DNA of 64,000 bases, from assembly GCA_031277315.1 (NCBI GenBank), contig JAITMP010000038.1, forward strand, positions 44,088 through 108,087, in the 5' to 3' direction. The notes beneath the pieces were generated by a model. It did not search any database. It was not told the origin of the DNA and worked only from the letters and a program-made list of their open reading frames with translations. Shown piece by piece: positions 1 to 64,000 of this stretch. Source of the DNA: Zoogloeaceae bacterium (lineage in GTDB: Bacteria > Pseudomonadota > Gammaproteobacteria > Burkholderiales > Rhodocyclaceae). The position numbers and the translations under genes are program-made. Every line of letters starts with the position of its first letter. The first letter of the stretch is position 1.

Positions 1-99
1 TTCTCGCGCCATGACGAATTCGATGCGCCGGGCGGCGCCCGCAAGATGTTCTCCACCGTCATCGCCTGCCGGCACAAGACAGCGGTCACGCTGCAATGA
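1..99 (+). CDS. C-terminal end of an unidentified protein (partial)
   Basis: The first reading frame is open from base 1 to a TGA at 97-99 and encodes 32 residues ending [11 protein letters not shown]. The stop overlaps the der start codon as ATGA, so the two genes are probably co-transcribed and translationally coupled. The gene before der in related genomes is often bamB, but this tail does not look like a beta-propeller blade, so I do not assign it. The 5' part lies outside the window. Confidence 0.5.
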
Positions 100-1433
100 A
101 ACCCACTCTGGTTATCGTCGGACGGCCCAACGTCGGCAAGTCCACCCTGTTCAATCGCCTGACGCGCTCGCGCGACGCGCTGGTGGCGGATATTCCCGGC
201 CTCACGCGGGATCGCCACTACGGGCATGGCCGCCTCGGTTCGCGCCCGTATCTGGCGGTTGATACCGGCGGCTTCGAGCCGGACGCGAAGCAGGGCATTC
301 TGGCCGAGATGGCGCAGCAGGCGGAAGCGGCGATTGCCGAAGCCGACGCGCTGCTGTTCGTCGTCGATGGCCGCGCCGGTTTGACTGCCCAGGACAAGAT
401 CATCGCCGAGCGCCTGCGCCGCGCCGGGCGGCCGCTGCTGCTGGTGGTGAACAAGGCCGAAGGCATGGAGCGCGCGCTTGTCGGCGCGGAATTTCACGAA
501 CTTGCCTGCGGCGAGCCGCTGGTGATTTCCGCCGCCCACGGCGACGGCGTGCGGGAACTGGTCGAGGAGGCGTTGGCGTCGTTTCCAGAAACAGAGGCAA
601 CGGAGGGAACAGAGACGGCGGAAGAAAGCGCCGCGCCGCGCATCGCCGTCGTCGGACGGCCCAACGTCGGCAAATCCACGCTCATCAACACCTTGCTCGG
701 CGAAGCGCGCGTGATCGCCTTCGACCAGCCGGGCACGACGCGCGACGCCATCGCCGTGCCTTTCCAGCGCAAGGGCCGCGCTTACACCCTGATCGACACC
801 GCCGGCCTGCGCCGCAAGGGCAAGGTGTTCGAGGCCATCGAAAAATTCTCCGTCATCAAGACGCTGCAATCCATCGAGGAAGCCAACGTCGTCATTCTCA
901 CGCTCGACGCCAGCCAGGACATTTCCGATCAGGACGCGCACATCGCCGGCTTCTGCGTCGAAGCCGGCCGGGCGATGGTCATCGCGGTGAACAAATGGGA
1001 CAGCGTCGACAGCTACCAGCGCGACCGCGTCAAGCTCGACATGTCGCGCAAGCTCAATTTTCTCGGCTTCGCCAAGGCGCATTTCATCAGCGCCCTGAAC
1101 GGGCAGGGCATCAATCCGCTGATGGCCTCGGTCGACGCCGCCTATGCCGCCTCGATGGTCAGGATGCCGACGCCGAAACTCACCCGCCTGCTGCTCGCCG
1201 CCGTCGAGAAGCAGGCGCCGCCCCGGCACGGCATCTTTCGCCCCAAGCTGCGCTACGCCCATCAAGGCGGCAACAATCCGCCTGTCATCGTCATTCACGG
1301 CAACGCCCTCGACCACGTTGCCGACACCTACCGCCGCTATCTCGAACGCACCTTCATGGAAGCCTTTACCCTCAAAGGCACGCCGCTCAGGGTCGAATTC
1401 CGCACCACGCGCAATCCCTACGCGGAACGCTGA
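96..1433 (+). CDS. der: Ribosome biogenesis GTPase Der (EngA)
   Basis: Double-GTPase-domain protein of 445 aa that acts in late assembly of the 50S ribosomal subunit. Two identical P-loops, GRPNVGKS, lie at residues 9-16 and 187-194. The first G domain has VDTGG as its G3 motif; the second has DTAGLRRKG and NKWD (G4, about residue 299). An acidic linker rich in Glu and Thr joins the domains, and the C-terminal ~90 residues form the KH-like domain, ending in [10 protein letters not shown]. Length and order are normal for the family. The ATG overlaps the upstream stop (ATGA). No hfq follows; the next gene is a GntR regulator. Confidence 0.97.
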
Positions 1434-1500
1434 CCGGCGCCGGCATCGGCGCCGACGCCGACGTTGCGCAACGCCGGTTTTCGCATGTTGATCGGGACGC

Positions 1501-1544
1501 TTGGTATAAATCCCGCGCTGTGGCAGAGTTCACCACCGGTATAA
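1501..1544 (+). promoter_or_regulatory. Two GGTATAAA boxes before the GntR gene (promoter and possible operator)
   Basis: GGTATAAA occurs at 1503-1510 and again at 1537-1544, in the gap between der and the GntR gene. The first sits in an extended -10 context (TTGGTATAAA). GntR/HutC-type regulators often bind short GGTATA- or GTCTAGAC-like sites near their own promoter, so autoregulation is plausible. This is inference from motif repetition only. Confidence 0.35.
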
Positions 1545-1563
1545 AACGTGGCTGTCAGGCAAT

Positions 1564-2457
1564 ATGAATTCCCGGAAACAGAAAACTGATGAATTATCCC
1601 CCCCCCCCCGACTTTCCGGCAAGCCGCGCGCCAAGGCCAAAACCATTGATGCGTCCCCGAAGCTGATGTCTCTCACCGAAGCCGTGCCCTTGTCTTCCAC
1701 GGACAGTCCGGCGGACTGGCTCGACCAACTGCGTCTGGACAGGCGTGTTTCCGAACCTTATTACCTGCAATTGAAACGGCAGTTCGAAGCCCTGATCCAT
1801 ACGGGCGCGCTGCCGTCCGGTCACAGCGTGCCTTCCGAGCGCGACCTCGCCGACATGCTGGAAATCAGCCGCGTGACGGTCAGGCGCTGCTACGAGGAAT
1901 TGCGCAACGCGGGCCTGCTGGTCACGCATGGCAATCGCGGCGGCACCGCAGTGAAGGGCGTCCCGCGCATTTCTCCGGAACTCAGCGATCTCAAGGGATT
2001 CAGCGATGAAATGCGCGAACTCGGATTCGCCCCGAGCACCCGCGTGCTGACGCGCGAGATGGTGAGCGACCGCATGGCGGCCTCGATGTTCAACCGCACC
2101 TCGGAAGCCGTGTTTTTGCGGCTGGTGCGCCTGCGTTTTGCCGATGATATTCCCATGTCGCGCGAAGTGGCCTGGTACGACATCAGTCTGGCGCCGGCGC
2201 TGGCTGACTGGTCCGGCGAAGGTTCCGTCTACGATTTTCTGCGCAAGGAATGCGGTTTGATTTTAACCTGGGCAAAGCAGACCATCGAGGCCATGGCCAG
2301 TTCTCCCGAGGAAACCGAAGCCTTCGGGTTCGACGCCCCCGCGCCCTGCCTGCTGCTCAAGCGCCAGAGCTACACCGCCGACAACCGGCAGGTGGAATAT
2401 GTCGAAGGCACTTTCCGGGGCGACGTTTACCGCTATCAGATCAAGCTGGGCGTTTGA
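1564..2457 (+). CDS. GntR-family transcriptional regulator with UTRA ligand domain (HutC subfamily)
   Basis: A 297-aa protein. An unusual ~55-residue Pro/Lys-rich N-terminal extension is followed by a winged-helix GntR domain (about residues 60-125; motif SERDLADMLEISRVTVRR) and a UTRA ligand-binding domain to the C-terminus (VFLRLVRLRF, VEYVEGTFRGDVYRYQIKL). HutC-type members respond to small sugars, amino-sugar phosphates or histidine-pathway metabolites. It converges with the SemiSWEET-sugar kinase pair, so control of that pair is a guess from context. A run of 12 C (1598-1609) sits in codons 12-16. An in-frame ATG at 1666 (Met35) lies after the tract and before the HTH, so a slipped tract might still allow a shortened product. 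Start chosen as the first ATG; its Shine-Dalgarno is weak. Confidence 0.88.
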   Translation: MNSRKQKTDELSPPPRLSGKPRAKAKTIDASPKLMSLTEAVPLSSTDSPADWLDQLRLDRRVSEPYYLQLKRQFEALIHTGALPSGHSVPSERDLADMLEISRVTVRRCYEELRNAGLLVTHGNRGGTAVKGVPRISPELSDLKGFSDEMRELGFAPSTRVLTREMVSDRMAASMFNRTSEAVFLRLVRLRFADDIPMSREVAWYDISLAPALADWSGEGSVYDFLRKECGLILTWAKQTIEAMASSPEETEAFGFDAPAPCLLLKRQSYTADNRQVEYVEGTFRGDVYRYQIKLGV

Positions 2458-2512
2458 GTGTTTGGCGTGTTTCCCTCTTCACTTGCGGAAGCGGGTCAGG
2501 GAGAGGGCAGCG

Positions 2513-3478
2513 TTAGAGCGAAGAAAAACGCCCTTCCAGCATCCCCCGCAATTCAATCTCGCTCGGCAGCCCTTCCAGAATCCCCGTCCGCATCACCGCG
2601 AAAGCGCCGCAGGCATTTCCCTGACGCAACGCCTCCTCCAGCGAGCGCCGCTGACTCAGCGCGATACACAGTCCCGCCGCGAAGGCGTCGCCGGCGCCGA
2701 TGCTGCTGCGCGCCGGCACGTTCAAAGCGGGCGCGAAATGACTGGCGCCGTCCGGCGTGAACGCCAGGCTGCCGCCGGCGTTCAGCGTCACCACCAGCAC
2801 GCGCTCGCCGCCGCCGGGCCATGTGCGCCATAGCGGTTCCAGCATCGCGGCGAGCGCCGCCCGCTGTCCGGGTTGCGGCGCGGGCGGCCAATACGGCAAC
2901 AGCCGCGCCGCTTCCGTCATATTGAGCAGCAGCACTTGCGTGCAGGCCAGAAGATCGGCGGGCAACGGCTGCCAAGGCGAGGGGTTGAGCACGCTGCACG
3001 CGCCCCGGCGTCGCGCGCGGGTGAAGGCTTCACGCGCCGCAGACAACGGCGCTTCAAACTGGGCGTAGACCAGCGTCGAGCGCGCCAGCGCCGCATCGGC
3101 TTGCGCCACCTGTTCCGCATCGAGCAGCGCATTCGCGCCAAGGTACGCGGCAATCGCGTTTTCGCCGTCGGCTGCGAGCCAGCCGGCGCCTTGTCCCGAC
3201 GGGCCGGGATGCCGCCGCACATGGTCCGTCGGCAAATCGAAATCCCGTGGCAGGCGTTGCATCAGCGCGTCGCCCGCCGCGTCGTCGCCGATGGACAGCA
3301 GCAGATCGACTTCAGCGCCCAGACGGCGGCAGCCCACCGCGACCGCCAGCCCCTTGCCCGCCGGCTCGGTGTAAAAGCCGCTGGCCGCCAGCGTTTCACC
3401 CGGTTTGGGCAAGCGCTCGACCTGCCAGCACGCCGCCTGCATGAAACTGCCGATGACGGTGATATGCGCCCCGCTCAT
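2513..3478 (-). CDS. PfkB/ribokinase-family carbohydrate kinase
   Basis: A 321-aa ribokinase-fold kinase that transfers the ATP gamma-phosphate to a sugar or nucleoside. The C-terminal signature GAGDAFAAG (261-269) supplies the anion hole and the catalytic Asp264. The N-terminal signature is present but altered: EPAGKGLAVAVGCRRLGA replaces the usual GGKGANxAVAxARLGA, and the beta-lid segment is short. Substrate cannot be read from the sequence. The SemiSWEET gene ends only 10 bases upstream on the same strand, so transport followed by phosphorylation of the same sugar is a reasonable inference. Confidence 0.85.
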   Translation of the reverse strand: MSGAHITVIGSFMQAACWQVERLPKPGETLAASGFYTEPAGKGLAVAVGCRRLGAEVDLLLSIGDDAAGDALMQRLPRDFDLPTDHVRRHPGPSGQGAGWLAADGENAIAAYLGANALLDAEQVAQADAALARSTLVYAQFEAPLSAAREAFTRARRRGACSVLNPSPWQPLPADLLACTQVLLLNMTEAARLLPYWPPAPQPGQRAALAAMLEPLWRTWPGGGERVLVVTLNAGGSLAFTPDGASHFAPALNVPARSSIGAGDAFAAGLCIALSQRRSLEEALRQGNACGAFAVMRTGILEGLPSEIELRGMLEGRFSSL

Positions 3479-3488
3479 GACGCCTCTC

Positions 3489-3839
3489 TCAGCGATGCGC
3501 GGGTGGCGGGGCGGCAGGGACGGTATAAGCGATCTTCATGACGACGATGGCCGCCGTCAGCACCACCATCACGGCATTGGCGACGATCAGCGGCAGATCG
3601 CCCCGGAGCAGGCCATACACAAACCAAAGCGCCAGGCCGACGGTAATCACCGAGTAGCTGGCCAATGAAATCCCGCTCACGTCGCGCGTGCGCCATGTGC
3701 GCCAAACCTGCGGCACGAAGGAACTGGTGGTGAAGCAGGTGGCTATCAATCCAAGCAAATCAATATATTCCACGAGCCAAGCCCCCAAAACAACGCCATG
3801 AGATCCGGGTAACTTACACAGGACGGCGGAAATATTCAA
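3489..3839 (-). CDS. SemiSWEET-type sugar transporter (PQ-loop/MtN3 family)
   Basis: Small integral membrane protein with three predicted helices; it works as a homodimer and facilitates sugar diffusion across the inner membrane. Family hallmarks are YIDLLGLIATCFTTSSFVPQ (helix 1 with the PQ motif), then TRDVSGISLASY and a third helix ending near Val-Ala-Pro. The first ATG gives 116 aa. Bacterial SemiSWEETs are usually 85-100 aa, and a GTG directly before EYIDLLG, preceded by GGGGG, would give a more typical protein, so the true start is uncertain. First gene of a two-gene unit with the PfkB kinase. Confidence 0.85.
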   Translation of the reverse strand: MNISAVLCKLPGSHGVVLGAWLVEYIDLLGLIATCFTTSSFVPQVWRTWRTRDVSGISLASYSVITVGLALWFVYGLLRGDLPLIVANAVMVVLTAAIVVMKIAYTVPAAPPPAHR

Positions 3840-4006
3840 TCAAAACCTTCACGTCGGCGCTTGGAGGCGGAATCCATAACGTCAGATATTTGTATATTTT
3901 GGTATTTAAACGGTAGTAAAATAGTCTGTCAGTAGCAAGGGAGAGGCGGCCTTCGCGCTCCGCAACCGCCAGAACAAACAGATAAATAAAATCGAGGAGG
4001 TTCGCC

Positions 4007-7000
4007 GTGAATCGCATTTGCAAAATTGTTTTCAACCGTAGCCTGGGCATCTGGCAAGTTGCGTCCGAATTGGCAAAAGCCCGCTGCAAATCGGGGCGCG
4101 GTTCGCGCCCTCGCCAGCGTCTGCATGCGCTGGCGGGCAAAACACGTTCGCGGCGCTTCTCTCTGGCGGCGCTGACCGGCGTTTTTCTGCTCGGCGCGTC
4201 GTCATCCGTGTTTGCGGCCTGCGTCGCGGATTCTCCCAATCCCAACGTTACAACCTGTTCCGGCGACCCGGCCAGTTTCGGCCATTCCGCGACCGGGCAG
4301 GGCGGCAACACAATCCTTTCCGTCGAGGAACTGACCGGCGATATCGTATCGCCGGCGGGAACGCGGGGAGTCTGGCTCAACAGCACCACGCCGCATGCGG
4401 ATACCGGCGATATCGCGAACGATGCCGCTGACCTGGGCATATACATCGACGATGCTGCGCGCACCATCACCACCACCGGCGCGAATGGCGTCGAGGCCAT
4501 CTCGCAAGGCGGCGGCGGCGGCAACGGCGGCATCGCCGACGCCCCCGGTTATGGCGGTTTGGGCGGTTTTGTCACCATCGAATCGAATGCCCGGATCGTC
4601 ACAAACGGCGGCATCGGCATTCTCGGAGAGTCGCTCGGAGGCAACGGCGGCAATGGCAACATCAATCAGGACGGCGCCCCCGCCAACCATGCCAAGGGAG
4701 TGAAGATTACACAAACCGGCGCGGTGCGGACCCAAGGCAATAATTCGGGCGGCATTGTCGCGGTAGCCAAGGCCGGCGATGGCGGCGATGGCGGGGGCGC
4801 CGTGGGCGATAACCACGGCGGTGCGGGCGGTATGGCGGGACCGATCGGGATCAGCTCGGGCGCCGCCATCTCGACGAATGGTGCTGATTCATCTGGAATT
4901 TTCGCGCGCAGCCTTGGCGGCGGCGGCGGCGCGGGCGGCGACGGTCTGGGCGGCGGCGCCGGGGGTTTTGCCGCGAATGGCGGCCAGATCTCGGTTGCGA
5001 CGGCGAACACCGATATTCAGGCAACAGGCGACAGGTCTTACGGCATCTATGCGCAAAGCATCGGCGGTTTTGGCGGCGCGGGCGGCGTCACATCGCTGCT
5101 CGTGGCGTCGTGGGGGGATAACGCCAACAGCGGCGGCGACGGCGGCGACATCGGCATTCTCGCAGGCAGCGGCAGCATCCGCACGAATGGCGTGGGCGCC
5201 TCCGGCATCTATGCGCAAAGCATCGGCGGCGGCGGCGGTTCGGGCGGCGCCGGGTTCGGGCTGATCGCCGCGCTCGGCGGCGACGGCAGTCCGGGCGGTG
5301 GCGGCGGCGCGGTGGTTGTGACCAACAGCGCCGACATGACCATTCTGGGCAATCAATCCTCGGGGATTTTCGCCGAGTCCATCGGCGGCGGCGGCGGCGC
5401 GGGCGGCGCCGCCGGCGGGCTGGTCGGCGTCGGCGGCGATGGCGGAAGCTCCTCCAGCGGCGGCGATGTCACTGTCACCAATCACGGCAATATGACGTTG
5501 TCCGGCTCCGGCTCGTTCACCAATGTCTCGACATCAACGGCGGCGGCGGGGATTTTCGCGCAGTCGGTCGGCGGCGGCGGCGGCGATGGCGGGCTGGGCG
5601 TCGGCGCGGTGGGCATCGGCGGACGCGGCGGCGCGGGCGGCGACGCCGGCACGGTTTTGGTCGAGAACGACGGGAGCATCAATCAGAACTGCGTCACGGG
5701 AAGCTGCATCATGGCGCCGGCGATTCTCGCCCAGTCGATTGGCGGCGGCGGCGGCAATGGCGGCGGTTCCGTGGGTCTGGTGTTTGGCATCGGCGGCGAC
5801 GGTGGCGGCGGCGGCAACGGCGGACGTGTCAATGTCTCGTCCAGCAACGCGGCGCTGACGACGCACGGCGATTTTTCGCAAGGCATTCTGGCGCAATCCA
5901 TCGGCGGCGGCGGCGGCAACGGCGGTTTCAGTGTCGGCGTCCCCCTTGGTTTGCTGCCGACGATCGACATCGGCGGCAAGGGCGCGGGCGGCGGCGTCGG
6001 CGGGGAGGTTTCCGTCTTCGCGTCAGGCAGCGTTAACACCTTTGGCGCTTACTCGCAAGGCATTCTGGCGCAATCGGTCGGCGGCGGTGGCGGCAACGGC
6101 GGTTTCGCCCTCGCCGGCAGCGTCATTGCTGCGGTGGGTATCGGCGGTGATGGCGGCATCGGCGGCGACGGCGGCAGCGTCAGGATTGATGGCTCCAGTC
6201 TCACGGTCTATACCGAAGGCGTCGCCTCGACTGGCATCACAGCGCAGTCCATCGGCGGCGGCGGCGGCAATGGCAGCGGCGCGTTCGCGGTGGGCGGCAT
6301 CGCCTCGGTGTCGCTTGGCGGCAGCGGCGCGGCAGCCGGTGATGGCGGCGAGGTCAACTACGACATCGCCGATGCTGTTGTGACCACCCGGGGTGAAGAT
6401 TCGACCGGCATTCTTGCCCAGTCGATTGGCGGCGGCGGCGGCAACGGCGGCTTCGCGCTCGGCGGCGCGGGCATTGTCGCGGTCGGCGTCGGCGGCGATG
6501 GCGGCGCGGGCGGCGTGGGCAAGAAGGTTGATGTGACGACCGGCGGCGCGGTGAACACGTATGCGGATCGTTCGAGCGGCATCATTGCGCAATCCATCGG
6601 CGGCGGCGGCGGCAACGGCGGCTTCGTCGTCGAGGGCAGTCTTTTTGGCGCCAGCATCGGGGTGGGCGGCAGCGGTGGCGCGGGCGGCGACGGCGGAGAG
6701 GTGTTCTTCCGTACCGCCGGCAACGAATTCGTCACGACGCGCGGCGCGGATTCGACCGGCGTCGTCGTGCAATCGGTGGGCGGCGGCGGCGGTAATGGCG
6801 GTTTTGTCGGCACCTTCGGCCTGATTGCCAATCTGGGCATTGGCGGCAACGGCGGCGCCGCCAGCAAGGGCATGGCGGTCGATGCGGCCTACAACGGGTC
6901 GGTGGATACGTTCGGGCCGCGTTCGGCGGGCATCATCGTGCAGTCGATTGGCGGCGGCGGCGGCAATGGCGGCGGCGTTATTGGCATTGGCCCCGGCTTG

Positions 7001-10000
7001 ACTGTCGGTATCGGCGGCAGCGGCGGCGGCGGTGGTGACGCCGGCGCGGTCAGCTTCCGCTCGACAGACGGGCTGAATGTCACGACGCGGAGCGAGGATT
7101 CGGCTGGCGTGATCGTCCAGTCCATCGGTGGCGGCGGCGGCAACGGCAGTTTCGCGCTCGGCGGCCTCGGCCTTGCCGCGGTCGACATCGGCGGCAGCGG
7201 CGGCGCGGCCGGCGACGCTGAAAAGGTCGACGTCGATATTGCCGGCGGCAATATCTATACGCTGGGCGACCGCTCGACGGGACTCATCGCCCAATCCATC
7301 GGCGGCGGCGGCGGCAACGGCGGCGGCGTCGCCACCGCCGCCGCCATCGGCGTGAGCATCGGCGGCAAGGGCGCGGGCGGCGGCGAGGGCGAGACTGTCG
7401 ACGTCACCAATGGCGCGGCGGTGCAAACCGAAGGCGTGCAATCGCACGGCATACTGGCGCAGTCGATCGGCGGCGGCGGCGGTTCCGGCGGTTTCGCGAT
7501 GACGCTCGGCGGGCCGTCATTTTCTCTGGGCGGCGCGGGCAGCGCCGGCGGCGGCAGCGCGAAGGTGACGGTCGACAACAGCGGCGGCATCTTTACCGAA
7601 AATGATTTGTCGATCGGCGTCTTCGCCCAATCGGTCGGCGGTTCGGGCGGCGATGGCGGCCTTGCCGGGGCCGGCGGCGCGTTCGCGGCGGTGTCCATCG
7701 GCGGCGCGGGCGGCGCCGGTGGCGCAGGCGGCGAGGTCGAGGTCATCAACCATTCCGGCATCACCACACGGGGCGCGCTGGCGCACGGCATTCTGGCGCA
7801 GTCGGTCGGCGGCGGCGGCGGCAACGGCGGCAGCGCGGGAGCGGTGGCAGTCGGCGCGTTCGGCGCGGCGGGCGTGGCGATCGGCGGCGGCGGCGGCGCG
7901 GGCAATTTCAGCGCGCAGGTTGCCGTCACCCACAGCGGTGACATTCATGTCGGCGGCGCGGGCGCGAAAGCGATTCTGGCGCAGTCGGTGGGCGGCAGCG
8001 GCGGCAACGGCGGCAACGCCTATTCCGGCGCGTTCAGCGCGGGCCTGTATGGTTCCGCCGCAGTTGGCGTTTCGGTGGGCGGCAGCGGCGGCGATGGCGG
8101 CCCCGGCGGCAAAGTTTCAGTCACGGCGGATGGCAACCTGATTGCGGATACGGATGCCGTCGGCGCGGGCGGCATCGTGGCGCAGTCCATCGGCGGCGGC
8201 GGCGGCAATGGCGGGCGCGCGGCGACGATTGCCGGTTCGGTCAGCAACGGTGCGAATGTCAGCCTCGGCGTGACCGTCGGCGGCTGGGGCGGCGATGGCG
8301 GCAGGAGTGATCTGGTTACGGTCGACACCGGGCTGAATGGCGGCGGCAGCATCGTCACGCTCGGCGATCAGGCCACCGGCATTCTGGCGCAATCGGTCGC
8401 GGGCAGCGGCGGCAACGGCGGCGATTCCTGGGGCGCGGCGGGCGGCTATGGCACCAATGTCAGCGTGAATGCCACGGTCAATATCGGCGGCGGCGGCGGT
8501 GACGGCAATGTCGCCGGCAATGTTTTGGTCAACAACGCCATGAATGTCCGGACTGAAGGCGACATGAGCGTGGCGATTCTGGCGCAATCCATCGGCGGGG
8601 GCGGCGGCAACGGCGGCTCCACCAACGGCGCGACGGCGGATGTCAATTCCGGCTCGGGTGTCAACGTCTCGGCCAATGTCGCGGTCGGTGGCGGTGGCGG
8701 CAGCGGCAATCTGTCGGGCGCGGTCGCTGTCACGAACAGCGGCAACCTGATGACGAAGGGCGATTTCTCCTCCGGCATCGTGGCGCAGTCGCTCGGCGGC
8801 GGCGGCGGCATGGGCGGAGCGGCCAACGCCAAGGCGTTCCATCTTGGCGGCACGACCAGCACCAGTGTCACGGTGAATGTCGGTATCGGCGGCGCGGGCG
8901 GCAGCGGCAACGATGCCGCCGGCGTCGAGGTCGATAATTCCGGCATCATCATGACCGAGGGCCTCAACTCCATCGGCATTCTGGCGATGTCGGTCGGCGG
9001 CGGCGGCGGGGGTGGCGGCGCGGCGTCGACAGAGGAGGAAATCGTCGGCGCGGGCAGCGCCGGCGATACATCCGTCGGCATCGGCGCGGCGATTGGCCTC
9101 GCGGCGGGCGGCGCGGGCGATGGCGGCACGGTTTTCGTCACCAACAGCAACCGGATCGAAACCAATGGGGCAGACGCCCACGGCATCAGCGCCAATTCCA
9201 TCGGCGGCGGCGGTGGCGTCGGCGGTTCGGCGACCTCCGGCGTGCTCGGCGAATACGCCATTGGCGGCGCGCTGGGCGGCGCGGGCGGCGGCGCCGGTAA
9301 CGGCGCGCGGGTGGATGTCGTCAACACGCAGACGAGCATCATCTGGACGCATCAGGAACGCTCGATTGGCATTTTCGCGCAGTCGGTCGGCGGCGGCGGC
9401 GGCGCGGGCGGCGCGGGCGAAAGCACGGGCGCCGAAGGCGCGGCGGTGGCCGTCAATCTCGCGCTGGGCGCGGCGGGCGCCGTCGGCGGCGACGGCGGCG
9501 AGGTACACGTCGACAACAGCGGCATCGTCATTACCGACAAGGCGTACTCGCACGGCATCATGGCGCAATCGGTCGGCGGCAGCGGCGGCATTGGCGGCGC
9601 TTCGGGAACGTCTTCCGCAGGCGCTGATGTCGCCATCGGGTTCAGCCTGGGCGGCGCGGGCGGCGACGGCGGCAAGAGCGCGCTGGTCCACGTCACCAAT
9701 TTCGCGTCGGGGTCCATCCTCACCCAGGGCGACAACGCGCACGGCATTTTCGCGCAGTCGGTGGGCGGCGGCGGCGGCGCGGCGGGCGGCGGCTCGACTG
9801 AAACGGGCAAAGGCGATATTGCCGTCACGCTGGCGATGGGCGGCGTGGGCGGCGGCGGCAGCCGGGGCGGCGACGTGATCGTCGATAACTTCGGCAGTAT
9901 CGAAACGCAGGGTTATCTGTCGCACGGCATCTTCGCCCAATCGGTGGGTGGCGGCGGCGGCGCCTCCGGCGCGGCGGCGAATGCTTCCAAGGCAGACATG

Positions 10001-12853
10001 ACCATCGGCGGCGCGGTTTCACTGCCAAGCGGCCCCGGCGCCAACGGCGGCGCCGTCACGGTCAACAACGCTGGCGTGATCGAAACCTGGCAGGATGGCT
10101 CGCTCGGCATCGTCGCCCAGTCGGTCGGCGGCGGCGGCGGTTACGGCGGCGTCGTGACTGCTGATACGGCGGGATCGGATTCGGTCGCGTTGCAGCTTGG
10201 CGGGTTGGGCGGCAACGGCGGCGATGGCGGCGAGGTCAATGTTACCGTCACCGGCGACATCATCACGCATGGCGAGCGCGCGCATGGCGTGGTGGCGCAA
10301 TCGGTGGGCGGCGGCGGCGGTTATGGCGGCGACGCCAAGGGCAAGGCTTCCAACGCCATCGCGATAGGCGGACTGGGCGGCGACGGCGGCAACGGCGGCG
10401 ATGTGACCGTGATCCGCACCGGCAACATCACGACCTACGGCAAGGACTCGATCGCCATCATCGCGCAGTCGGTGGGCGGCGGCGGCGGCATCGGCGGCGC
10501 GGGCTTCGGACGCTTTGGCGCGAGCGAAGACGGCGGCAGCGGCCTTGATAACAACACCGTTGGTTTCACCTCGCCCGGCGGCGGCAAGGGCACTGGCGGC
10601 AAGGTTACGATCATTCAGGATGGCGAGATTGAAACGGACGGCGACCGCGCCCACGGTATCGTGGCGCAGGCGGTCGGCGGCGGCGGCGGTTTCGCCGGTA
10701 CGCTCGATTTGGCTATGGGTGCATCGGGCGCAGGCTCGCAAGGCGGCATCGGCGACGCGGCGGCGGTGTCGGCCACCGCGCAGAGCCAGATCTGGGTGAA
10801 AGGCGCGAGTTCCTACGCGCTGTTCGGCCAGAGCGCGACGGGGCAGGGCAATTCGGGCGCGGTCGATCTGACGGCGATGGACAGCCTGTTCGCGATGGGC
10901 AAGGATTCGGTCGCGGCGTATGCCGAGAGCACGTCCGATGGCGCGAAAGGCGACATCACGCTCGACCTCAACGGCTTTTATACGGTGGGCGGCTCGGCTA
11001 CCGGCGTCGCGGCCATGCTGGTCGGCGGCGCGAACAATACCCTCAACAACAAGAGTCTGCTGTTCGCGTGGGACGCGCCGAACGCCACGATCGACACGGT
11101 GCTGGAAGATCTCCTGGGCAACTTCAGCCCGATGTCGATTACCGGCACTTCCGGCAACGATCAGGTGAACAACCAGCGCACGGCATCGACGCTGGGCCGC
11201 GTCATCGGCAACATTGATCTGGGCGGCGGCGTCAACGGCTTCCACAACTTCGCCGATTCCTCGGTGATCAGCCTGGCGCTCATTGATCTGGGCGGCGGCA
11301 AGTTTCTCAATGACGGCCTCATGAGCAACAACGGCATCGGCGTCATCGGAAGCACGGACATCAATGGCGACTTCACGCAATCGGGGACTGGCGCGCTGGT
11401 GACCGACATTGACCTCGCGTCGCATCTCACTGACTTCACCGGCATCAGCGGCGCGGGCGATATCAATGGCGCGGCGCCGCTCAACTTCATCTCGATCGAC
11501 CGCCTGTTCGACCGCGACGGCTACGTGATCGCGACGGGCGCCAGCATGGCGACGACGCTGACGCCGACGCTGACGCATCCCGCCGTCGGTTTCGATTTCC
11601 AGATGCGCGTCGACAACGGCACCGATCTGGTGCTGTTCTCGGATACGCCGGCGATGAAATCCCTCATCAAGAATCCCGCTTCCGGCGTCAGGGATCCGGG
11701 CGCCATCCAGATGGCGGCGTATTTTGACGGGCTTGAAAAGCTGGACGCGCTCTACAACCAGCCGAGCGAACTGGCGCGCATGATCAACATGCTGCGCTTC
11801 CTGCCGAACGAGCAGGAATTCGGCAAGGCGCTCATGCGTTTGACGCCGCACTATGCGGTGCACACTTTCGAGATGGTCAACCAGTCGGTGAATGCCGTGC
11901 TGGAGCCGGCGCGCAATTGCGCGAACCAGCCCAACAGCCGCAGCGACAACGGACATTGTGTCTGGCTGACGTTCAGCCCCGATGCCAAGTATGAGCGCGA
12001 TATCGGACGCGGCGCCGCCAACCGCGACGACCAGTACAAGACGGCGTCGCTGGGCGGGATAGGCCAGATCAACGATGCCTGGTCGCTCGGCGGCACGCTC
12101 GGATATACCGATCTCTCCTCCGACATCAGCTTCAACGGCGAGCGGCTGTCGCGAACCACCGGCAATATCTGGCAGGCTTACGCCTTGATGAAGTACACGA
12201 ATGACAAATACTTCGCCGACTTTGCGCTCGGCGGCGGCGGCGGCAGATTCGGCGGCAAGCGCGACACCACGATAGGCCAGGTCGCTTACATTCCGGGCGA
12301 GACGCTGGGCGGGGATTATCTCGACGCGCTATTGCATGCCGGCGTCGGCAACACGGTGACGTACAAGCAGCGTAGCCGTCATTTCGGCGCTTCCGCGCGA
12401 TTCGGCGTCACGCAGCAGTTTGAAAACTTCTATGTGCAGCCCAGCCTGCAAATCGACGCCCGCCGTTTGAGCGTTTCGGGCAAGGAAGAAGGCTCGGTCG
12501 CGGCGCTGCGCTTCAAGGGCAGTTCCAATGTCTACTACTCGGTGACGCCGGGCGTGGAGATCGGAACCGATCTCGCCGTCAGCGAGGCGGCCAGACTGCG
12601 CCTCTACACGCATGCCGGCGCCGAGTTTTCCAACCGGGACTGGAAGATCAAGGGCCAATTCAGGGGCGCCGAGGATTTGGGCGCGCCGCCGCTTGTCCTG
12701 ACGCAAAAAGCGGATTCGCCGCTTTACCGCGCCGGCATCGGCATCGAGTTCAACAGCGTCAAGGGCGTCGGCTTCGCGCTGCACTACGGCGGCGCCTTCG
12801 GCAAGGACGTGCGCATGAACGCCGTCAGCGCCTTGCTGAAGTATCAGTTCTGA
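4007..12853 (+). CDS. Giant autotransporter adhesin-like protein (type Va), Gly-rich repeat passenger
   Basis: A 2948-aa secreted protein. Start is GTG at 4007 with a strong GAGGAGG six bases upstream. Residues 1-70 form an extended signal peptide (MNRICKIVFNRSLGIWQVAS matches the ESPR motif), with likely cleavage after SSVFA. The passenger (about 160-2240) has about 33 clear repeats of roughly 60 residues built around GIxAQSIGGGGGNGG and GGxGGDGGxVxV, which should form a long beta-helix. A spacer region leads to a C-terminal ~300-residue beta-barrel ending in Phe (ALLKYQF), the usual outer-membrane insertion signature. Function is probably surface adhesion, aggregation or biofilm, but no lectin, protease or RGD-type motif was seen. 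No neighbouring gene points to a specific role; the gene stands alone, ending 5 bases from a convergent gene. Confidence 0.93.
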   Translation: MNRICKIVFNRSLGIWQVASELAKARCKSGRGSRPRQRLHALAGKTRSRRFSLAALTGVFLLGASSSVFAACVADSPNPNVTTCSGDPASFGHSATGQGGNTILSVEELTGDIVSPAGTRGVWLNSTTPHADTGDIANDAADLGIYIDDAARTITTTGANGVEAISQGGGGGNGGIADAPGYGGLGGFVTIESNARIVTNGGIGILGESLGGNGGNGNINQDGAPANHAKGVKITQTGAVRTQGNNSGGIVAVAKAGDGGDGGGAVGDNHGGAGGMAGPIGISSGAAISTNGADSSGIFARSLGGGGGAGGDGLGGGAGGFAANGGQISVATANTDIQATGDRSYGIYAQSIGGFGGAGGVTSLLVASWGDNANSGGDGGDIGILAGSGSIRTNGVGASGIYAQSIGGGGGSGGAGFGLIAALGGDGSPGGGGGAVVVTNSADMTILGNQSSGIFAESIGGGGGAGGAAGGLVGVGGDGGSSSSGGDVTVTNHGNMTLSGSGSFTNVSTSTAAAGIFAQSVGGGGGDGGLGVGAVGIGGRGGAGGDAGTVLVENDGSINQNCVTGSCIMAPAILAQSIGGGGGNGGGSVGLVFGIGGDGGGGGNGGRVNVSSSNAALTTHGDFSQGILAQSIGGGGGNGGFSVGVPLGLLPTIDIGGKGAGGGVGGEVSVFASGSVNTFGAYSQGILAQSVGGGGGNGGFALAGSVIAAVGIGGDGGIGGDGGSVRIDGSSLTVYTEGVASTGITAQSIGGGGGNGSGAFAVGGIASVSLGGSGAAAGDGGEVNYDIADAVVTTRGEDSTGILAQSIGGGGGNGGFALGGAGIVAVGVGGDGGAGGVGKKVDVTTGGAVNTYADRSSGIIAQSIGGGGGNGGFVVEGSLFGASIGVGGSGGAGGDGGEVFFRTAGNEFVTTRGADSTGVVVQSVGGGGGNGGFVGTFGLIANLGIGGNGGAASKGMAVDAAYNGSVDTFGPRSAGIIVQSIGGGGGNGGGVIGIGPGLTVGIGGSGGGGGDAGAVSFRSTDGLNVTTRSEDSAGVIVQSIGGGGGNGSFALGGLGLAAVDIGGSGGAAGDAEKVDVDIAGGNIYTLGDRSTGLIAQSIGGGGGNGGGVATAAAIGVSIGGKGAGGGEGETVDVTNGAAVQTEGVQSHGILAQSIGGGGGSGGFAMTLGGPSFSLGGAGSAGGGSAKVTVDNSGGIFTENDLSIGVFAQSVGGSGGDGGLAGAGGAFAAVSIGGAGGAGGAGGEVEVINHSGITTRGALAHGILAQSVGGGGGNGGSAGAVAVGAFGAAGVAIGGGGGAGNFSAQVAVTHSGDIHVGGAGAKAILAQSVGGSGGNGGNAYSGAFSAGLYGSAAVGVSVGGSGGDGGPGGKVSVTADGNLIADTDAVGAGGIVAQSIGGGGGNGGRAATIAGSVSNGANVSLGVTVGGWGGDGGRSDLVTVDTGLNGGGSIVTLGDQATGILAQSVAGSGGNGGDSWGAAGGYGTNVSVNATVNIGGGGGDGNVAGNVLVNNAMNVRTEGDMSVAILAQSIGGGGGNGGSTNGATADVNSGSGVNVSANVAVGGGGGSGNLSGAVAVTNSGNLMTKGDFSSGIVAQSLGGGGGMGGAANAKAFHLGGTTSTSVTVNVGIGGAGGSGNDAAGVEVDNSGIIMTEGLNSIGILAMSVGGGGGGGGAASTEEEIVGAGSAGDTSVGIGAAIGLAAGGAGDGGTVFVTNSNRIETNGADAHGISANSIGGGGGVGGSATSGVLGEYAIGGALGGAGGGAGNGARVDVVNTQTSIIWTHQERSIGIFAQSVGGGGGAGGAGESTGAEGAAVAVNLALGAAGAVGGDGGEVHVDNSGIVITDKAYSHGIMAQSVGGSGGIGGASGTSSAGADVAIGFSLGGAGGDGGKSALVHVTNFASGSILTQGDNAHGIFAQSVGGGGGAAGGGSTETGKGDIAVTLAMGGVGGGGSRGGDVIVDNFGSIETQGYLSHGIFAQSVGGGGGASGAAANASKADMTIGGAVSLPSGPGANGGAVTVNNAGVIETWQDGSLGIVAQSVGGGGGYGGVVTADTAGSDSVALQLGGLGGNGGDGGEVNVTVTGDIITHGERAHGVVAQSVGGGGGYGGDAKGKASNAIAIGGLGGDGGNGGDVTVIRTGNITTYGKDSIAIIAQSVGGGGGIGGAGFGRFGASEDGGSGLDNNTVGFTSPGGGKGTGGKVTIIQDGEIETDGDRAHGIVAQAVGGGGGFAGTLDLAMGASGAGSQGGIGDAAAVSATAQSQIWVKGASSYALFGQSATGQGNSGAVDLTAMDSLFAMGKDSVAAYAESTSDGAKGDITLDLNGFYTVGGSATGVAAMLVGGANNTLNNKSLLFAWDAPNATIDTVLEDLLGNFSPMSITGTSGNDQVNNQRTASTLGRVIGNIDLGGGVNGFHNFADSSVISLALIDLGGGKFLNDGLMSNNGIGVIGSTDINGDFTQSGTGALVTDIDLASHLTDFTGISGAGDINGAAPLNFISIDRLFDRDGYVIATGASMATTLTPTLTHPAVGFDFQMRVDNGTDLVLFSDTPAMKSLIKNPASGVRDPGAIQMAAYFDGLEKLDALYNQPSELARMINMLRFLPNEQEFGKALMRLTPHYAVHTFEMVNQSVNAVLEPARNCANQPNSRSDNGHCVWLTFSPDAKYERDIGRGAANRDDQYKTASLGGIGQINDAWSLGGTLGYTDLSSDISFNGERLSRTTGNIWQAYALMKYTNDKYFADFALGGGGGRFGGKRDTTIGQVAYIPGETLGGDYLDALLHAGVGNTVTYKQRSRHFGASARFGVTQQFENFYVQPSLQIDARRLSVSGKEEGSVAALRFKGSSNVYYSVTPGVEIGTDLAVSEAARLRLYTHAGAEFSNRDWKIKGQFRGAEDLGAPPLVLTQKADSPLYRAGIGIEFNSVKGVGFALHYGGAFGKDVRMNAVSALLKYQF
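4488..10720 (+). repeat. In-frame Gly-rich passenger repeats of the autotransporter
   Basis: About 33 clear copies, plus 3-4 degenerate ones at the edges, of a unit about 180 bases long. The most conserved core encodes AQS(I/V)GGGGGNGG and is GGC-rich at the DNA level. Between cores, sequence and length vary and a second motif, GGxGGxGGxVxV, alternates with the first. The near-identical cores make copy-number change by recombination or slippage likely and make the region prone to misassembly from short reads. Confidence 0.9.
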
Positions 12854-12858
12854 CCCGG

Positions 12859-13314
12859 TTACGGGTTGCGCTTGTCCCGCGCCGCGCCGGCAATCAGCGG
12901 CGGCAGGGATTCGCGCAGGGCGGCGGCGGCTTCCTCGGCGACGTGCCGGGCGACGCCGTCGAGGTGGCGCGCGATCAGGCGTGGCAGGTGCGCGGCGAGC
13001 CAGCTTTCAACGGCGCGGGCGATTTCTGGCGCGATCTCCGGCGCCATCTCCGGTGTCATGGCCGGCATGGCGGGGGTGAAAGCGGCGGCCGGGCCGGGCA
13101 TGGGTTGGGCAGGGGGATGGACAGGGGGATGGGCGGGGGGCGGGGCCGCTATGTCGTGGTCGAACATGCCTTCGACGATCATGTTTTGGTCAACCACATC
13201 GGTCAGCACCGGCACGTCTTCGGCGGGCGGCGCCGGCTGATTGCCGCGCTCGGCGGCGTGGCGCTTCATCAGCGCGTCGGCCTTGCGAAAAACGTCCTGG
13301 CTGTCTTCGCTCAT
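12859..13314 (-). CDS. Small Pro/Ala-rich protein encoded after holC, function unknown
   Basis: A 151-aa protein with no family I can name with certainty. Residues 1-50 are acidic and polar, residues 55-100 are a Pro/Ala/Met-rich low-complexity linker with short repeats (PPxHPP, APEIAPEI), and the C-terminal ~45 residues form an amphipathic helix pair (AVESWLAAHLPRLIARHLDG then VARHVAEEAAAALRESLPPL). This layout resembles PopZ/DUF2497-like or DUF2486-like polar scaffold proteins, but the match is only architectural. The ATG overlaps the holC stop by four bases, making it the third gene of pepA-holC-this gene. Confidence 0.7.
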   Translation of the reverse strand: MSEDSQDVFRKADALMKRHAAERGNQPAPPAEDVPVLTDVVDQNMIVEGMFDHDIAAPPPAHPPVHPPAQPMPGPAAAFTPAMPAMTPEMAPEIAPEIARAVESWLAAHLPRLIARHLDGVARHVAEEAAAALRESLPPLIAGAARDKRNP

Positions 13315-13742
13315 GCGCCGCTCCTTGCAAGATCGTGCGACGTGATGGCGTAGCCGCGATCACGGTAGAACTTGAAGCGTATCCGCGCCGGCTGGCGGTC
13401 GGCCTCGTCGACGCCGACGATTTCCACCAGTTGCTCGAAGCGGGAAAACGCCGGCGGCAATTCGCCGTCGAGATTGACCAGCACGTCGTGATGCGCGGCG
13501 TCGTCGAGCGGGCCGCCGCCGATCAGGATCGGCGTTTCCGCAGCCAGCGGACTGTCGGCGCGGCAATGCGGCACGAAGCCGGTCGCCGGCTGCATCCAGA
13601 GCAAGCGGTCTATCTGCGTGGCCAGTCCTTCCTCCGGCGCATACACCAGCACCTTGCGGCCTTCGGCGTGCAAGGCGCTGATCAGGCGGCAGGCGGATTG
13701 CGCCTTGTTCGCCGCGCCGTGATAGAAGTCGATGCGAGTCAC
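13311..13742 (-). CDS. holC: DNA polymerase III chi subunit
   Basis: A 143-aa protein of the clamp-loader accessory pair chi-psi, linking the replicase to single-stranded-DNA-binding protein. The sequence begins [12 protein letters not shown] and contains the family's [10 protein letters not shown] and [20 protein letters not shown] segments and the C-terminal [11 protein letters not shown] chose the GTG at 13742 because it gives the conserved N-terminus and overlaps the pepA stop (13739-13741) by four bases; longer in-frame versions run back through pepA and are not plausible. The stop overlaps the next gene's ATG. Confidence 0.9.
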
Positions 13743-15310
13743 AGCTTGCCCGCGCGCTTCAGCAGGAAGTGGGTCAGCAGCGGCACCGGGCGTCCGGTGC
13801 TGCCTTTTTCGCGGCCCGAACGCCAGGCCGTGCCGGCGATGTCGAGATGCGCCCAGCGGTATTTTTTCGTGAAGCGGGATAGGAAACAGGCGCCGGTGAT
13901 GGTGCCCGCCGCCCGTCCGCCGCTGATGTTGGGGATGTCGGCGAAGTTGCTCTTGAGCATGTCCTGATAGTCGTCCCACAGCGGCAATTGCCAGGCGCGG
14001 TCGCCGGAAATCTGACCGGCTTCGAGGAGTTCGCCGGCGAGGCGTTCATCGTTGGCGAGCAGGCCGGAGGCGGCGCCGCCGAGGGCGATAACGCAGGCGC
14101 CGGTGAGCGTGGCGACATCCACCACGCAATCCGGCTCGAAGCGTTCGGCATAAGTGAGCGCGTCGCACAGAATCAGGCGGCCCTCGGCGTCGGTGTTGAG
14201 AATCTCGATGGTCTGGCCCGACATCGAGGTGACGATGTCGCCCGGCCGCGTGGCGTTGCCGCCCGGCATGTTCTCGGTGCTCGGGATGAGGCCGACGACG
14301 TTGAGCGGCAGCTTCATGGCGGCAAGGGCGCGGAAGGCGCCCAACACGCTGGCTGCGCCGGACATGTCGTACTTCATCTCGTCCATTTCAGCGCCCGGCT
14401 TGAGGGAAATGCCGCCGCTGTCGAAGGTGATGCCCTTGCCGACCAGCACGACGGGTTTCTCTTTCGGCTTGCCGCCCTGGTATTGCAGCACGATGAAGCG
14501 CGGCGGCTGATGCGCTCCGCGCGCGACGGCGAGGAGCGCGCCCATGCCGAGTTTTTCCATGCGCTCGCGGTCGAGCGTTTCGCACTTCAGCTTGCATTCC
14601 TTCGCCAGCTTTTGCGCCCGCTGCGCGAGATAGGTCGGCGTGCAGATGTTGGCGGGAAGGTTGCCCAGTTCGCGCGTCAGGTTCGCGCCTTCGGCGATGG
14701 CGACGCCCTGGGCGAGGCCGGCGTTGGCGGCGCGGGCTTCCTCAGCGGCGACGGCGAACGCGATGGCGGCAAAGACCGGCCCGGCGTCATCCTGTTTCGA
14801 TTTGAGTTGATCGGAACGGTAGAGCGTTTCGTGACTGACCAGCGCGCCTTGACGCACCCGCCAGGCGGCGCCATGCCTAGCTGCCCCGGCCACCGGCAGC
14901 GCGCTGAGGGTGATGAGGAGATTTTTGCTGCCGGTGTTTTTCAGCGCGCGCAGGGCGGCGGCGATGGCGTCGCGGTAGGCTTTGTCGCCGAATTCCGTCT
15001 CCTTGCCGAGGCCGACCAGCAGCACGCGCCCGGCGGCGATGCCGGGAACGTCGTGCAGCAGCAGCGTGGCGCCGCTTTTGCCGTCCATGTCGCCGTGCCG
15101 CAGGATGCCGGACAGATGCCCGCCGGCAGCTTTGTCGAGCGCCTGCGCCGGCGCCGACAGCCGGCGCGAATCGAAGACGCCGGCGACGATGCAGTCGCAC
15201 TTGTGCCGGGCCCAATCGCTGCCGGCCTTGATGCCGGTTTGATTTCCGGCTTTTCTCCCGGCCTGCTTTCCCGCATTGTCCGGGCCGATGCTTTTTATGC
15301 TAAATTCCAC
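13739..15310 (-). CDS. pepA: Leucyl aminopeptidase (M17)
   Basis: A 523-aa cytoplasmic dizinc aminopeptidase, hexameric in the family. The catalytic C-terminal domain has the metal-ligand segments [15 protein letters not shown] and [13 protein letters not shown], and the signature NTDAEGRL. The N-terminal macro-like domain contains an extra Lys/Gly/Ala-rich stretch (about residues 13-32) not usual in the family. First gene of the minus-strand unit pepA-holC-small protein and divergent from lptF with a gap of about 107 bases, the standard arrangement in this group. Confidence 0.95.
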
Positions 15311-15417
15311 GCGCTGCTCCTCTTGGAAAATCAGTCTTCAGAATCAGGTTTCAAGAATCAAATTTTAATACTCCCGACCAACGCTGATTATCCCTTCCTC
15401 CTTCAGAAAAAGTCAAA

Positions 15418-16524
15418 ATGGCGCGCGGGCTGACGTTTGAGCGCGCGGCGATACGGGAATTCACCGCCGCCGCCGGCACGACTTTCGTTGCCCTGTTCGC
15501 CATTCTTCTGACCGTGCAGTTGATTCGCCTGCTGGGCCAGGCCGCCGGCGGCAAGCTCGCCTCCGAGGCGGTGGTGGCCCTGCTCGGTTTTGGCGCGCTG
15601 GCCAATCTGCCGGTTCTGTTGTCCCTCACCCTGTTCATCGCGGTGCTGACGACCTTGTCGCGCAGCTACCGCGATTCGGAAATGGTGGTGTGGTTCTCCT
15701 CCGGGCTGCCGCTGACGGCCTGGATCAAGCCGGTGCTGAAATTTTCCGCCCCCATCCTCGTCGCGATTGCCGCGCTGTCCCTGCTGCTGTCGCCCTGGGG
15801 ACAATCGAAAAGCCTCGAATACCGCCAGCGCATGGATACGCGGGACGACGTGGCGCGCATCTCGCCGGGCGCGTTCAAGGAGTCGACGAACGGAGAGCGG
15901 GTGTTCTTCGTCGAGGCCGCTTCCGCCGATGCCGCCGCCGGCGGGGAAGGAACCGTGCAAAATATTTTCGTCAGCACGACGCAGCACGGCAGGCTGGGCG
16001 TGGTGACATCGAGCAACGGCTATACGGAAAACCTGCCCAACGGCGACCGTTTCATCGTGCTCGTCAACGGTTATCGCTATGAGGGCGTGCCGGGATCGCC
16101 CGACTACCGCACGATGGAATTCGAGCGTTACGCCGTGCGCATCGAAACGCAGGAGGTGCACGGCGTCGAGGTGACGACGAAGAACACGCCGACGCTGACG
16201 CTGATGCAGAACCGGAGCGCGCGCGGCAACGGAGAACTGCTCTGGCGCATCGGCATGCCGCTGGCGGCCTTGAATCTGGTCTTGCTGGCGATTCCGCTCA
16301 GCTTCGTTAACCCGCGCGCCGGACGCACCAGCAATCTGGTGCTGGCGCTGCTGACTTACATGCTGTACAGCAACCTGCTCTCCGTCAGCCAGGCATGGGT
16401 GGCGCAGGGGCGGCTGCGCTTCGAGGTGGGCTGGTGGCTGATCCATCTCGTCATGCTCATCGTGCTGGCGCTGCTCTTTTTCAAGCGCCTGTCGGTGTTT
16501 TCATGGGCGAGGCTGCGCCGATGA
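15418..16524 (+). CDS. lptF: LPS export ABC transporter permease LptF
   Basis: A 368-aa inner-membrane permease of the LptB2FG complex, which extracts lipopolysaccharide and passes it to LptC. Two N-terminal helix pairs (FVALFAILLTVQLIRLLGQ; LANLPVLLSLTLFIAVLTTL), a periplasmic beta-jellyroll in the middle, and three C-terminal helices ending FFKRLSVF match the family. The stop overlaps the lptG start by four bases (ATGA), so the two partner permeases are translationally coupled. Confidence 0.95.
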   Translation: MARGLTFERAAIREFTAAAGTTFVALFAILLTVQLIRLLGQAAGGKLASEAVVALLGFGALANLPVLLSLTLFIAVLTTLSRSYRDSEMVVWFSSGLPLTAWIKPVLKFSAPILVAIAALSLLLSPWGQSKSLEYRQRMDTRDDVARISPGAFKESTNGERVFFVEAASADAAAGGEGTVQNIFVSTTQHGRLGVVTSSNGYTENLPNGDRFIVLVNGYRYEGVPGSPDYRTMEFERYAVRIETQEVHGVEVTTKNTPTLTLMQNRSARGNGELLWRIGMPLAALNLVLLAIPLSFVNPRAGRTSNLVLALLTYMLYSNLLSVSQAWVAQGRLRFEVGWWLIHLVMLIVLALLFFKRLSVFSWARLRR

Positions 16525-17594
16525 AAGTCTACCGGCGCTATCTGGCAAAGGAGATCTACGCGGCGGTGGCGCTGGTGCTGACCGCGTTCCTGATGCTGTT
16601 CGCGTTTTTTGATTTCATCAACGAGCTGGAGAGTCTGGGCAAGGGCGGCTACCAGTTGCAGCACATGGCGATGTTCGTGCTGTTGAGCTTGCCGGGCCAT
16701 GTCTATGAACTGGCGCCGATCGCGGTGCTGATCGGCACGCTCTACGCGCTGACCATGCTGGCGCGCCATTCGGAAATGACCGTGCTGCGCGTCTCCGGCT
16801 TGTCGACAACGGCGATTCTGGGCGGGCTGGCCGGCGTTGGGCTGTCTTTCGTGCTGATGACGTTCGTCGTCGGCGATTTCGTCGCGCCGCCCGCCGAGCG
16901 CGCCGCCAAGCGGTTGCGGCTGGAGGCGATGGCGCAGGTGGTCGGGCAGGAATTCCGTTCCGGCCTCTGGGTCAAGGACGGCGCGAGTTTCATCAACGTG
17001 CGCACCGTTCTGCCCGATTCCCGGCTGGAAGGCGTGCGCATCTACGAATTCGACAAGCAGCATGTCCTGCATTCGATATCGGAAGCGGCGGAGGGCGAAT
17101 ATCTGCCGCCGGACAAATGGCATCTGAAAAATGTCGCGCAGACCGTTTTCGGACAGGAACAGACGCGCGTGAGCCATGTGGCCGAAGCCGTGTGGCAGTC
17201 GGCGATCAATCCGGAAATCCTCGGCGTGCTGCTGGTCATGCCCGAGCGGATGTCGGTGGCGGGCCTGTACCGCTACATCCAGCATCTCAAGGACAATCAG
17301 GTCAAGACGCAACGCTACGAGATCGCGATGTGGAAAAAGCTGATCTATCCGCTGGCGACGCTGGTGATGATGGCGCTGGCCCTGCCGTTCGCTTACTTGC
17401 AGGATCGCATGGGCGCCGTCAGCGCCAAGGTGTTCGCCGGGATCATGCTCGGCATCACCTTCCACATGCTGAACGGCTTGTTCTCCAATCTGGGCATCAT
17501 CAACAGCTGGCCGCCGTTCTTCTCGGCGATTACGCCCAGCCTGCTGTTCCTGCTGACAGCGGTGGGCATGCTGTGGTGGACGGAGCGGCGCTGA
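16521..17594 (+). CDS. lptG: LPS export ABC transporter permease LptG
   Basis: A 357-aa partner of LptF. The start MKVYRRYLAKEIYAAVALVL is typical of the family and overlaps the lptF stop. It has the same plan: N-terminal helices, a periplasmic domain (about 130-240), then helices such as LATLVMMALALPFAYLQDR and VFAGIMLGITFHMLNGL. An in-frame ATG at 16503 would add six residues but loses the coupling geometry. The gene ends 50 bases from the convergent DUF3106 gene. Confidence 0.95.
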   Translation: MKVYRRYLAKEIYAAVALVLTAFLMLFAFFDFINELESLGKGGYQLQHMAMFVLLSLPGHVYELAPIAVLIGTLYALTMLARHSEMTVLRVSGLSTTAILGGLAGVGLSFVLMTFVVGDFVAPPAERAAKRLRLEAMAQVVGQEFRSGLWVKDGASFINVRTVLPDSRLEGVRIYEFDKQHVLHSISEAAEGEYLPPDKWHLKNVAQTVFGQEQTRVSHVAEAVWQSAINPEILGVLLVMPERMSVAGLYRYIQHLKDNQVKTQRYEIAMWKKLIYPLATLVMMALALPFAYLQDRMGAVSAKVFAGIMLGITFHMLNGLFSNLGIINSWPPFFSAITPSLLFLLTAVGMLWWTERR

Positions 17595-17644
17595 CTTTCC
17601 TGCCGCAGACTTCTTGCTTTATCCGGTGGTGTTTTCGGAACGGA

Positions 17645-18349
17645 TCAGGGATGCGCCCCGGATACGGCGCCGTTTTCCGCGCCGGTCGGGATTTGGGCGG
17701 GCGGCGCGCCTGTGGCAAGGGAAGCCGCCGGCAATTGCCGTGGCAGCACGGGCAGCGTGGCCATCAGCGACTGCGGCCTGGATGAGCGTTTTCTGCCGGT
17801 TTTTTTCGCCACCTGCTTTTTTTCTTCCCCGGCGCCGGCGGCAGACGGGGTTTGCGGCGGCGGCGCGTCTGCGACAACGGTCGCCGGCGCTTGCCGCGGC
17901 AGCGCGGGCAGCGCAATCAAGGGCTGCATTTTGGGCAAGCGTTTCTGCGCGAGCTGTCTTTTCTCCTCCTCGGGCAGTTCGTTGTACTGCCGCCACTTTT
18001 CCCTGAGCGCGGCTTTGCGCTCGGGCGGCGCGGCTTTCAGATCCTTGTAGCGGGCGCGCGCCTGGGCGCGTTGTTCCGGCGTCAGACTTGCCCAGTTCTG
18101 CATGCGCTGCTGCACCCGCGTCTGCGCTTCCGGCGCCATGGCCGGGTAGCGCCGGGCGATGCCGAGCCATTTCTTTTTGCGGGACGCGTCCATCTTGTCC
18201 CATTCGCGGGCGAGCGGGGCGAGGGTCTGCTTTTGCTGCGCGTCAAGTTCGGCCCATGCCGGCTGCCGCAGTTCGGGAACGACGGCTTGCGCCGGCGAGA
18301 GAAGCGCGCAGGCGAGGATCAGTCCTGCGACGGGTGCTCTGAGATCCAT
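17645..18349 (-). CDS. DUF3106 secreted/periplasmic protein
   Basis: A 234-aa protein with an N-terminal signal peptide (LILACALLSPAQA). Two to three copies of a helical Lys/Arg/Gln-rich motif follow: W..L..QQKQTLAPLAREW, MQNWASLTPEQRAQARARY and KWRQYNELPEEEKRQL, typical of DUF3106. The C-terminal third is a Pro/Ala/Lys-rich tail with two similar segments around LPRQ(A/L)PA. Its 5' end overlaps the preceding DUF3619 gene by about 31 bases. In related genomes these genes accompany an ECF sigma factor, so a role in an envelope or stress regulon is inferred. Confidence 0.85.
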   Translation of the reverse strand: MDLRAPVAGLILACALLSPAQAVVPELRQPAWAELDAQQKQTLAPLAREWDKMDASRKKKWLGIARRYPAMAPEAQTRVQQRMQNWASLTPEQRAQARARYKDLKAAPPERKAALREKWRQYNELPEEEKRQLAQKRLPKMQPLIALPALPRQAPATVVADAPPPQTPSAAGAGEEKKQVAKKTGRKRSSRPQSLMATLPVLPRQLPAASLATGAPPAQIPTGAENGAVSGAHP

Positions 18350-18699
18350 GTTTGAAAACCCTTGTCGAGGTATGCGTTGATGGGCAGGTCGTCGGCGAGC
18401 AGCGCGATATCGATTTCTTCGAGTTCAGCCGTCTTCTCGGCGTCGTTCCAGAGCGAGACGCCGACGACGCCGGTAATCAGGCCGGCGATGGCGATCAGGG
18501 CTTTCACGCGCGGCAGCACCGCCTCAGCGGCGATGTGCCCGATTCCGGCCAGTGTCCGTTGCGCGTTGGCCGTCTTCTGGCGGGCGAGGGCGCTCCGGCG
18601 GGCGGCAAACAAGCGGTCGGCCGTGCCGCGGTCGACCTCATCGGCCCCCAAATTGAGGTAGTGGCGGATCTTGTGGGCGAGTTCCCGTTCCCGGTTCAT
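18319..18699 (-). CDS. DUF3619 membrane protein, likely partner of the ECF sigma factor
   Basis: A 126-aa protein. The cytoplasmic-side N-terminus (MNRERELAHKIRHYLNLGAD) is followed by an Arg/Ala helix and one transmembrane helix (ALIAIAGLITGVVGVSLW), then an acidic C-terminus (LEEIDIALLADDLPINAYLD). The ATG at 18699 overlaps the sigma-factor stop (ATGA). Position and topology suggest an anti-sigma-like regulator, but the family function is not established. Confidence 0.8.
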   Translation of the reverse strand: MNRERELAHKIRHYLNLGADEVDRGTADRLFAARRSALARQKTANAQRTLAGIGHIAAEAVLPRVKALIAIAGLITGVVGVSLWNDAEKTAELEEIDIALLADDLPINAYLDKGFQTWISEHPSQD

Positions 18700-19220
18700 A
18701 GCGTGATGCCTCTTGCCTTCAATGCGGCGGCCAATGAATGGGTCGCCCGTGAACAATGTGTCTTGACGCTGCCTTCCGAGCACCCCATCGCTGCCGCGGT
18801 TTCGGCGATATCCCGATCTTCCCAATAACGCATCAAAAAAGCTTCGCGTTGACGCAGCGGTAATTTTCCCACTTCTTCTTCAATTATTTCAACAAGTTGT
18901 GATTGTTCCAGGCGCTCATGGGGCGTATCCCGGAAATACGTTTCCCGCGTAATTTCCAGCGTTTCCAGAGGATCGGCTTCCTCGTCGCCCGCCGGCGAGA
19001 GCGCCGAGAGCAGGGTGGTCCACAGCGAGCGGACTTTCTGGCGGCGGTAAAAATCACGGATGGTGTTCTGGAGAATCCGCTGAAACAGCATCGGCAACTC
19101 GCCCGCCGGCTTGTCGCCGTATTTTTCCGCCAGCTTGAGCATCGCATCCTGCACGATATCGAGCGCCGTTTCGGTGTCGCGCACGGCAAACAAGGCTTGC
19201 TTGTAGGCGCGCCGCTCCAC
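18696..19220 (-). CDS. ECF-type RNA polymerase sigma factor (RpoE-like)
   Basis: At least 174 aa. Sigma region 2 (ERRAYKQALFAVRDTETALDIVQDAMLKLAEKY) and region 4 (LPLRQREAFLMRYWEDRDIAETAAAMGCSEGSVKTHCSRATHSL) are clear. The only standard start is a GTG at 19220. Homologous proteins usually begin further upstream with a conserved LSDFLASVE segment, and exactly that sequence (ELSDFLAS) is encoded in frame before the GTG with no ATG/GTG/TTG ahead of the in-frame stop at 19263-19265. A CTG at 19259 is a candidate non-standard start. First gene of sigma-DUF3619-DUF3106. Confidence 0.9.
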   Translation of the reverse strand: MERRAYKQALFAVRDTETALDIVQDAMLKLAEKYGDKPAGELPMLFQRILQNTIRDFYRRQKVRSLWTTLLSALSPAGDEEADPLETLEITRETYFRDTPHERLEQSQLVEIIEEEVGKLPLRQREAFLMRYWEDRDIAETAAAMGCSEGSVKTHCSRATHSLAAALKARGITL

Positions 19221-19308
19221 GCTGGCGAGAAAATCCGACAGTTCCGTTCTTGCAGCCAGGGTTCAATTTTCCATGTGAGGCGAAGGGCTTTGTGCAGTGC
19301 GAAATGCC

Positions 19309-19337
19309 TTGACCAAAAACAGGTGAGTCAGTAGAGT
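19309..19337 (+). promoter_or_regulatory. Candidate sigma-70 promoter for ilvBNC
   Basis: TTGACC at 19309-19314 and TAGAGT at 19332-19337 with 17-base spacing. Transcription would begin about 34 bases before the ilvB ATG, which leaves no room for a leader-peptide attenuator. Confidence 0.5.
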
Positions 19338-19377
19338 CATAAGCTTTTCAGCCGTTTATGAAAGCCTTCTGGGTGCA

Positions 19378-21087
19378 ATGATGGTTTTGACTGGTGCGGA
19401 AATTGTAATCAGGTGTTTGCAGGAAGAAAAGGTCGACTACGTTTTCGGCTATCCCGGCGGTTCGGTCCTGTTCATCTACGACGAGCTGTTCAAGCAGGAC
19501 AAGGTTCGCCATATATTGGTCCGTCATGAGCAGGGCGCTGTCCATGCCGCCGACGGTTACGCGCGGTCGACGGAAAAAGTCGGCGTGGCGCTGGTGACTT
19601 CCGGCCCCGGCGTGACCAACGCCGTGACCGGCATCGCCACCGCCTACATGGATTCCATTCCGATGGTCATCATTTCCGGGCAGGTGACGACCGCCTACAT
19701 CGGCCAGGACGCCTTTCAGGAAGTCGATACCGTCGGCATCACCCGCCCCTGCGTCAAGCACAATTATCTGGTCAAGGACGTGCGGGATCTGGCCGTCACC
19801 ATCAAGAAGGCGTTTTATCTCGCCAGGAGCGGACGGCCCGGCCCGGTGCTGGTGGATATTCCCAAGGATATTTCGGCCGCCAAGTGCGAATACGCCTATC
19901 CCAAGACGATCGCCATGCGCTCCTACAACCCGGTCATCAAGGGCCATCAGGGGCAGATCAAGAAAGCGGTGCAGCTTCTGCTCGAAGCCAAGCGCCCGAT
20001 GGTCTACACCGGCGGCGGCGTCATTCTTTCCGACGCCGCCGAGAAGCTCACCAAGCTCGTCAGGCGGCTTGGCTTCCCGATCACCAACACGCTGATGGGG
20101 TTGGGCGGCTATCCGGCGACGGACAAGCAGTTCGTCGGCATGCCTGGCATGCACGGCACTTATGAAGCGAACATGGCCATGCAGCATTGCGACGTGCTGC
20201 TGGCTGTCGGCGCCCGCTTCGACGACCGCGTGATCGGCGATCCGGCCCATTTTTCCGAAGTGCCGCGCAAGATCATCCACATTGACATCGACCCTTCCTC
20301 GATCTCCAAGCGGGTGAAGGTGGATGTGCCGATCGTCGGCGACGTGCCCGAGGTGCTGGAAGACATCGACAAGCTGCTCGCCGCCAGCGGCAGCCAGCCC
20401 GACGAGAAGGCGCTCAAGGCCTGGTGGAAGCAGATCGACGGCTGGCGCGGCAAGGATTGCCTCAAGTACGACCGCAAGAGCAAGCTCATCAAGCCGCAGT
20501 TCGTCATCGAAAAACTGTATGAAGTGACGAAAGGGGAAGCCTTCGTCTGCTCCGACGTCGGCCAGCACCAGATGTGGGCGGCGCAGTACTACAAGTTCGA
20601 CAAGCCGCGCCGCTGGCTGAATTCCGGCGGCCTCGGCACGATGGGCTTCGGCCTGCCGGCGGCGATGGGCGCCCAGCTTGCCCACCCCGGCGCGCAGGTT
20701 GCCTGCGTGACGGGAGACGGCAGCATCCAGATGTGCATTCAGGAGCTGGCGACCTGCAAACAGCATCGCCTGCCGATCAAGGTGATCCTGCTCAACAACG
20801 GCTACCTCGGCATGGTGCGCCAGTGGCAGGAACTGTTCCACGGCAACCGTTATTCCGAATCCTACGTCGATGCCTTGCCGGATTTCGTCAAGCTGGCCGA
20901 GGCGTATGGGCATGTCGGCATGCGCATCGAAAAGCCGGGCGATGTCGAGGGCGCGCTCAAGGAAGCCTTCAAGCGCAAGGACGATCTGGTCTTCATGGAT
21001 TTTGCCTCCGACCAAACCGAAAACGTCTACCCGATGGTGCAAGGCGGCAAGGGCCTCACCGAAATGATTCTGGCGGAAGAACTGTAA
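19378..21087 (+). CDS. ilvB: Acetolactate synthase, large catalytic subunit
   Basis: A 569-aa thiamine-diphosphate enzyme catalysing the first common step of valine and leucine synthesis and, with 2-ketobutyrate, of isoleucine synthesis. The catalytic Glu51 sits in RHEQGAVHAADGYAR. The ThDP/Mg motif GDGSIQMCIQELATC begins near residue 447 and ends at ILLNN. FAD/central-domain segments such as GMHGTYEANMAMQHCDVLL are present. It starts with two consecutive ATGs; either could be used. The small subunit gene follows after two bases. Confidence 0.97.
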   Translation: MMVLTGAEIVIRCLQEEKVDYVFGYPGGSVLFIYDELFKQDKVRHILVRHEQGAVHAADGYARSTEKVGVALVTSGPGVTNAVTGIATAYMDSIPMVIISGQVTTAYIGQDAFQEVDTVGITRPCVKHNYLVKDVRDLAVTIKKAFYLARSGRPGPVLVDIPKDISAAKCEYAYPKTIAMRSYNPVIKGHQGQIKKAVQLLLEAKRPMVYTGGGVILSDAAEKLTKLVRRLGFPITNTLMGLGGYPATDKQFVGMPGMHGTYEANMAMQHCDVLLAVGARFDDRVIGDPAHFSEVPRKIIHIDIDPSSISKRVKVDVPIVGDVPEVLEDIDKLLAASGSQPDEKALKAWWKQIDGWRGKDCLKYDRKSKLIKPQFVIEKLYEVTKGEAFVCSDVGQHQMWAAQYYKFDKPRRWLNSGGLGTMGFGLPAAMGAQLAHPGAQVACVTGDGSIQMCIQELATCKQHRLPIKVILLNNGYLGMVRQWQELFHGNRYSESYVDALPDFVKLAEAYGHVGMRIEKPGDVEGALKEAFKRKDDLVFMDFASDQTENVYPMVQGGKGLTEMILAEEL

Positions 21088-21089
21088 TC

Positions 21090-21581
21090 ATGCGTCACGT
21101 CATCTCCCTTCTCATCGAAAACGAAGCCGGCGCGCTCTCCCGCGTGTCCGGTCTTTTCTCGGCGCGCGCCTACAACATCGAATCGCTCACCGTGGCGCCG
21201 ACCGAAGACGCCTCCATGTCGCGCATGACCATCGTCAGTGTCGGCTCCGACGACATCATCGAGCAGATCACCAAGCAGTTGAACAAGCTGATCGAGGTGG
21301 TGAAAGTCGTCGACATTTCCGAGGCCGCCCACATCGAGCGCGAGCTGATGCTGGTCAAGGTGCGCGCCACCGGCAAGGACCGCGAGGAAATGAAACGCAT
21401 GTCGGATATTTTCCGTGGCCGCATCATCGACGTGACCGAATCGACTTATGTCATTGAACTGACCGGCAACACCGCCAAGCTCGATTCCTTCATCGAGGCC
21501 ATCGACCCCACGCTGATTCTGGAAACCGTGCGCACCGGCGTTTGCGGCATCGGCCGCGGCGACAGGGTGCTCAAGGTCTGA
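21090..21581 (+). CDS. ilvN: Acetolactate synthase, small regulatory subunit
   Basis: A 163-aa regulatory partner of the large subunit that confers valine feedback sensitivity in the family. The N-terminal ACT domain (MRHVISLLIENEAGALSRVSGLF, AYNIESLTVAPTED) and the C-terminal domain ending GVCGIGRGDRVLKV are intact. Equivalent to IlvH in size. It begins two bases after the ilvB stop. Confidence 0.97.
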   Translation: MRHVISLLIENEAGALSRVSGLFSARAYNIESLTVAPTEDASMSRMTIVSVGSDDIIEQITKQLNKLIEVVKVVDISEAAHIERELMLVKVRATGKDREEMKRMSDIFRGRIIDVTESTYVIELTGNTAKLDSFIEAIDPTLILETVRTGVCGIGRGDRVLKV

Positions 21582-21635
21582 CCAACCGCTTTCTGAAACC
21601 ATCGCTCCCGCCGTGCCGTGGGGGCTGATTTTTGA

Positions 21636-22669
<1,034 letters not shown>

Positions 22670-22670
<1 letters not shown>

Positions 22671-23314
22671 TGGCTTCCTGTCCGCATCCCGTCATCGCCA
22701 GGGAGGGCTGGCCCTTCCTGGCGGTTTCCATCGCGGCGGCGCTGGCCGTCGCCTGGCTGGCCGGCTGGGGCTGGTCGGCGCCCTTGTGGATCTGGACGCT
22801 CTTCGTTCTTCAGTTCTTCCGCGACCCGTCGCGGCCGGTTTCCGGCGACGCGAAAAGCGTGCTTGCTCCCGCAGACGGCCGCATCGTCGCCGTCGAAACA
22901 ACGCAGGATCCCTATCTGAACCGCGAGGCGCTCAAGATCAGCGTCTTCATGAACGTCTTCAACGTCCACTCCAACCGCAGCCCGGTGGATGGCGAGGTGA
23001 AAGGCTGCTGGTATCACGCCGGCCGCTTTTTGAATGCCGCGCTGGACAAGGCGTCGCTGGAGAATGAGCGCAATGCCGTCTGGCTGCGCACGGCGGCCGG
23101 CGCGGATGTCACCAGCGTTCAGGTGGCCGGCCTGATTGCCCGGCGCATTCTGTGCTACGTCAAGGAGGGCGACGCGCTCGCGCGCGGTCAGCGTTACGGC
23201 TTCATCCGTTTCGGCTCGCGCGTGGATGTGTATCTGCCGCCGGCGTCCCGGGCTGCGGTGACGATCGGCGACAAGGTCTTTGCCTCGACGACCGTCCTGG
23301 CGGAACTGCCCTGA
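22670..23314 (+). CDS. psd: Phosphatidylserine decarboxylase, short form
   Basis: A 214-aa pyruvoyl-dependent enzyme forming phosphatidylethanolamine. The self-cleavage site is the Gly-Ser in [12 protein letters not shown] near the C-terminus, as in the short bacterial/archaeal-type Psd. The N-terminus has two membrane-associated segments ([38 protein letters not shown]). [18 protein letters not shown] is the conserved catalytic-histidine region. Start chosen as the GTG at 22670, which overlaps the ilvC stop; longer in-frame versions run inside ilvC. Confidence 0.93.
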
Positions 23315-23360
23315 GCCGTTCCGTGCCGCCGGTTCGCGCCTGCTCGGCTACAATAAAGTC

Positions 23361-24116
23361 ATGTCCGACATCCGATCCCGCAAGGCAGTGACGAATCCGG
23401 AATTCCGGCGGCGGGGCATTTACATTCTGCCCAACCTGCTGACGACGGCGGCCCTGTTTGCCGGTTTTTACGCCATCGTGCAAGCCATGACCGGCCGCTT
23501 CGAGCATGCGGCGATCGCCATCTTCATCGCCATGATTCTGGATGGCCTCGACGGGCGCGTGGCGCGGCTGACCCGCACGCAAAGCGCCTTCGGCGCCGAA
23601 TACGACTCGCTCTCCGACATGGTGTCTTTCGGCGTCGCGCCGGCGCTGGTGATATTCGAGTGGGCCATGAAGGACATGGGCAAGTGGGGCTGGATTGCCG
23701 CTTTCGTTTATTGCGTCGGCGCGGCGCTGCGGCTGGCGCGCTTCAATACCAACACCGAGGTTGTCGACAAACGTTTCTTTCAGGGCTTGCCCAGCCCGGC
23801 GGCGGCGGCGCTGATCGCCGGCTTCGTCTGGGTGCTGATAGATTGGGACTACAGCGGCCCGGATGTGCGCTGGTACGCTTGGGCGTTGACACTCTTCGCC
23901 GGTGTGACGATGGTGAGCAACTTCCGCTATTACAGCGGCAAGGACATCAACCTCAGGCGTAGCGTGCCGTTCATCGTCGTGCTGGCAATCGTCCTGTTTT
24001 ACGTGCTGGTGTCCAGTTATCCTGCCGGCATTTTGTTTGGACTGTTCCTCTGCTACGCCTTTTCCGGCTATGTCATGGCCGTCTGGGACTGGTTCCGGCG
24101 CCGAAAGCCGGCTTGA
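23361..24116 (+). CDS. pssA: CDP-diacylglycerol-serine O-phosphatidyltransferase
   Basis: A 251-aa integral membrane CDP-alcohol phosphatidyltransferase that makes phosphatidylserine, the substrate of the adjacent Psd. The signature DGLDGRVAR followed by GAEYDSLSD fits the family's D-x2-D-G-x2-A-R-x8-G-x3-D-x3-D pattern. Several hydrophobic helices follow, ending at AVWDWFRRRKPA. It sits in the conserved ilvC-psd-pssA-leuA order. Confidence 0.95.
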   Translation: MSDIRSRKAVTNPEFRRRGIYILPNLLTTAALFAGFYAIVQAMTGRFEHAAIAIFIAMILDGLDGRVARLTRTQSAFGAEYDSLSDMVSFGVAPALVIFEWAMKDMGKWGWIAAFVYCVGAALRLARFNTNTEVVDKRFFQGLPSPAAAALIAGFVWVLIDWDYSGPDVRWYAWALTLFAGVTMVSNFRYYSGKDINLRRSVPFIVVLAIVLFYVLVSSYPAGILFGLFLCYAFSGYVMAVWDWFRRRKPA

Positions 24117-24171
24117 CTCTCGTCGGCTTACGCCTCTTGCGCGCCGGAGGAAATCTGGCTATATTCAAACC

Positions 24172-24258
24172 ATGATTCAGATCGTGCTGATCCTGACGGC
24201 AACACTCCTTCTCAGCGGCTTCCTGCTGGCGCGGCCGCTGCTGCGCCGCACGCGCTAA
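24172..24258 (+). CDS. Leucine-rich 28-residue ORF (small membrane peptide or leuA leader)
   Basis: ATG at 24172 opens 28 codons, [19 protein letters not shown] then ARPLLRRTR, with nine Leu and a hydrophobic core followed by four Arg. It ends 82 bases before leuA. A GGAGGA lies about 20 bases upstream, too far for a standard Shine-Dalgarno. Leader peptides controlling leucine operons carry Leu codon runs, but I see no terminator/antiterminator pair before leuA, so a small membrane protein or a chance ORF is equally possible. Confidence 0.35.
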
Positions 24259-24340
24259 ATTCCCTTCCCACAATTTGAGCTGTATCCAGCCGACGGGGGC
24301 AAAATCCCTGATCGACTTTCGACCCTATTCGGAGACGAAC

Positions 24341-25882
24341 ATGAAAGACCATTTAGTGATATTCGACACGACCTTGCGCGACGGCGAACAGAGTCCGGGC
24401 GCTTCCATGACCAAAGACGAGAAGTTGCGCGTGGCGCGGCAGTTGGAGCGCATGCGGGTCGATGTGATCGAAGCCGGCTTTGCCGCCGCCTCGCCGGGCG
24501 ATTTTGACGCCATCCGCAACATCGCGGAGACGGTGAAGGATTCCACCGTCTGCTCGCTCGCGCGCGCCAACGAGCACGACGTGCGCCGCGCCGGCGAGGC
24601 GATCAAGCCGGCGCAGCGGGGGCGCATTCATACCTTCATCGCGACCAGCCCGATCCATATGGAAAACAAGCTGCGCATGACGCCCGATCAGGTGGTGGAA
24701 CACGCGGTGCAGGCGGTGAAGTGGGCGCTGGAATATACCGATGACGTGGAGTTTTCGGCGGAAGACGCGGTGCGGTCCGACATGGATTTTCTCGTGCGCG
24801 TGTTCGATGCCGTGATTCAGGCCGGCGCCAGCACCATCAACGTGCCGGATACCGTCGGCTATTCCCTCCCCGCCTTGTGGGGTGAGCGCATCCGCCAGTT
24901 GATCGAGCGCGTGCCGGGTTCCGGCAAGGTGGTGTGGTCTACGCATTGCCACAATGATCTTGGCATGGCCGTTGCCAATTCGCTGGCGGCCGTGATGAGC
25001 GGCGCGCGTCAGGTGGAGTGCACCATCAATGGTCTGGGCGAGCGCGCCGGCAATGCCTCGCTGGAGGAGATTGTCATGGCGGTGCGCACGCGGCAGGATA
25101 TTTTTAGCTGCGAGACGCGCCTCGACACGACGCAGATCGTGCCGGCCTCCAAGCTGGTGTCGAGCATCACCGGCTTTCCGGTGCAGCCGAACAAGGCTAT
25201 CGTCGGCGCGAATGCTTTTGCCCACGAATCGGGTATCCATCAAGACGGCGTCATCAAGCACCGCGAAACCTACGAGATCATGCGCGCGCAGGATGTCGGC
25301 TGGAGCCAGAACAAGCTCGTGCTCGGCAAGCATTCCGGCCGCAACGCGTTCAAGTCGCGCCTGGCTGAACTCGGCATCGTCATCGAGAGCGAGGAACAAC
25401 TGAATCAGGCGTTTGCCCGCTTCAAGGAACTCGCCGACAAGAAGCACGAGATTTTTGACGAGGACTTGCAGGCGCTCATGTCGGACGAGACAGTGACGCC
25501 GGAGCAGGAGCATTTCAAGCTGGTCAGCCTTCGCGTCGCCTCGGAGACGGGAGAGATTCCCCATGCCCGCATCACGATTGCCTCCGGCGGAACCGAACGA
25601 AAGTCGGAGGCGGACGGCGACGGGCCGGTGGATGCCTGCTTCAAGGCGCTGGAGCGTGTCGCCGACAGCCGCTCCGAACTGCTGCTGTTTTCCGTGAACA
25701 GCATTACCGGCGGCACCGACGCGCAGGGAGAAGTCACCGTGCGCCTGGCCAAGGATGGCCGCGTCGTGAATGGGCAGGGAGCCGATACCGACATCGTCGT
25801 CGCTTCGGTGAAGGCTTACATCAATGCCCTCAACAAGCTGGTTTCGTCGCCGGGAAAGATGAATCCCCAAGCGCAGGTTTGA
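24341..25882 (+). CDS. leuA: 2-isopropylmalate synthase
   Basis: A 513-aa enzyme condensing acetyl-CoA with 2-ketoisovalerate, the first committed step of leucine synthesis. The TIM-barrel start [18 protein letters not shown], the metal-ligand segment [15 protein letters not shown], and [17 protein letters not shown] are present. The C-terminal LeuA allosteric domain (about 390-500) is complete, so leucine feedback inhibition is expected. Start at 24341 chosen for the conserved [10 protein letters not shown] and the GGAGA five bases upstream; an upstream in-frame ATG lacks a ribosome site. Confidence 0.96.
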
Positions 25883-25887
25883 TCGGG

Positions 25888-25923
25888 GCAAGCCGTTCCG
25901 GCCCTTTGGCCGGGGCGGCTTGC
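25888..25923 (+). terminator. Hairpin after leuA
   Basis: A 16-bp stem including two G-U pairs: GCAAGCCGTTCCGGCC at 25888-25903 pairs with 25908-25923 around a CTTT loop. It starts six bases after the leuA stop. There is no downstream T run, so termination may be weak or factor-assisted. Confidence 0.6.
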
Positions 25924-25994
25924 GGCGGACGTGACGGCAGGCTGCCGGGGAGCGGGAAGGGCGGGGCGAAGCGTGCGTCGACGTTCTCTTGTGC

Positions 25995-26023
25995 TTGTTT
26001 TTTTGGCGATTTTCTTTTAAAAT
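25995..26023 (+). promoter_or_regulatory. Promoter of the rpsP-rimM-trmD-rplS operon
   Basis: TTGTTT at 25995-26000 and TAAAAT at 26018-26023 with exactly 17 bases between, in a short AT-rich island inside GC-rich DNA. The start would fall about 95 bases before rpsP, leaving a 5' leader in which ribosomal-protein feedback could act. Confidence 0.6.
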
Positions 26024-26125
26024 TTCACCCTTTTCAGCTTCGGTCATTCACGCCGTTTCGCTACTTCAGGTTCCGCGTGGTGATTGCCGAAGATCCGGTT
26101 TTCAGATTTCAAAAGGGTTAAGCAT

Positions 26126-26386
26126 ATGGTCGTGATTCGACTTGCCCGGGGCGGCGCCAAGAAGCGTCCGTTCTACAACATGGTTGTCACCGATTCGCGC
26201 AAGCGTCGTGACGGCGCCTGCATCGAGCGCATCGGTTACTACAATCCGGTCGCTGGCGAAAAAGAGCAAGGCCTGCGCGTCGACATGCAGCGTGTCGAAT
26301 ACTGGGTGAGCAAAGGCGTGCAGTTGTCGCCGACCGTGGCCCGCCTGGTCAAACAGTTCGCCAGCAATACCGTCGCCGCCGCCTGA
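26126..26386 (+). CDS. rpsP: 30S ribosomal protein S16
   Basis: An 86-aa protein with the classic start [20 protein letters not shown] and core [19 protein letters not shown]. Part of the 30S subunit assembly nucleus. Start chosen at the ATG preceded by AAAAGGGTTAAGCAT; an earlier in-frame start adds unconserved residues. First gene of the four-gene translation operon. Confidence 0.97.
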
Positions 26387-26391
26387 CGGGC

Positions 26392-26901
26392 ATGGTCATT
26401 CTGGGGCGCATTGCCGCCCCATACGGCGTTCGCGGCTGGGTCAAGGTCCTGATCTTCGGGGACGCCCTTGAGTCGTGGATGGATATGCCGTGCTGGTGGT
26501 TGTGCGCGCAGGAGACGGCGGCTGATTCGGCATGGCAGACGAAGTCCATCGCCGAGTGCCGGGTGCACGGCAAAGGTCTGGTTGTCCGTTTTGAAGGCGT
26601 CGAGGATCGCGATCAGGCGGCGCTGCTTTCCGGACTGCATGTCGGCGCGCCACGTGAAGCCTTGCCTGAAACGGCGCCTGACGAATATTACTGGGCCGAT
26701 TTGATCGGTCTGGCGGTGGTTAATCTGGCCGGAGAAAATTTGGGACATGTGGCCGGACTGGCGCGATCCGGAGCGCATGAAGTGCTCGACGTGCGGAATG
26801 AGAATGGCCGGCAGCGCCTCTTGCCCTTCGTGGCGGCCATCATCAGGAAAGTCGATCTGACGGAACGGCGGATCGAGGTCGCGTGGGAGTCCGACTGGTG
26901 A
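26392..26901 (+). CDS. rimM: 16S rRNA processing protein RimM
   Basis: A 169-aa factor in maturation of the 30S head. The N-terminal RimM barrel ([18 protein letters not shown]) is followed by a PRC-barrel ([39 protein letters not shown]). It starts five bases after rpsP and its stop overlaps the trmD start. Confidence 0.96.
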
Positions 26902-27644
26902 GCGTCGATTTCGATGTCATCACCCTGTTTCCGGAGATGTTCGCCGCGATTGCGGAACACGGCATCACGCGGCGGGCGCGGGAGCGGGGACTGTGGCGGC
27001 TGACCCTGAGAAATCCCCGCGAATTTGCCGCCGATCATTATCGTACTGTGGATGATCGGCCCTACGGCGGCGGCCCCGGCATGGTGATGCTGGCCGAGCC
27101 GCTGGAAAAGGCGATTGCCGCCGCCAGGCAGGAACGGCCCGAGGCGAAAGTGATTTACCTCTCGCCGCAAGGCCGGCTGCTCAACCATGCGCGGGTGATG
27201 GCATTGGCCGGCAGCGCCGGTGCGATCCTTCTCTGCGGCCGTTACGAGGGGGTGGATGAGCGCCTCATCGAGCGCTGTGTGGATGAGGAAATATCGCTGG
27301 GGGATTTTGTCCTCTCCGGCGGCGAGATCGCGGCGATGGCGTTGATTGATGCCGTGGTGCGGCAACTGCCCGGCGCGCTCAACGATGCGGATTCGGCGGT
27401 CGAGGAATCGTTCGCCGACGGCCTGCTCGATTGCCCGCACTACACGCGGCCCGAAGCGTATGAAGGGCTGCCGGTGCCGTCGGCGCTGTTGTCCGGCAAC
27501 CACGCCGGCATCCGGCGCTGGCGTTTGAAGCAGGCGCTGGGGCGTACCTGGTTGCGGCGTCCGGAGTTGATTGAGCGCCGCCAACTCAGCAAGGAAGAAG
27601 CCGTCCTGCTCGACGAGTTCAAGCAGGAAAGGCAGGAGCAGTAG
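26898..27644 (+). CDS. trmD: tRNA (guanine-N1-)-methyltransferase
   Basis: A 248-aa SPOUT-class enzyme methylating G37 of tRNAs. The trefoil-knot SAM site is visible as [14 protein letters not shown] and [17 protein letters not shown], then [15 protein letters not shown] chose the GTG at 26898, which overlaps the rimM stop (26899-26901) and gives the normal N-terminus [14 protein letters not shown]; another in-frame GTG at 26883 would add five residues. Confidence 0.96.
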
Positions 27645-27741
27645 AAAGCAAGAGCAGTTTTTTTAACCATAAATGCACGCACCATGCTTCTGGCATGCTC
27701 TGCGCGCAAGGCCAGCGGCCATTTGACTCAGGAGCAAGACA

Positions 27742-28116
27742 ATGAATCTGATCCAGCAACTGGAACAGGAAGAAATCGCCCGCTTGGGCAAGAACATCCC
27801 GGCGTTCGCCCCCGGCGACACTGTGGTGGTCAACGTGAACGTCGTCGAAGGCGAGCGCAAGCGTGTGCAGGCCTACGAAGGCGTCGTGATCGGCAAGCGC
27901 AACCGCGGCCTCAATTCGGCCTTCACGGTGCGTAAGATTTCCTCCGGCGAAGGCGTCGAGCGGACTTTCCAAACCTACTCGCCGCTCATCGCCAGCATTG
28001 AAGTCAAGCGCCGGGGCGATGTGCGCCGCGCCAAACTTTATTACCTGCGCCAGCGCTCCGGCAAGTCCGCCCGCATCCGCGAAAAGCTGGACAGCGGCAA
28101 ATCAAACGCCCAATAA
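27742..28116 (+). CDS. rplS: 50S ribosomal protein L19
   Basis: A 124-aa protein at the 30S-50S interface. Family segments [40 protein letters not shown] and RRAKLYYLR are all present. A GGAGCAAG ribosome site precedes the ATG. Last gene of the operon, followed by a strong hairpin. Confidence 0.97.
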
Positions 28117-28140
28117 ACATCAATTACGCGCAAACAAAAG

Positions 28141-28182
28141 GGGCAAACAAAAGGGGCGCTTGGGCGCCCCTTTTGTTTGCCC
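28141..28182 (+). terminator. Perfect 19-bp hairpin after rplS
   Basis: The arm at 28141-28159 (GGGCAAACAAAAGGGGCGC) and the arm at 28164-28182 are exact reverse complements around a TTGG loop. The 3' arm contains CCCCTTTTGTTT, so part of the stem supplies the U-rich segment. The CAAACAAAAGGGGC half is also directly repeated just upstream (about 28130-28143). It marks the end of the translation operon and the edge of the CRISPR-Cas locus. Confidence 0.85.
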
Positions 28183-28491
28183 AAATATTTATTACGCTGA
28201 TGGGCTTTTGTGACTCGGGTAATAGCTCAATGCTCGGTGGCCTCGTTAGGCATGAGCTATACTGAATCTCGAACTGCTACCCGTTGTGTACGTTTCTATA
28301 AACACGAGTGTTTGCATTCGGCATTGGGGTATCGCTGCCCGGTGAAGCTCGAGTGCCAATGCATATAACATTAACTGTCCGTTTTTGCGAAGGAAGCCTC
28401 TGATCTGGTGAGTCGGTGGTCTTAATCATGCTCCGTGTCAATCATGAATTGGTAATGTGCCAAGCCATGGCGATATAGGTACTCGCAACCG
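28183..28491 (+). other. Intergenic region before cas3
   Basis: About 309 bases without a convincing gene and with lower GC than the upstream operon. It should hold the cas3 promoter; a TATACT at about 28256-28261 is a possible -10 but has no good -35. I found no CRISPR-like repeat here and no match to the spacer-like element that lies downstream of cas3. Confidence 0.5.
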
Positions 28492-31254
28492 TTGTTTAGT
28501 GGGCGAGAGGAGAGTGTCATACAAAACGATTTACCAAACTATTTTCACTATTGGGGCAAGGCCAAACCCGAATCTAAGGAGCCTTACCATCTCTTGGTTT
28601 TCCACGCGCTTGATGTCGCGGCGTGTGGTCGACTGCTCGTACGCTTGCCGCAATTTTCATTGCGGCACTTGGCCGGCGAACTGGGCTGGACTGACGAGCA
28701 AGTGGAAAATTTATTCGTCTTTTTCTTGGCCCTTCATGACCTGGGAAAGTTTGCCAGGGCATTCCAAGGTCTGGTGAAAGATATTTCTCCGGATCTTGTC
28801 AGGCCGGTGGCCGGTAAAATCTATAACCGGCGTCACGACACATTGGGCTGGCTATGCTGGCGAGAGTGGGCGGCAGATATTCTCTCGACAGTGCTGCCTC
28901 GTGCGGGCGACGAGTGCTGGGCTGTATGGATGCGCAGTGCCACCGGCCATCACGGCCAGCCGCCCGAGGAAGTCGCTGGCGGCGGCCTGACTGATCTGAT
29001 CGCGAATGATTATTTCGTGCCCGAAGACTGCCAAGCGGTAGGCGATTACATGGTTGAACTTGCCAATTGGCTGTCTCTCCATGCAATGCCGGCACCAACG
29101 AGGGCGACCACGAAAATCCTGCGGCGCTACTCTTGGAGATTGGCTGGATTGGCTGTCTTGGCCGATTGGCTGGGCTCAAATCAGACGTTTTTCCCCTATC
29201 GCTCCCGCCCTACAAGCGATCTGCAAACCTACTGGCGTGAGTACGCGCTGCCTCAAGCGGAAGCAGCTTTGAGTGTGGCTGGATTACAGCCGCGGAAGCC
29301 GCGCCATTGGAGCAACCCTCTCGCCCTGTTCGATCACTTGCGTGAACCAACACCGTTACAGCACTACGCAAATGAAGTGACGCTGCAAGCCGGGCCGCAG
29401 GTGTTCTTGCTGGAGGACGTGACCGGCGCTGGTAAAACAGAAGCCGCGTTGATTCTGACGCAGCGCTTGATGCAGGCAGGTTTGGCGCAAGGCTTGTATT
29501 TCGCCTTGCCGAGCATGGCGACGGCCAATCAGATGTACCAGCGGATTGGGGCGGTCTATCGGCGCCTGTTTACCGAGGATTCACAGCCCTCACTGGTCCT
29601 TGCCCATGGCGCACGCGCATTGGTACAGGGTTTTCGCGACAGCATCCTGCAAACCCAGGCAGCGCCAGCGGACCACAACTACGCCGTGCAAGACGGGACG
29701 GCCACGACTCAGTGCAACGCCTGGCTGGCAGACAACCAGAAAAAAGCCTTTCTGGCCGATGTTGGCGTCGGAACGCTGGATCAGGCGTTGTTGGCGGTCA
29801 TGCCGGTGCGTTTCCAATCGCTGCGTTTGCTTGGTTTGGCTGACAAGATTCTTCTGGTCGACGAGGTGCACGGATACGATCCCTACATGCTGACCCTGCT
29901 CAAACGCCTGCTCACCGCGCATGCACGGCAAGGCGGCAGCGCCATCCTGCTCTCGGCGACGTTGCCGTTATCGACTCGGCAGGAATTGCTGTCTGCTTTT
30001 CGCTTGGGCTTGGGAAAAGACGAACTCGAGTCGCTGCCGGATCAGCGTTATCCCTTGGCGATCCATGCCGGCCAGGAGGTGATGACACATGCGTGCGCGA
30101 CTCGTCCTCTGGTGAAGCGTCGCGTCGAGGTGCGCGGGCTGCACCGCGAAGATGAAGTGCATGCGTTGCTGATCGAGCAGGCGAGATCTGGACATTGCGT
30201 CTGTTGGATACGCAATACCGTAGAAGATGCTCGCCGTGCCTATGCAGCCTTGGCGGAACAGTTGGGTCCCGAATGTTCGACGCTTTTTCACAGCCGCTAT
30301 GCAATGGGGCACCGCTTGGACATCGAAGCGCGGGTGCTACGAGATTTCGGCAAGCATTCCACCTCAGCCGCACGTCATGGAAAAGTGCTTATCGGAACGC
30401 AGGTTTTGCAGGAAAGCCTGGATTTCTGCGTTGATGTGATGGTCAGCGATCTGGCGCCCATCGAGTTGCTGATTCAACGCGCCGGCCGTTTGCAACGCCA
30501 TGCACGCGAGCGTAATGGTGACCCAGCTGCCGACGGCATTGAGCATCGCGCGCCTCCCGTACTGTATGTGTTGATGCCTGAAATGACGGACGCGCCAGCG
30601 GACGATTGGTACTCCAGCCTGTTCCCCAAGGCCTGCTACGTCTATCCGGATGCCGGAAAACTCTGGCTTGGCGCGCGTGCCTTGCTTGCCGCGGGTTGTC
30701 TGGTCAGCCCTGGCGAAAGCGCACAGCCTGGCGCCGTGCGGGAATTGGTGGAGGCAGCCTATGGACAAGCCGCCGAGCAGATTCCCGACGCCCTCCAGCG
30801 AGCCACGCAAAAGCAGCTGGGCAAAGACCTGGCCATGCAGAGCCAAGGTGCGTTCAATGCCTTGAACCTCGACAAAGGCTACTGCATCGAAAGCAGCGGC
30901 CGTTGGTACGAAGACGGTTGCGTGCCAACTCGTCTGGGAGATGAAACTGTCACGCTGTATTTGGCGCGCAAGGTGGCTGGGGAGTTGCGGCCATTGTGTG
31001 ATGACGAACATCATTCCTGGGAGTTGTCGGCGGTGCGCGTTCGAGATGGCATTGCCGAAGCCTTGGCACCTCAGTGGCGGCAGCGTTTCGCTTCCACCAT
31101 CCAAAACTTGCGCAGCCGTTATCGCTTATTGGAAGAGCCGGCCTTCATCGTGCCGCTGGTGGAAGCAGACGGAGGCTTGAAGGCTTATGTAATAGATGCG
31201 AGCGGGCGGGAACGAGAGATGCTCTACAACATCCAGGACGGGCTGACGTGGTGA
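28492..31254 (+). CDS. cas3: CRISPR-associated helicase/nuclease Cas3 (type I-E, HD-helicase fusion)
   Basis: A 920-aa protein recruited by target-bound Cascade to nick and processively degrade foreign DNA. The N-terminal HD nuclease shows LHDLGKFARAF (about residue 82) and ATGHHG. The SF2 helicase has Walker A GAGKTEA (about 311), DEVH box (LVDEVHGYD, about 457), and motif III LLSATLP. The C-terminal domain is present, so length is near that of E. coli Cas3. The conserved sequence begins close to 28510; the first available start is a TTG at 28492, so the start is uncertain. It is separated from the Cascade operon by 412 bases, which implies independent transcription. Confidence 0.96.
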   Translation: MFSGREESVIQNDLPNYFHYWGKAKPESKEPYHLLVFHALDVAACGRLLVRLPQFSLRHLAGELGWTDEQVENLFVFFLALHDLGKFARAFQGLVKDISPDLVRPVAGKIYNRRHDTLGWLCWREWAADILSTVLPRAGDECWAVWMRSATGHHGQPPEEVAGGGLTDLIANDYFVPEDCQAVGDYMVELANWLSLHAMPAPTRATTKILRRYSWRLAGLAVLADWLGSNQTFFPYRSRPTSDLQTYWREYALPQAEAALSVAGLQPRKPRHWSNPLALFDHLREPTPLQHYANEVTLQAGPQVFLLEDVTGAGKTEAALILTQRLMQAGLAQGLYFALPSMATANQMYQRIGAVYRRLFTEDSQPSLVLAHGARALVQGFRDSILQTQAAPADHNYAVQDGTATTQCNAWLADNQKKAFLADVGVGTLDQALLAVMPVRFQSLRLLGLADKILLVDEVHGYDPYMLTLLKRLLTAHARQGGSAILLSATLPLSTRQELLSAFRLGLGKDELESLPDQRYPLAIHAGQEVMTHACATRPLVKRRVEVRGLHREDEVHALLIEQARSGHCVCWIRNTVEDARRAYAALAEQLGPECSTLFHSRYAMGHRLDIEARVLRDFGKHSTSAARHGKVLIGTQVLQESLDFCVDVMVSDLAPIELLIQRAGRLQRHARERNGDPAADGIEHRAPPVLYVLMPEMTDAPADDWYSSLFPKACYVYPDAGKLWLGARALLAAGCLVSPGESAQPGAVRELVEAAYGQAAEQIPDALQRATQKQLGKDLAMQSQGAFNALNLDKGYCIESSGRWYEDGCVPTRLGDETVTLYLARKVAGELRPLCDDEHHSWELSAVRVRDGIAEALAPQWRQRFASTIQNLRSRYRLLEEPAFIVPLVEADGGLKAYVIDASGREREMLYNIQDGLTW

Positions 31255-31267
31255 TTGCCAGAGACGG

Positions 31268-31298
31268 CTGGGCGCCGGGTTGATGGCCCGGCGCCCAG
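31268..31298. terminator. 12-bp perfect hairpin between cas3 and the crRNA-like element
   Basis: CTGGGCGCCGGG at 31268-31279 pairs exactly with CCCGGCGCCCAG at 31287-31298 around a 7-base loop. It begins 14 bases after the cas3 stop. On the minus strand it also lies directly after the second degenerate repeat, so it could end both the cas3 transcript and the minus-strand RNA. No T run follows on either strand. Confidence 0.55.
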
Positions 31299-31299
31299 A

Positions 31300-31328
31300 G
31301 TCTGAATCCCCGCTTGGGCGGGGAACGT
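31300..31328 (-). repeat. Degenerate CRISPR repeat (downstream copy on the minus strand)
   Basis: Read on the minus strand, it matches the main-array repeat at 21 of 29 positions. Positions 2-23 match at 20 of 22, keeping CGTTCCCCGC and the stem partner GCGGGGAT. The last six bases, which would become the 5' handle of a next crRNA, are almost all changed (TCAGAC in place of GAACCG). This is expected if only the 3' hairpin of a single crRNA is under selection. Confidence 0.85.
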
Positions 31329-31367
31329 CTAGTGACATAGGCTTGCAACAAGCCGCATACGGTTCAT
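31308..31367 (-). ncRNA. crRNA-like regulatory RNA (CreR/CreA-like), predicted Cas6e product
   Basis: A degenerate repeat-spacer-repeat on the minus strand. Cas6e cleavage at the normal site in both repeats would release a 60-base RNA. It would have the 5' handle ATGAACCG (31367-31360), identical to the main array, then a 31-32-base spacer (31359-31328), then the 3' hairpin CCCCGCCCAAGCGGGG. The first 14 spacer bases, TATGCGGCTTGTTG, match the plus-strand sequence at 31412-31425 at 12 of 14 positions with AAG (the E. coli type I-E PAM) directly before it. Known CreR RNAs and CreA antitoxin RNAs use this kind of partial seed match to guide Cascade as a repressor rather than for cleavage. Function here is inferred. 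Confidence 0.8.
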
Positions 31368-31388
31368 CCCCGTCTGAACGGGGATGGA
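31360..31388 (-). repeat. Degenerate CRISPR repeat (upstream copy on the minus strand)
   Basis: On the minus strand it matches the main repeat at 21 of 29 positions. The last 13 bases (17-29), CGGGGATGAACCG, are perfect and include the whole 5' handle and the Cas6e cut site. The 5' part is degraded except for the CCCCG needed to close the hairpin. The pattern is the mirror image of the other degenerate copy. Confidence 0.87.
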
Positions 31389-31392
31389 TTGA

Positions 31393-31401
31393 ACTATAGC
31401 A
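31393..31401 (-). promoter_or_regulatory. Extended -10 promoter for the minus-strand crRNA-like RNA
   Basis: The minus strand reads TGCTATAGT, a close match to the extended -10 TGnTATAAT. A start about seven bases downstream (near 31386) would place the RNA 5' end at the beginning of the first degenerate repeat. No -35 hexamer is evident. An extended -10 (TGGTAGAAT) is also found in the main array leader. Confidence 0.5.
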
Positions 31402-31408
31402 AAAAATC

Positions 31409-31442
31409 AAGTATGTTGCTTGTTGAACTAAGATAATACAAT
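31409..31442 (+). promoter_or_regulatory. Cascade-operon promoter region overlapping the crRNA-like RNA target (AAG PAM)
   Basis: AAG at 31409-31411 is followed by TATGTTGCTTGTTG, which differs from the RNA spacer start only at positions 5 and 6; position 6 is a base that type I-E guides do not pair. The same stretch contains the best promoter-like elements before the operon (TTGCTT at 31416-31421 and TACAAT at 31437-31442, 15-base spacing). Cascade binding a ~32-base footprint from 31412 would cover both. The exact start point is not known. Confidence 0.6.
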
Positions 31443-31469
31443 CTTACGAGAGCGTTAAAGGGATTTGTC

Positions 31470-31670
31470 ATGAATAAAAAATGGGCGTATGCACTGATTT
31501 GGCGGCATCCTGCTTTGGGATTTGTCATCCTGATTGCGGCCGGTATCGGGTGGCTCATACATGAAGAAATGGGTATTCGTTTCAGTTTGGAAATTGTGCC
31601 GCTCACCTCGAAAGTCGCAACAACTTCGGCAACGGAAAGAGGCATAAAGACAGAAAGGGATGCTCCATGA
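31470..31670 (+). CDS. 66-aa single-pass membrane protein, first gene of the Cascade operon
   Basis: ATG at 31470 with AAAGGGA seven bases upstream. The sequence starts MNKKWAYALIWRHPALG, has one hydrophobic helix (about residues 15-32, ALGFVILIAAGIGWLI), and a polar C-terminus rich in Thr, Ser, Glu and Arg. The stop overlaps the cas8e ATG as ATGA, so the two are translationally coupled. I recognise no family. It lies directly downstream of the crRNA-like RNA target. It could be a small toxin of the CreT type, a membrane accessory of the CRISPR system, or simply a leader ORF that times Cascade translation. Start and reading frame are well supported; function is not. Confidence 0.7.
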   Translation: MNKKWAYALIWRHPALGFVILIAAGIGWLIHEEMGIRFSLEIVPLTSKVATTSATERGIKTERDAP

Positions 31671-33220
31671 AGGACCTGCTTGCCGAGTGCTGGATGACAG
31701 GGGTTGGCACACACGGCCTGACTCCATTTAGCCCATTGATGATGGGCTCCCCAAATTTGCTCGACATTCACGCCTGCCGCCCGGACTTTCGGGGTGCGCT
31801 CTTCCAGTTCCTGATCGGCTTGCTGCAAACGGCCTATGCGCCGGAGGATCAGGACGAATGGCGAGAGCGTCTGGCGGCGCCGCCAGACGCCAAGACGCTG
31901 GAACAGGTCTTCAACCCCTACCGGCACGCCTTTCTTCTGGAAAACGACGGTCCTGCTTTTCTGCAAGACCTGTCATTACCCGTCGACGTTAACCAACTCC
32001 CGGTACACGAACTGTTGATCGACGCGGGTTCCGACAGCAATCTCCATTTCAACAAACAGTCCGCCACGCCAGGCATGTGCGATGCTTGTTTTGCCCAAGC
32101 ACTGCTGACTTTGCAGTTGAACGCGCCCTCCGGCGGGCGGGGCATCCGTACTTCGTTGCGTGGCGGCGGGCCATTGACGGTCTTATTGCTACCGGCTCAG
32201 GGCGACACTACGTTGTGGCAAAAACTTTGGTTGAATGTTCTTCCATGGGATGCGCTGACTTATCCACCCGTTAAGTCTGCGGGCGATGTCTTGCCGTGGC
32301 TGGCTCCAACTCGTACCAGCGACGGCAAGAACGCGGCCGACACGCCGCCAGAAGCTGTGCACCCCTTGCAGACCTATTGGGGAATGCCCAGGCGCATCCG
32401 CCGCGATGACAGTACGTTAGGACACGGCGATTGCGCTGTATGTGGCGCAGCCGGCGTGCGCTTGACCCATCATTACCGTACCCGTCACGGTGGCACCAAT
32501 TACACAGGAGCTTGGAAACACCCGTTGACACCCTACAGCCTGGATCCTAAGGGCGAAAAACCGCCGCTGCCGATCAAGGGACGTTATGCTCAAAGCGGTT
32601 ATCGGAATTGGCTGGGCTTGGTGTTGGGCAAAGACGATCATCAGCCCGATGCGGCTCAAGTGGTTAGCCATTACACAATGAAGATTCGTCAGCCACGTAC
32701 CCGGCTGTGGTGTTTTGGCTACGACATGTCAAATATGAAAGCCGAATGCTGGTATGACAGCACATTGCCTGTGCACTCTGTACCGATCGACCAACAATCC
32801 ATATTCGTGCGTACCACCAAAGAGCTGCTGGACGTGGCCGATGAAACGGCCAAAGCTCTGCGTACTCACGTCAAGGCGGCTTGGTTCAAACGCCCGGGTG
32901 ATGTCAAGGAAGAACCAGCCATCGCGCAGAGCTTTTGGCAGGAATCGGAAATCGCCTTCTATTATTGGTTGGAACGCCTTTCTACGTCTGACGTCGCCGA
33001 TCCTTCCGCGCGAGCAGAAATCTATCGAGGTTGGCTGCTGGCAACGCACCGGCTGGCGCTATCGTTGTTTGAACGCTGGGCCATGAGTGCGCCCATCGAG
33101 GATATGAATCTGGAACGTGTGGTAAAAGCCAGATCCGGCTTGGTCAAGCAGTTGAATCACGGCAAGGCAACCAAGCCACTGTGGAAGTTCGTCAATGAGT
33201 ACGATAAGGAACACACATGA
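31667..33220 (+). CDS. cas8e: Cascade large subunit Cas8e (Cse1/CasA)
   Basis: A 517-aa subunit that reads the PAM and helps recruit Cas3. The N-terminal FSPLMMGSPNLLDIHACRPDFRGA region, the zinc-type CxxC (GMCDACF at about 138; later CAVCGAAG), and the C-terminal four-helix bundle (ending WKFVNEYDKEHT) agree with Cse1. Length is close to E. coli CasA (502). It overlaps the small membrane-protein stop and the cse2 start by four bases each. Confidence 0.95.
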   Translation: MKDLLAECWMTGVGTHGLTPFSPLMMGSPNLLDIHACRPDFRGALFQFLIGLLQTAYAPEDQDEWRERLAAPPDAKTLEQVFNPYRHAFLLENDGPAFLQDLSLPVDVNQLPVHELLIDAGSDSNLHFNKQSATPGMCDACFAQALLTLQLNAPSGGRGIRTSLRGGGPLTVLLLPAQGDTTLWQKLWLNVLPWDALTYPPVKSAGDVLPWLAPTRTSDGKNAADTPPEAVHPLQTYWGMPRRIRRDDSTLGHGDCAVCGAAGVRLTHHYRTRHGGTNYTGAWKHPLTPYSLDPKGEKPPLPIKGRYAQSGYRNWLGLVLGKDDHQPDAAQVVSHYTMKIRQPRTRLWCFGYDMSNMKAECWYDSTLPVHSVPIDQQSIFVRTTKELLDVADETAKALRTHVKAAWFKRPGDVKEEPAIAQSFWQESEIAFYYWLERLSTSDVADPSARAEIYRGWLLATHRLALSLFERWAMSAPIEDMNLERVVKARSGLVKQLNHGKATKPLWKFVNEYDKEHT

Positions 33221-33855
33221 CTCCGAGAAAACCCATATTGAACAGCAAGCAGCATGATGCTGTACGTGACTGGTGGCGATCACTGCAACCGATCGAGAAA
33301 AATGCCAAGCCCCCGCCGGATTGGCTGCTAGGCTTGGGGCGCGCCGACCGGGCACATTTACGCCGCTGTGCATGTCTTGACGAGTTGCTTTCCCAGCGGG
33401 CGGCTTTGCTACTGGCCAAAATGTTGATTGCGCGAAATGGCGATCTCTGGGTTTTGCCCGACAACGAAACTACCTACAGGCGTCTGGCTTGGGTGGCCGG
33501 CGTACTGGCAATGGTGAAAGAGGATTTGCGTGACGGCTGCACTCTGACTTGGCATTTGGGGCGCTCAGCCGATGCTGATCGCCCAGTGATGAACGAGCAA
33601 CGCTTTCAGCGCCTTGAGCGTACCCGCGATATCGACGACCTGTTTATCCAGTGGCGGCGCGCAGTCCGGTTGGCCGACGGTAAAGCGGATGTTGCCCAAC
33701 TGGCCGATGATCTTCTGACTTGGCAGATAGAGCTGGACGCTCCCTCTCAACGCCCCAATGCAGTGAGATTTCATTGGGCGTATGACTATTACCTGACGAC
33801 CCGCGATCAAGCCACCGCCGACAAACCCTCAACTGACAAGGAATCCGACCAATGA
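33217..33855 (+). CDS. cse2: Cascade small subunit Cse2 (CasB)
   Basis: A 212-aa all-helical subunit present as a dimer along the Cascade belly, stabilising the R-loop. Features are VRDWWRSLQPIEKNAKPPPD near the N-terminus, LGRADRAHLRRC, and RFQRLERTRDIDDLFIQWRR in the middle, all typical of Cse2. The ATG overlaps the cas8e stop and its own stop overlaps cas7e. Confidence 0.94.
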   Translation: MTPRKPILNSKQHDAVRDWWRSLQPIEKNAKPPPDWLLGLGRADRAHLRRCACLDELLSQRAALLLAKMLIARNGDLWVLPDNETTYRRLAWVAGVLAMVKEDLRDGCTLTWHLGRSADADRPVMNEQRFQRLERTRDIDDLFIQWRRAVRLADGKADVAQLADDLLTWQIELDAPSQRPNAVRFHWAYDYYLTTRDQATADKPSTDKESDQ

Positions 33856-34886
33856 CCCGTTTCATTCAACTGCATTTGCTGACGTCATATCCCCCCTCCA
33901 ATCTCAACAGGGACGACTTGGGTAATCCCAAAACCGCCACCATGGGTGGTGTACCACGGCTGCGTATTTCCTCGCAGAGCCTCAAGCGAGCCTGGCGCAC
34001 GTCAGAATTGTTCCAGCAGCTTCTGGTCGGCAACATTGGCACACGCACCAAGCGTTTAGGAGTTGAAGCCTTCGAGGCGCTGACCCAGGCAGGTGTTAGC
34101 GAAAAAAAGGCAACTGAATGGGCCTCCGAGATTGCCAAGGTCTATGGAAAATTAAAAGCGGATAAACCACTTGAAATTGAACAATTGGTGCATATCGCTC
34201 CGGAAGAACGCGCTTCGCTGGATGCGCTGCTGACGACTCTGGCGCAAGAAAAACGCGCCCCAACGGAAGTGGATCTTGATGCTCTGCTGCATGAACAGCA
34301 CGCGGTCGATATCGCCATGTTCGGGCGCATGCTGGCGTCGAAAGTTCAGCACAACTCGGAGGCGGCAGTGCAGGTCGCGCACGCCATTGGCGTGCATGCT
34401 TCGGCCATTGAAGATGACTATTTCACCGCCGTGGACGATTTGAACGAGACCAGTCCTGAAGCCGCACATATCGGTGAAAGAGGCTTTGCGGCCGCGGTGT
34501 TCTATCTTTACCTGTGCATCGACCGCGATTTGTTGAAAAAAAATCTCGGAGGCGATGAGGGAAAAGTCAATAAAGCGCTGCGTGCATTGACCGAAGCCGC
34601 GTTGATGATTGGCCCCAGCGGTATGCAAAACAGCTTCGCCAGCCGTGCTTACGCGCACTATGCGCTAGCCGAAAAGGGCAGTCAGCAGCCTAGATCCTTG
34701 TCGCTGGCGTATGTCAAACCTGTCACCGGACACGATTACGCTGCCCAGGCAACTCAATCGCTGCAACAACTGCGCGATAACCTGGATAAGGTCTATGGTG
34801 CATGCGCTGATGAACGTTACGAGTTGAATGCACTCGACGGTGAGGGAAATCTTAAAACATTAAACGATTTCATTGCCGCGGAGTGA
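33852..34886 (+). CDS. cas7: Cascade backbone subunit Cas7e (Cse4/CasC)
   Basis: A 344-aa RNA-recognition-fold protein that forms the six-copy crRNA-binding backbone. It begins FIQLHLLTSYPPSNLNRDDLG with the conserved PKTATMGGVPRLRISSQSLKRAWR, followed by a helical thumb (about 60-170) and SGMQNSFASRAYAHYALAEKG near the end. All expected family segments are intact. It overlaps cse2 and precedes cas5e by three bases. Confidence 0.96.
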   Translation: MTRFIQLHLLTSYPPSNLNRDDLGNPKTATMGGVPRLRISSQSLKRAWRTSELFQQLLVGNIGTRTKRLGVEAFEALTQAGVSEKKATEWASEIAKVYGKLKADKPLEIEQLVHIAPEERASLDALLTTLAQEKRAPTEVDLDALLHEQHAVDIAMFGRMLASKVQHNSEAAVQVAHAIGVHASAIEDDYFTAVDDLNETSPEAAHIGERGFAAAVFYLYLCIDRDLLKKNLGGDEGKVNKALRALTEAALMIGPSGMQNSFASRAYAHYALAEKGSQQPRSLSLAYVKPVTGHDYAAQATQSLQQLRDNLDKVYGACADERYELNALDGEGNLKTLNDFIAAE

Positions 34887-34889
34887 GTC

Positions 34890-35621
34890 ATGAATGACTA
34901 CTTACTGTTGCGCCTTTATGGCTCATTGGCCAGTTGGGGCGAGATCGCGGTCGGTGAAATGCGACATTCGGCGGCGCACCCTTCGCGTTCAGCTTTGCTG
35001 GGTTTACTTGGCGCCGCGCTGGGTATCGAGCGTAGCGATGACGCGGGGCAACAAGGATTGGCGCAAGGCTATCGCTTTGGCATCAAACTGGAGCAGGCCG
35101 GAATGCCATTGCGCGACTATCACACCGTGCAGGTAGGAACAGCTCCGAGAAAGTTCAGCTTTCGCAGCCGGCGTCAGGAATTGGCGGCGGAGAAAGTGGA
35201 AACGATGCTGTCGGCGCGTGAATATCGTTGCGACAGCATCGCGTTGATTGCCGTGGAAGCTCTGCCTCAAGCGCCTTGTGATTTGGAACGATTGGCTGCC
35301 GCACTACGTCAACCGCGCTTTTTGCTGTATCTGGGCCGTAAATCGTGTCCTCTTGCGCTGCCATTGGCGCCGCATTGTGTACAGGCTTCCAGTTTGCGCG
35401 AAGCATTTGATCGCGCCCCGCCACCTCACGACTGGTTGAAGCGGGTGTTTCAATACGGCGCATCCGCGCGCCAAGTACGTTATTACTGGGAAGAAGGTAT
35501 GGAAGCGGGAATGCAGGCCAGCTTTGATAGTTGGCGCCACGATCAGCCATTGTCACGCCGCCGCTGGCAGTTTGCGCCGCGCCGGGAGTCGGTGGCTCTG
35601 GAAGAAGGAGGGACGCGATGA
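34890..35621 (+). CDS. cas5: Cascade subunit Cas5e (CasD)
   Basis: A 243-aa subunit capping the backbone and binding the crRNA 5' handle. It starts YLLLRLYGSLASWGEIAVGE, followed by RHSAAHPSRSALLGLLGAALGI, both hallmarks of Cas5e. DYHTVQVG and the C-terminal FAPRRESVALEEGGTR are also present. The stop overlaps the cas6e ATG. Confidence 0.95.
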   Translation: MNDYLLLRLYGSLASWGEIAVGEMRHSAAHPSRSALLGLLGAALGIERSDDAGQQGLAQGYRFGIKLEQAGMPLRDYHTVQVGTAPRKFSFRSRRQELAAEKVETMLSAREYRCDSIALIAVEALPQAPCDLERLAAALRQPRFLLYLGRKSCPLALPLAPHCVQASSLREAFDRAPPPHDWLKRVFQYGASARQVRYYWEEGMEAGMQASFDSWRHDQPLSRRRWQFAPRRESVALEEGGTR

Positions 35622-36294
35622 CGCAGCGTTATTTCTCCAAGGTGCGTTTGCTGGTGCGGCCAAGCGGAAATACGTGGCTGCGCGACTTGTTGGCGCATGG
35701 TGAATCCTACCGAGATCACGCTCTTATCTGGCGCCTGTTTCCCGGCGACGGTATGCCACGGGATTTTTTGTTTCGCCGTCTGGACGGTGAGTGGTCCTAC
35801 TTCGTGGTATCCGCGCGTTTGCCGCGGGATGATGGGCTATTTGAAGTACAGACCAAAGCTTACGAACCACGCTTGGTGAAAGGGACATTGTTGCGTTTTG
35901 ATTTGCGCGCCAATCCCGCTGTCAGCAAGAATGAGTCTGGACGTTCTCAGCGTCATGATGTGTTGATGGAAGCAAAACATAGGCTGTCAATTGCTGAAAC
36001 TTCAAATGCGATGAGTAACACGCTGAGTGAGACGCAGGGAAAAGCAGGACGCGAATGGCTGTTGGCGCGTGCTGGAAAATGGGGGCTGAAGGTTTCTGCT
36101 GATAGCTTGTTGCAGGAAAGTTATCGTCAGCACAGGTTGAAACATAAAGGGCGCGCCATCGCTTACTCATCTCTTGATTATCAGGGGATAGCTCAAGTCG
36201 ATGATCCCGATCTTTTGCAACAGGCGCTATTCAATGGCATTGGACATGCGAAGGGTTTTGGTTGCGGATTGTTGCTGGTAAAAAAATTAGCCTG

Positions 36295-36295
<1 letters not shown>
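35618..36295 (+). CDS. cas6: crRNA endoribonuclease Cas6e (CasE)
   Basis: A 225-aa metal-independent ribonuclease that cuts each repeat after its hairpin and stays bound to the 3' end. The N-terminus MTQRYFSKVRLL, the segment AHGESYRDHALIWRLFP (candidate catalytic His) and the C-terminal Gly-rich loop GIGHAKGFGCGLLLV fit Cas6e. An upstream in-frame start lies inside cas5 and is not credible. Its recognition hairpin is kept in both the array repeats and the degenerate copies near 31300-31388. Confidence 0.95.
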
Positions 36296-37508
<1,213 letters not shown>

Positions 37509-37575
37509 CAATTTAAATAGTTGGTAGAATTTAGCGGCTTGTTTTCTCTATTCAGAGCAATGAGCTACGTTAAGT
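37509..37575 (+). promoter_or_regulatory. CRISPR leader
   Basis: A 67-base AT-rich stretch between cas2 and the first repeat. It contains the extended -10 TGGTAGAAT at 37522-37530, so pre-crRNA transcription would start about 40 bases before the first repeat. Orientation matches the repeat handle (ATGAACCG at the 3' end of each repeat). No clear IHF site was recognised; the leader is short for type I-E. Confidence 0.75.
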
Positions 37576-38886
37576 GCGTTCCCCGCGCGAGCGGGGATGA
37601 ACCGATGACTCGCTGGTTCCGATCTATTTGACCCCCGCGTTCCCCGCGCGAGCGGGGATGAACCGCAGCAGCGCCCGGCCGGTTTTACTACATCGCGGCG
37701 TTCCCCGCGCGAGCGGGGATGAACCGCCGGCTCACCCCGTCGCGTCCGCGCAGGCCCGGCGTTCCCCGCGCGAGCGGGGATGAACCGTACATTGACATGT
37801 CGGCATCATGCGACTGGAAGCGTTCCCCGCGCGAGCGGGGATGAACCGGATGAGCCCGATACCCGTGCCGAGTTTCTTCGGCGTTCCCCGCGCGAGCGGG
37901 GATGAACCGTCGCCAAGTTCCAAAAGCCCCGCGTTTGACAGGCGTTCCCCGCGCGAGCGGGGATGAACCGGAAATTGGCTTCAGTTCCCATTGCGTTGCA
38001 CCGCGTTCCCCGCGCGAGCGGGGATGAACCGTTGTAGATACCGTTCCGGCCATAGATTTTTCCGCGTTCCCCGCGCGAGCGGGGATGAACCGTCGTAGCG
38101 CGCGGCGCGGCCCAGTTCCGGGTGGCGTTCCCCGCGCGAGCGGGGATGAACCGGCGTTCGTCGAGGCGCTGGCCGTCGTCGTCAAGCGTTCCCCGCGCGA
38201 GCGGGGATGAACCGCGCACTTGAGTTTTTACCCGCACGGCGACGCAGCGTTCCCCGCGCGAGCGGGGATGAACCGTATGGGGTGATCGGCCATTCATACG
38301 GCGGCAGGCGTTCCCCGCGCGAGCGGGGATGAACCGGGGCAGAGCAATCCTCTCTCCTGTTTTTTGCTGCGTTCCCCGCGCGAGCGGGGATGAACCGGGA
38401 GGATTGCCATGTCTGACTTGCTTGCCGAGGCGTTCCCCGCGCGAGCGGGGATGAACCGCTGTTGCACTGCGTGACCGCTTGGCTGGAGAGGCGTTCCCCG
38501 CGCGAGCGGGGATGAACCGCGTTCGGGCAGTGGTCAGCGCCGCCGCACTCCGCGTTCCCCGCGCGAGCGGGGATGAACCGTTTGTTCTGCGGTTATATGC
38601 TTGTGGTTGCGAGCGTTCCCCGCGCGAGCGGGGATGAACCGGATCAGCGCGAACAGATCACGCCGCCATTTGTCGCGTTCCCCGCGCGAGCGGGGATGAA
38701 CCGACTCCTCACGATATTCATCGCAGAGCGCGACGGCGTTCCCCGCGCGAGCGGGGATGAACCGGGGGAGCGTAATGCCAAAACGGACAGGGGGGGGCGT
38801 TCCCCGCGCGAGCGGGGATGAACCGGGACTGCCCTCCGCCATTACCGGCGCGTCATGGCGTTCCCCGCGCGAGCGGGGATGAACCG
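37576..38886 (+). CRISPR. Type I-E CRISPR array, 22 repeats and 21 spacers
   Basis: A 29-base repeat beginning GCGTTCCCCGCGCGAGCGGG and ending GATGAACCG recurs every 61 bases from 37576. All 22 copies appear identical, including the last at 38858. Twenty spacers are 32 bases and one (38642-38674) is 33. The repeat forms a CCCCGC-GCGGGG hairpin and ends in the I-E handle ATGAACCG. Identical distal repeats suggest a young or recently truncated array. Spacer origins cannot be determined from the window. Confidence 0.99.
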
Positions 38887-39014
38887 CGGGCATCATCGCA
38901 TACGAATTTTCGCTTTCCACCGACCTGAAAAAGGCTTACGATGCCGGTTCCGCGACCTACAAAAAGATCGTCGCGGAAGCTGTTTCGGCCATCAAACGTG
39001 AGATTGCGCGATGA
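38887..39014 (+). pseudogene. Decapitated gene fragment abutting the CRISPR array
   Basis: Directly after the last repeat an open frame without a start encodes IIAYEFSLSTDLKKAYDAGS and continues about 20 residues to REIAR and a TGA at 39012-39014. The in-frame stop upstream lies inside the repeat. The stop overlaps the next ATG as ATGA, an operon-style junction, so it looks like the 3' end of a real gene whose 5' part was lost when the array end was formed. Family unknown; likely of phage origin by context. Confidence 0.55.
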
Positions 39015-39208
39015 ACGAGTACCTGATCGACCCGCCCTGCAACGCATGCTCAAGCTTGGATGAGCAGCGCGCCTGGCGCGATTATCTTCTGGGCCGCCTA
39101 CGCGAGGAGCCGGACTCCAAGGATCACCAGGATGCCCTTGCTGATGTCGAGCGCGACATCGAGTGGCGTTCCACCGAGGGCCGCTACCTCGACGAGCTGG
39201 CCGCCTGA
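39011..39208 (+). CDS. Small acidic protein of unknown function, likely phage remnant
   Basis: A 65-aa ORF starting MNEYLIDPPCNACSSLDEQR, highly charged and probably helical. Its ATG overlaps the stop of the fragment before it. I do not recognise a family. It lies between the CRISPR array and a truncated Mu-like gpI gene, so it may be a leftover of the same prophage module. Confidence 0.5.
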   Translation: MNEYLIDPPCNACSSLDEQRAWRDYLLGRLREEPDSKDHQDALADVERDIEWRSTEGRYLDELAA

Positions 39209-39524
39209 CCGGGCACCCCCCCGCCCGCCCTGCTTTTCAAAAAACCGCTTTAAACGGCCCACACGCCGCCCGAGCCCGGCGAGGGCTACCGTGATATACC
39301 CCCGCCCGTTCTATCGCCTTGTAGACGCCTTGCGAATGTTCGCGTCGCCATCTCCCGCCACGCTGCCATCCTGACTTTCCCCCGCAAGCGGGGGAAGGGG
39401 CGGTCTTTTGCATCAGGTGAAAGTCATTTGCAGCCGGCGGCGATCATCGAGGTCGCCGACGTAGGCCGCAGTTTCTAATCTCGATTAATATCCTCGCCCC
39501 CGCGCGACCGGCATCCTGCCGGGC
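39209..39524 (+). other. Intergenic region with a hairpin, no intact gene
   Basis: No supportable ORF. TTCCCCCGC at 39377-39385 and GCGGGGGAA at 39388-39396 form a compact GC hairpin that could be a terminator or a dispersed genome repeat. The stretch 39200-39300 is C-rich. Probably eroded prophage DNA. Confidence 0.45.
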
Positions 39525-39656
39525 ATGAACCAACGCGCACGCTCCGCCGTCTCCCTCGCCGCGCTCTCCGTCGACCTGACTGGGGGCGCGGCCGCGCCGA
39601 CGGAGTTCCGACTGCTGCCGCTGGGTCGCTTCTGGTGTTCTATTACGCCGTCATGA
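39525..39656 (+). pseudogene. Truncated Mu-like prophage I protein (gpI protease) N-terminus
   Basis: ATG at 39525 encodes 43 residues. The start, with SLAALSVDL then AAAPTEFRLLPLGRF, matches the conserved N-terminus of Mu-like gpI protease/scaffold proteins (AALSxxL...APTExRLLPxGxFR). It then runs into unrelated sequence and stops at TGA 39654-39656; the catalytic part is absent. Recognition is from memory of the family's N-terminus, so a profile search is needed. Confidence 0.6.
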
Positions 39657-39704
39657 AAGGGCGCATGCCGGAGCATGGGGCGCCGTCCTCCGGGGGCTGA
39701 CCGC

Positions 39705-40091
39705 TCATTTCCCCAGATAGCGCAGATGACTGCCGCAGCCGGCGCGGCAATCCGAAGCGCCGAAACCCGGTATCAGTATGCCGCCGCGTGTTTTGCGGTT
39801 GAGCGCGCATTCCGTCTCGCATGAGCGGCGCACCGAGGTGACGCGGGCGGCGGGCGCGGCGAGCAGCCAGTCGATATGCCAGCGCAGCCGCTTTTCCTTG
39901 CGCAGATGGCGGGCGATGCGCGCTTCCAGATTGCGCCGCGCGCTGCCGGTATACACATAACGCCCGGCCGGAAAATCAAACACGCCCAGCCGCCCGACGC
40001 GCAGCCGCGCCGGCCGATCCAGCACGATGCGAAGTTGATAGGTGACGGCTGCTGCCTGTTCTGTTTCCAAAGCGTTGCTCCTGTGAAACAA
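39705..40091 (-). CDS. DUF123 (GIY-YIG-like) domain protein
   Basis: A 128-aa protein. The core RYVYTGSARRNLEARIARHL is the GIY-YIG-like segment. Conserved WHIDWLL, CETECALN and the Cys-containing end GFGASDCRAGCGSHLRYLG are the DUF123 signature. In archaea the domain can be fused to endonuclease III, which suggests DNA repair, but a stand-alone role is not established. Ends near the prophage debris; divergent from the hydroxyacid dehydrogenases. Confidence 0.88.
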   Translation of the reverse strand: MFHRSNALETEQAAAVTYQLRIVLDRPARLRVGRLGVFDFPAGRYVYTGSARRNLEARIARHLRKEKRLRWHIDWLLAAPAARVTSVRRSCETECALNRKTRGGILIPGFGASDCRAGCGSHLRYLGK

Positions 40092-40215
40092 AGTCTCCCT
40101 TGAAAGGGAAGGCGCTTGTTTGAGGCGGTGATTCGCGCCGGGGCGGCGGGGGCGGTAGACTGCGTCCGGCGCCGTGAAATTTTATCCGGCGCAAGATCGG
40201 AACGGGAGACGCGGA

Positions 40216-41112
40216 ATGCACATCGGATTCATCGGCCTTGGCCTCATGGGGCGGCCCATGGCCATCAATGTCGCGCGCGGCGGCCATGTCTTGCATGTGT
40301 GGGCGCGCCGCGCTGCCGCGCTGGAACCTTTCTCTCCGGCTTCCGGTTTGGACGTTTGCGTCCATGCCAGTCCGGCGGAGCTGGCCCGGCATGCCGACAT
40401 CATCATCACGATGGTTGCCGACGCGCCGGATGTCGAGGCGGTGCTGCTGGGCGAGAACGGCGTCGCCGCGGCGGCGAAGCCGGGCCTGCTGGCGGTTGAC
40501 ATGAGCACCATCGCGCCGGCGGCGGCGCGGCGCATCGGCGCGAGGCTGGCGGAGCGGGACATTGATTTTCTCGACGCGCCGGTTTCCGGCGGCGAAGTGG
40601 GCGCCATCAACGCCACCTTGTCGATCATGGCCGGCGGCGGGCGGGCGGCTTTCGAGAAAATGCAGCCGGTCTTCGCGTTGATGGGCAGGAACATCGTGCA
40701 CGTCGGCGAGATCGGCGCGGGGCAGGTGGCGAAGGCGTGCAACCAGATTGTCACCGGCATGGGCGTGGCGGCGCTGGCGGAAGCCTTCAACTTTGCCCGC
40801 AAGAGCGGCGCTGACCTGGCTCGCGTGCGCGAGGCGCTGCTGGGCGGCTTCGCTTCCAGCAAGATTCTCGAAAACCACGGTCAGCGCATGATCGCGCGCG
40901 ACTTCAAACCCGGCTTCAAGGCCTGGATGCACCAGAAGGATTTGCGCATCGTCATGGAGGAGGCGCACCGCCTCGGCCTGATGCTGCCGGGCGCGGCGGC
41001 GACGGCGCAGATGTTCAACGCCGTGGTCGGCTCGGGGCTGGGCGAGAACGATTCGATTGTCCTGCTGAAGCTGCTGGAGCGCATGTCCGGCGGTGAAGCG
41101 GAGGACGCATGA
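40216..41112 (+). CDS. NAD(P)-dependent beta-hydroxyacid dehydrogenase (GarR/3-hydroxyisobutyrate dehydrogenase family), copy 1
   Basis: A 298-aa enzyme. The N-terminal Rossmann motif is GFIGLGLMGRPMA, the substrate loop is LDAPVSGGEVGA, and the catalytic Lys lies in GAGQVAKACNQI. The C-terminal helical domain has KAWMHQKDLRIV. This fits tartronate-semialdehyde reductase or 3-hydroxyisobutyrate dehydrogenase; the substrate cannot be fixed from the sequence. Start at 40216 has GGGAGACGCGGA before it. The stop overlaps the next gene, its paralogue. Confidence 0.88.
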   Translation: MHIGFIGLGLMGRPMAINVARGGHVLHVWARRAAALEPFSPASGLDVCVHASPAELARHADIIITMVADAPDVEAVLLGENGVAAAAKPGLLAVDMSTIAPAAARRIGARLAERDIDFLDAPVSGGEVGAINATLSIMAGGGRAAFEKMQPVFALMGRNIVHVGEIGAGQVAKACNQIVTGMGVAALAEAFNFARKSGADLARVREALLGGFASSKILENHGQRMIARDFKPGFKAWMHQKDLRIVMEEAHRLGLMLPGAAATAQMFNAVVGSGLGENDSIVLLKLLERMSGGEAEDA

Positions 41113-41975
41113 AGCTCGGCTTCATCGGTCTGGGCGTCATGGGGCGTCCGCTGGCGCGGCATCTGATCGAGGCCGGGCACGTGCTCTCCGTGTATGCGCG
41201 GCGGCCCGAGGCGGCGCAGCCGCTGGTCGCCATGGGCGCGCGCCGCTGCGCCACGCCGGCGGCGGTGGCGGCGGCGAGCGAAGCGGTATTCATGATGGTT
41301 ACTACCGGCGCCGATGCCGAGCAGGTGGCGCTGGGCAATGACGGCATCATTGACGGCGCGCCGCCCGGCGCGCTGCTGATCGACATGGGCACCATTCCGC
41401 CCGCCACGGCGCGGCGCATCGCGGCGCGGCTGGCGGCGCGCGGCATCGACGCGCTCGACGCGCCGGTTTCCGGCGGCGAAATCGGCGCCATCAACGCCAC
41501 CTTGTCGATCATGGTCGGTGGCGAGGCGGCGGCGTTCGAGCGCGCGCGGCCGCTGCTGGAAACGCTCGGCAAGACCGTCGTGCACGTCGGCCCGCACGGC
41601 GCCGGCCAGGTGGCGAAAGCTTGCAACCAGATCATCATGGTGGCGTGCATCGAGGCGGTTGCCGAGGCGATGCGGCTGGCGGAAAAATCCGGCGTCGATG
41701 CCGAAAAAGTGCGGCAGGCGCTCGCCGGCGGCTCTGCCGGCAGTCGCGTGCTCGACGTGTTCGGCGCGCGCATGACGGCGCGCGATTTCCGCGCCGGCGT
41801 CGAAGCGCGTCTGCATCACAAGGATTTCGGCATTTTGCTCGACGAGGCGGCGGCGCTCGCCGCGCCGCTGCCGATATCGGCGCAGGTCTGGCAGCAATTG
41901 AACGCCCTCATGGCGCAAGGCTGGGGCGGCGAAGACACCGCGATCCTGCTGCGCGTGCTGGAGACGGCGGCATAG
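41109..41975 (+). CDS. NAD(P)-dependent beta-hydroxyacid dehydrogenase, copy 2
   Basis: A 288-aa tandem paralogue of the preceding gene with the same motifs: GFIGLGVMGRPLA, LDAPVSGGEIGA, GAGQVAKACNQI (catalytic Lys) and LHHKDFGILLDEA. The DNA around the LDAPVSGGE segment is nearly identical between copies, while the C-terminal substrate-pocket part differs, suggesting divergence in substrate. The ATG overlaps the first copy's stop (ATGA). Confidence 0.88.
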   Translation: MKLGFIGLGVMGRPLARHLIEAGHVLSVYARRPEAAQPLVAMGARRCATPAAVAAASEAVFMMVTTGADAEQVALGNDGIIDGAPPGALLIDMGTIPPATARRIAARLAARGIDALDAPVSGGEIGAINATLSIMVGGEAAAFERARPLLETLGKTVVHVGPHGAGQVAKACNQIIMVACIEAVAEAMRLAEKSGVDAEKVRQALAGGSAGSRVLDVFGARMTARDFRAGVEARLHHKDFGILLDEAAALAAPLPISAQVWQQLNALMAQGWGGEDTAILLRVLETAA

Positions 41976-42049
41976 ATATACCTGCAAAACCGCCCTGATA
42001 TTCGCTATCGTTAAACCTTTCCAGATCGAATACAAGGAAGGACAAGGCC

Positions 42050-42778
42050 ATGATGACCCGATGCCGCCTGATTTGCTCCGCCGCTCTGCTTGCCCTCTTT
42101 GCGCACGGCGGCGTCTCCGCCCTGGAGACTGAAACCGGTTCCGCCATGCAGATCACCACGGAGACGACGTTTGAAAGCTGCGCCGACGCCCGCGGGCGGA
42201 CGCTGCCCGCCGAGGCGGATGCCGCGCTGCCGGAACTGGTTCGCGTGGTTGCGACGAAAAACGGCGTCGGCATCCGCTACAACCCCGGCCTGTTTCCGCA
42301 TCTGAGCGGAAAGGCGAAAATTTTTCTCTACATGAGCCAGTGCGCCCGTCAGGGGCTGTATGACGTTGGCAAAATACGGCAGGTGACGGAGGAGCAGGCC
42401 CGCCGCGCCGATTGCATGGCCGCCGATGCCCTGCTCGCCAACGGCCTCGTCATGGAGCGGGATCTGCCGGCGCTGGCGGCGGAGTTGGTGTTTACCAGCG
42501 CCGAATGGCGGCAGTTGCCCGGCCCCGCCCGCACTGTCGATCTGCAAAATTGCGCCGCGCGCCGGACAAGCGGCAATGCGCTGCGTCTGCCGTCCGCCGC
42601 GCCGCCCGGCGTCGACCAAACGCGATGGAACCAGTGCGTGCGCGGCTGCGCCGACAAGCTGTGGGTCTGCCAGCGCGGCGGATCGGAAGGGCGCTGTCTG
42701 GATGGCTACAACCGCTGCCAGCAGGCTTGCGGTGCGACGGGCAAGCCGTCCGCCGACGGCGGCGGTCAGGAGAAGTGA
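42050..42778 (+). CDS. Secreted cysteine-containing protein of unknown function
   Basis: A 242-aa protein with a signal peptide (LICSAALLALFAHGGVSA). The mature part has a helical central region (KIFLYMSQCARQGLYDVGKI) and a C-terminal Cys cluster, WNQCVRGCADKLWVCQRGG then CLDGYNRCQQACG, which could form several disulfides. An in-frame ATG one codon later is equally possible as start. Standing between the dehydrogenase pair and the tct operon, it has no obvious functional neighbour. No family recognised. Confidence 0.7.
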   Translation: MMTRCRLICSAALLALFAHGGVSALETETGSAMQITTETTFESCADARGRTLPAEADAALPELVRVVATKNGVGIRYNPGLFPHLSGKAKIFLYMSQCARQGLYDVGKIRQVTEEQARRADCMAADALLANGLVMERDLPALAAELVFTSAEWRQLPGPARTVDLQNCAARRTSGNALRLPSAAPPGVDQTRWNQCVRGCADKLWVCQRGGSEGRCLDGYNRCQQACGATGKPSADGGGQEK

Positions 42779-42824
42779 AAACAGCTGGCGGGTAAGTCAG
42801 CAGATTATTCCGCGCAAAAAAACT

Positions 42825-42852
42825 GTGGGCGACGCTTGATGGCGCCGCCCAC
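42825..42852 (-). terminator. Intrinsic terminator of the tct operon
   Basis: On the minus strand an 11-bp stem with one mismatch (GTGGGCGGCGC pairing with GCGTCGCCCAC, loop CATCAA) is followed by seven T residues after an A-G. It lies about 63 bases past the tctC stop, so it closes tctB-tctA-tctC. Confidence 0.75.
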
Positions 42853-42914
42853 GGGCAGGTACTACGGTGACAGGTGCTATGGTGCTACGGGCGAGGCGTC
42901 TTGCCTGTCTCCCG

Positions 42915-43898
42915 TTACTGCGCTACCACGCCGCCGGCCTGGATGATCTCGCCCCACTTCTTGACTTCGGCGGCGACGAAGTCGCCCAGCCACTTCGACG
43001 TGCGTTCCGCGCCTTCCTTGGGGACCACGCCGCCGAGATCTTCCAGCCGCTTCTTGGTGGCCGGATCGTTGAGCGCGGTGCTGAGGGCGGCATTCAGTTT
43101 CGCCACCACATCCTGCGGCGTGCCTTTCGGCGCGAACAACGCGTTCCAGGCGCTGACCTTGAATTCCGGCAGGCCGGCTTCAGCCGTGGTCGGAATGTCG
43201 GGCAGGGCCGGCGAGCGGGCTTCGGTGGCAATCGCATAGGCCTTGATTGAGCCGCCCTGAATCTGCGAGGCGACGGAGACGATCTGGTCGCAGGCATAGT
43301 CGATCTTGCCGGCCATCATGTCGTTGATGACCGGGCCGGTGCCGGTGTAGGGCACGCGCGTCGGCTTGGCGCCGGCGAGCACGTTGAACATGATGCAGGT
43401 GCTGAAGGACACCGAGCCGACGCCGGCCTGACCTTCATTCAGCTTGTCGCCGTTGGCCTTGATGTAGGCGACGAACTCTTTCAGATCCTTGGCCGGAAAA
43501 TCCTTGCGCGCGACGACCAGGATGGGCGTGCCCGCCGCCATGCCGATCGGCTCGAAATCGCTGGCCGGCTTGTATTTCAGGTTTTTGTACAGCGCGGGCG
43601 CGGCGCCGTGCGTGCCCATGTGGCCCATCATGATGGTGTAGCCGTCCGGCGTGGCCCCGAAGGCCTTGGTGATGCCGGTGGTGCCGCCGGCGCCGACGAC
43701 GTTCTCCACGATGAGCTGCTGGCCGAGCACCTTGCCCATGTGCTCGCTGACGATGCGGGCGATGACGTCGGTCGGGCCGCCGGCCGCGAACGGCACGATG
43801 ACCGTGATGGGTCGGGTCGGATAGTTTTGCGCCTGAACTGCGCCGATGCCGAGCGCTGCGATGCCCAACAGGGCGGTCTTCAAGAATTTTGCAAACAT
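42915..43898 (-). CDS. tctC: Tripartite tricarboxylate transporter substrate-binding protein (Bug/TctC family)
   Basis: A 327-aa periplasmic receptor. Signal peptide FLKTALLGIAALGIGAVQA is followed by the mature start QNYPTRPITVIVPFAAGGPT, the strong Bug-family signature. DxxxxR-type binding loops (GGTTGITKAFGATPDGYTIM; HVGTHG-like MGHMGTHG) are present. It captures a carboxylate for TctAB. Bug proteins are much expanded in betaproteobacteria, so substrate is unknown. Gene order here is tctB-tctA-tctC. Confidence 0.93.
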   Translation of the reverse strand: MFAKFLKTALLGIAALGIGAVQAQNYPTRPITVIVPFAAGGPTDVIARIVSEHMGKVLGQQLIVENVVGAGGTTGITKAFGATPDGYTIMMGHMGTHGAAPALYKNLKYKPASDFEPIGMAAGTPILVVARKDFPAKDLKEFVAYIKANGDKLNEGQAGVGSVSFSTCIMFNVLAGAKPTRVPYTGTGPVINDMMAGKIDYACDQIVSVASQIQGGSIKAYAIATEARSPALPDIPTTAEAGLPEFKVSAWNALFAPKGTPQDVVAKLNAALSTALNDPATKKRLEDLGGVVPKEGAERTSKWLGDFVAAEVKKWGEIIQAGGVVAQ

Positions 43899-43970
43899 GG
43901 TTGTCTCCTGACTAACGTGAAAAGGAAGTACTGCGCACTGCTGCGGCCCGATTGTGCCTGTGCCGTATGT

Positions 43971-45476
43971 TCATGACATGCTCAGGGCTTCTTCTTTTGT
44001 CTTGCGGATCGCCGGCACCACCGCGAGGATGATGACGACGACCGAAATCAGCAACAGGACGGCGGACACGGGATTGTCGACGAAGGTCATGAAGTCGCCG
44101 CGTGAGATGATGAGCGCCTGGCGCAGCTTCTCCTCCATCAGCTTGCCGAGCACAAAGCCGAGCAGCGCCGGCGCCGGCTCGAAGCCGAGCTTGATGAAGA
44201 CGTAGCCGATCAGGCCGAACAGCGCGGTGAGCAGCACGTCGGACGGATCGTTGTTGATCGAGTAGATGCCGATCGAGCAGAACAGCAGGATGGCCGAGAA
44301 CATCAGGCGATACGGCACGTGCAGCAGTCGCACCCAGATGCCAATCAACGGCAGGTTGATGATGAGCAGGAAAGCGTTGCCGATCCACATGCTGGCGATC
44401 ATGCCCCAGAACAGATCGGGGCTTTTGGTCATCACCTGCGGCCCCGGAATGATGCCGTGGATGGTCATCGCGCCGACCATCAGCGCCATTACCGCGTTGG
44501 GCGGGATGCCGAGCGTGAGCAGCGGAATGAAGGCGGTTTGCGCGCCGGCGTTGTTGGCCGCTTCCGGCCCGGCCACGCCTTCGATCGCGCCCTTGCCGAA
44601 ACGCTCGGGCGTGCGCGAGAGTTTTTTCTCCGTCGCGTAGGAAGCGAAGGGGCCGAGCACCGCGCCGTTGCCCGGCAGAATGCCGAGAAGCGCGCCCAGC
44701 CCGGTGCCGCGCAGCATCGGCGCGATGCTCATGCGGATATCCTGAAGGTTGGGCAGCAGGCGGCCGATCTTTCCCTTCACCACGTCGCGCGTTTCGGGGT
44801 TTTCCAGATTGTGCAGAATTTCCGCGAAGCCGAAAAAACCCATCGCCAGCACGACGAAGTCGATGCCGTCGGCGAGTTCGGCGAAGCCGAAGGTCAGGCG
44901 CTCCTCGCCGGTTTCAATGTCCGTGCCGATGGTCGACAGCAAAATGCCCAGCAGAATCATCGCCGCCGCCTTGAGCAGTGACCCTTGCGCCAGCACGACG
45001 GCGAAAGACAGGCCCATCACCATCAGCGAAAAATATTCCGCTGGGCCGAACAGCAGCGCCAGCTTGGTCAGCGGCACGCCGAGTGCCGCCACCACGATGG
45101 TCGACACGGTGCCGGCGAAAAACGACACCAGCGCCGCCGTGCCGAGCGCCACGCCGGCGCGGCCCTGGCGCGCCATCTGGTGGCCGTCGAGCACGGTGAC
45201 GACACTCGTCGCCTCGCCCGGAATGTTGATCAGGATCGCCGTGGTCGAGCCGCCGTATTGCGCGCCGTAATAGATGCCGGCCAGCATGATGAGCGCGCCG
45301 GTCGGATCGAAATTGAACGTCAGCGGTAGCAGCATCGCGATGGTCGCGATCGGGCCGACGCCGGGCAGGATGCCGACCAGCGTGCCGATCACCACGCCGA
45401 CGAAACACAGACCGAGATTGCTCAGCGAGACGGCGACCGAGAAGCCGTGCGACAGATTGGCGATCAAAGCGTCCAT
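43971..45476 (-). CDS. tctA: Tripartite tricarboxylate transporter, large membrane subunit TctA
   Basis: A 501-aa protein with about 12 hydrophobic helices. Two Gly/Pro-rich re-entrant motifs, GTLVGILPGVGPIATIAMLLP near the N-terminus and GALLGILPGNGAVLGPFASY in the middle, show the internal two-fold repeat of the family. IYYGAQYGGSTTAILINIPG is the TctA signature. It starts seven bases after tctB. Confidence 0.95.
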   Translation of the reverse strand: MDALIANLSHGFSVAVSLSNLGLCFVGVVIGTLVGILPGVGPIATIAMLLPLTFNFDPTGALIMLAGIYYGAQYGGSTTAILINIPGEATSVVTVLDGHQMARQGRAGVALGTAALVSFFAGTVSTIVVAALGVPLTKLALLFGPAEYFSLMVMGLSFAVVLAQGSLLKAAAMILLGILLSTIGTDIETGEERLTFGFAELADGIDFVVLAMGFFGFAEILHNLENPETRDVVKGKIGRLLPNLQDIRMSIAPMLRGTGLGALLGILPGNGAVLGPFASYATEKKLSRTPERFGKGAIEGVAGPEAANNAGAQTAFIPLLTLGIPPNAVMALMVGAMTIHGIIPGPQVMTKSPDLFWGMIASMWIGNAFLLIINLPLIGIWVRLLHVPYRLMFSAILLFCSIGIYSINNDPSDVLLTALFGLIGYVFIKLGFEPAPALLGFVLGKLMEEKLRQALIISRGDFMTFVDNPVSAVLLLISVVVIILAVVPAIRKTKEEALSMS

Positions 45477-45483
45477 GGTGTCC

Positions 45484-45927
45484 TCAATACCCGATCAGCC
45501 AGGGCGCGACCGGAATCGGCAGCGTCAGCGCGTAGCGGAACAGCCCGAGACAAAACAGCATCATGCAGACAGAAAAGATGATGATTTCCTTCCAGCGCGT
45601 CTCCGCGCTGGCGAAAGCCGCGATCACCACCAGCAGCGGCCCCGCGACCGAAAGACCGAGCGGCCGCACCGTGAGACCGAACACCACCGCCGCGCCCAGA
45701 ATGAAGACCGGCCCGCGCAAGGGCCAGCGGCCGGTGCCGACGCGCTCGCGGCCCCGCCACCAGGACAGGATCAGCACGACGCCGATCAGACCCAGAAACG
45801 CCGCCAGCGTCATCGGAACCATACCCGGCCCGATGTGGCGCAAGCTGCCGATGGACAGCGCGGAGCCCTGCACCACGGCGATAACCGCGATGGCGATCAT
45901 GAGCAGACCACCCAACAGATTCTGCAT
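45484..45927 (-). CDS. tctB: Tripartite tricarboxylate transporter, small membrane subunit TctB
   Basis: A 147-aa protein with four hydrophobic helices (LLGGLLMIAIAVIAVVQG, MVPMTLAAFLGLIGVVLIL and two more) and the conserved HIGPGMVPMTLA segment. I chose the ATG at 45927, just before QNLLGG, because the 27 residues added by the longest frame are polar and not conserved. First gene of the tct unit. Confidence 0.88.
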   Translation of the reverse strand: MQNLLGGLLMIAIAVIAVVQGSALSIGSLRHIGPGMVPMTLAAFLGLIGVVLILSWWRGRERVGTGRWPLRGPVFILGAAVVFGLTVRPLGLSVAGPLLVVIAAFASAETRWKEIIIFSVCMMLFCLGLFRYALTLPIPVAPWLIGY

Positions 45928-46101
45928 GATGCGACGAGACTCCGATCCCGGCTGGCGTTGAACGCGCGGCGTTTGATAATGGTCAAGAATGTTAGCAGAC
46001 CCAACCATTCTATGAAAGCGCGGCGGGAAACAGTAATGCGGGCAGCAGGGTTATTGGCGCCGGTCGATAGTGGCTATGGCGGCTATGGCGACCGATGGCG
46101 A

Positions 46102-46734
46102 CTATTGGCCGTAGCTTTTGAATTTTTCCAGCACGGCTTCCATTTCGGTGTCGGAGAGCAGCACCGGCGGGGCGATGTGCAGGGCGCGCCAGTATTGTTC
46201 GCATAGCGATTCGAACTCGACGGCAAGATCGAGGGCATGCGGCAGATCGCGGCCAAACGCCAGCAGGCCGTGGTTGGCGAGCAGGCAGGCGCAGCGCCCG
46301 TCGAGCGCCGCCAGCGCGGCGTCGGAGAGCGCCTGCGTGCCGAACGTGGCGTAAGCGGCGCAGCGCACGCAGGCGCCGCCGAAGCGGGCGATCATGTAGT
46401 GAAACGGCGGGATGTCGACGCGCAGGCAGGCCAGCGCGGTGGCGAAGGGCGCGTGGGCGTGCGCGATGGCGCCGGCTTCGGCGCGGGCGGCGTAGATGTC
46501 GCGGTGGAAACGCCATTCGGAGGAGGGCTTGCGCGCGCCGCGCCAAGTGCCGTCGAGCGCCATCGGCACGATGTCGGCGGGCTGCATCGCGTCATACGGC
46601 AGGCCGGTCGGCGTGATGAGAAAGCCGTCGCCGCAGCGGACGCTGAGGTTGCCGGCGGCGCCGCGATTGAGGCCGAGCGTTTGCATGGCGCGGGCGCTGG
46701 CGACAAGCGTCTGGCGCAGATCGTCCTGATTCAT
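46102..46734 (-). CDS. Class II aldolase (fuculose-1-phosphate aldolase/MtnB-like)
   Basis: A 210-aa zinc-dependent aldolase-fold enzyme. The zinc ligands show in AHAHAPFAT (His-x-His) and LLANHGLLAFG (third His). GAAGNLSVRCGDGFLITPTG is the phosphate-binding segment and SSEWRFHRDIY holds the catalytic Glu. The same fold covers L-fuculose-phosphate aldolase, methylthioribulose-phosphate dehydratase (MtnB) and the DHAP-shunt aldolase (Ald2). Its ATG overlaps the mtnA stop by four bases and no other mtn genes are nearby, which favours the DHAP-shunt role: cleavage of methylthioribulose- or deoxyribulose-1-phosphate to DHAP and an aldehyde. Confidence 0.85.
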   Translation of the reverse strand: MNQDDLRQTLVASARAMQTLGLNRGAAGNLSVRCGDGFLITPTGLPYDAMQPADIVPMALDGTWRGARKPSSEWRFHRDIYAARAEAGAIAHAHAPFATALACLRVDIPPFHYMIARFGGACVRCAAYATFGTQALSDAALAALDGRCACLLANHGLLAFGRDLPHALDLAVEFESLCEQYWRALHIAPPVLLSDTEMEAVLEKFKSYGQ

Positions 46735-47792
46735 TTTGATTCCTCGAAGAAAGCGCGCAAGGCGCCGGGCGTGGCGGGATCACAGAGGCCGTCCTCGGTG
46801 AGAATGCCTGTAATCAGCCGCGCCGGCGTGATGTCGAAGGCCGGATTGGCGACGGGCGTCGCATCAGCGGCGAGCGTCAGCGTGGCAGGGTCGCCATGAT
46901 GATCGAGGCCGTCGACGCGGCGCACTTCGCCGCCGTCGCGTTCCTCGATCGGGATATGCGCGCCGTCGGGACAGGCGAGGTCGATGGTGGAGCGCGGCGC
47001 GGCGACGTAGAAAGGCACGCCGCAGTCGGCGGCGGCGAGCGCCTTGAGGCAGGTGCCGATCTTGTTGGCGGTGTCGCCGTTGGCGGCGATGCGGTCAGCG
47101 CCGACGATCACCAGATCAACCTCGCCCGCCCGCAGCAGATGGCCGGCGGCGTTGTCGGCGATCAGGGTGTGGGGAATGCCGGCTTCGCGCAGCTCCCATG
47201 CCGTGAGCAGGCCCTGATTGCGCGGCCGCGTTTCCGACGCCCAGACGTGCGTGTCAATGCCGGCGGCATGGGCGGCGTAGACTGGCGCCAGCGCCGTGCC
47301 CCAGGCGGTGGCGGCGAGCCAGCCGGCGTTGCAGTGAGTCATCAGCCTGACGGGCCGCCGCGCGCATTGCCGCAGGAGAGCGAGGCCGTGCTGGCCGATG
47401 CGCTGGTTGGCGGCGGCGTCTTCAGCGGCGATGGCGCGCGCCTCGGTCCAGGCGGCGGCGCGGCGCTCCGCCGCCGGCAGCGGCAGCAGGCGCGCGCGCA
47501 TGCGGTCGAGCGCCCAGCGCAGATTCACTGCCGTTGGCCGCGTCGCGGCGAGGGCGTCGATGGCGCGTTCGAGCGTTGTCGTGTCAGCGTCTTCTTTCAG
47601 CGCCAGGGCGAGGCCATAGGCGGCGGTGACGCCGATCAGCGGCGCGCCGCGCATCCGCATGGCGCGGATGGCCTCGGCGACATCGGCGAGCGAGCGCAGC
47701 GTTCGCGTCACGTATGCGTGCGGCAGCGCGCTCTGGTCGAGTATGACGATGGCGTCATCCACCTCGCGGAGCGTGAACAGACGCTTAGTCAT
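46731..47792 (-). CDS. mtnA: S-methyl-5-thioribose-1-phosphate isomerase
   Basis: A 353-aa eIF2B-like isomerase converting methylthioribose-1-phosphate (or 5-deoxyribose-1-phosphate) to the ribulose form. Motifs are IRAMRMRGAPLIGVTAAYG near the N-terminus, the catalytic Cys in THCNAGWLA, ETRPRNQGLLTAWEL, and the catalytic Asp in IVGADRIAANGDTANKIGT. It overlaps glnE by eight bases at its 5' end and the aldolase by four at its 3' end. Confidence 0.94.
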   Translation of the reverse strand: MTKRLFTLREVDDAIVILDQSALPHAYVTRTLRSLADVAEAIRAMRMRGAPLIGVTAAYGLALALKEDADTTTLERAIDALAATRPTAVNLRWALDRMRARLLPLPAAERRAAAWTEARAIAAEDAAANQRIGQHGLALLRQCARRPVRLMTHCNAGWLAATAWGTALAPVYAAHAAGIDTHVWASETRPRNQGLLTAWELREAGIPHTLIADNAAGHLLRAGEVDLVIVGADRIAANGDTANKIGTCLKALAAADCGVPFYVAAPRSTIDLACPDGAHIPIEERDGGEVRRVDGLDHHGDPATLTLAADATPVANPAFDITPARLITGILTEDGLCDPATPGALRAFFEESK

Positions 47793-50511
47793 TGCCGAAC
47801 ACCGTTTGCCACAGTGCGCGCACGCTGCCGATTTCCGCCGTCAGCGTTTCCCGTTCGACGCGGGCGTAGCGGGCGCCGTTCAGGCGCAGGCCGTGTTGCA
47901 GCTTGCGGTAGGCGCGGTAAGCGTCGTGCACGCGCTCGGCGAGATCGGCGGGAATCAGGCCGAGGCCGGCGGCGATTCTGAGCAGCGCCAGATTGCCCAG
48001 ATTGCCGGTGAGTTCGGCGTGCGCGTGGGCATGCCCCAGCACGAGGTACTGCACGATGAATTCGACGTCGATGAGGCCGCCGCGATCATGCTTCAGGTCG
48101 AACAGCGCGCTCTTGTTGGCGCGCGCCTCGGCCATCTTGCCGCGCATGGCGATCACCTCGCGCCGCAATTCCGCCAGCGGACGCGGCTGACACAGCACTT
48201 CGATGCGGATCGCTTCAAAACTGCGTCCGATGTCCGCGTCGCCGGCGCAGAAGCGCGCCCGCGTCAGCGCCTGATGCTCCCAGACCCAGGCCGATGTCAT
48301 TTGATACTGGCGGAAGGCGTCGACCGCGCTCACCAGCAGGCCGGATTCGCCGTTCGGGCGCAGGCGCAAATCGGTCTGGAACAGGATGCCGGCGGGCGTC
48401 GCGCTGGAAATCCAGGTGTTGATGCGCTGCGCCAGCCGGGCATAGATTTCCGGCGCGTCCGGGTGATCGTCTTCAAAGAGAAAAATGATGTCCAGATCGG
48501 AGGCGTAGCCGAGTTCCTTGCCGCCCAGCTTGCCGTAGGCGACGATGGCGAAGCGCGGCGTTTCGCGGTGGCGCTTCGGCAGCTTGCGCCAGACCAGCCG
48601 CAGGGCCAGATCGAGCATGATGTCGGCCAGTTCGGAGAGGTGGTCGGCGAGCTTTTCCACGCTCAGCAAACCGGCCAGATCCTGCGTCAGCAGACGGAAC
48701 ACCTGGGCGTGATGGGCTTCGCGCATCAAATCCATCTGCTGCTCGGTGTCCGGCTCGTGCGCGTCAAGCGCTTGCGCGAGTTCGGCGCGGAAGGCGGCCC
48801 AGTCGGGCGCGGCTTCGCGCAGGCGCGCGTCGAGCAGTTCGTCGAGCAGTACCGGATGACGGGTGAGATAGTCCGCCGCCCAGCTTGACGCGCTCGCCAG
48901 CCGCGCCACTTGCCGCAGGGCGTGCGGATATTGCTGCAAGAGGGCGAGATAGGCGGCGCGGCGGCTGATGGCTTCAAGCAGATCGAGGCCGCGCGTCAGG
49001 GTGGCGTCGGGATTCGGCGTTTCTGCCGCCGCCTCTATCAGGCGCGGCACCAGCGCGTCGAAGCGTTCGCGGATGCCGGGCGGCATCTGCTGATAACGGC
49101 TGCCGGCGCGGATGCCGGCCAGCCGTTGCGCGCCGGCCTCGGCTTCGTCATAGCCGAGATCGACGAGCGCCTGCGCCGTCTTGCCGTCCCCGCTATTTTC
49201 GCTGCCCTGCCAGACGCTGGCGAGGCCGTGGCTTTGGCGATCGGGGTCGGCGAAGACGGCCTCGAAGTGGCGGCTGACGTTGGCGCGATGACGTTCGAGC
49301 GCTTCGAGCAGGGTGGCGTAATCGTCGAAACCCATGCCGCGCGCGATGCGCGCCTGATCGCCGTCTTGCGCGGGCAGGGCGTGCGTTTGCGCGTCGTCGA
49401 GGTATTGCAGGCGGTGTTCGAGATTGCGCAGGAAGCGGTAGGCCGCCGCCAGTTCATCGGCTGCCGCCGCTTCGAGCAGGCCCTGGCGGGCGAGCAGCGC
49501 CAGCACCGCCAGCGTGGGCCGGATTTGCAACGCCTTGTCGCGTCCGCCGCGGATCAACTGGAAGACCTGGGCGATGAATTCGATTTCGCGGATGCCGCCG
49601 GGGCCGAGCTTGATGTCGCCGGCGCGGTCCTTGCGCGCCACTTCGCGGCGGATCTGCGCGTGCAGTTCGCGCATCGCGTTGATGGCGCCGTAGTCGAGGT
49701 ATTTGCGGAACACGAAAGGCCGCGCAAGTGTGGCGAGGGCGGTGGCTGCGTCGATGCTGCCACCTTCGCCACGCAGGGGCCGCGCCTTGATCCAGGCGTA
49801 GCGTTCCCACTCGCGGCCTTGCGTGACGAAATAGTTTTCCAGCATGTCGAAGCTCGCCACCAGCGGGCCGGATTCGCCGTTGGGCCGCAGCCGCATGTCG
49901 ACGCGGAAGACCTGACCGTCGCCGGTAATCTCGGCCAGCGCGCCGATCAACTGGCGGCCCAGGCGCGTGAAGAACTCGAAATTGGAGAGTGTGGATAGCG
50001 GCTGGCTGCCGCCATCGGTTTCGCCGTCCTCGGGGTAGACGAAAATCAGGTCGATGTCGGAGGAGACGTTCAATTCCCCGCCGCCCAGTTTGCCCATGCC
50101 GATGACGATCAGTTCCTGCGCTTCGCCGCTGGCCGAGCGCGGTGTGCCGTGCCGCGCTGTCAGCGCCGCGCCGAGGATGGCGGCAGCGCGCCCGATGGCG
50201 ATTTCGGCCAGCGTGGTCATGGTGGCGGTGACTTCGGCCAGATCGGCCAGCCCGGCCAGATCGCGCGCGGCGAGGCGGGAAAGGACGGCGGCGCGCAAGC
50301 GGCGCAGGCCGGGGCGCAGCGTCGCTTCGGCCGCGCCCGCGTCCATGTTGTCGGCGAGAAACGCGCGCATTTCCGCTTCCGTCCAGGGCAGGTGCAGCCG
50401 CTCGCGCAGGGCGGCGCCGATGTCGGGCCGGCTCTCGACCAGGTGGCTGAGGAAGCGGCTGAGCGGCAAAACGCTTTCGAGCCGGGCGGCGTTGTCTGTC
50501 GGAACGGGCAT
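47785..50511 (-). CDS. glnE: Bifunctional glutamine synthetase adenylyltransferase/adenylyl-removing enzyme
   Basis: A 908-aa enzyme controlling glutamine synthetase activity by adenylylation in response to PII and glutamine. It has two nucleotidyltransferase domains, each with a paired-Asp motif: NVSSDIDLIFVYPEDG in the N-terminal deadenylylating half and GYASDLDIIFLFEDD in the C-terminal adenylylating half, with helical bundles between. Length is typical for the family (about 900-950). Divergent from yhdP, a conserved betaproteobacterial arrangement. Confidence 0.96.
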   Translation of the reverse strand: MPVPTDNAARLESVLPLSRFLSHLVESRPDIGAALRERLHLPWTEAEMRAFLADNMDAGAAEATLRPGLRRLRAAVLSRLAARDLAGLADLAEVTATMTTLAEIAIGRAAAILGAALTARHGTPRSASGEAQELIVIGMGKLGGGELNVSSDIDLIFVYPEDGETDGGSQPLSTLSNFEFFTRLGRQLIGALAEITGDGQVFRVDMRLRPNGESGPLVASFDMLENYFVTQGREWERYAWIKARPLRGEGGSIDAATALATLARPFVFRKYLDYGAINAMRELHAQIRREVARKDRAGDIKLGPGGIREIEFIAQVFQLIRGGRDKALQIRPTLAVLALLARQGLLEAAAADELAAAYRFLRNLEHRLQYLDDAQTHALPAQDGDQARIARGMGFDDYATLLEALERHRANVSRHFEAVFADPDRQSHGLASVWQGSENSGDGKTAQALVDLGYDEAEAGAQRLAGIRAGSRYQQMPPGIRERFDALVPRLIEAAAETPNPDATLTRGLDLLEAISRRAAYLALLQQYPHALRQVARLASASSWAADYLTRHPVLLDELLDARLREAAPDWAAFRAELAQALDAHEPDTEQQMDLMREAHHAQVFRLLTQDLAGLLSVEKLADHLSELADIMLDLALRLVWRKLPKRHRETPRFAIVAYGKLGGKELGYASDLDIIFLFEDDHPDAPEIYARLAQRINTWISSATPAGILFQTDLRLRPNGESGLLVSAVDAFRQYQMTSAWVWEHQALTRARFCAGDADIGRSFEAIRIEVLCQPRPLAELRREVIAMRGKMAEARANKSALFDLKHDRGGLIDVEFIVQYLVLGHAHAHAELTGNLGNLALLRIAAGLGLIPADLAERVHDAYRAYRKLQHGLRLNGARYARVERETLTAEIGSVRALWQTVFGND

Positions 50512-50629
50512 TGGCGCGTTTACAGGTAAAATTCGTTATCGCAGAGAGACTTGAACGGGTCATTGTAAACCGCCAAACCGTGCCAAACCGCGCCGGCGCG
50601 GGCGCCGCCGGACAAGTTTCCAACTACTG

Positions 50630-53600
50630 ATGCAAGAAAACTCATCCCTGAACCCTGCCCCGATTCCCACTCCGGTTTCCACTCCGGTTTCCGCCCCGGC
50701 CCGCTTCGGTCGGCTACCGGGTCGGCTACTGGGCTGGCTGCCGGGCTGGCTGCGCCGGACGCTGGTCTGGCTGTTCTGGATCGGCTATTTCGGCTTCGCT
50801 CTCATCATTCTCTCGCTGCGTTACGCGGTGCTGCCAAACATCGAGCACTACCGCGCCGACATCGAAAGCGGCATTTCCCGCGCCATCGGCCTGCCGGTCA
50901 GCATCGACCACATCGACACGCGCTGGCACGGGCTGCGGCCCCAGCTTTCCCTGCGCGGCCTGAATATCCGCGACGCCGCCGGGCGGCCGGCGCTGACGCT
51001 CGATACGGTCGAGACGGAGCTGTCCTGGGCCTCGCTGTGGCACGGGCAACTGCGCCTGCGCCGGCTCGAAATCGACGCGCCCGATCTGCATATCCGCCGC
51101 GAGCCGGGCGGCCGCATCTTCATCGCCGGCCTCGAACTCGATCTCGACGCGCCGCAAAGCGGCCTGCTCGACTGGCTGCTGGCGCAGGAGCGCATCGTCA
51201 TCCGCGACGCCGCCATCCGCTGGGACGACGCCCAGCGCGCCGCGCCGCCGCTGGCCTTGTCGCGCGTCAACGCCATGCTGGAGAACGATGGCCGCGCGCA
51301 CCGCTTCGGCCTCACCGCCGTGCCGCCGCCGGCGCTGGCGGCGCGGCTGGACGTGCGCGGGGCTTTCCGCAGCGCCGATCCGGGCCGGCTGGAAACCTGG
51401 ACGGGGCAGGCGTATGCCGAACTCGACTATGCCGATCTCGCCGTCTGGCGGGCCTGGGTGGATTATCCGGTCGATCTGCCGCGAGGCGCCGGCGGCATGC
51501 GCCTGTGGCTGGGTTTCGACGCAGCGCGGCTCGACGCGCTCACCGCCGACATCGCCCTGCGCGACGTGAAGCTGCGCTGGTCGCCCGATCTGCCGATGAT
51601 TGATCTGGCCCATCTCGCCGGGCGTGTGTCGGGGCGTCTGTCGCAGCGCGGCTTCGAGGTGAATACGCGCCGGCTGACGCTGGCCACCCATGACGGCGCC
51701 GTGCTGCCGCCGACCGATTTCAGTCTGCGCTGGACGCCCGCGAATGCGGATCAGGACGGTCAGCCGGCGCGGGGAACGCTCACCGCCGACGCGCTCGATC
51801 TGGGCGTGCTGGCGCGGCTGAGCGGTTTTTTGCCGCTGCCGGCGGAGATGCGCCAGACGCTGACGGATTACGCGCCGAGCGGCCGCATCGCCGATCTCAA
51901 GCTGGGCTGGACGGGCGAGGCGGGCGCCCCTGCCACCTCTGCTACGCCGCTCGCCTTCGACGCCAAGGCGCGCTTCGAGGGACTCGGCCTGAGCGCGCAA
52001 GGCCGCTGGCCCGGCTTCGCCGGACTCAGCGGCAGCATCGAGGGCAACGAAAAGGAGGGCCGCGTCAGCCTCGACAGCCGCCGCGCCACGCTCGATCTGC
52101 CGCGGGTGTTCGCCGATCCGCGGCTGGAATTCGCCACGCTGACGGGGAAGGCAAGCTGGACGGCGGCGGCGGATGGCCGCGTCGACGTGCAGTTACAGGA
52201 ACTGGTTTTCGACAACCCGGACGCCGCCGGCAACGCGACAGGGCATTACCGCAGCAGCCTCGACGGGCCGGGCGAAATCGACCTCACGGCGTGGCTGAAT
52301 CGCGCCGACGGCGCGGCGGTGTGGCGCTACATGCCGCTGGCGGTCAGCGCCGACGTGCCGGCCTGGCTGCATGGGGCGATTACCGGCGGGCGAGCGAGCG
52401 ACGCCGAGTTGCGCCTGCAAGGCGATCTGAAAGATTTTCCCTTCGCCGACGGCGGCAAGGGCATTTTCCGCATCACGGCCAAAATCGCCGGCGCCAGCTT
52501 GCGCTACGCGCAGGACTGGCCGGGCATCGACGGCATCGATGGCGATCTGCTGTTCGAGGGCAAGCGCATGCGCATCCGCGCCGACAAGGGCCGCATTTAC
52601 GGCGTCGCGCTCTCCGGCGTCAGCGCCGAGATTCCCGATCTGGAAGTGTTCGACGAGATTCTTGTTGTCAACGGTCAGGCGGCGGGGCCGACGGCGGATT
52701 TCCTGCGCTTCATCGAAACCAGTCCGGTGCTGGAACAGATCGACCGCTTCACCGACGGCATGCACGCGGCGGGCAACGGCACGCTCGGCCTGAAGCTGCT
52801 CCTGCCGCTGCGCCGGATCAATGACACCAAGATAGAAGGCCACTATCAATTCCTGCGCAACGAATTGAAGGTCGATGCCGACCTGCCGCCGCTGACCGAC
52901 GTCAACGGCAGCCTGCGCTTTACCGGCGCCAGCATTGACGTGAAGGAGGCGCGCGCGCAACTGCTCGGCTCGCCGCTGACCGTGAATGCCGCCCTGCGCG
53001 GCGGCGGCGCGGTGGAGATCAATGCCCAGGGCAGCCTGAACATCGCCGCCCTGCGCAAGTCGTCCAGTCACCGTCTGCTCGAACACCTCTCGGGCAGCGC
53101 CGCCTGGCGCGGCACGATGCAGATCAAGAACCGCCGCGCCGACGTGAAACTGGAATCGAATCTGCGCGGCATCGCCTCCACGCTGCCAGCGCCGTTCAAC
53201 AAGACCGCTGACGACGTTTTGCCCTTCACTTTCGAGCGCGTCACGTCCGCCACGGCGGGCGCTGCTGCCACTGCGGCGGCGGCGGTTGTGCGCGACCGGA
53301 TACGCGTCGGCCTCGGCAACCGGCTGGCGGCGCAGATTCTCCGCCGTCAGGATGGCGGGCGGAGCGTCATCGAGCGCGGCGCCATCGGCATCGGCGAACG
53401 GCCGACGCTGCCGGAGAAGGGCATGGCGCTGGCGGTCAATGCGCCGGCGCTGGATATTGATTTCTGGCGCCGCTTGTTCGCCGCCGATGGAACGGGGGAG
53501 AGTGGCGGGAGCGGCGGCTATCCGGTCACCCGGATCAGCTTGCGCGCGACGGAACTGACCGCCTTCGAGCGCCAGTTCCATGATGTCAGGCTGCGCGCCG

Positions 53601-54586
53601 CCCTTGCCGGCGATGCCTGGCAGGCCCAGGTGGCGAGCCGCGAGGCGACCGGCGACGTGACCTGGCGGGCCAACGACCGCGGCCGCCTGCGGGCGCGCCT
53701 GAAGCAACTCACGCTGGATGAAATTCCGTCGGAAAGCGCGCAGGCGGAGGAGACGCCGCTGCGCGAGTTGCCGGGCCTCGACATCGTGGCGGAAAACTTC
53801 ACGCTCGGCGAGCGCAAGCTGGGCCGGCTTGAATTGCTGGCGACCAATGCCGATGCCGTCTGGAAGATGGAGCGGCTGGCGCTCAGCAGCGCGGACGGCG
53901 CGCTGGTGTCCGACGGCGTCTGGGCCGGCGGCGCGACGCAACTGAATTTCAAGCTCGATGTCGCCGACATCGGCGGCATGCTGGGCCGGCTCGGCTATGC
54001 GGATGCCGTCAAGCGCGGCACGGCGCAACTTGAAGGCAAGGTGTCGTGGGCGGGCGCGCCGATCCGGATCGATCATGCTTCGCTCGACGGCACGCTGAAG
54101 GTGGAGGCCGCGCGCGGCCAGTTCAACAAGCTGGAGCCGGGTGTGGGCCGGCTGCTCGGCGTTCTCAGCCTGCAATCGCTGCCGCGCCGCCTGACGCTCG
54201 ATTTCCGCGACATCTTCAGCGAAGGGTTCGCCTTCGACAAGATCACCGGCGACGCCAAACTGGCGCGCGGCGTCATGAGCACGCAGAACTTGCAGATACA
54301 GGGGCCGGCGGCAAAAATTTTCATGCAAGGCGAAGTCAGCATTCCGGCCGAGACGCAGGACTTGCGCGTGCGCGTCGAGCCGGCGTTGAGCGACGCGGTG
54401 GCCGTCGGCGCCATGATCGCCAACCCGGCAGTCGGCGCGGCGGCTTGGGTGGCGCAGAAGCTGCTAAAAGACCCGCTCGGCAAGATGTTTGCTTTTGAAT
54501 ACGCCGTCACCGGCCCCTGGAGCGATCCGAAGGTGGAGAAACTCCAGCAGCCGGTGGCGGAGAACAAGGAAGGAATGAATCCATGA
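50630..54586 (+). CDS. yhdP: YhdP-family AsmA-like protein (TIGR02099)
   Basis: A 1318-aa protein with one N-terminal membrane helix (FWIGYFGFALIILSLRYAVL at about residues 45-65) and a very long periplasmic part, made mainly of beta-strands as in the AsmA/bridge-like lipid-transfer superfamily, with the conserved C-terminal AsmA-like domain (QGEVSIPAETQDLRVRVEPA). YhdP in E. coli helps move phospholipid to the outer membrane. The N-terminal 30 residues are Pro-rich with short repeats. The stop overlaps the nitrilase ATG. Confidence 0.93.
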   Translation: MQENSSLNPAPIPTPVSTPVSAPARFGRLPGRLLGWLPGWLRRTLVWLFWIGYFGFALIILSLRYAVLPNIEHYRADIESGISRAIGLPVSIDHIDTRWHGLRPQLSLRGLNIRDAAGRPALTLDTVETELSWASLWHGQLRLRRLEIDAPDLHIRREPGGRIFIAGLELDLDAPQSGLLDWLLAQERIVIRDAAIRWDDAQRAAPPLALSRVNAMLENDGRAHRFGLTAVPPPALAARLDVRGAFRSADPGRLETWTGQAYAELDYADLAVWRAWVDYPVDLPRGAGGMRLWLGFDAARLDALTADIALRDVKLRWSPDLPMIDLAHLAGRVSGRLSQRGFEVNTRRLTLATHDGAVLPPTDFSLRWTPANADQDGQPARGTLTADALDLGVLARLSGFLPLPAEMRQTLTDYAPSGRIADLKLGWTGEAGAPATSATPLAFDAKARFEGLGLSAQGRWPGFAGLSGSIEGNEKEGRVSLDSRRATLDLPRVFADPRLEFATLTGKASWTAAADGRVDVQLQELVFDNPDAAGNATGHYRSSLDGPGEIDLTAWLNRADGAAVWRYMPLAVSADVPAWLHGAITGGRASDAELRLQGDLKDFPFADGGKGIFRITAKIAGASLRYAQDWPGIDGIDGDLLFEGKRMRIRADKGRIYGVALSGVSAEIPDLEVFDEILVVNGQAAGPTADFLRFIETSPVLEQIDRFTDGMHAAGNGTLGLKLLLPLRRINDTKIEGHYQFLRNELKVDADLPPLTDVNGSLRFTGASIDVKEARAQLLGSPLTVNAALRGGGAVEINAQGSLNIAALRKSSSHRLLEHLSGSAAWRGTMQIKNRRADVKLESNLRGIASTLPAPFNKTADDVLPFTFERVTSATAGAAATAAAAVVRDRIRVGLGNRLAAQILRRQDGGRSVIERGAIGIGERPTLPEKGMALAVNAPALDIDFWRRLFAADGTGESGGSGGYPVTRISLRATELTAFERQFHDVRLRAALAGDAWQAQVASREATGDVTWRANDRGRLRARLKQLTLDEIPSESAQAEETPLRELPGLDIVAENFTLGERKLGRLELLATNADAVWKMERLALSSADGALVSDGVWAGGATQLNFKLDVADIGGMLGRLGYADAVKRGTAQLEGKVSWAGAPIRIDHASLDGTLKVEAARGQFNKLEPGVGRLLGVLSLQSLPRRLTLDFRDIFSEGFAFDKITGDAKLARGVMSTQNLQIQGPAAKIFMQGEVSIPAETQDLRVRVEPALSDAVAVGAMIANPAVGAAAWVAQKLLKDPLGKMFAFEYAVTGPWSDPKVEKLQQPVAENKEGMNP

Positions 54587-55398
54587 CGGCGGCGCATGGG
54601 ACGGCGCGCATCGCGGCGGTGCAGATGGTGTCGGGGCCGGACATCGCGCAAAACCTGCGCGAGGCGGAACGGCAGGTCGCTGTGGCGGCGGCGCGCGGCG
54701 CGCGCATGGTGGCGCTGCCGGAATATTTTCCGCTCATCTCCGGCGACGAGCAGGAGAAAGTGCGCGTGGCCGAGCGGGACGGCGCCGGGCCTTTGCAGGA
54801 CTTCCTGCGCGAGACGGCCATGCGGCACCAGGTCTGGCTGATCGGCGGCTCGATTCCGCTCGCGGCGGAGAGTCCGGGCAAGGTGCGCAACACCTGTCTG
54901 GTCTTCGACGACGCCGGCCGGCGCGTGGCGCGCTATGACAAGATGCACTTGTTCCGCTTCACGCAGGGAACCGAACGCTACGACGAACGTCAGACCATCG
55001 AGCCGGGCGACCGCGTTGTGACTTTCGATTCCCCGCTCGGGCGGGTCGGCGTGTCGATCTGTTACGACTTGCGCTTTCCCGAACTGTATCGCGCCATGGG
55101 GCCGGTCGACCTGCTGGTGGTGGCGGCGGCATTCACGCACACGACGGGGCAGGCGCACTGGGAATTGCTGCTGCGCGCGCGGGCGGTTGAAAACCTTTGC
55201 TACGCGCTGGCTTCGGCGCAGGGCGGCACGCACCCGAGCGGACGCATGACCTGGGGCGACAGCATGATCGTCGATCCCTGGGGCGCGGTGCTCGACCGCC
55301 TGCCGACCGGGCCGGGCGTGGTGATGGCGGACATGGACGCCGCCCGCCTCGCCGGTCTGCGCGCCAGCCTGCCCGCCTTGCAGCACCGAATACTTTGA
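54583..55398 (+). CDS. Carbon-nitrogen hydrolase, Nit1/deaminated-glutathione-amidase-like
   Basis: A 271-aa nitrilase-superfamily amidase. The catalytic triad is visible: Glu in ALPEYFPL, Lys in YDKMHLFRF and Cys in VSICYDLRFPELYR. HTTGQAHWELLLRARAVEN is typical of the Nit branch. The favoured function is metabolite repair by hydrolysing deaminated glutathione; omega-amidase is the alternative. Coupled to yhdP by ATGA and followed by tldD. Confidence 0.9.
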   Translation: MTAAHGTARIAAVQMVSGPDIAQNLREAERQVAVAAARGARMVALPEYFPLISGDEQEKVRVAERDGAGPLQDFLRETAMRHQVWLIGGSIPLAAESPGKVRNTCLVFDDAGRRVARYDKMHLFRFTQGTERYDERQTIEPGDRVVTFDSPLGRVGVSICYDLRFPELYRAMGPVDLLVVAAAFTHTTGQAHWELLLRARAVENLCYALASAQGGTHPSGRMTWGDSMIVDPWGAVLDRLPTGPGVVMADMDAARLAGLRASLPALQHRIL

Positions 55399-55417
55399 CA
55401 CCCGACGCGAAGATGAA

Positions 55418-56851
55418 ATGACGCCTCTCGACACCGCCACAGCCTGCTTGCTGACGCCGTTCGATCTCGGCCCGCGCCAGCTTGAAACCGTGTTCGGCGA
55501 AATCCGCCGCCACCGCGCTGACCATGCCGATCTGTATTTTCAGCACACCCGCTCCGAGGCCTGGAGCCTTGAGGAAGGCATCGTCAAATCGGGCAGCTTC
55601 AACATCGAGAGCGGCGTCGGCGTGCGCGTCGTCTCGGGCGAGAAAACCGCCTTCGCCTATTCCGACGAGATTTCCCTGCCGGCGCTTGAGGCGGCGGCGC
55701 GGACCACCCGCGCCATCGCCGCGCGGGGCGAAGACCGGCGGGCGCCGGCGCTGCGCGGCCGGACCCTGCCGGCGCGCTACGGCGACGCCGATCCGCTCGC
55801 GTCGCTGGCCGACACCGGGAAAGTGACATTGCTGGAACGGATCGAAGGCTTCGCTCGCGCTGAAGATCCCCGTGTCGTCGAGGTCATGGCTCACGTCGCC
55901 AGCGTGCATGAAGTGGTGCTGATCGCCCGCGCCGACGGCCATCTGGCTGCCGACGTACGGCCGCTGGTGCGCGTCTCCGTCACCGTCATCATGCAGGAGG
56001 CGGGGCGCCGCGAGCAGGGTTCCGGCGGCGGCGGCGGCCGCTACGATTACGGCTATTTCAGCGACGCCATCCTGCGCGAATATGCGCAGCAGGCGGTGCA
56101 TCAGGCGCGCGTCAACCTCGCCGCGCGTCCGGCGCCGGCGGGCGAGATGACGGTGGTGCTGGGCAGCGGCTGGCCGGGCATCCTGCTGCACGAGGCGATC
56201 GGCCACGGCCTCGAAGGCGATTTCAACCGCAAGGGCAGTTCGGCGTTCGCCGGCCGCATCGGCGAGCGCGTTGCCGCGCCCGGCGTGACGGTCGTCGATG
56301 ACGGCACGCTCCCCGACCGGCGCGGCTCGCTGTCGGTCGATGACGAAGGCAATCCGACCCGGCGCACCGTGCTGATCGAGGACGGCATCCTCACCGGCTA
56401 TCTGCAAGACACGCTCAACGCGCGCCTGATGGGCGTGCCGGTCACCGGCAACGGCCGGCGCGAATCCTTCGCCCATCTGCCGCTGCCGCGCATGACGAAT
56501 ACCTGCATGCTGAACGGCGAGCGCGATCCGCAGGAGATCATCGCCTCGGTGAAGAAAGGGCTGTACGCCGTCAACTTCGGCGGCGGCCAGGTCGACATCA
56601 CCAACGGCAAGTTCGTTTTTTCCACCGCCGAGGCGTATTTGATCGAAGACGGCAAGATCGCCGCTCCGGTGAAAGGCGCGACCCTGATCGGCAACGGCCC
56701 GGACGCGCTCACCCGCGTTTCCATGATCGGCAACGATCTGCGGCTCGACCCCGGCGTCGGCACCTGCGGCAAGGAAGGCCAGAGCGTGCCGGTCGGCGTC
56801 GGCCAGCCGACCCTGCGCATCGACGGGCTGACGGTCGGCGGCACCGGCTAA
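55418..56851 (+). CDS. tldD: Metalloprotease TldD
   Basis: A 477-aa subunit of the TldD/TldE (PmbA) protease, which degrades unfolded peptides and matures peptide antibiotics such as microcin B17. The zinc site HEAIGHGLEGD (HExxxH) is at about residue 258, with GTCGKEGQSVPVGVGQPTLR near the end. Its partner pmbA is not in the window. Starts 19 bases after the nitrilase. Confidence 0.96.
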   Translation: MTPLDTATACLLTPFDLGPRQLETVFGEIRRHRADHADLYFQHTRSEAWSLEEGIVKSGSFNIESGVGVRVVSGEKTAFAYSDEISLPALEAAARTTRAIAARGEDRRAPALRGRTLPARYGDADPLASLADTGKVTLLERIEGFARAEDPRVVEVMAHVASVHEVVLIARADGHLAADVRPLVRVSVTVIMQEAGRREQGSGGGGGRYDYGYFSDAILREYAQQAVHQARVNLAARPAPAGEMTVVLGSGWPGILLHEAIGHGLEGDFNRKGSSAFAGRIGERVAAPGVTVVDDGTLPDRRGSLSVDDEGNPTRRTVLIEDGILTGYLQDTLNARLMGVPVTGNGRRESFAHLPLPRMTNTCMLNGERDPQEIIASVKKGLYAVNFGGGQVDITNGKFVFSTAEAYLIEDGKIAAPVKGATLIGNGPDALTRVSMIGNDLRLDPGVGTCGKEGQSVPVGVGQPTLRIDGLTVGGTG

Positions 56852-57020
56852 GGAACGCGCAAGGACTTTGAGTCATGAACGACGTCACCGGCATGTACGA
56901 GAAGCTGTCGGCAGGCGGGCGTTAGCGCGTTCCGGTTTCCGCGTTGATATTGATGGCGCGCCGCCGGGGGCTTGTGCGTTAAAATACACGGCTTGAATCA
57001 CGCTGAACCATCGAGCCATC

Positions 57021-57056
57021 GAGTTACATTGCGAGTCACATTGCGAGTTACATTGC
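57021..57056 (+). repeat. Three 12-bp tandem repeats upstream of aroG
   Basis: GAGTTACATTGC, GAGTCACATTGC and GAGTTACATTGC are adjacent, followed by the related GCCGCATTGC. The array lies 47 bases before the DAHP synthase start, in the probable 5' leader. The intergenic stretch 56852-57102 otherwise shows no gene; a 16-codon ORF at 56875 is not convincing. Confidence 0.8.
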
Positions 57057-57102
57057 GCCGCATTGCCGCATTACGGCGGCTGCCGGAAACCGGGTTGAAT
57101 AC

Positions 57103-58248
57103 ATGAACGCCCCGCCTAAATCGAGCAAATCGAGCATTGCTTCCGTCACGCCCGGACCAAAGGGCGGGCTGGCTTATCCGCGCGCCGTCACCGATGACGT
57201 GCGCATTCGCAACATCTACGAAGTGGCGCCGCCGTCGTCCCTGCTGCGCGAATTTCCACCGACGCCGAAGGCGGTCGAGACGACGTTCGCCGCACGGCAG
57301 GCCATCCACCGTATCCTGCACGGCGCTGACGACCGCCTGCTGGCGGTGATCGGCCCCTGTTCGGTGCACGATTTCGATGCCGCCACGGAATATGCCCTGC
57401 GCCTGAAGGCAGAGGCCGAGCGCCACGCTGGCGAATTGCTGGTGGTGATGCGCGTCTATTTCGAGAAGCCGCGCACCACCGTCGGCTGGAAGGGGCTTAT
57501 CAATGACCCGCGCATGGACGGCACGTTCAAGATCAACGAGGGCTTGCGCATCGCCCGCCACCTGCTGGTCGACCTGAACGAGATGGGCCTGCCGGCGGCG
57601 ACCGAATTTCTCGACATGATCACGCCGCAGTACATCGCCGATCTGATCAGTTGGGGCGCCATCGGCGCGCGCACCACCGAATCGCAGGTGCACCGCGAAC
57701 TGGCTTCCGGCCTCTCCTGCCCGGTCGGCTTCAAGAACGGCACCGACGGCAATATCAGGATCGCGGTGGACGCCATCCGCGCTTCGCAGCAGCCGCATCA
57801 TTTTCTCTCGGTGACGAAGGCCGGCCATTCGGCCATCGTGTCCACCAACGGCAACGAGGATTGCCATGTCATTCTGCGCGGCGGCAAGGAGCCGAACTAC
57901 GACGCTGCCAGCGTCGACCGCGCCTGCAAGGAACTGGGCGCTTCCGGTCTTGCCGCCCGCGTCATGATCGACTTCTCCCACGGCAACAGCCGCAAGGATT
58001 TCAGGCGCCAGATGGAGGCGGCGCGCGACATCGGCGCGCAACTCGCCGCCGGCGAGGATCGCATTTTCGGCGTGATGATCGAGTCGCACCTGAAAGAAGG
58101 CCGGCAGGATCTGAAACCGGGCCAGCCGCTGGAGTATGGCAAAAGCATTACCGATGCCTGCCTTGGCTGGGAGGATTCTATCGTCATGCTTGACCTGCTG
58201 GCGCAAGCGGTGCGCGAACGCCGGGTCGCCCTGCGCGACAGGGAATAA
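57103..58248 (+). CDS. aroG: 3-deoxy-7-phosphoheptulonate (DAHP) synthase, class I
   Basis: A 381-aa enzyme condensing phosphoenolpyruvate and erythrose-4-phosphate at the entry of the shikimate pathway. IGPCSVHDFDAATEYALRL, the PEP-binding FEKPRTTVGWKGLINDP, and DFSHGNSRKDFRRQ are the AroFGH signatures. Which aromatic amino acid inhibits it cannot be told. The first ~25 residues are Ser/Lys-rich and poorly conserved, and the ribosome site is weak, so the start could be slightly further in. Confidence 0.94.
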   Translation: MNAPPKSSKSSIASVTPGPKGGLAYPRAVTDDVRIRNIYEVAPPSSLLREFPPTPKAVETTFAARQAIHRILHGADDRLLAVIGPCSVHDFDAATEYALRLKAEAERHAGELLVVMRVYFEKPRTTVGWKGLINDPRMDGTFKINEGLRIARHLLVDLNEMGLPAATEFLDMITPQYIADLISWGAIGARTTESQVHRELASGLSCPVGFKNGTDGNIRIAVDAIRASQQPHHFLSVTKAGHSAIVSTNGNEDCHVILRGGKEPNYDAASVDRACKELGASGLAARVMIDFSHGNSRKDFRRQMEAARDIGAQLAAGEDRIFGVMIESHLKEGRQDLKPGQPLEYGKSITDACLGWEDSIVMLDLLAQAVRERRVALRDRE

Positions 58249-58331
58249 TCGCCCGCTTCGCTTCACCTCGCCCCGCCTCGCTTCACCTCGTCTTGCCCCG
58301 GCTCCGTTCTCCCGGGGCGCGCATCGCCAAT

Positions 58332-58886
58332 TTACTCGCGTGCGCGGTTTTTCTGCCAAAGCACATCTCCGCGTCCGGCGTGGCGGTTAAGCGCGCGGCC
58401 GAGCACGAAGAGCAGGTCGGAGAGGCGGTTGACGTAGCGCCGCCCGGTTTCGCTGATCGCCTCTTTCGCCGCGATGGCGACAAGCTGGCGTTCGGCCCGC
58501 CGGCAGACGGCGCGGGCGAGGTGCGCCAGCGCCGCGCCGCGCGCGCCGCCGGGCAGAATGAATTCCTTCAGCGGTTCCAGTTCGCCATTGTGGCGATCGA
58601 TGGCGGCTTCCAGCGCCGCGACGCTTTTGGCGTCGAGCAGGGTTGCGCCGGGAATCGCCATTTCGCCGCCGAGATCAAACAGGTCGTGCTGAACGCCGGT
58701 CAAGAGTTGCCGGATGTCTTCCGGCAACTCTTCCGTCAGCAGCAGGCCGATGACGGAATTTAGTTCGTCGAGTTCGCCCAGCGCGGCGATGCGGGGGGAA
58801 TCCTTGCCGACGCGCGAGCCGTCGGCAAGGCCGGTGGTGCCGGCGTCGCCGGTGCGCGTGTAGATTTTCGAGAGCCGGTATCCCAT
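58332..58886 (-). CDS. PduO-type cob(I)alamin adenosyltransferase
   Basis: A 184-aa five-helix-bundle enzyme transferring the adenosyl group from ATP to cob(I)alamin to make adenosylcobalamin. The ATP loop YTRTGDAGTTGLADGSRVGK at the N-terminus and the C-terminal CRRAERQLVAIA and RYVNRLSDLLFVLGR are diagnostic. It starts 27 bases after the SulP gene ends, same strand. It implies that the organism uses B12-dependent enzymes, none of which lies in this window. Confidence 0.95.
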   Translation of the reverse strand: MGYRLSKIYTRTGDAGTTGLADGSRVGKDSPRIAALGELDELNSVIGLLLTEELPEDIRQLLTGVQHDLFDLGGEMAIPGATLLDAKSVAALEAAIDRHNGELEPLKEFILPGGARGAALAHLARAVCRRAERQLVAIAAKEAISETGRRYVNRLSDLLFVLGRALNRHAGRGDVLWQKNRARE

Positions 58887-58913
58887 GGCGTTGCCATTGA
58901 ACCACAGACGCGG

Positions 58914-60710
58914 TTATCGCGGGGCGCCTTGATCGCCGCCGCCGGAGGACGGCGGCCCGCATTCCTTGAAAATGCGCGCGCGGCAGGCGGCGCAGATGTC
59001 CTTGTCCAGCCGGGCGTGGATGCTGGCGATGGCCTTGCTCTTTTCCGTGAAGCAGGCGTCCTGGCGGATGTCGCCGGCGAACGGCTCTTTCGCCAGCATC
59101 GCCGCCGCGTCCTCGCGCAGGCCGTGGAACCAGAGATCGCCGCCGCGCGCGCGGCGGCGGCGCGCTTCCTGCGCCAGCAGTTCGGCGCCGGCGATGTCGA
59201 CGAAATTCATGCTGCGGCTGAGTATCAGCAGGTGTTTCTGGTCGGACTTGTTTTCGTCGAGGTGGTGCAGGTATTCGCCGACGTGGTTGATGGCGCCGAA
59301 GTAGAGCGAGCCTTCGATACGCAGCATTTTCAGTTGCGGGCATTCGGCCGCGCCGGCGCGGCGCTCGGTGAATTTGCGCAACGGGTTGGCGGCGTCCGGC
59401 ACCAGCGAACGCAGGCTCGGCTTCGAGGTGCGGTTGAGGTAGAGCAGCAGCGAGAGCAGCGCGCCGGCGAGAACGGCCATTTCCAGATGCATCACTAGCG
59501 TGGCGACGAAGGTGGCGACGAGCACCGCCGTCTCGCTGCGGCTGGCGCGCATGATGGTGCGGATGTGGTGAAAATCGAACAGCCCCCAGGCGACCATGAA
59601 CAGGATCGCCGCCATCGCCGCGAGCGGCAGCCAGGCCGCGAGCGGCGCCACCACCAGCAGGATCAGCACCAGACAGCCGGCGGAGAAGATGGCCGCGAGC
59701 GGTGTGCGCGCGCCGGCTTCGTAATTTACGCCGGAGCGATTGAAAGAGCCGCTTGCCGCGTAGGACGAGAAAAAGCTGCCGACGATGTTGGACAGCCCCT
59801 GGCCGATGAATTCCTGCGTGCTGTCGATGCGCTGGCCGGATTTCACGGCGATGGAGCGGGCGATCGACACCGCTTCGGTCAGTCCCAGCGTCGTCACCGC
59901 CAGCGCGATGCCGAACAGGCGCTCGTTGGTTTCCAGCGAAAAGTCGGGCAGCGACAGCGGCGGCAGCGCGCCGGGCAGGGCGCCGACGGTGACGATGCCG
60001 GTGACGGCGGCGCCAAGCTGGCGGTTGAGCAGCCAGGCCGCCAGACTGCCGGCCAGCATGGCGATAATCATGTAAGGCGCTTTCGGCCACCAGCGCCGCA
60101 CCGCCAGGCCCGAGAACAAGGTGACCAGCCCCACCGTCAGCACCCAGGGCTGCGTTTGCGGCAGGTAGATGATGAATGACCGCAGCGTTTCCAGAAAAGA
60201 CGCGCCGCGCGGGATCGGCATGCCGAAGAAATTGCGCAACTGGCTGGCCATGATGAGCACCGCCGCGCCGGCGGTGAAGCCGACCACCACGGTATGCGAG
60301 ATGAAGTTCACCAGTTGTCCGAGCCGCGCCAGTCCCATCGCCAATTGCAGCACGCCAACCATGAAGGTGAGGGTGATGGCGAGCTGGATGTAGTGCGCGC
60401 TGCCCGGCTCGGCGAGGTGCGCGAGCGTGGCGAATACCACCAGCGAGATGGCGTTGGTCGGCCCCGAGACGAGATGCCAACTGGAGCCGAAGAACGCGCC
60501 AATGACCGCTGGCACCATGGCGGAATAGAGGCCGTATTCCGGCGGCAGGCCGGCCAGGGTGGCGAAAGCCACGCCCTGCGGCAGGACGATGATGGCGCCG
60601 ATTAGCCCTGCAAAGAAATCGGCCCGCAAGGTGCCGCGATCAACTCGCGGCCACCAGCGCATGAAGGGCGCGAAATGGTGCAGCCAGTGAGGGAAATTGC
60701 GCGTTTTCAA
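58914..60710 (-). CDS. SulP-family anion transporter with STAS domain
   Basis: A 598-aa protein with about 12-14 helices, including the SulP start FAGLIGAIIVLPQGVAFATLAGLPPEYGLYSAMVP region, and a C-terminal STAS domain (about 445-560; LRIEGSLYFGAINHVGEYL, SMNFVDIAGAELL). After STAS comes a short Cys-rich tail, KDICAACRARIFKECGPP. The family moves sulfate, bicarbonate or other anions; the substrate is not determinable here. The membrane part is complete, with SSYAASGSFNRSGVNYEAGA as the substrate-site loop. Confidence 0.92.
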   Translation of the reverse strand: MKTRNFPHWLHHFAPFMRWWPRVDRGTLRADFFAGLIGAIIVLPQGVAFATLAGLPPEYGLYSAMVPAVIGAFFGSSWHLVSGPTNAISLVVFATLAHLAEPGSAHYIQLAITLTFMVGVLQLAMGLARLGQLVNFISHTVVVGFTAGAAVLIMASQLRNFFGMPIPRGASFLETLRSFIIYLPQTQPWVLTVGLVTLFSGLAVRRWWPKAPYMIIAMLAGSLAAWLLNRQLGAAVTGIVTVGALPGALPPLSLPDFSLETNERLFGIALAVTTLGLTEAVSIARSIAVKSGQRIDSTQEFIGQGLSNIVGSFFSSYAASGSFNRSGVNYEAGARTPLAAIFSAGCLVLILLVVAPLAAWLPLAAMAAILFMVAWGLFDFHHIRTIMRASRSETAVLVATFVATLVMHLEMAVLAGALLSLLLYLNRTSKPSLRSLVPDAANPLRKFTERRAGAAECPQLKMLRIEGSLYFGAINHVGEYLHHLDENKSDQKHLLILSRSMNFVDIAGAELLAQEARRRRARGGDLWFHGLREDAAAMLAKEPFAGDIRQDACFTEKSKAIASIHARLDKDICAACRARIFKECGPPSSGGGDQGAPR

Positions 60711-61044
60711 AGTGGTCGCAAAGTGGTCGCTGAGCAGCCGTCAAGGACACAGCCGATGTTTTATTGGACACATCCTGACGCAATATTAGCAGATGGCGAT
60801 GTTCCGTGTTACGCGGTTTTTCGCCTTGTCTGCCAGCTTGCCTGCCGGCTTGCGCGGCGGCGTTGCCCCCGGGCGGCGCGGCGTTTGCTGACGGAAAAGA
60901 ACGCGCCGCGGCCTACCCAGGGCGGGGCGATTTGAGTATGATTGCGGCTCGTCGCCGGGGCTGGAGCGCCTGTTTCAGGCATTTCCTGCCGGCGTTCTGA
61001 CAAATCTCCAGAAACCGGAATTCATACCTGAAGGGGGAAGCATC
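60711..61044 (+). other. Intergenic region between sulP and pntA
   Basis: About 334 bases between divergent genes. No convincing ORF: a plus-strand frame from 60675 begins inside sulP and has a low-complexity, Arg/Cys-rich product. Promoters for both flanking genes should lie here. AAGGGGGAAG at 61030-61039 is the pntA ribosome site. Confidence 0.5.
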
Positions 61045-62634
61045 ATGCCTCTGGTCATAGGCGTGCCGAAAGAAACGGCGGCGGGCGAAAAGCGCGTCGC
61101 AACCGTTCCCGAGGTGGTTGAAAAACTCGTCAAGCTGGGCTTTTCCGTCGCCGTGCAATCCGGCGCCGGCGAGGCCGCCAATTTTTCCGATGACACCTAT
61201 CGCGCCGCCGGCGCCGAGGTGATCGGCGAAGCCGCCGCGCTGTGGGCCAGGGCCGATATCGTCTTCAAGGTGCGCGCGCCCTTGACGGAGGAAGTCGGCC
61301 TGTTGCGCGAAGGCGCGACGCTGATTTCCTTCATCGCTCCGGCGCAGAACCCGGAACTGATGCAGCAACTGGCCGCCAGAAAAGTGACCGTGCTGGCCAT
61401 CGACTGCCTGCCGCGCACGCTCTCGCGCGCCCAGAAAATGGACGCGCTGACGTCGATGGCCGGTGTCGCCGGTTATCGCGCCGTCATTGAAGCCGCCAAC
61501 GCTTTTGGTCGCTTCTTCAACGGCCAGGTCACCGCTGCCGGCAAGATTCCGCCGGCCAAGGTCTTTATCGCCGGCGCCGGCGTTGCCGGTCTGGCCGCCA
61601 TCGGCGCCGCCGCCGGCCTGGGCGCCATCGTGCGCGCCAACGATACCCGCGCCGAGGTGGCCGATCAGGTCGTGTCGCTGGGCGGGGAGTTCGTCAAGGT
61701 CGATTACGAGGAAGAAGGCTCCGGCGGCGGCGGCTATGCCAAAGTGATGAGCGAAGGCTTCCAGAAAGCCCAGCGCGAGATGTACGCCAAGCAGGCGCGG
61801 GAGGTCGACATCATCATCACCACGGCGCTGATTCCCGGCAAGCCCGCGCCCAAGCTGATTACCGCCGAGATGGTGGCGTCGATGCGGCCGGGCAGCGTGA
61901 TCGTCGACATGGCCGCCGAGCAGGGCGGCAACTGCGAATTGACCGAACCCGGACGGGTGGCGGTGAAGCACGGCGTCACCATCGTCGGCTACACCGATCT
62001 GGTGAGCCGCATGGCGAAGCAGTCCTCGACGCTGTACGCGACCAACCTGTTCCGCCTCACCGAGGAATTGTGCAAGACCAAGGACGGCGTCATCAACGTC
62101 AACATGGAGGATGAGGCGATCCGCGGCTTGACCGTCATCCGTGAGGGCGCCATCACCTGGCCGCCGCCGCCGCCCAAGGCGCCGCCCGCGCCGCCGCAGC
62201 AGGCCAAGCCGGCGGTTGCCGCGCCCGCCGCCAAGAGCAGCCACGGCCACGGCGCCGGCGCGCCGATGGCGGCCGGCACGCTGGCGATCACGTTCGCCGT
62301 GGCCGCCGCGCTGTTCGCGCTGATCGGCGCCTACGCGCCGGAATCCTTCCTCATCCACTTCACGGTGTTCGTGCTGGCCTGCTTCATCGGCTACATGGTG
62401 ATCTGGAACGTGACGCCCTCGCTGCACACGCCGCTGATGAGCGTCACCAACGCCATTTCCAGCATCATCTGCATCGGCGCGCTGGTGCAGATCGCGCCGC
62501 CGGAAGTGGCGGGCAGCGGACGCGCTGATGCGCTGATCCGCTGGATGGCGGTCGCCGGCATCGCGCTCACCGCCATCAACATGTTCGGCGGTTTCGCCGT
62601 CACCCGCCGCATGCTGGCGATGTTCCGCAAATAA
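61045..62634 (+). CDS. pntA: NAD(P) transhydrogenase subunit alpha
   Basis: A 529-aa subunit of the proton-translocating transhydrogenase that reduces NADP+ with NADH using the proton gradient. The N-terminal NAD-binding domain I has IGVPKETAAGEKRVATVPE and the dinucleotide motif GAGVAGLAAIGAAAGLGA. A Pro/Ala-rich linker (about 372-405) precedes four membrane helices (FAVAAALFALIGAYAPESFL, LACFIGYMVIWNVTP and two more). The linker is longer than in E. coli PntA (510 aa). pntB follows after 15 bases. Confidence 0.96.
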   Translation: MPLVIGVPKETAAGEKRVATVPEVVEKLVKLGFSVAVQSGAGEAANFSDDTYRAAGAEVIGEAAALWARADIVFKVRAPLTEEVGLLREGATLISFIAPAQNPELMQQLAARKVTVLAIDCLPRTLSRAQKMDALTSMAGVAGYRAVIEAANAFGRFFNGQVTAAGKIPPAKVFIAGAGVAGLAAIGAAAGLGAIVRANDTRAEVADQVVSLGGEFVKVDYEEEGSGGGGYAKVMSEGFQKAQREMYAKQAREVDIIITTALIPGKPAPKLITAEMVASMRPGSVIVDMAAEQGGNCELTEPGRVAVKHGVTIVGYTDLVSRMAKQSSTLYATNLFRLTEELCKTKDGVINVNMEDEAIRGLTVIREGAITWPPPPPKAPPAPPQQAKPAVAAPAAKSSHGHGAGAPMAAGTLAITFAVAAALFALIGAYAPESFLIHFTVFVLACFIGYMVIWNVTPSLHTPLMSVTNAISSIICIGALVQIAPPEVAGSGRADALIRWMAVAGIALTAINMFGGFAVTRRMLAMFRK

Positions 62635-62649
62635 GAAGGGAAGCGACCC

Positions 62650-64000
62650 ATGACTTCAAGCCTGACAACCGTCGCTTATCTTGGCGCGGCGATTCTTTTC
62701 ATCCTCAGCCTGGGCGGGCTGTCGAATCCCGAGACATCGCGCCGCGGCAATCTCTACGGCATCATCGGCATGACCATCGCCGTGCTGGCGACCATTTTTG
62801 GCCCGTCCGTCACCGTCGCCGGTCTGCCCTGGATCATCGGCGCGATGCTCGTCGGCGGCAGCATCGGTCTGTACGCCGCGAAGAAGGTGCAGATGACGCA
62901 GATGCCGGAACTGGTGGCGCTGATGCACAGCCTGGTCGGTCTCGCCGCCACGCTGGTCGGCTATGCCAACTACATCGATCCGGCGGTGACGGCGAATCTC
63001 TCCGGCGCGGAAAAATCCCTGCACGAAGTCGAAACCTACATCGGCATCCTGATCGGCACGATCACCTTCTCCGGCTCGCTCGTCGCCTTCGGCAAGCTGT
63101 CGGGGCGCATCGGCGGCAAGCCCTTGCTGCTGCCGGGGCGGCATTGGCTGAACCTGATCGGTTTGCTGACGGTGATCTGGTTCGGCGTGCAGTTCATGGG
63201 CGCGGAATCTGCGCTGCCGCTGGTCGTGATGACCGTCATCGCTTTCCTGTTCGGCATCCACATGGTGATGGCGATTGGCGGCGCGGACATGCCGGTGGTG
63301 GTGTCCATGCTGAACAACGACCTCTTGATCGTCACCGGCGCGCTGGTCGGTTCCAGCGGCGCGATTCTGTCCTACATCATGTGCCGCGCGATGAACCGCA
63401 AATTCCTCAGCGTGATCGCGGGCGGCTTCGGTTCGGGCGCGCCCAAGGCCAAAAAATCCAGCGATCAGGCCGCGCCCGCCGGTGAAGTCACTCCCATCAC
63501 CGCGCAGGAAACCGCCGAACTGCTCAACACCGCCAAGAACGTCATCATCGTTCCCGGCTACGGCATGGCCGTCGCGCAAGCGCAGCACACCGTTTACGAG
63601 ATCGTCCGCACCCTGCGCGAGCGCGGCGTCAACGTGCGCTTCGCCATCCACCCCGTCGCCGGTCGCATGCCCGGCCACATGAACGTGCTGCTGGCCGAAG
63701 CCAAAGTGCCGTATGACATCGTGATGGAAATGGACGAAATCAACGAAGATTTCCCCGACGCCGATGTTGCAATGGTGATCGGCGCAAACGACATCGTAAA
63801 CCCCGCCGCGCAAGAAGACCCCGGCAGCCCGATTGCCGGAATGCCGGTGCTGGAAGTCTGGAAAGCGCACACCTCCATCGTGATGAAACGCAGCATGGCC
63901 TCAGGCTATGCGGGCGTGGACAATCCGCTGTTCTACAAGGAGAACAACCGGATGCGGTTTGGCGATGCGAAGAAGATGCTGGAGGAAGTTTACGCGGCGT
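62650..64000 (+). CDS. pntB: NAD(P) transhydrogenase subunit beta (runs off the window), internal deletion
   Basis: About 450 residues are visible; the end ([15 protein letters not shown]) is close to the normal C-terminus. Membrane domain II is at the N-terminus and the NADP-binding domain III ([33 protein letters not shown]) is at the C-terminus. The sequence [13 protein letters not shown] is normally followed by SYSGWAAAAAGFMLS and then [12 protein letters not shown]; here it reads [11 protein letters not shown], so 15 residues are missing in frame at 63313-63318. The gap begins right after the residue equivalent to E. coli Asn222, which is in the proton pathway. The rest of the frame is intact. 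Confidence 0.93.

What the first reader, a model, noticed from the sequence alone, without database searches (positions are those of the whole stretch)
31300..31425. Minus-strand crRNA-like RNA that appears to target the promoter of its own Cascade operon
Two degenerate repeats (each 21/29 to the array repeat) flank a 31-32-base spacer, read opposite to the array. Conservation follows the mature RNA exactly: the upstream copy keeps the last 13 bases with the full ATGAACCG handle, and the downstream copy keeps the hairpin half and loses its handle. The spacer begins TATGCGGCTTGTTG; the plus strand at 31412-31425 reads TATGTTGCTTGTTG with AAG, the E. coli type I-E PAM, immediately 5'. Mismatches fall at positions 5 and 6, and position 6 is not paired by I-E guides. 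Pairing then ends, as expected for a repressor guide that must avoid triggering Cas3. Established: CreR and CreA RNAs act this way in other CRISPR systems. Inferred: this locus does so, giving feedback that senses Cascade occupancy by other crRNAs or inhibition by anti-CRISPRs.
Basis: partly seen in the sequence, partly recalled or inferred. Interest (0 to 1): 0.93.

Follow-up and report, generated by a model that had tools for sequence, protein, structure and literature searches.

The report
Mini-CRISPR throttling its own Cascade genes
Between two genes of this bacterium's CRISPR immune system lies a worn two-repeat mini-CRISPR whose guide matches a site, with the correct targeting mark beside it, just upstream of those same immune genes, so it likely makes a small RNA that would let the immune complex turn down its own production.

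Summary
Observation confirmed. Two degenerate repeats (21/29 each) flank a 31-base spacer on the minus strand at 31300-31388. The spacer start matches an AAG-flanked plus-strand site at 31412-31425 except at positions 5 and 6; 4 of 20,000 shuffled seeds do as well.

Interpretation supported by comparison. Of 80 named Cas8e loci, 33 carry the same minus-strand element in the same gap with a matching target. Seed and target covary. Mismatches pile up at positions 6 and 12 (25 and 27 of 34), which Cascade does not read, against 9 of 340 cells at 1-5 and 7-11; this holds whichever positions the search ignores. AAG precedes the best match in 31 of 35 PAM-blind searches. In 17 of 24 minus-strand targets the PAM sits at one of two distances from the predicted promoter.

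It is a CreR-type autorepressor, published for types I-B, I-E and V-A: a new member of a known kind. Doubts: this copy alone has a position-5 mismatch, its promoter is unclear, and nothing was measured.

Leads: a conserved tiny membrane-peptide gene under the same control in 12 CreR loci (an unrelated 66-aa membrane ORF here), and a 19-22-nt guide class.

The parts
28492..31254 (+). cas3
   Evidence: Pfam Cas3_HD and Cas3-like_C_2
31300..31328 (-). second degenerate repeat (R2): hairpin half kept, handle lost; predicted 3' hairpin of the RNA
   Evidence: sequence; comparison over 35 elements
31329..31359 (-). 31-base spacer of the mini-CRISPR; its first 14 bases hold the seed match
31360..31388 (-). 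first degenerate repeat (R1): 6 of 6 stem pairs and the complete ATGAACCG handle
31308..31367 (-). predicted mature crRNA-like RNA, 60 nt (inferred from Cas6e cutting 8 nt before the spacer)
   Evidence: inference from repeat anatomy; fold of the longer stretch
31393..31401 (-). predicted extended -10 (TGCTATAGT) of the creR promoter, ending 4 nt before R1
   Evidence: read by eye, 17 of 34 elements have their best-scoring minus-strand -10 ending 2-7 nt before R1, but for the window itself the best-scoring site there was another one, 44 nt away
31409..31411 (+). AAG PAM
   Evidence: PAM-blind search gives AAG in 31 of 35 elements
31412..31425 (+). seed match to the spacer (12 of 14; mismatches at 5 and 6)
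31412..31442 (+). stretch that would lie under Cascade with a 31-base guide
   Evidence: inference
31389..31417 (+). candidate Cascade-operon promoter 1: TTGAAC, 17 nt, TATGTT
   Evidence: best score in the gap; below the threshold of the scan, which found none
31437..31442 (+). candidate -10 of promoter 2: TACAAT, 25 nt from the PAM edge, close to the 22 and 24 of L020 and L021
   Evidence: read by eye; distances of L020 and L021
31470..31670 (+). 66-aa ORF with one hydrophobic stretch that looks like a membrane span; its stop overlaps the cas8e start (ATGA)
   Evidence: no Pfam family; no homologue found
31667..33220 (+). cas8e (cse1)
33217..33855 (+). cas11 (cse2)
33852..34886 (+). cas7
34890..35621 (+). 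cas5
35531..36295 (+). cas6e
36262..37212 (+). cas1
37209..37508 (+). cas2
37576..38886 (+). CRISPR array, 22 repeats and 21 spacers of 32-33 bases

Best explanation
The element at 31300-31388 is a degenerate two-repeat mini-CRISPR of the CreR type that is predicted to yield a 60-nt crRNA-like RNA, which would guide Cascade, without Cas3 cutting, to the AAG-flanked site at 31409-31442 in the likely promoter of the Cascade operon and so repress it. Shown by sequence: the anatomy, the PAM and seed match, and the conservation and covariation of the same arrangement in 33 of 80 related loci. Inferred: transcription leftwards from a promoter just before R1; Cas6e cutting that gives the R1 handle and the R2 hairpin; loading into Cascade; pairing limited to about 14 bases, enough to bind but too short to license Cas3; block of RNA polymerase. 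The expected result is a feedback loop: when free Cascade is scarce, because other crRNAs occupy it or an anti-CRISPR disables it, the promoter opens and the operon, here starting with a 66-aa membrane ORF, is made again.
For: (1) Window match beyond chance: 4 of 20,000 shuffles, 0 of 902 array spacers. (2) Same minus-strand element in the same gap in 31 of 80 named loci by repeat architecture alone, 3 more by seed-first search; 33 of these 34 have a target. One search did not use the target, and 31 of its 32 elements (window included) then proved to have one; spacers swapped between loci score 3.4 on average against 12.3 observed. (3) Mismatches in 34 element-target pairs: position 6, 25; position 12, 27; positions 1-5, 2 of 170; 7-11, 7 of 170. 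With one locus per seed cluster (22 clusters): 34 of 44 at 6 and 12 against 9 of 220, P = 1e-25. The search behind this ignored positions 6 and 12, so it was rerun over all 35 elements with no position ignored (24 and 27 mismatches at 6 and 12, at most 4 at any other of the first 14) and with five other pairs ignored (23-25 and 25-27 at 6 and 12, at most 5 elsewhere). (4) PAM-blind search: AAG precedes the best seed match in 31 of 35, ATG in 1; in two of the other three an AAG site ties. (5) Related loci change spacer and target together, with no one-sided change at read positions among the eight of the largest seed cluster. (6) R1 keeps its stem (33 of 35 with at least 5 of 6 pairs; arm-swap control 58%) through 25 different 3' arms. 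(7) PAM-to-(-10) distance is 23-25 in 8 and 34-36 in 9 of the 24 minus-strand targets; 61 pairs of loci agree within 1 nt against a simulated mean of 3.8. (8) In type I-B the same 1-5 and 7-11 pairing was shown by mutation to drive Cascade repression (PMC8501985); in E. coli AAG plus 5 seed bases suffices for Cascade binding while 18-25 bp are needed for interference and priming (PMC5904413).
Against: The window copy is the only one of 34 with a position-5 mismatch; in type I-B any single change among positions 1-5 and 7-11 abolished repression. Against that, E. coli interference tolerated several single seed mismatches, including rC-dA at position 2, though rC-dA at position 1 slowed it, and pairing here runs on to position 14. 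No promoter reached the simple threshold, and the best-scoring window promoter has distance 0, outside the clusters. Seven of 24 minus-strand targets also lie outside them. L016, a close relative, has the mini-CRISPR but no target. None of the 9 loci of unnamed relatives tested by architecture has the element. An independent class-level draw gave 3 of 29 loci. No RNA or repression data.
Confidence: 0.78

Rival explanations
1. It descends from a working CreR, but in this lineage the position-5 mismatch has weakened or ended repression.
For: Position 5 matches in the other 33 element-target pairs; single seed changes abolished I-B CreA function; no near relative of this element was found (the best relative Cas8e among 199 genomes is 48% identical; the best named one 70%), so constraint in this lineage could not be measured.
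Against: Handle, both stems, AAG and 11 of 12 read positions are intact, which a long-dead element should be losing; E. coli Cascade tolerates several seed mismatch types; pairing continues to 14.
Confidence: 0.14
2. Its main job is that of a CreA-type antitoxin: it holds down the 66-aa membrane ORF, a toxin released when Cascade fails, with cas repression secondary.
For: The ORF is the first gene after the target and overlaps the cas8e start; 12 other CreR loci have a conserved tiny membrane peptide there, under purifying selection in the seven compared; CreTA and CrePA are published precedents.
Against: The close relatives L015, L018, L020 and L021 have target and creR but no room for a 36-aa ORF (targets 61-101 bases before cas8e); the 66-aa ORF has no homologue; no toxicity is known.
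Confidence: 0.12
3. A decayed stub of an ordinary CRISPR array, with a chance match nearby.
For: Repeats are degenerate.
Against: Same place and orientation in 34 of 80 loci, structured conservation, covarying targets.
Confidence: 0.03
4. The guide acts on another gene in trans.
For: Four further sites in the genome match AAG plus positions 1-11 (6 free) with one mismatch.
Against: None is perfect, one of the four has its mismatch in the PAM, and the promoter site scores as well and lies at the conserved place.
Confidence: 0.03

Closest known systems
CreR (cas-regulating RNA) of types I-B, I-E and V-A
   Same: Mini-CRISPR-encoded crRNA-like RNA with partial complementarity to the cas promoter, and autorepression that crRNA competition and anti-CRISPRs relieve (passages of reviews PMC12737573, PMC13131331, PMC12948488).
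   Different: Only sequence evidence here; a position-5 mismatch; a membrane ORF lies between target and cas8e. Whether short guides, promoter phasing and the peptide were described in the original paper could not be checked, as it is not held.
CreA of CreTA (type I-B, Haloarcula)
   Same: Two diverged repeats, 8-nt 5' handle from the first and 22-nt 3' handle from the second, pairing at 1-5 and 7-11 with 6 and 12 free, PAM inside a promoter element (PMC8501985); first repeat more diverged than the second (abstract of PMC9458426).
   Different: Target precedes cas genes, not a tRNA-sequestering RNA toxin; type I-E with AAG; one of the ten seed pairs is missing.
CrePA (CRISPR-repressed protein toxin)
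   Same: A small protein gene lies under the guide-controlled promoter.
   Different: No toxin shown; the ORF is an orphan; cas genes follow directly (CrePA as described).
Minimal type I-E variants of Streptomyces beside STAND NTPases and small membrane proteins
   Same: Small membrane proteins next to type I-E genes, proposed link to cell death or dormancy (passage of PMC12231136).
   Different: Those lack cas1, cas2 and cas3; no CreR is mentioned in the passages seen.
Ordinary type I-E CRISPR array at 37576-38886
   Same: Repeat ancestry and Cas6e-type hairpin.
   Different: Two diverged repeats, one spacer, opposite strand, self target with a PAM.

Membership tests
CreR | Mini-CRISPR: two degenerate repeats around one spacer, apart from the array, in a cas locus | tested here: met
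CreR | Limited complementarity, with PAM, to a site upstream of the cas effector operon | tested here: met
   11 of 12 read positions up to 14, AAG. That the site is the promoter is predicted only
CreR | Seed and target kept together in evolution (our criterion) | tested here: met
   family level; the window's own pair could not be followed in near relatives
CreR | RNA is made and processed by Cas6 | not testable with these tools
   stems and handle only
CreR | Cascade-dependent repression of cas, relieved by crRNA competition or anti-CRISPRs | not testable with these tools
   none
CreA of CreTA | All ten seed bases 1-5 and 7-11 pair with the target | tested here: not met
   9 of 10 in the window
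CreA of CreTA or CrePA | The repressed promoter drives a toxin | tested here: inconclusive
   66-aa ORF without homologues; toxicity not tested
Canonical CRISPR array | Near-identical repeats | tested here: not met
   21 of 29 to the array repeat each

The most novel reading that the evidence does not exclude
Type I-E CreR elements control a two-part operon: a tiny membrane peptide first, Cascade second. Failure of Cascade would release the peptide before the complex is rebuilt, so one guide RNA both tunes immunity and arms a membrane alarm or toxin. A conserved 36-47-aa family (N-x-[FL]-[SA]-P core, one span) fills the slot in 12 CreR loci, and unrelated membrane ORFs, such as the 66-aa one here, fill it in others.
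Probability: 0.25. Interest if true: 0.75.

Novelty: new member of a known kind. Interest (0 to 1): 0.58.

Why it matters
The comparison turns a single-sequence guess into a family with a clear signature of Cascade reading: variation at positions 6 and 12 and almost none at the other seed positions. That gives a simple way to find self-regulating type I-E systems, and it suggests natural guides tuned to bind without cutting, including a 19-22-nt class. In most minus-strand targets the PAM sits at the predicted -35 or about one helical turn before it, a possible design rule for Cascade repression. The membrane peptide that rides under the same control is unexplained and testable.

Tried and rejected
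Decayed array: rejected. Second target in the genome: no perfect AAG-plus-seed site. Rfam: two sub-threshold hits, taken as chance. Simple promoter scan: nothing in 31250-31700. Homologues of the 66-aa ORF: only itself among 4 candidates at E up to 0.01 (the search needs shared 5-residue words); none credible in the fetched loci (next best E 0.34). The membrane peptide elsewhere: 2 of 369 class genomes gave weak matches whose stretches hold stop codons (one has a 37-aa open frame at E 5e-5); taken as chance, not followed. Spacer self-folding: 25 long-class spacers fold somewhat better than 400 sampled array spacers (mean z -0.89 against -0.07, P = 7e-5), the 10 short ones do not (P = 0.57); in the window the hairpin covers most of the seed; meaning unknown. 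Plasmid Cas8e search: 40 records, each best place under 60% identity, not followed. L012 gave a plus-strand seed-first hit without repeat architecture; counted as chance, since wrong-PAM controls gave 0-3 of 93 loci and a downstream region 3 of 92. The independent draw used the 29 loci handed out, of 35 matching places outside the own genome. No tree was built, so relatedness is handled only by seed clusters.

Full report
What is there. The window holds a complete type I-E locus: cas3, cas8e, cas11, cas7, cas5, cas6e, cas1, cas2 and a 22-repeat array with 21 spacers. Between cas3 and cas8e, on the minus strand, lie R1 (31360-31388), a 31-base spacer (31329-31359) and R2 (31300-31328). Each repeat matches the array repeat at 21 of 29. 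R1 keeps the handle; R2 keeps the hairpin. The spacer start matches the plus strand at 31412-31425, behind AAG, except at positions 5 and 6. Shuffled seeds reach this match in 4 of 20,000 trials, and 0 of 902 array spacers do against their own gap.

A family, not a singleton. A scan of named genomes with Cas8e found 94 relatives and kept the best 80. By repeat architecture alone, 31 of the 80 carry the same minus-strand element before cas8e; 9 of 9 unnamed relatives tested do not. A search that starts from handle, seed and AAG, run on 93 loci, adds L031, L038 and L060 and does not recover L016, L018 and L081 at its threshold. In all, 34 of 80 have the element and 33 have a target; with the window there are 35 elements and 34 pairs. 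The hosts include Stutzerimonas, Halopseudomonas, Azomonas, Bordetella ansorpii, Lautropia, Methylomonas, Methylobacter, Amphritea, Oceanospirillum, Rheinheimera, Marinomonas, Endozoicomonas and others (titles). An independent draw from the class gave 3 of 29 loci (L105, L109, L120), with wrong-PAM controls at 0-2. So it is frequent near this Cas8e branch and uncommon elsewhere.

The signature of Cascade. Over 34 pairs, spacer and target differ at position 6 in 25 and at position 12 in 27, which is about what no constraint would give, but at positions 1-5 in 2 of 170 cells and at 7-11 in 7 of 170. Pairing fades after 14. With one locus per seed cluster (22 clusters) the contrast is 34 of 44 against 9 of 220, P = 1e-25. 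Searches ignored positions 6 and 12 when choosing the target, which could bias this count. One search repeats the choice over 35 elements with no position ignored: 24 and 27 mismatches at 6 and 12, at most 4 at any other position up to 14. With the pairs 5/11, 4/10, 3/9, 2/8 or 1/7 ignored instead, 6 and 12 still hold 23-25 and 25-27, other positions at most 5. The signal is not made by the scoring. A PAM-blind search puts AAG before the best match in 31 of 35; the others are ATG (L018), ties with an AAG site (L015, L068) and no target (L016). Within seed clusters, read positions change in spacer and target together; among the eight loci of the largest cluster no one-sided change was seen, while L020 has one against L021 and L048. 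In type I-B, mutation has shown that positions 1-5 and 7-11 are needed and 6 and 12 are not (PMC8501985, section read; passages).

The RNA. R1 stems have 25 different 3' arms in 35 elements, yet 25 form all six pairs and 33 at least five; swapping arms between loci gives at least five in 58% (the register was allowed to slide by two). R1 handles average 7.2 of 8 matches, R2 handles 2.7. Caveat: the detection asked for a handle-like R1 end and for a GTTCCCC-like start and stem in R2, so the R1 handle and the R2 stem are conserved partly by selection; the R1 5' arm, the R2 handle and the target were not used. The pattern fits a processed RNA with handle from R1 and hairpin from R2. Spacers fall in two classes: 25 of 31-33 bases and 10 of 19-22 bases. 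Shortened guides repress without cutting in a type I-B system (PMC10551041, passages).

The promoter. A sigma-70 scorer that does not see the target was run on the stretch from R1 to cas8e, cut at most 120 bases past the target. The PAM edge lies 23-25 bases before the best -10 in 8 and 34-36 bases in 9 of 24 minus-strand targets; the other seven lie from -23 to 15. Pairs within 1 nt number 61 against a mean of 3.8 and a maximum of 16 in simulation; related loci add to this count. In the first class the CTT overlaps or abuts the -35. Of ten plus-strand targets six lie at 44-57, two at 22-24 and two near 0. PAM plus protospacer overlaps the best promoter in 22 of 34 against 10.3 expected (19 against 12.1 with a fixed 20-base stretch). 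The window is less clear: the best score is TTGAAC-17-TATGTT at distance 0, and TACAAT at 31437-31442 lies at the distance seen in L020 and L021. Either way the site would be covered.

The doubt about this copy. Position 5 differs only in the window. In I-B such a change killed repression. In E. coli interference, tolerance depended on mismatch type, and rC-dA was tolerated at position 2 but slow at position 1 (PMC12871591, section read; it gives no position-5 verdict for rC-dA). L016 shows that a target can be lost altogether.

The gene in between. In 12 CreR loci, and in L028 without a detected CreR, an ORF after the target is a 36-47-aa peptide (length by start chosen) with one hydrophobic span and the core N-x-[FL]-[SA]-P, D for N in L028. 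Seven of these compared have pN/pS of 0.06-0.27, so it is very likely a real protein. Twenty-two database proteins match the family profile at E up to 10, some of them from the loci used. Fisher's P of 9e-6 for the link with CreR leaves out L028, which the same call showed, and ignores shared descent. The window's 66-aa ORF is unrelated by sequence and an orphan.

What is known. Reviews state that CreR RNAs mediate autorepression in types I-B, I-E and V-A through partial promoter complementarity (PMC13131331, passage), and describe the feedback (PMC12737573, passages; PMC12948488, passage). The original paper is cited by these three but is not held; I know its content from the reviews and recall only. 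A review mentions minimal type I-E variants of Streptomyces beside small membrane proteins (PMC12231136, passages). Nine library searches listed no paper whose title or opening abstract describes a CreR-controlled membrane peptide or a short-guide class of type I-E CreR; few were opened, and subscription papers are not covered.

Verdict. It is a new member of a known kind, with a caveat on its present strength and with a membrane-peptide lead that deserves a test.

Noticed in passing
L026, L027, L029, L030, L031, L032, L034, L036, L038, L039, L043, L085 (and L028), before cas8e or before hicBA-like ORFs: Conserved tiny single-span membrane peptide (N-x-[FL]-[SA]-P core) after the CreR target.
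   Followed up: partly
L026, L027, L030, L036, in part L039; also L033 and L035 without a detected CreR: ORFs that look like a HicB-HicA toxin-antitoxin pair (named from recall, no family search) lie before cas8e.
   Followed up: no
L056, L080, L083, L087 gaps: A 43-45-aa soluble-looking ORF with a shared ...KYGLKAWPI-like end sits between CreR target and cas8e.
   Followed up: no
10 of 35 elements: L015, L017, L018, L023, L024, L025, L029, L041, L060, L081: Guides of only 19-22 bases, about 12 shorter than normal, which would be two Cas7 footprints (footprint size from recall).
   Followed up: partly
window 31329-31359: The spacer folds on itself so that most of the seed is paired in the free RNA; long-class spacers fold better than array spacers on average.
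   Followed up: partly
G000 C4:60920-61114 and C39:47-241: Further array-like pieces with the same repeat end elsewhere in the genome.
   Followed up: no
window 40216-41589: Two neighbouring stretches that look like diverged duplicates (74-79% identical DNA, 884-893 bases apart).
   Followed up: no
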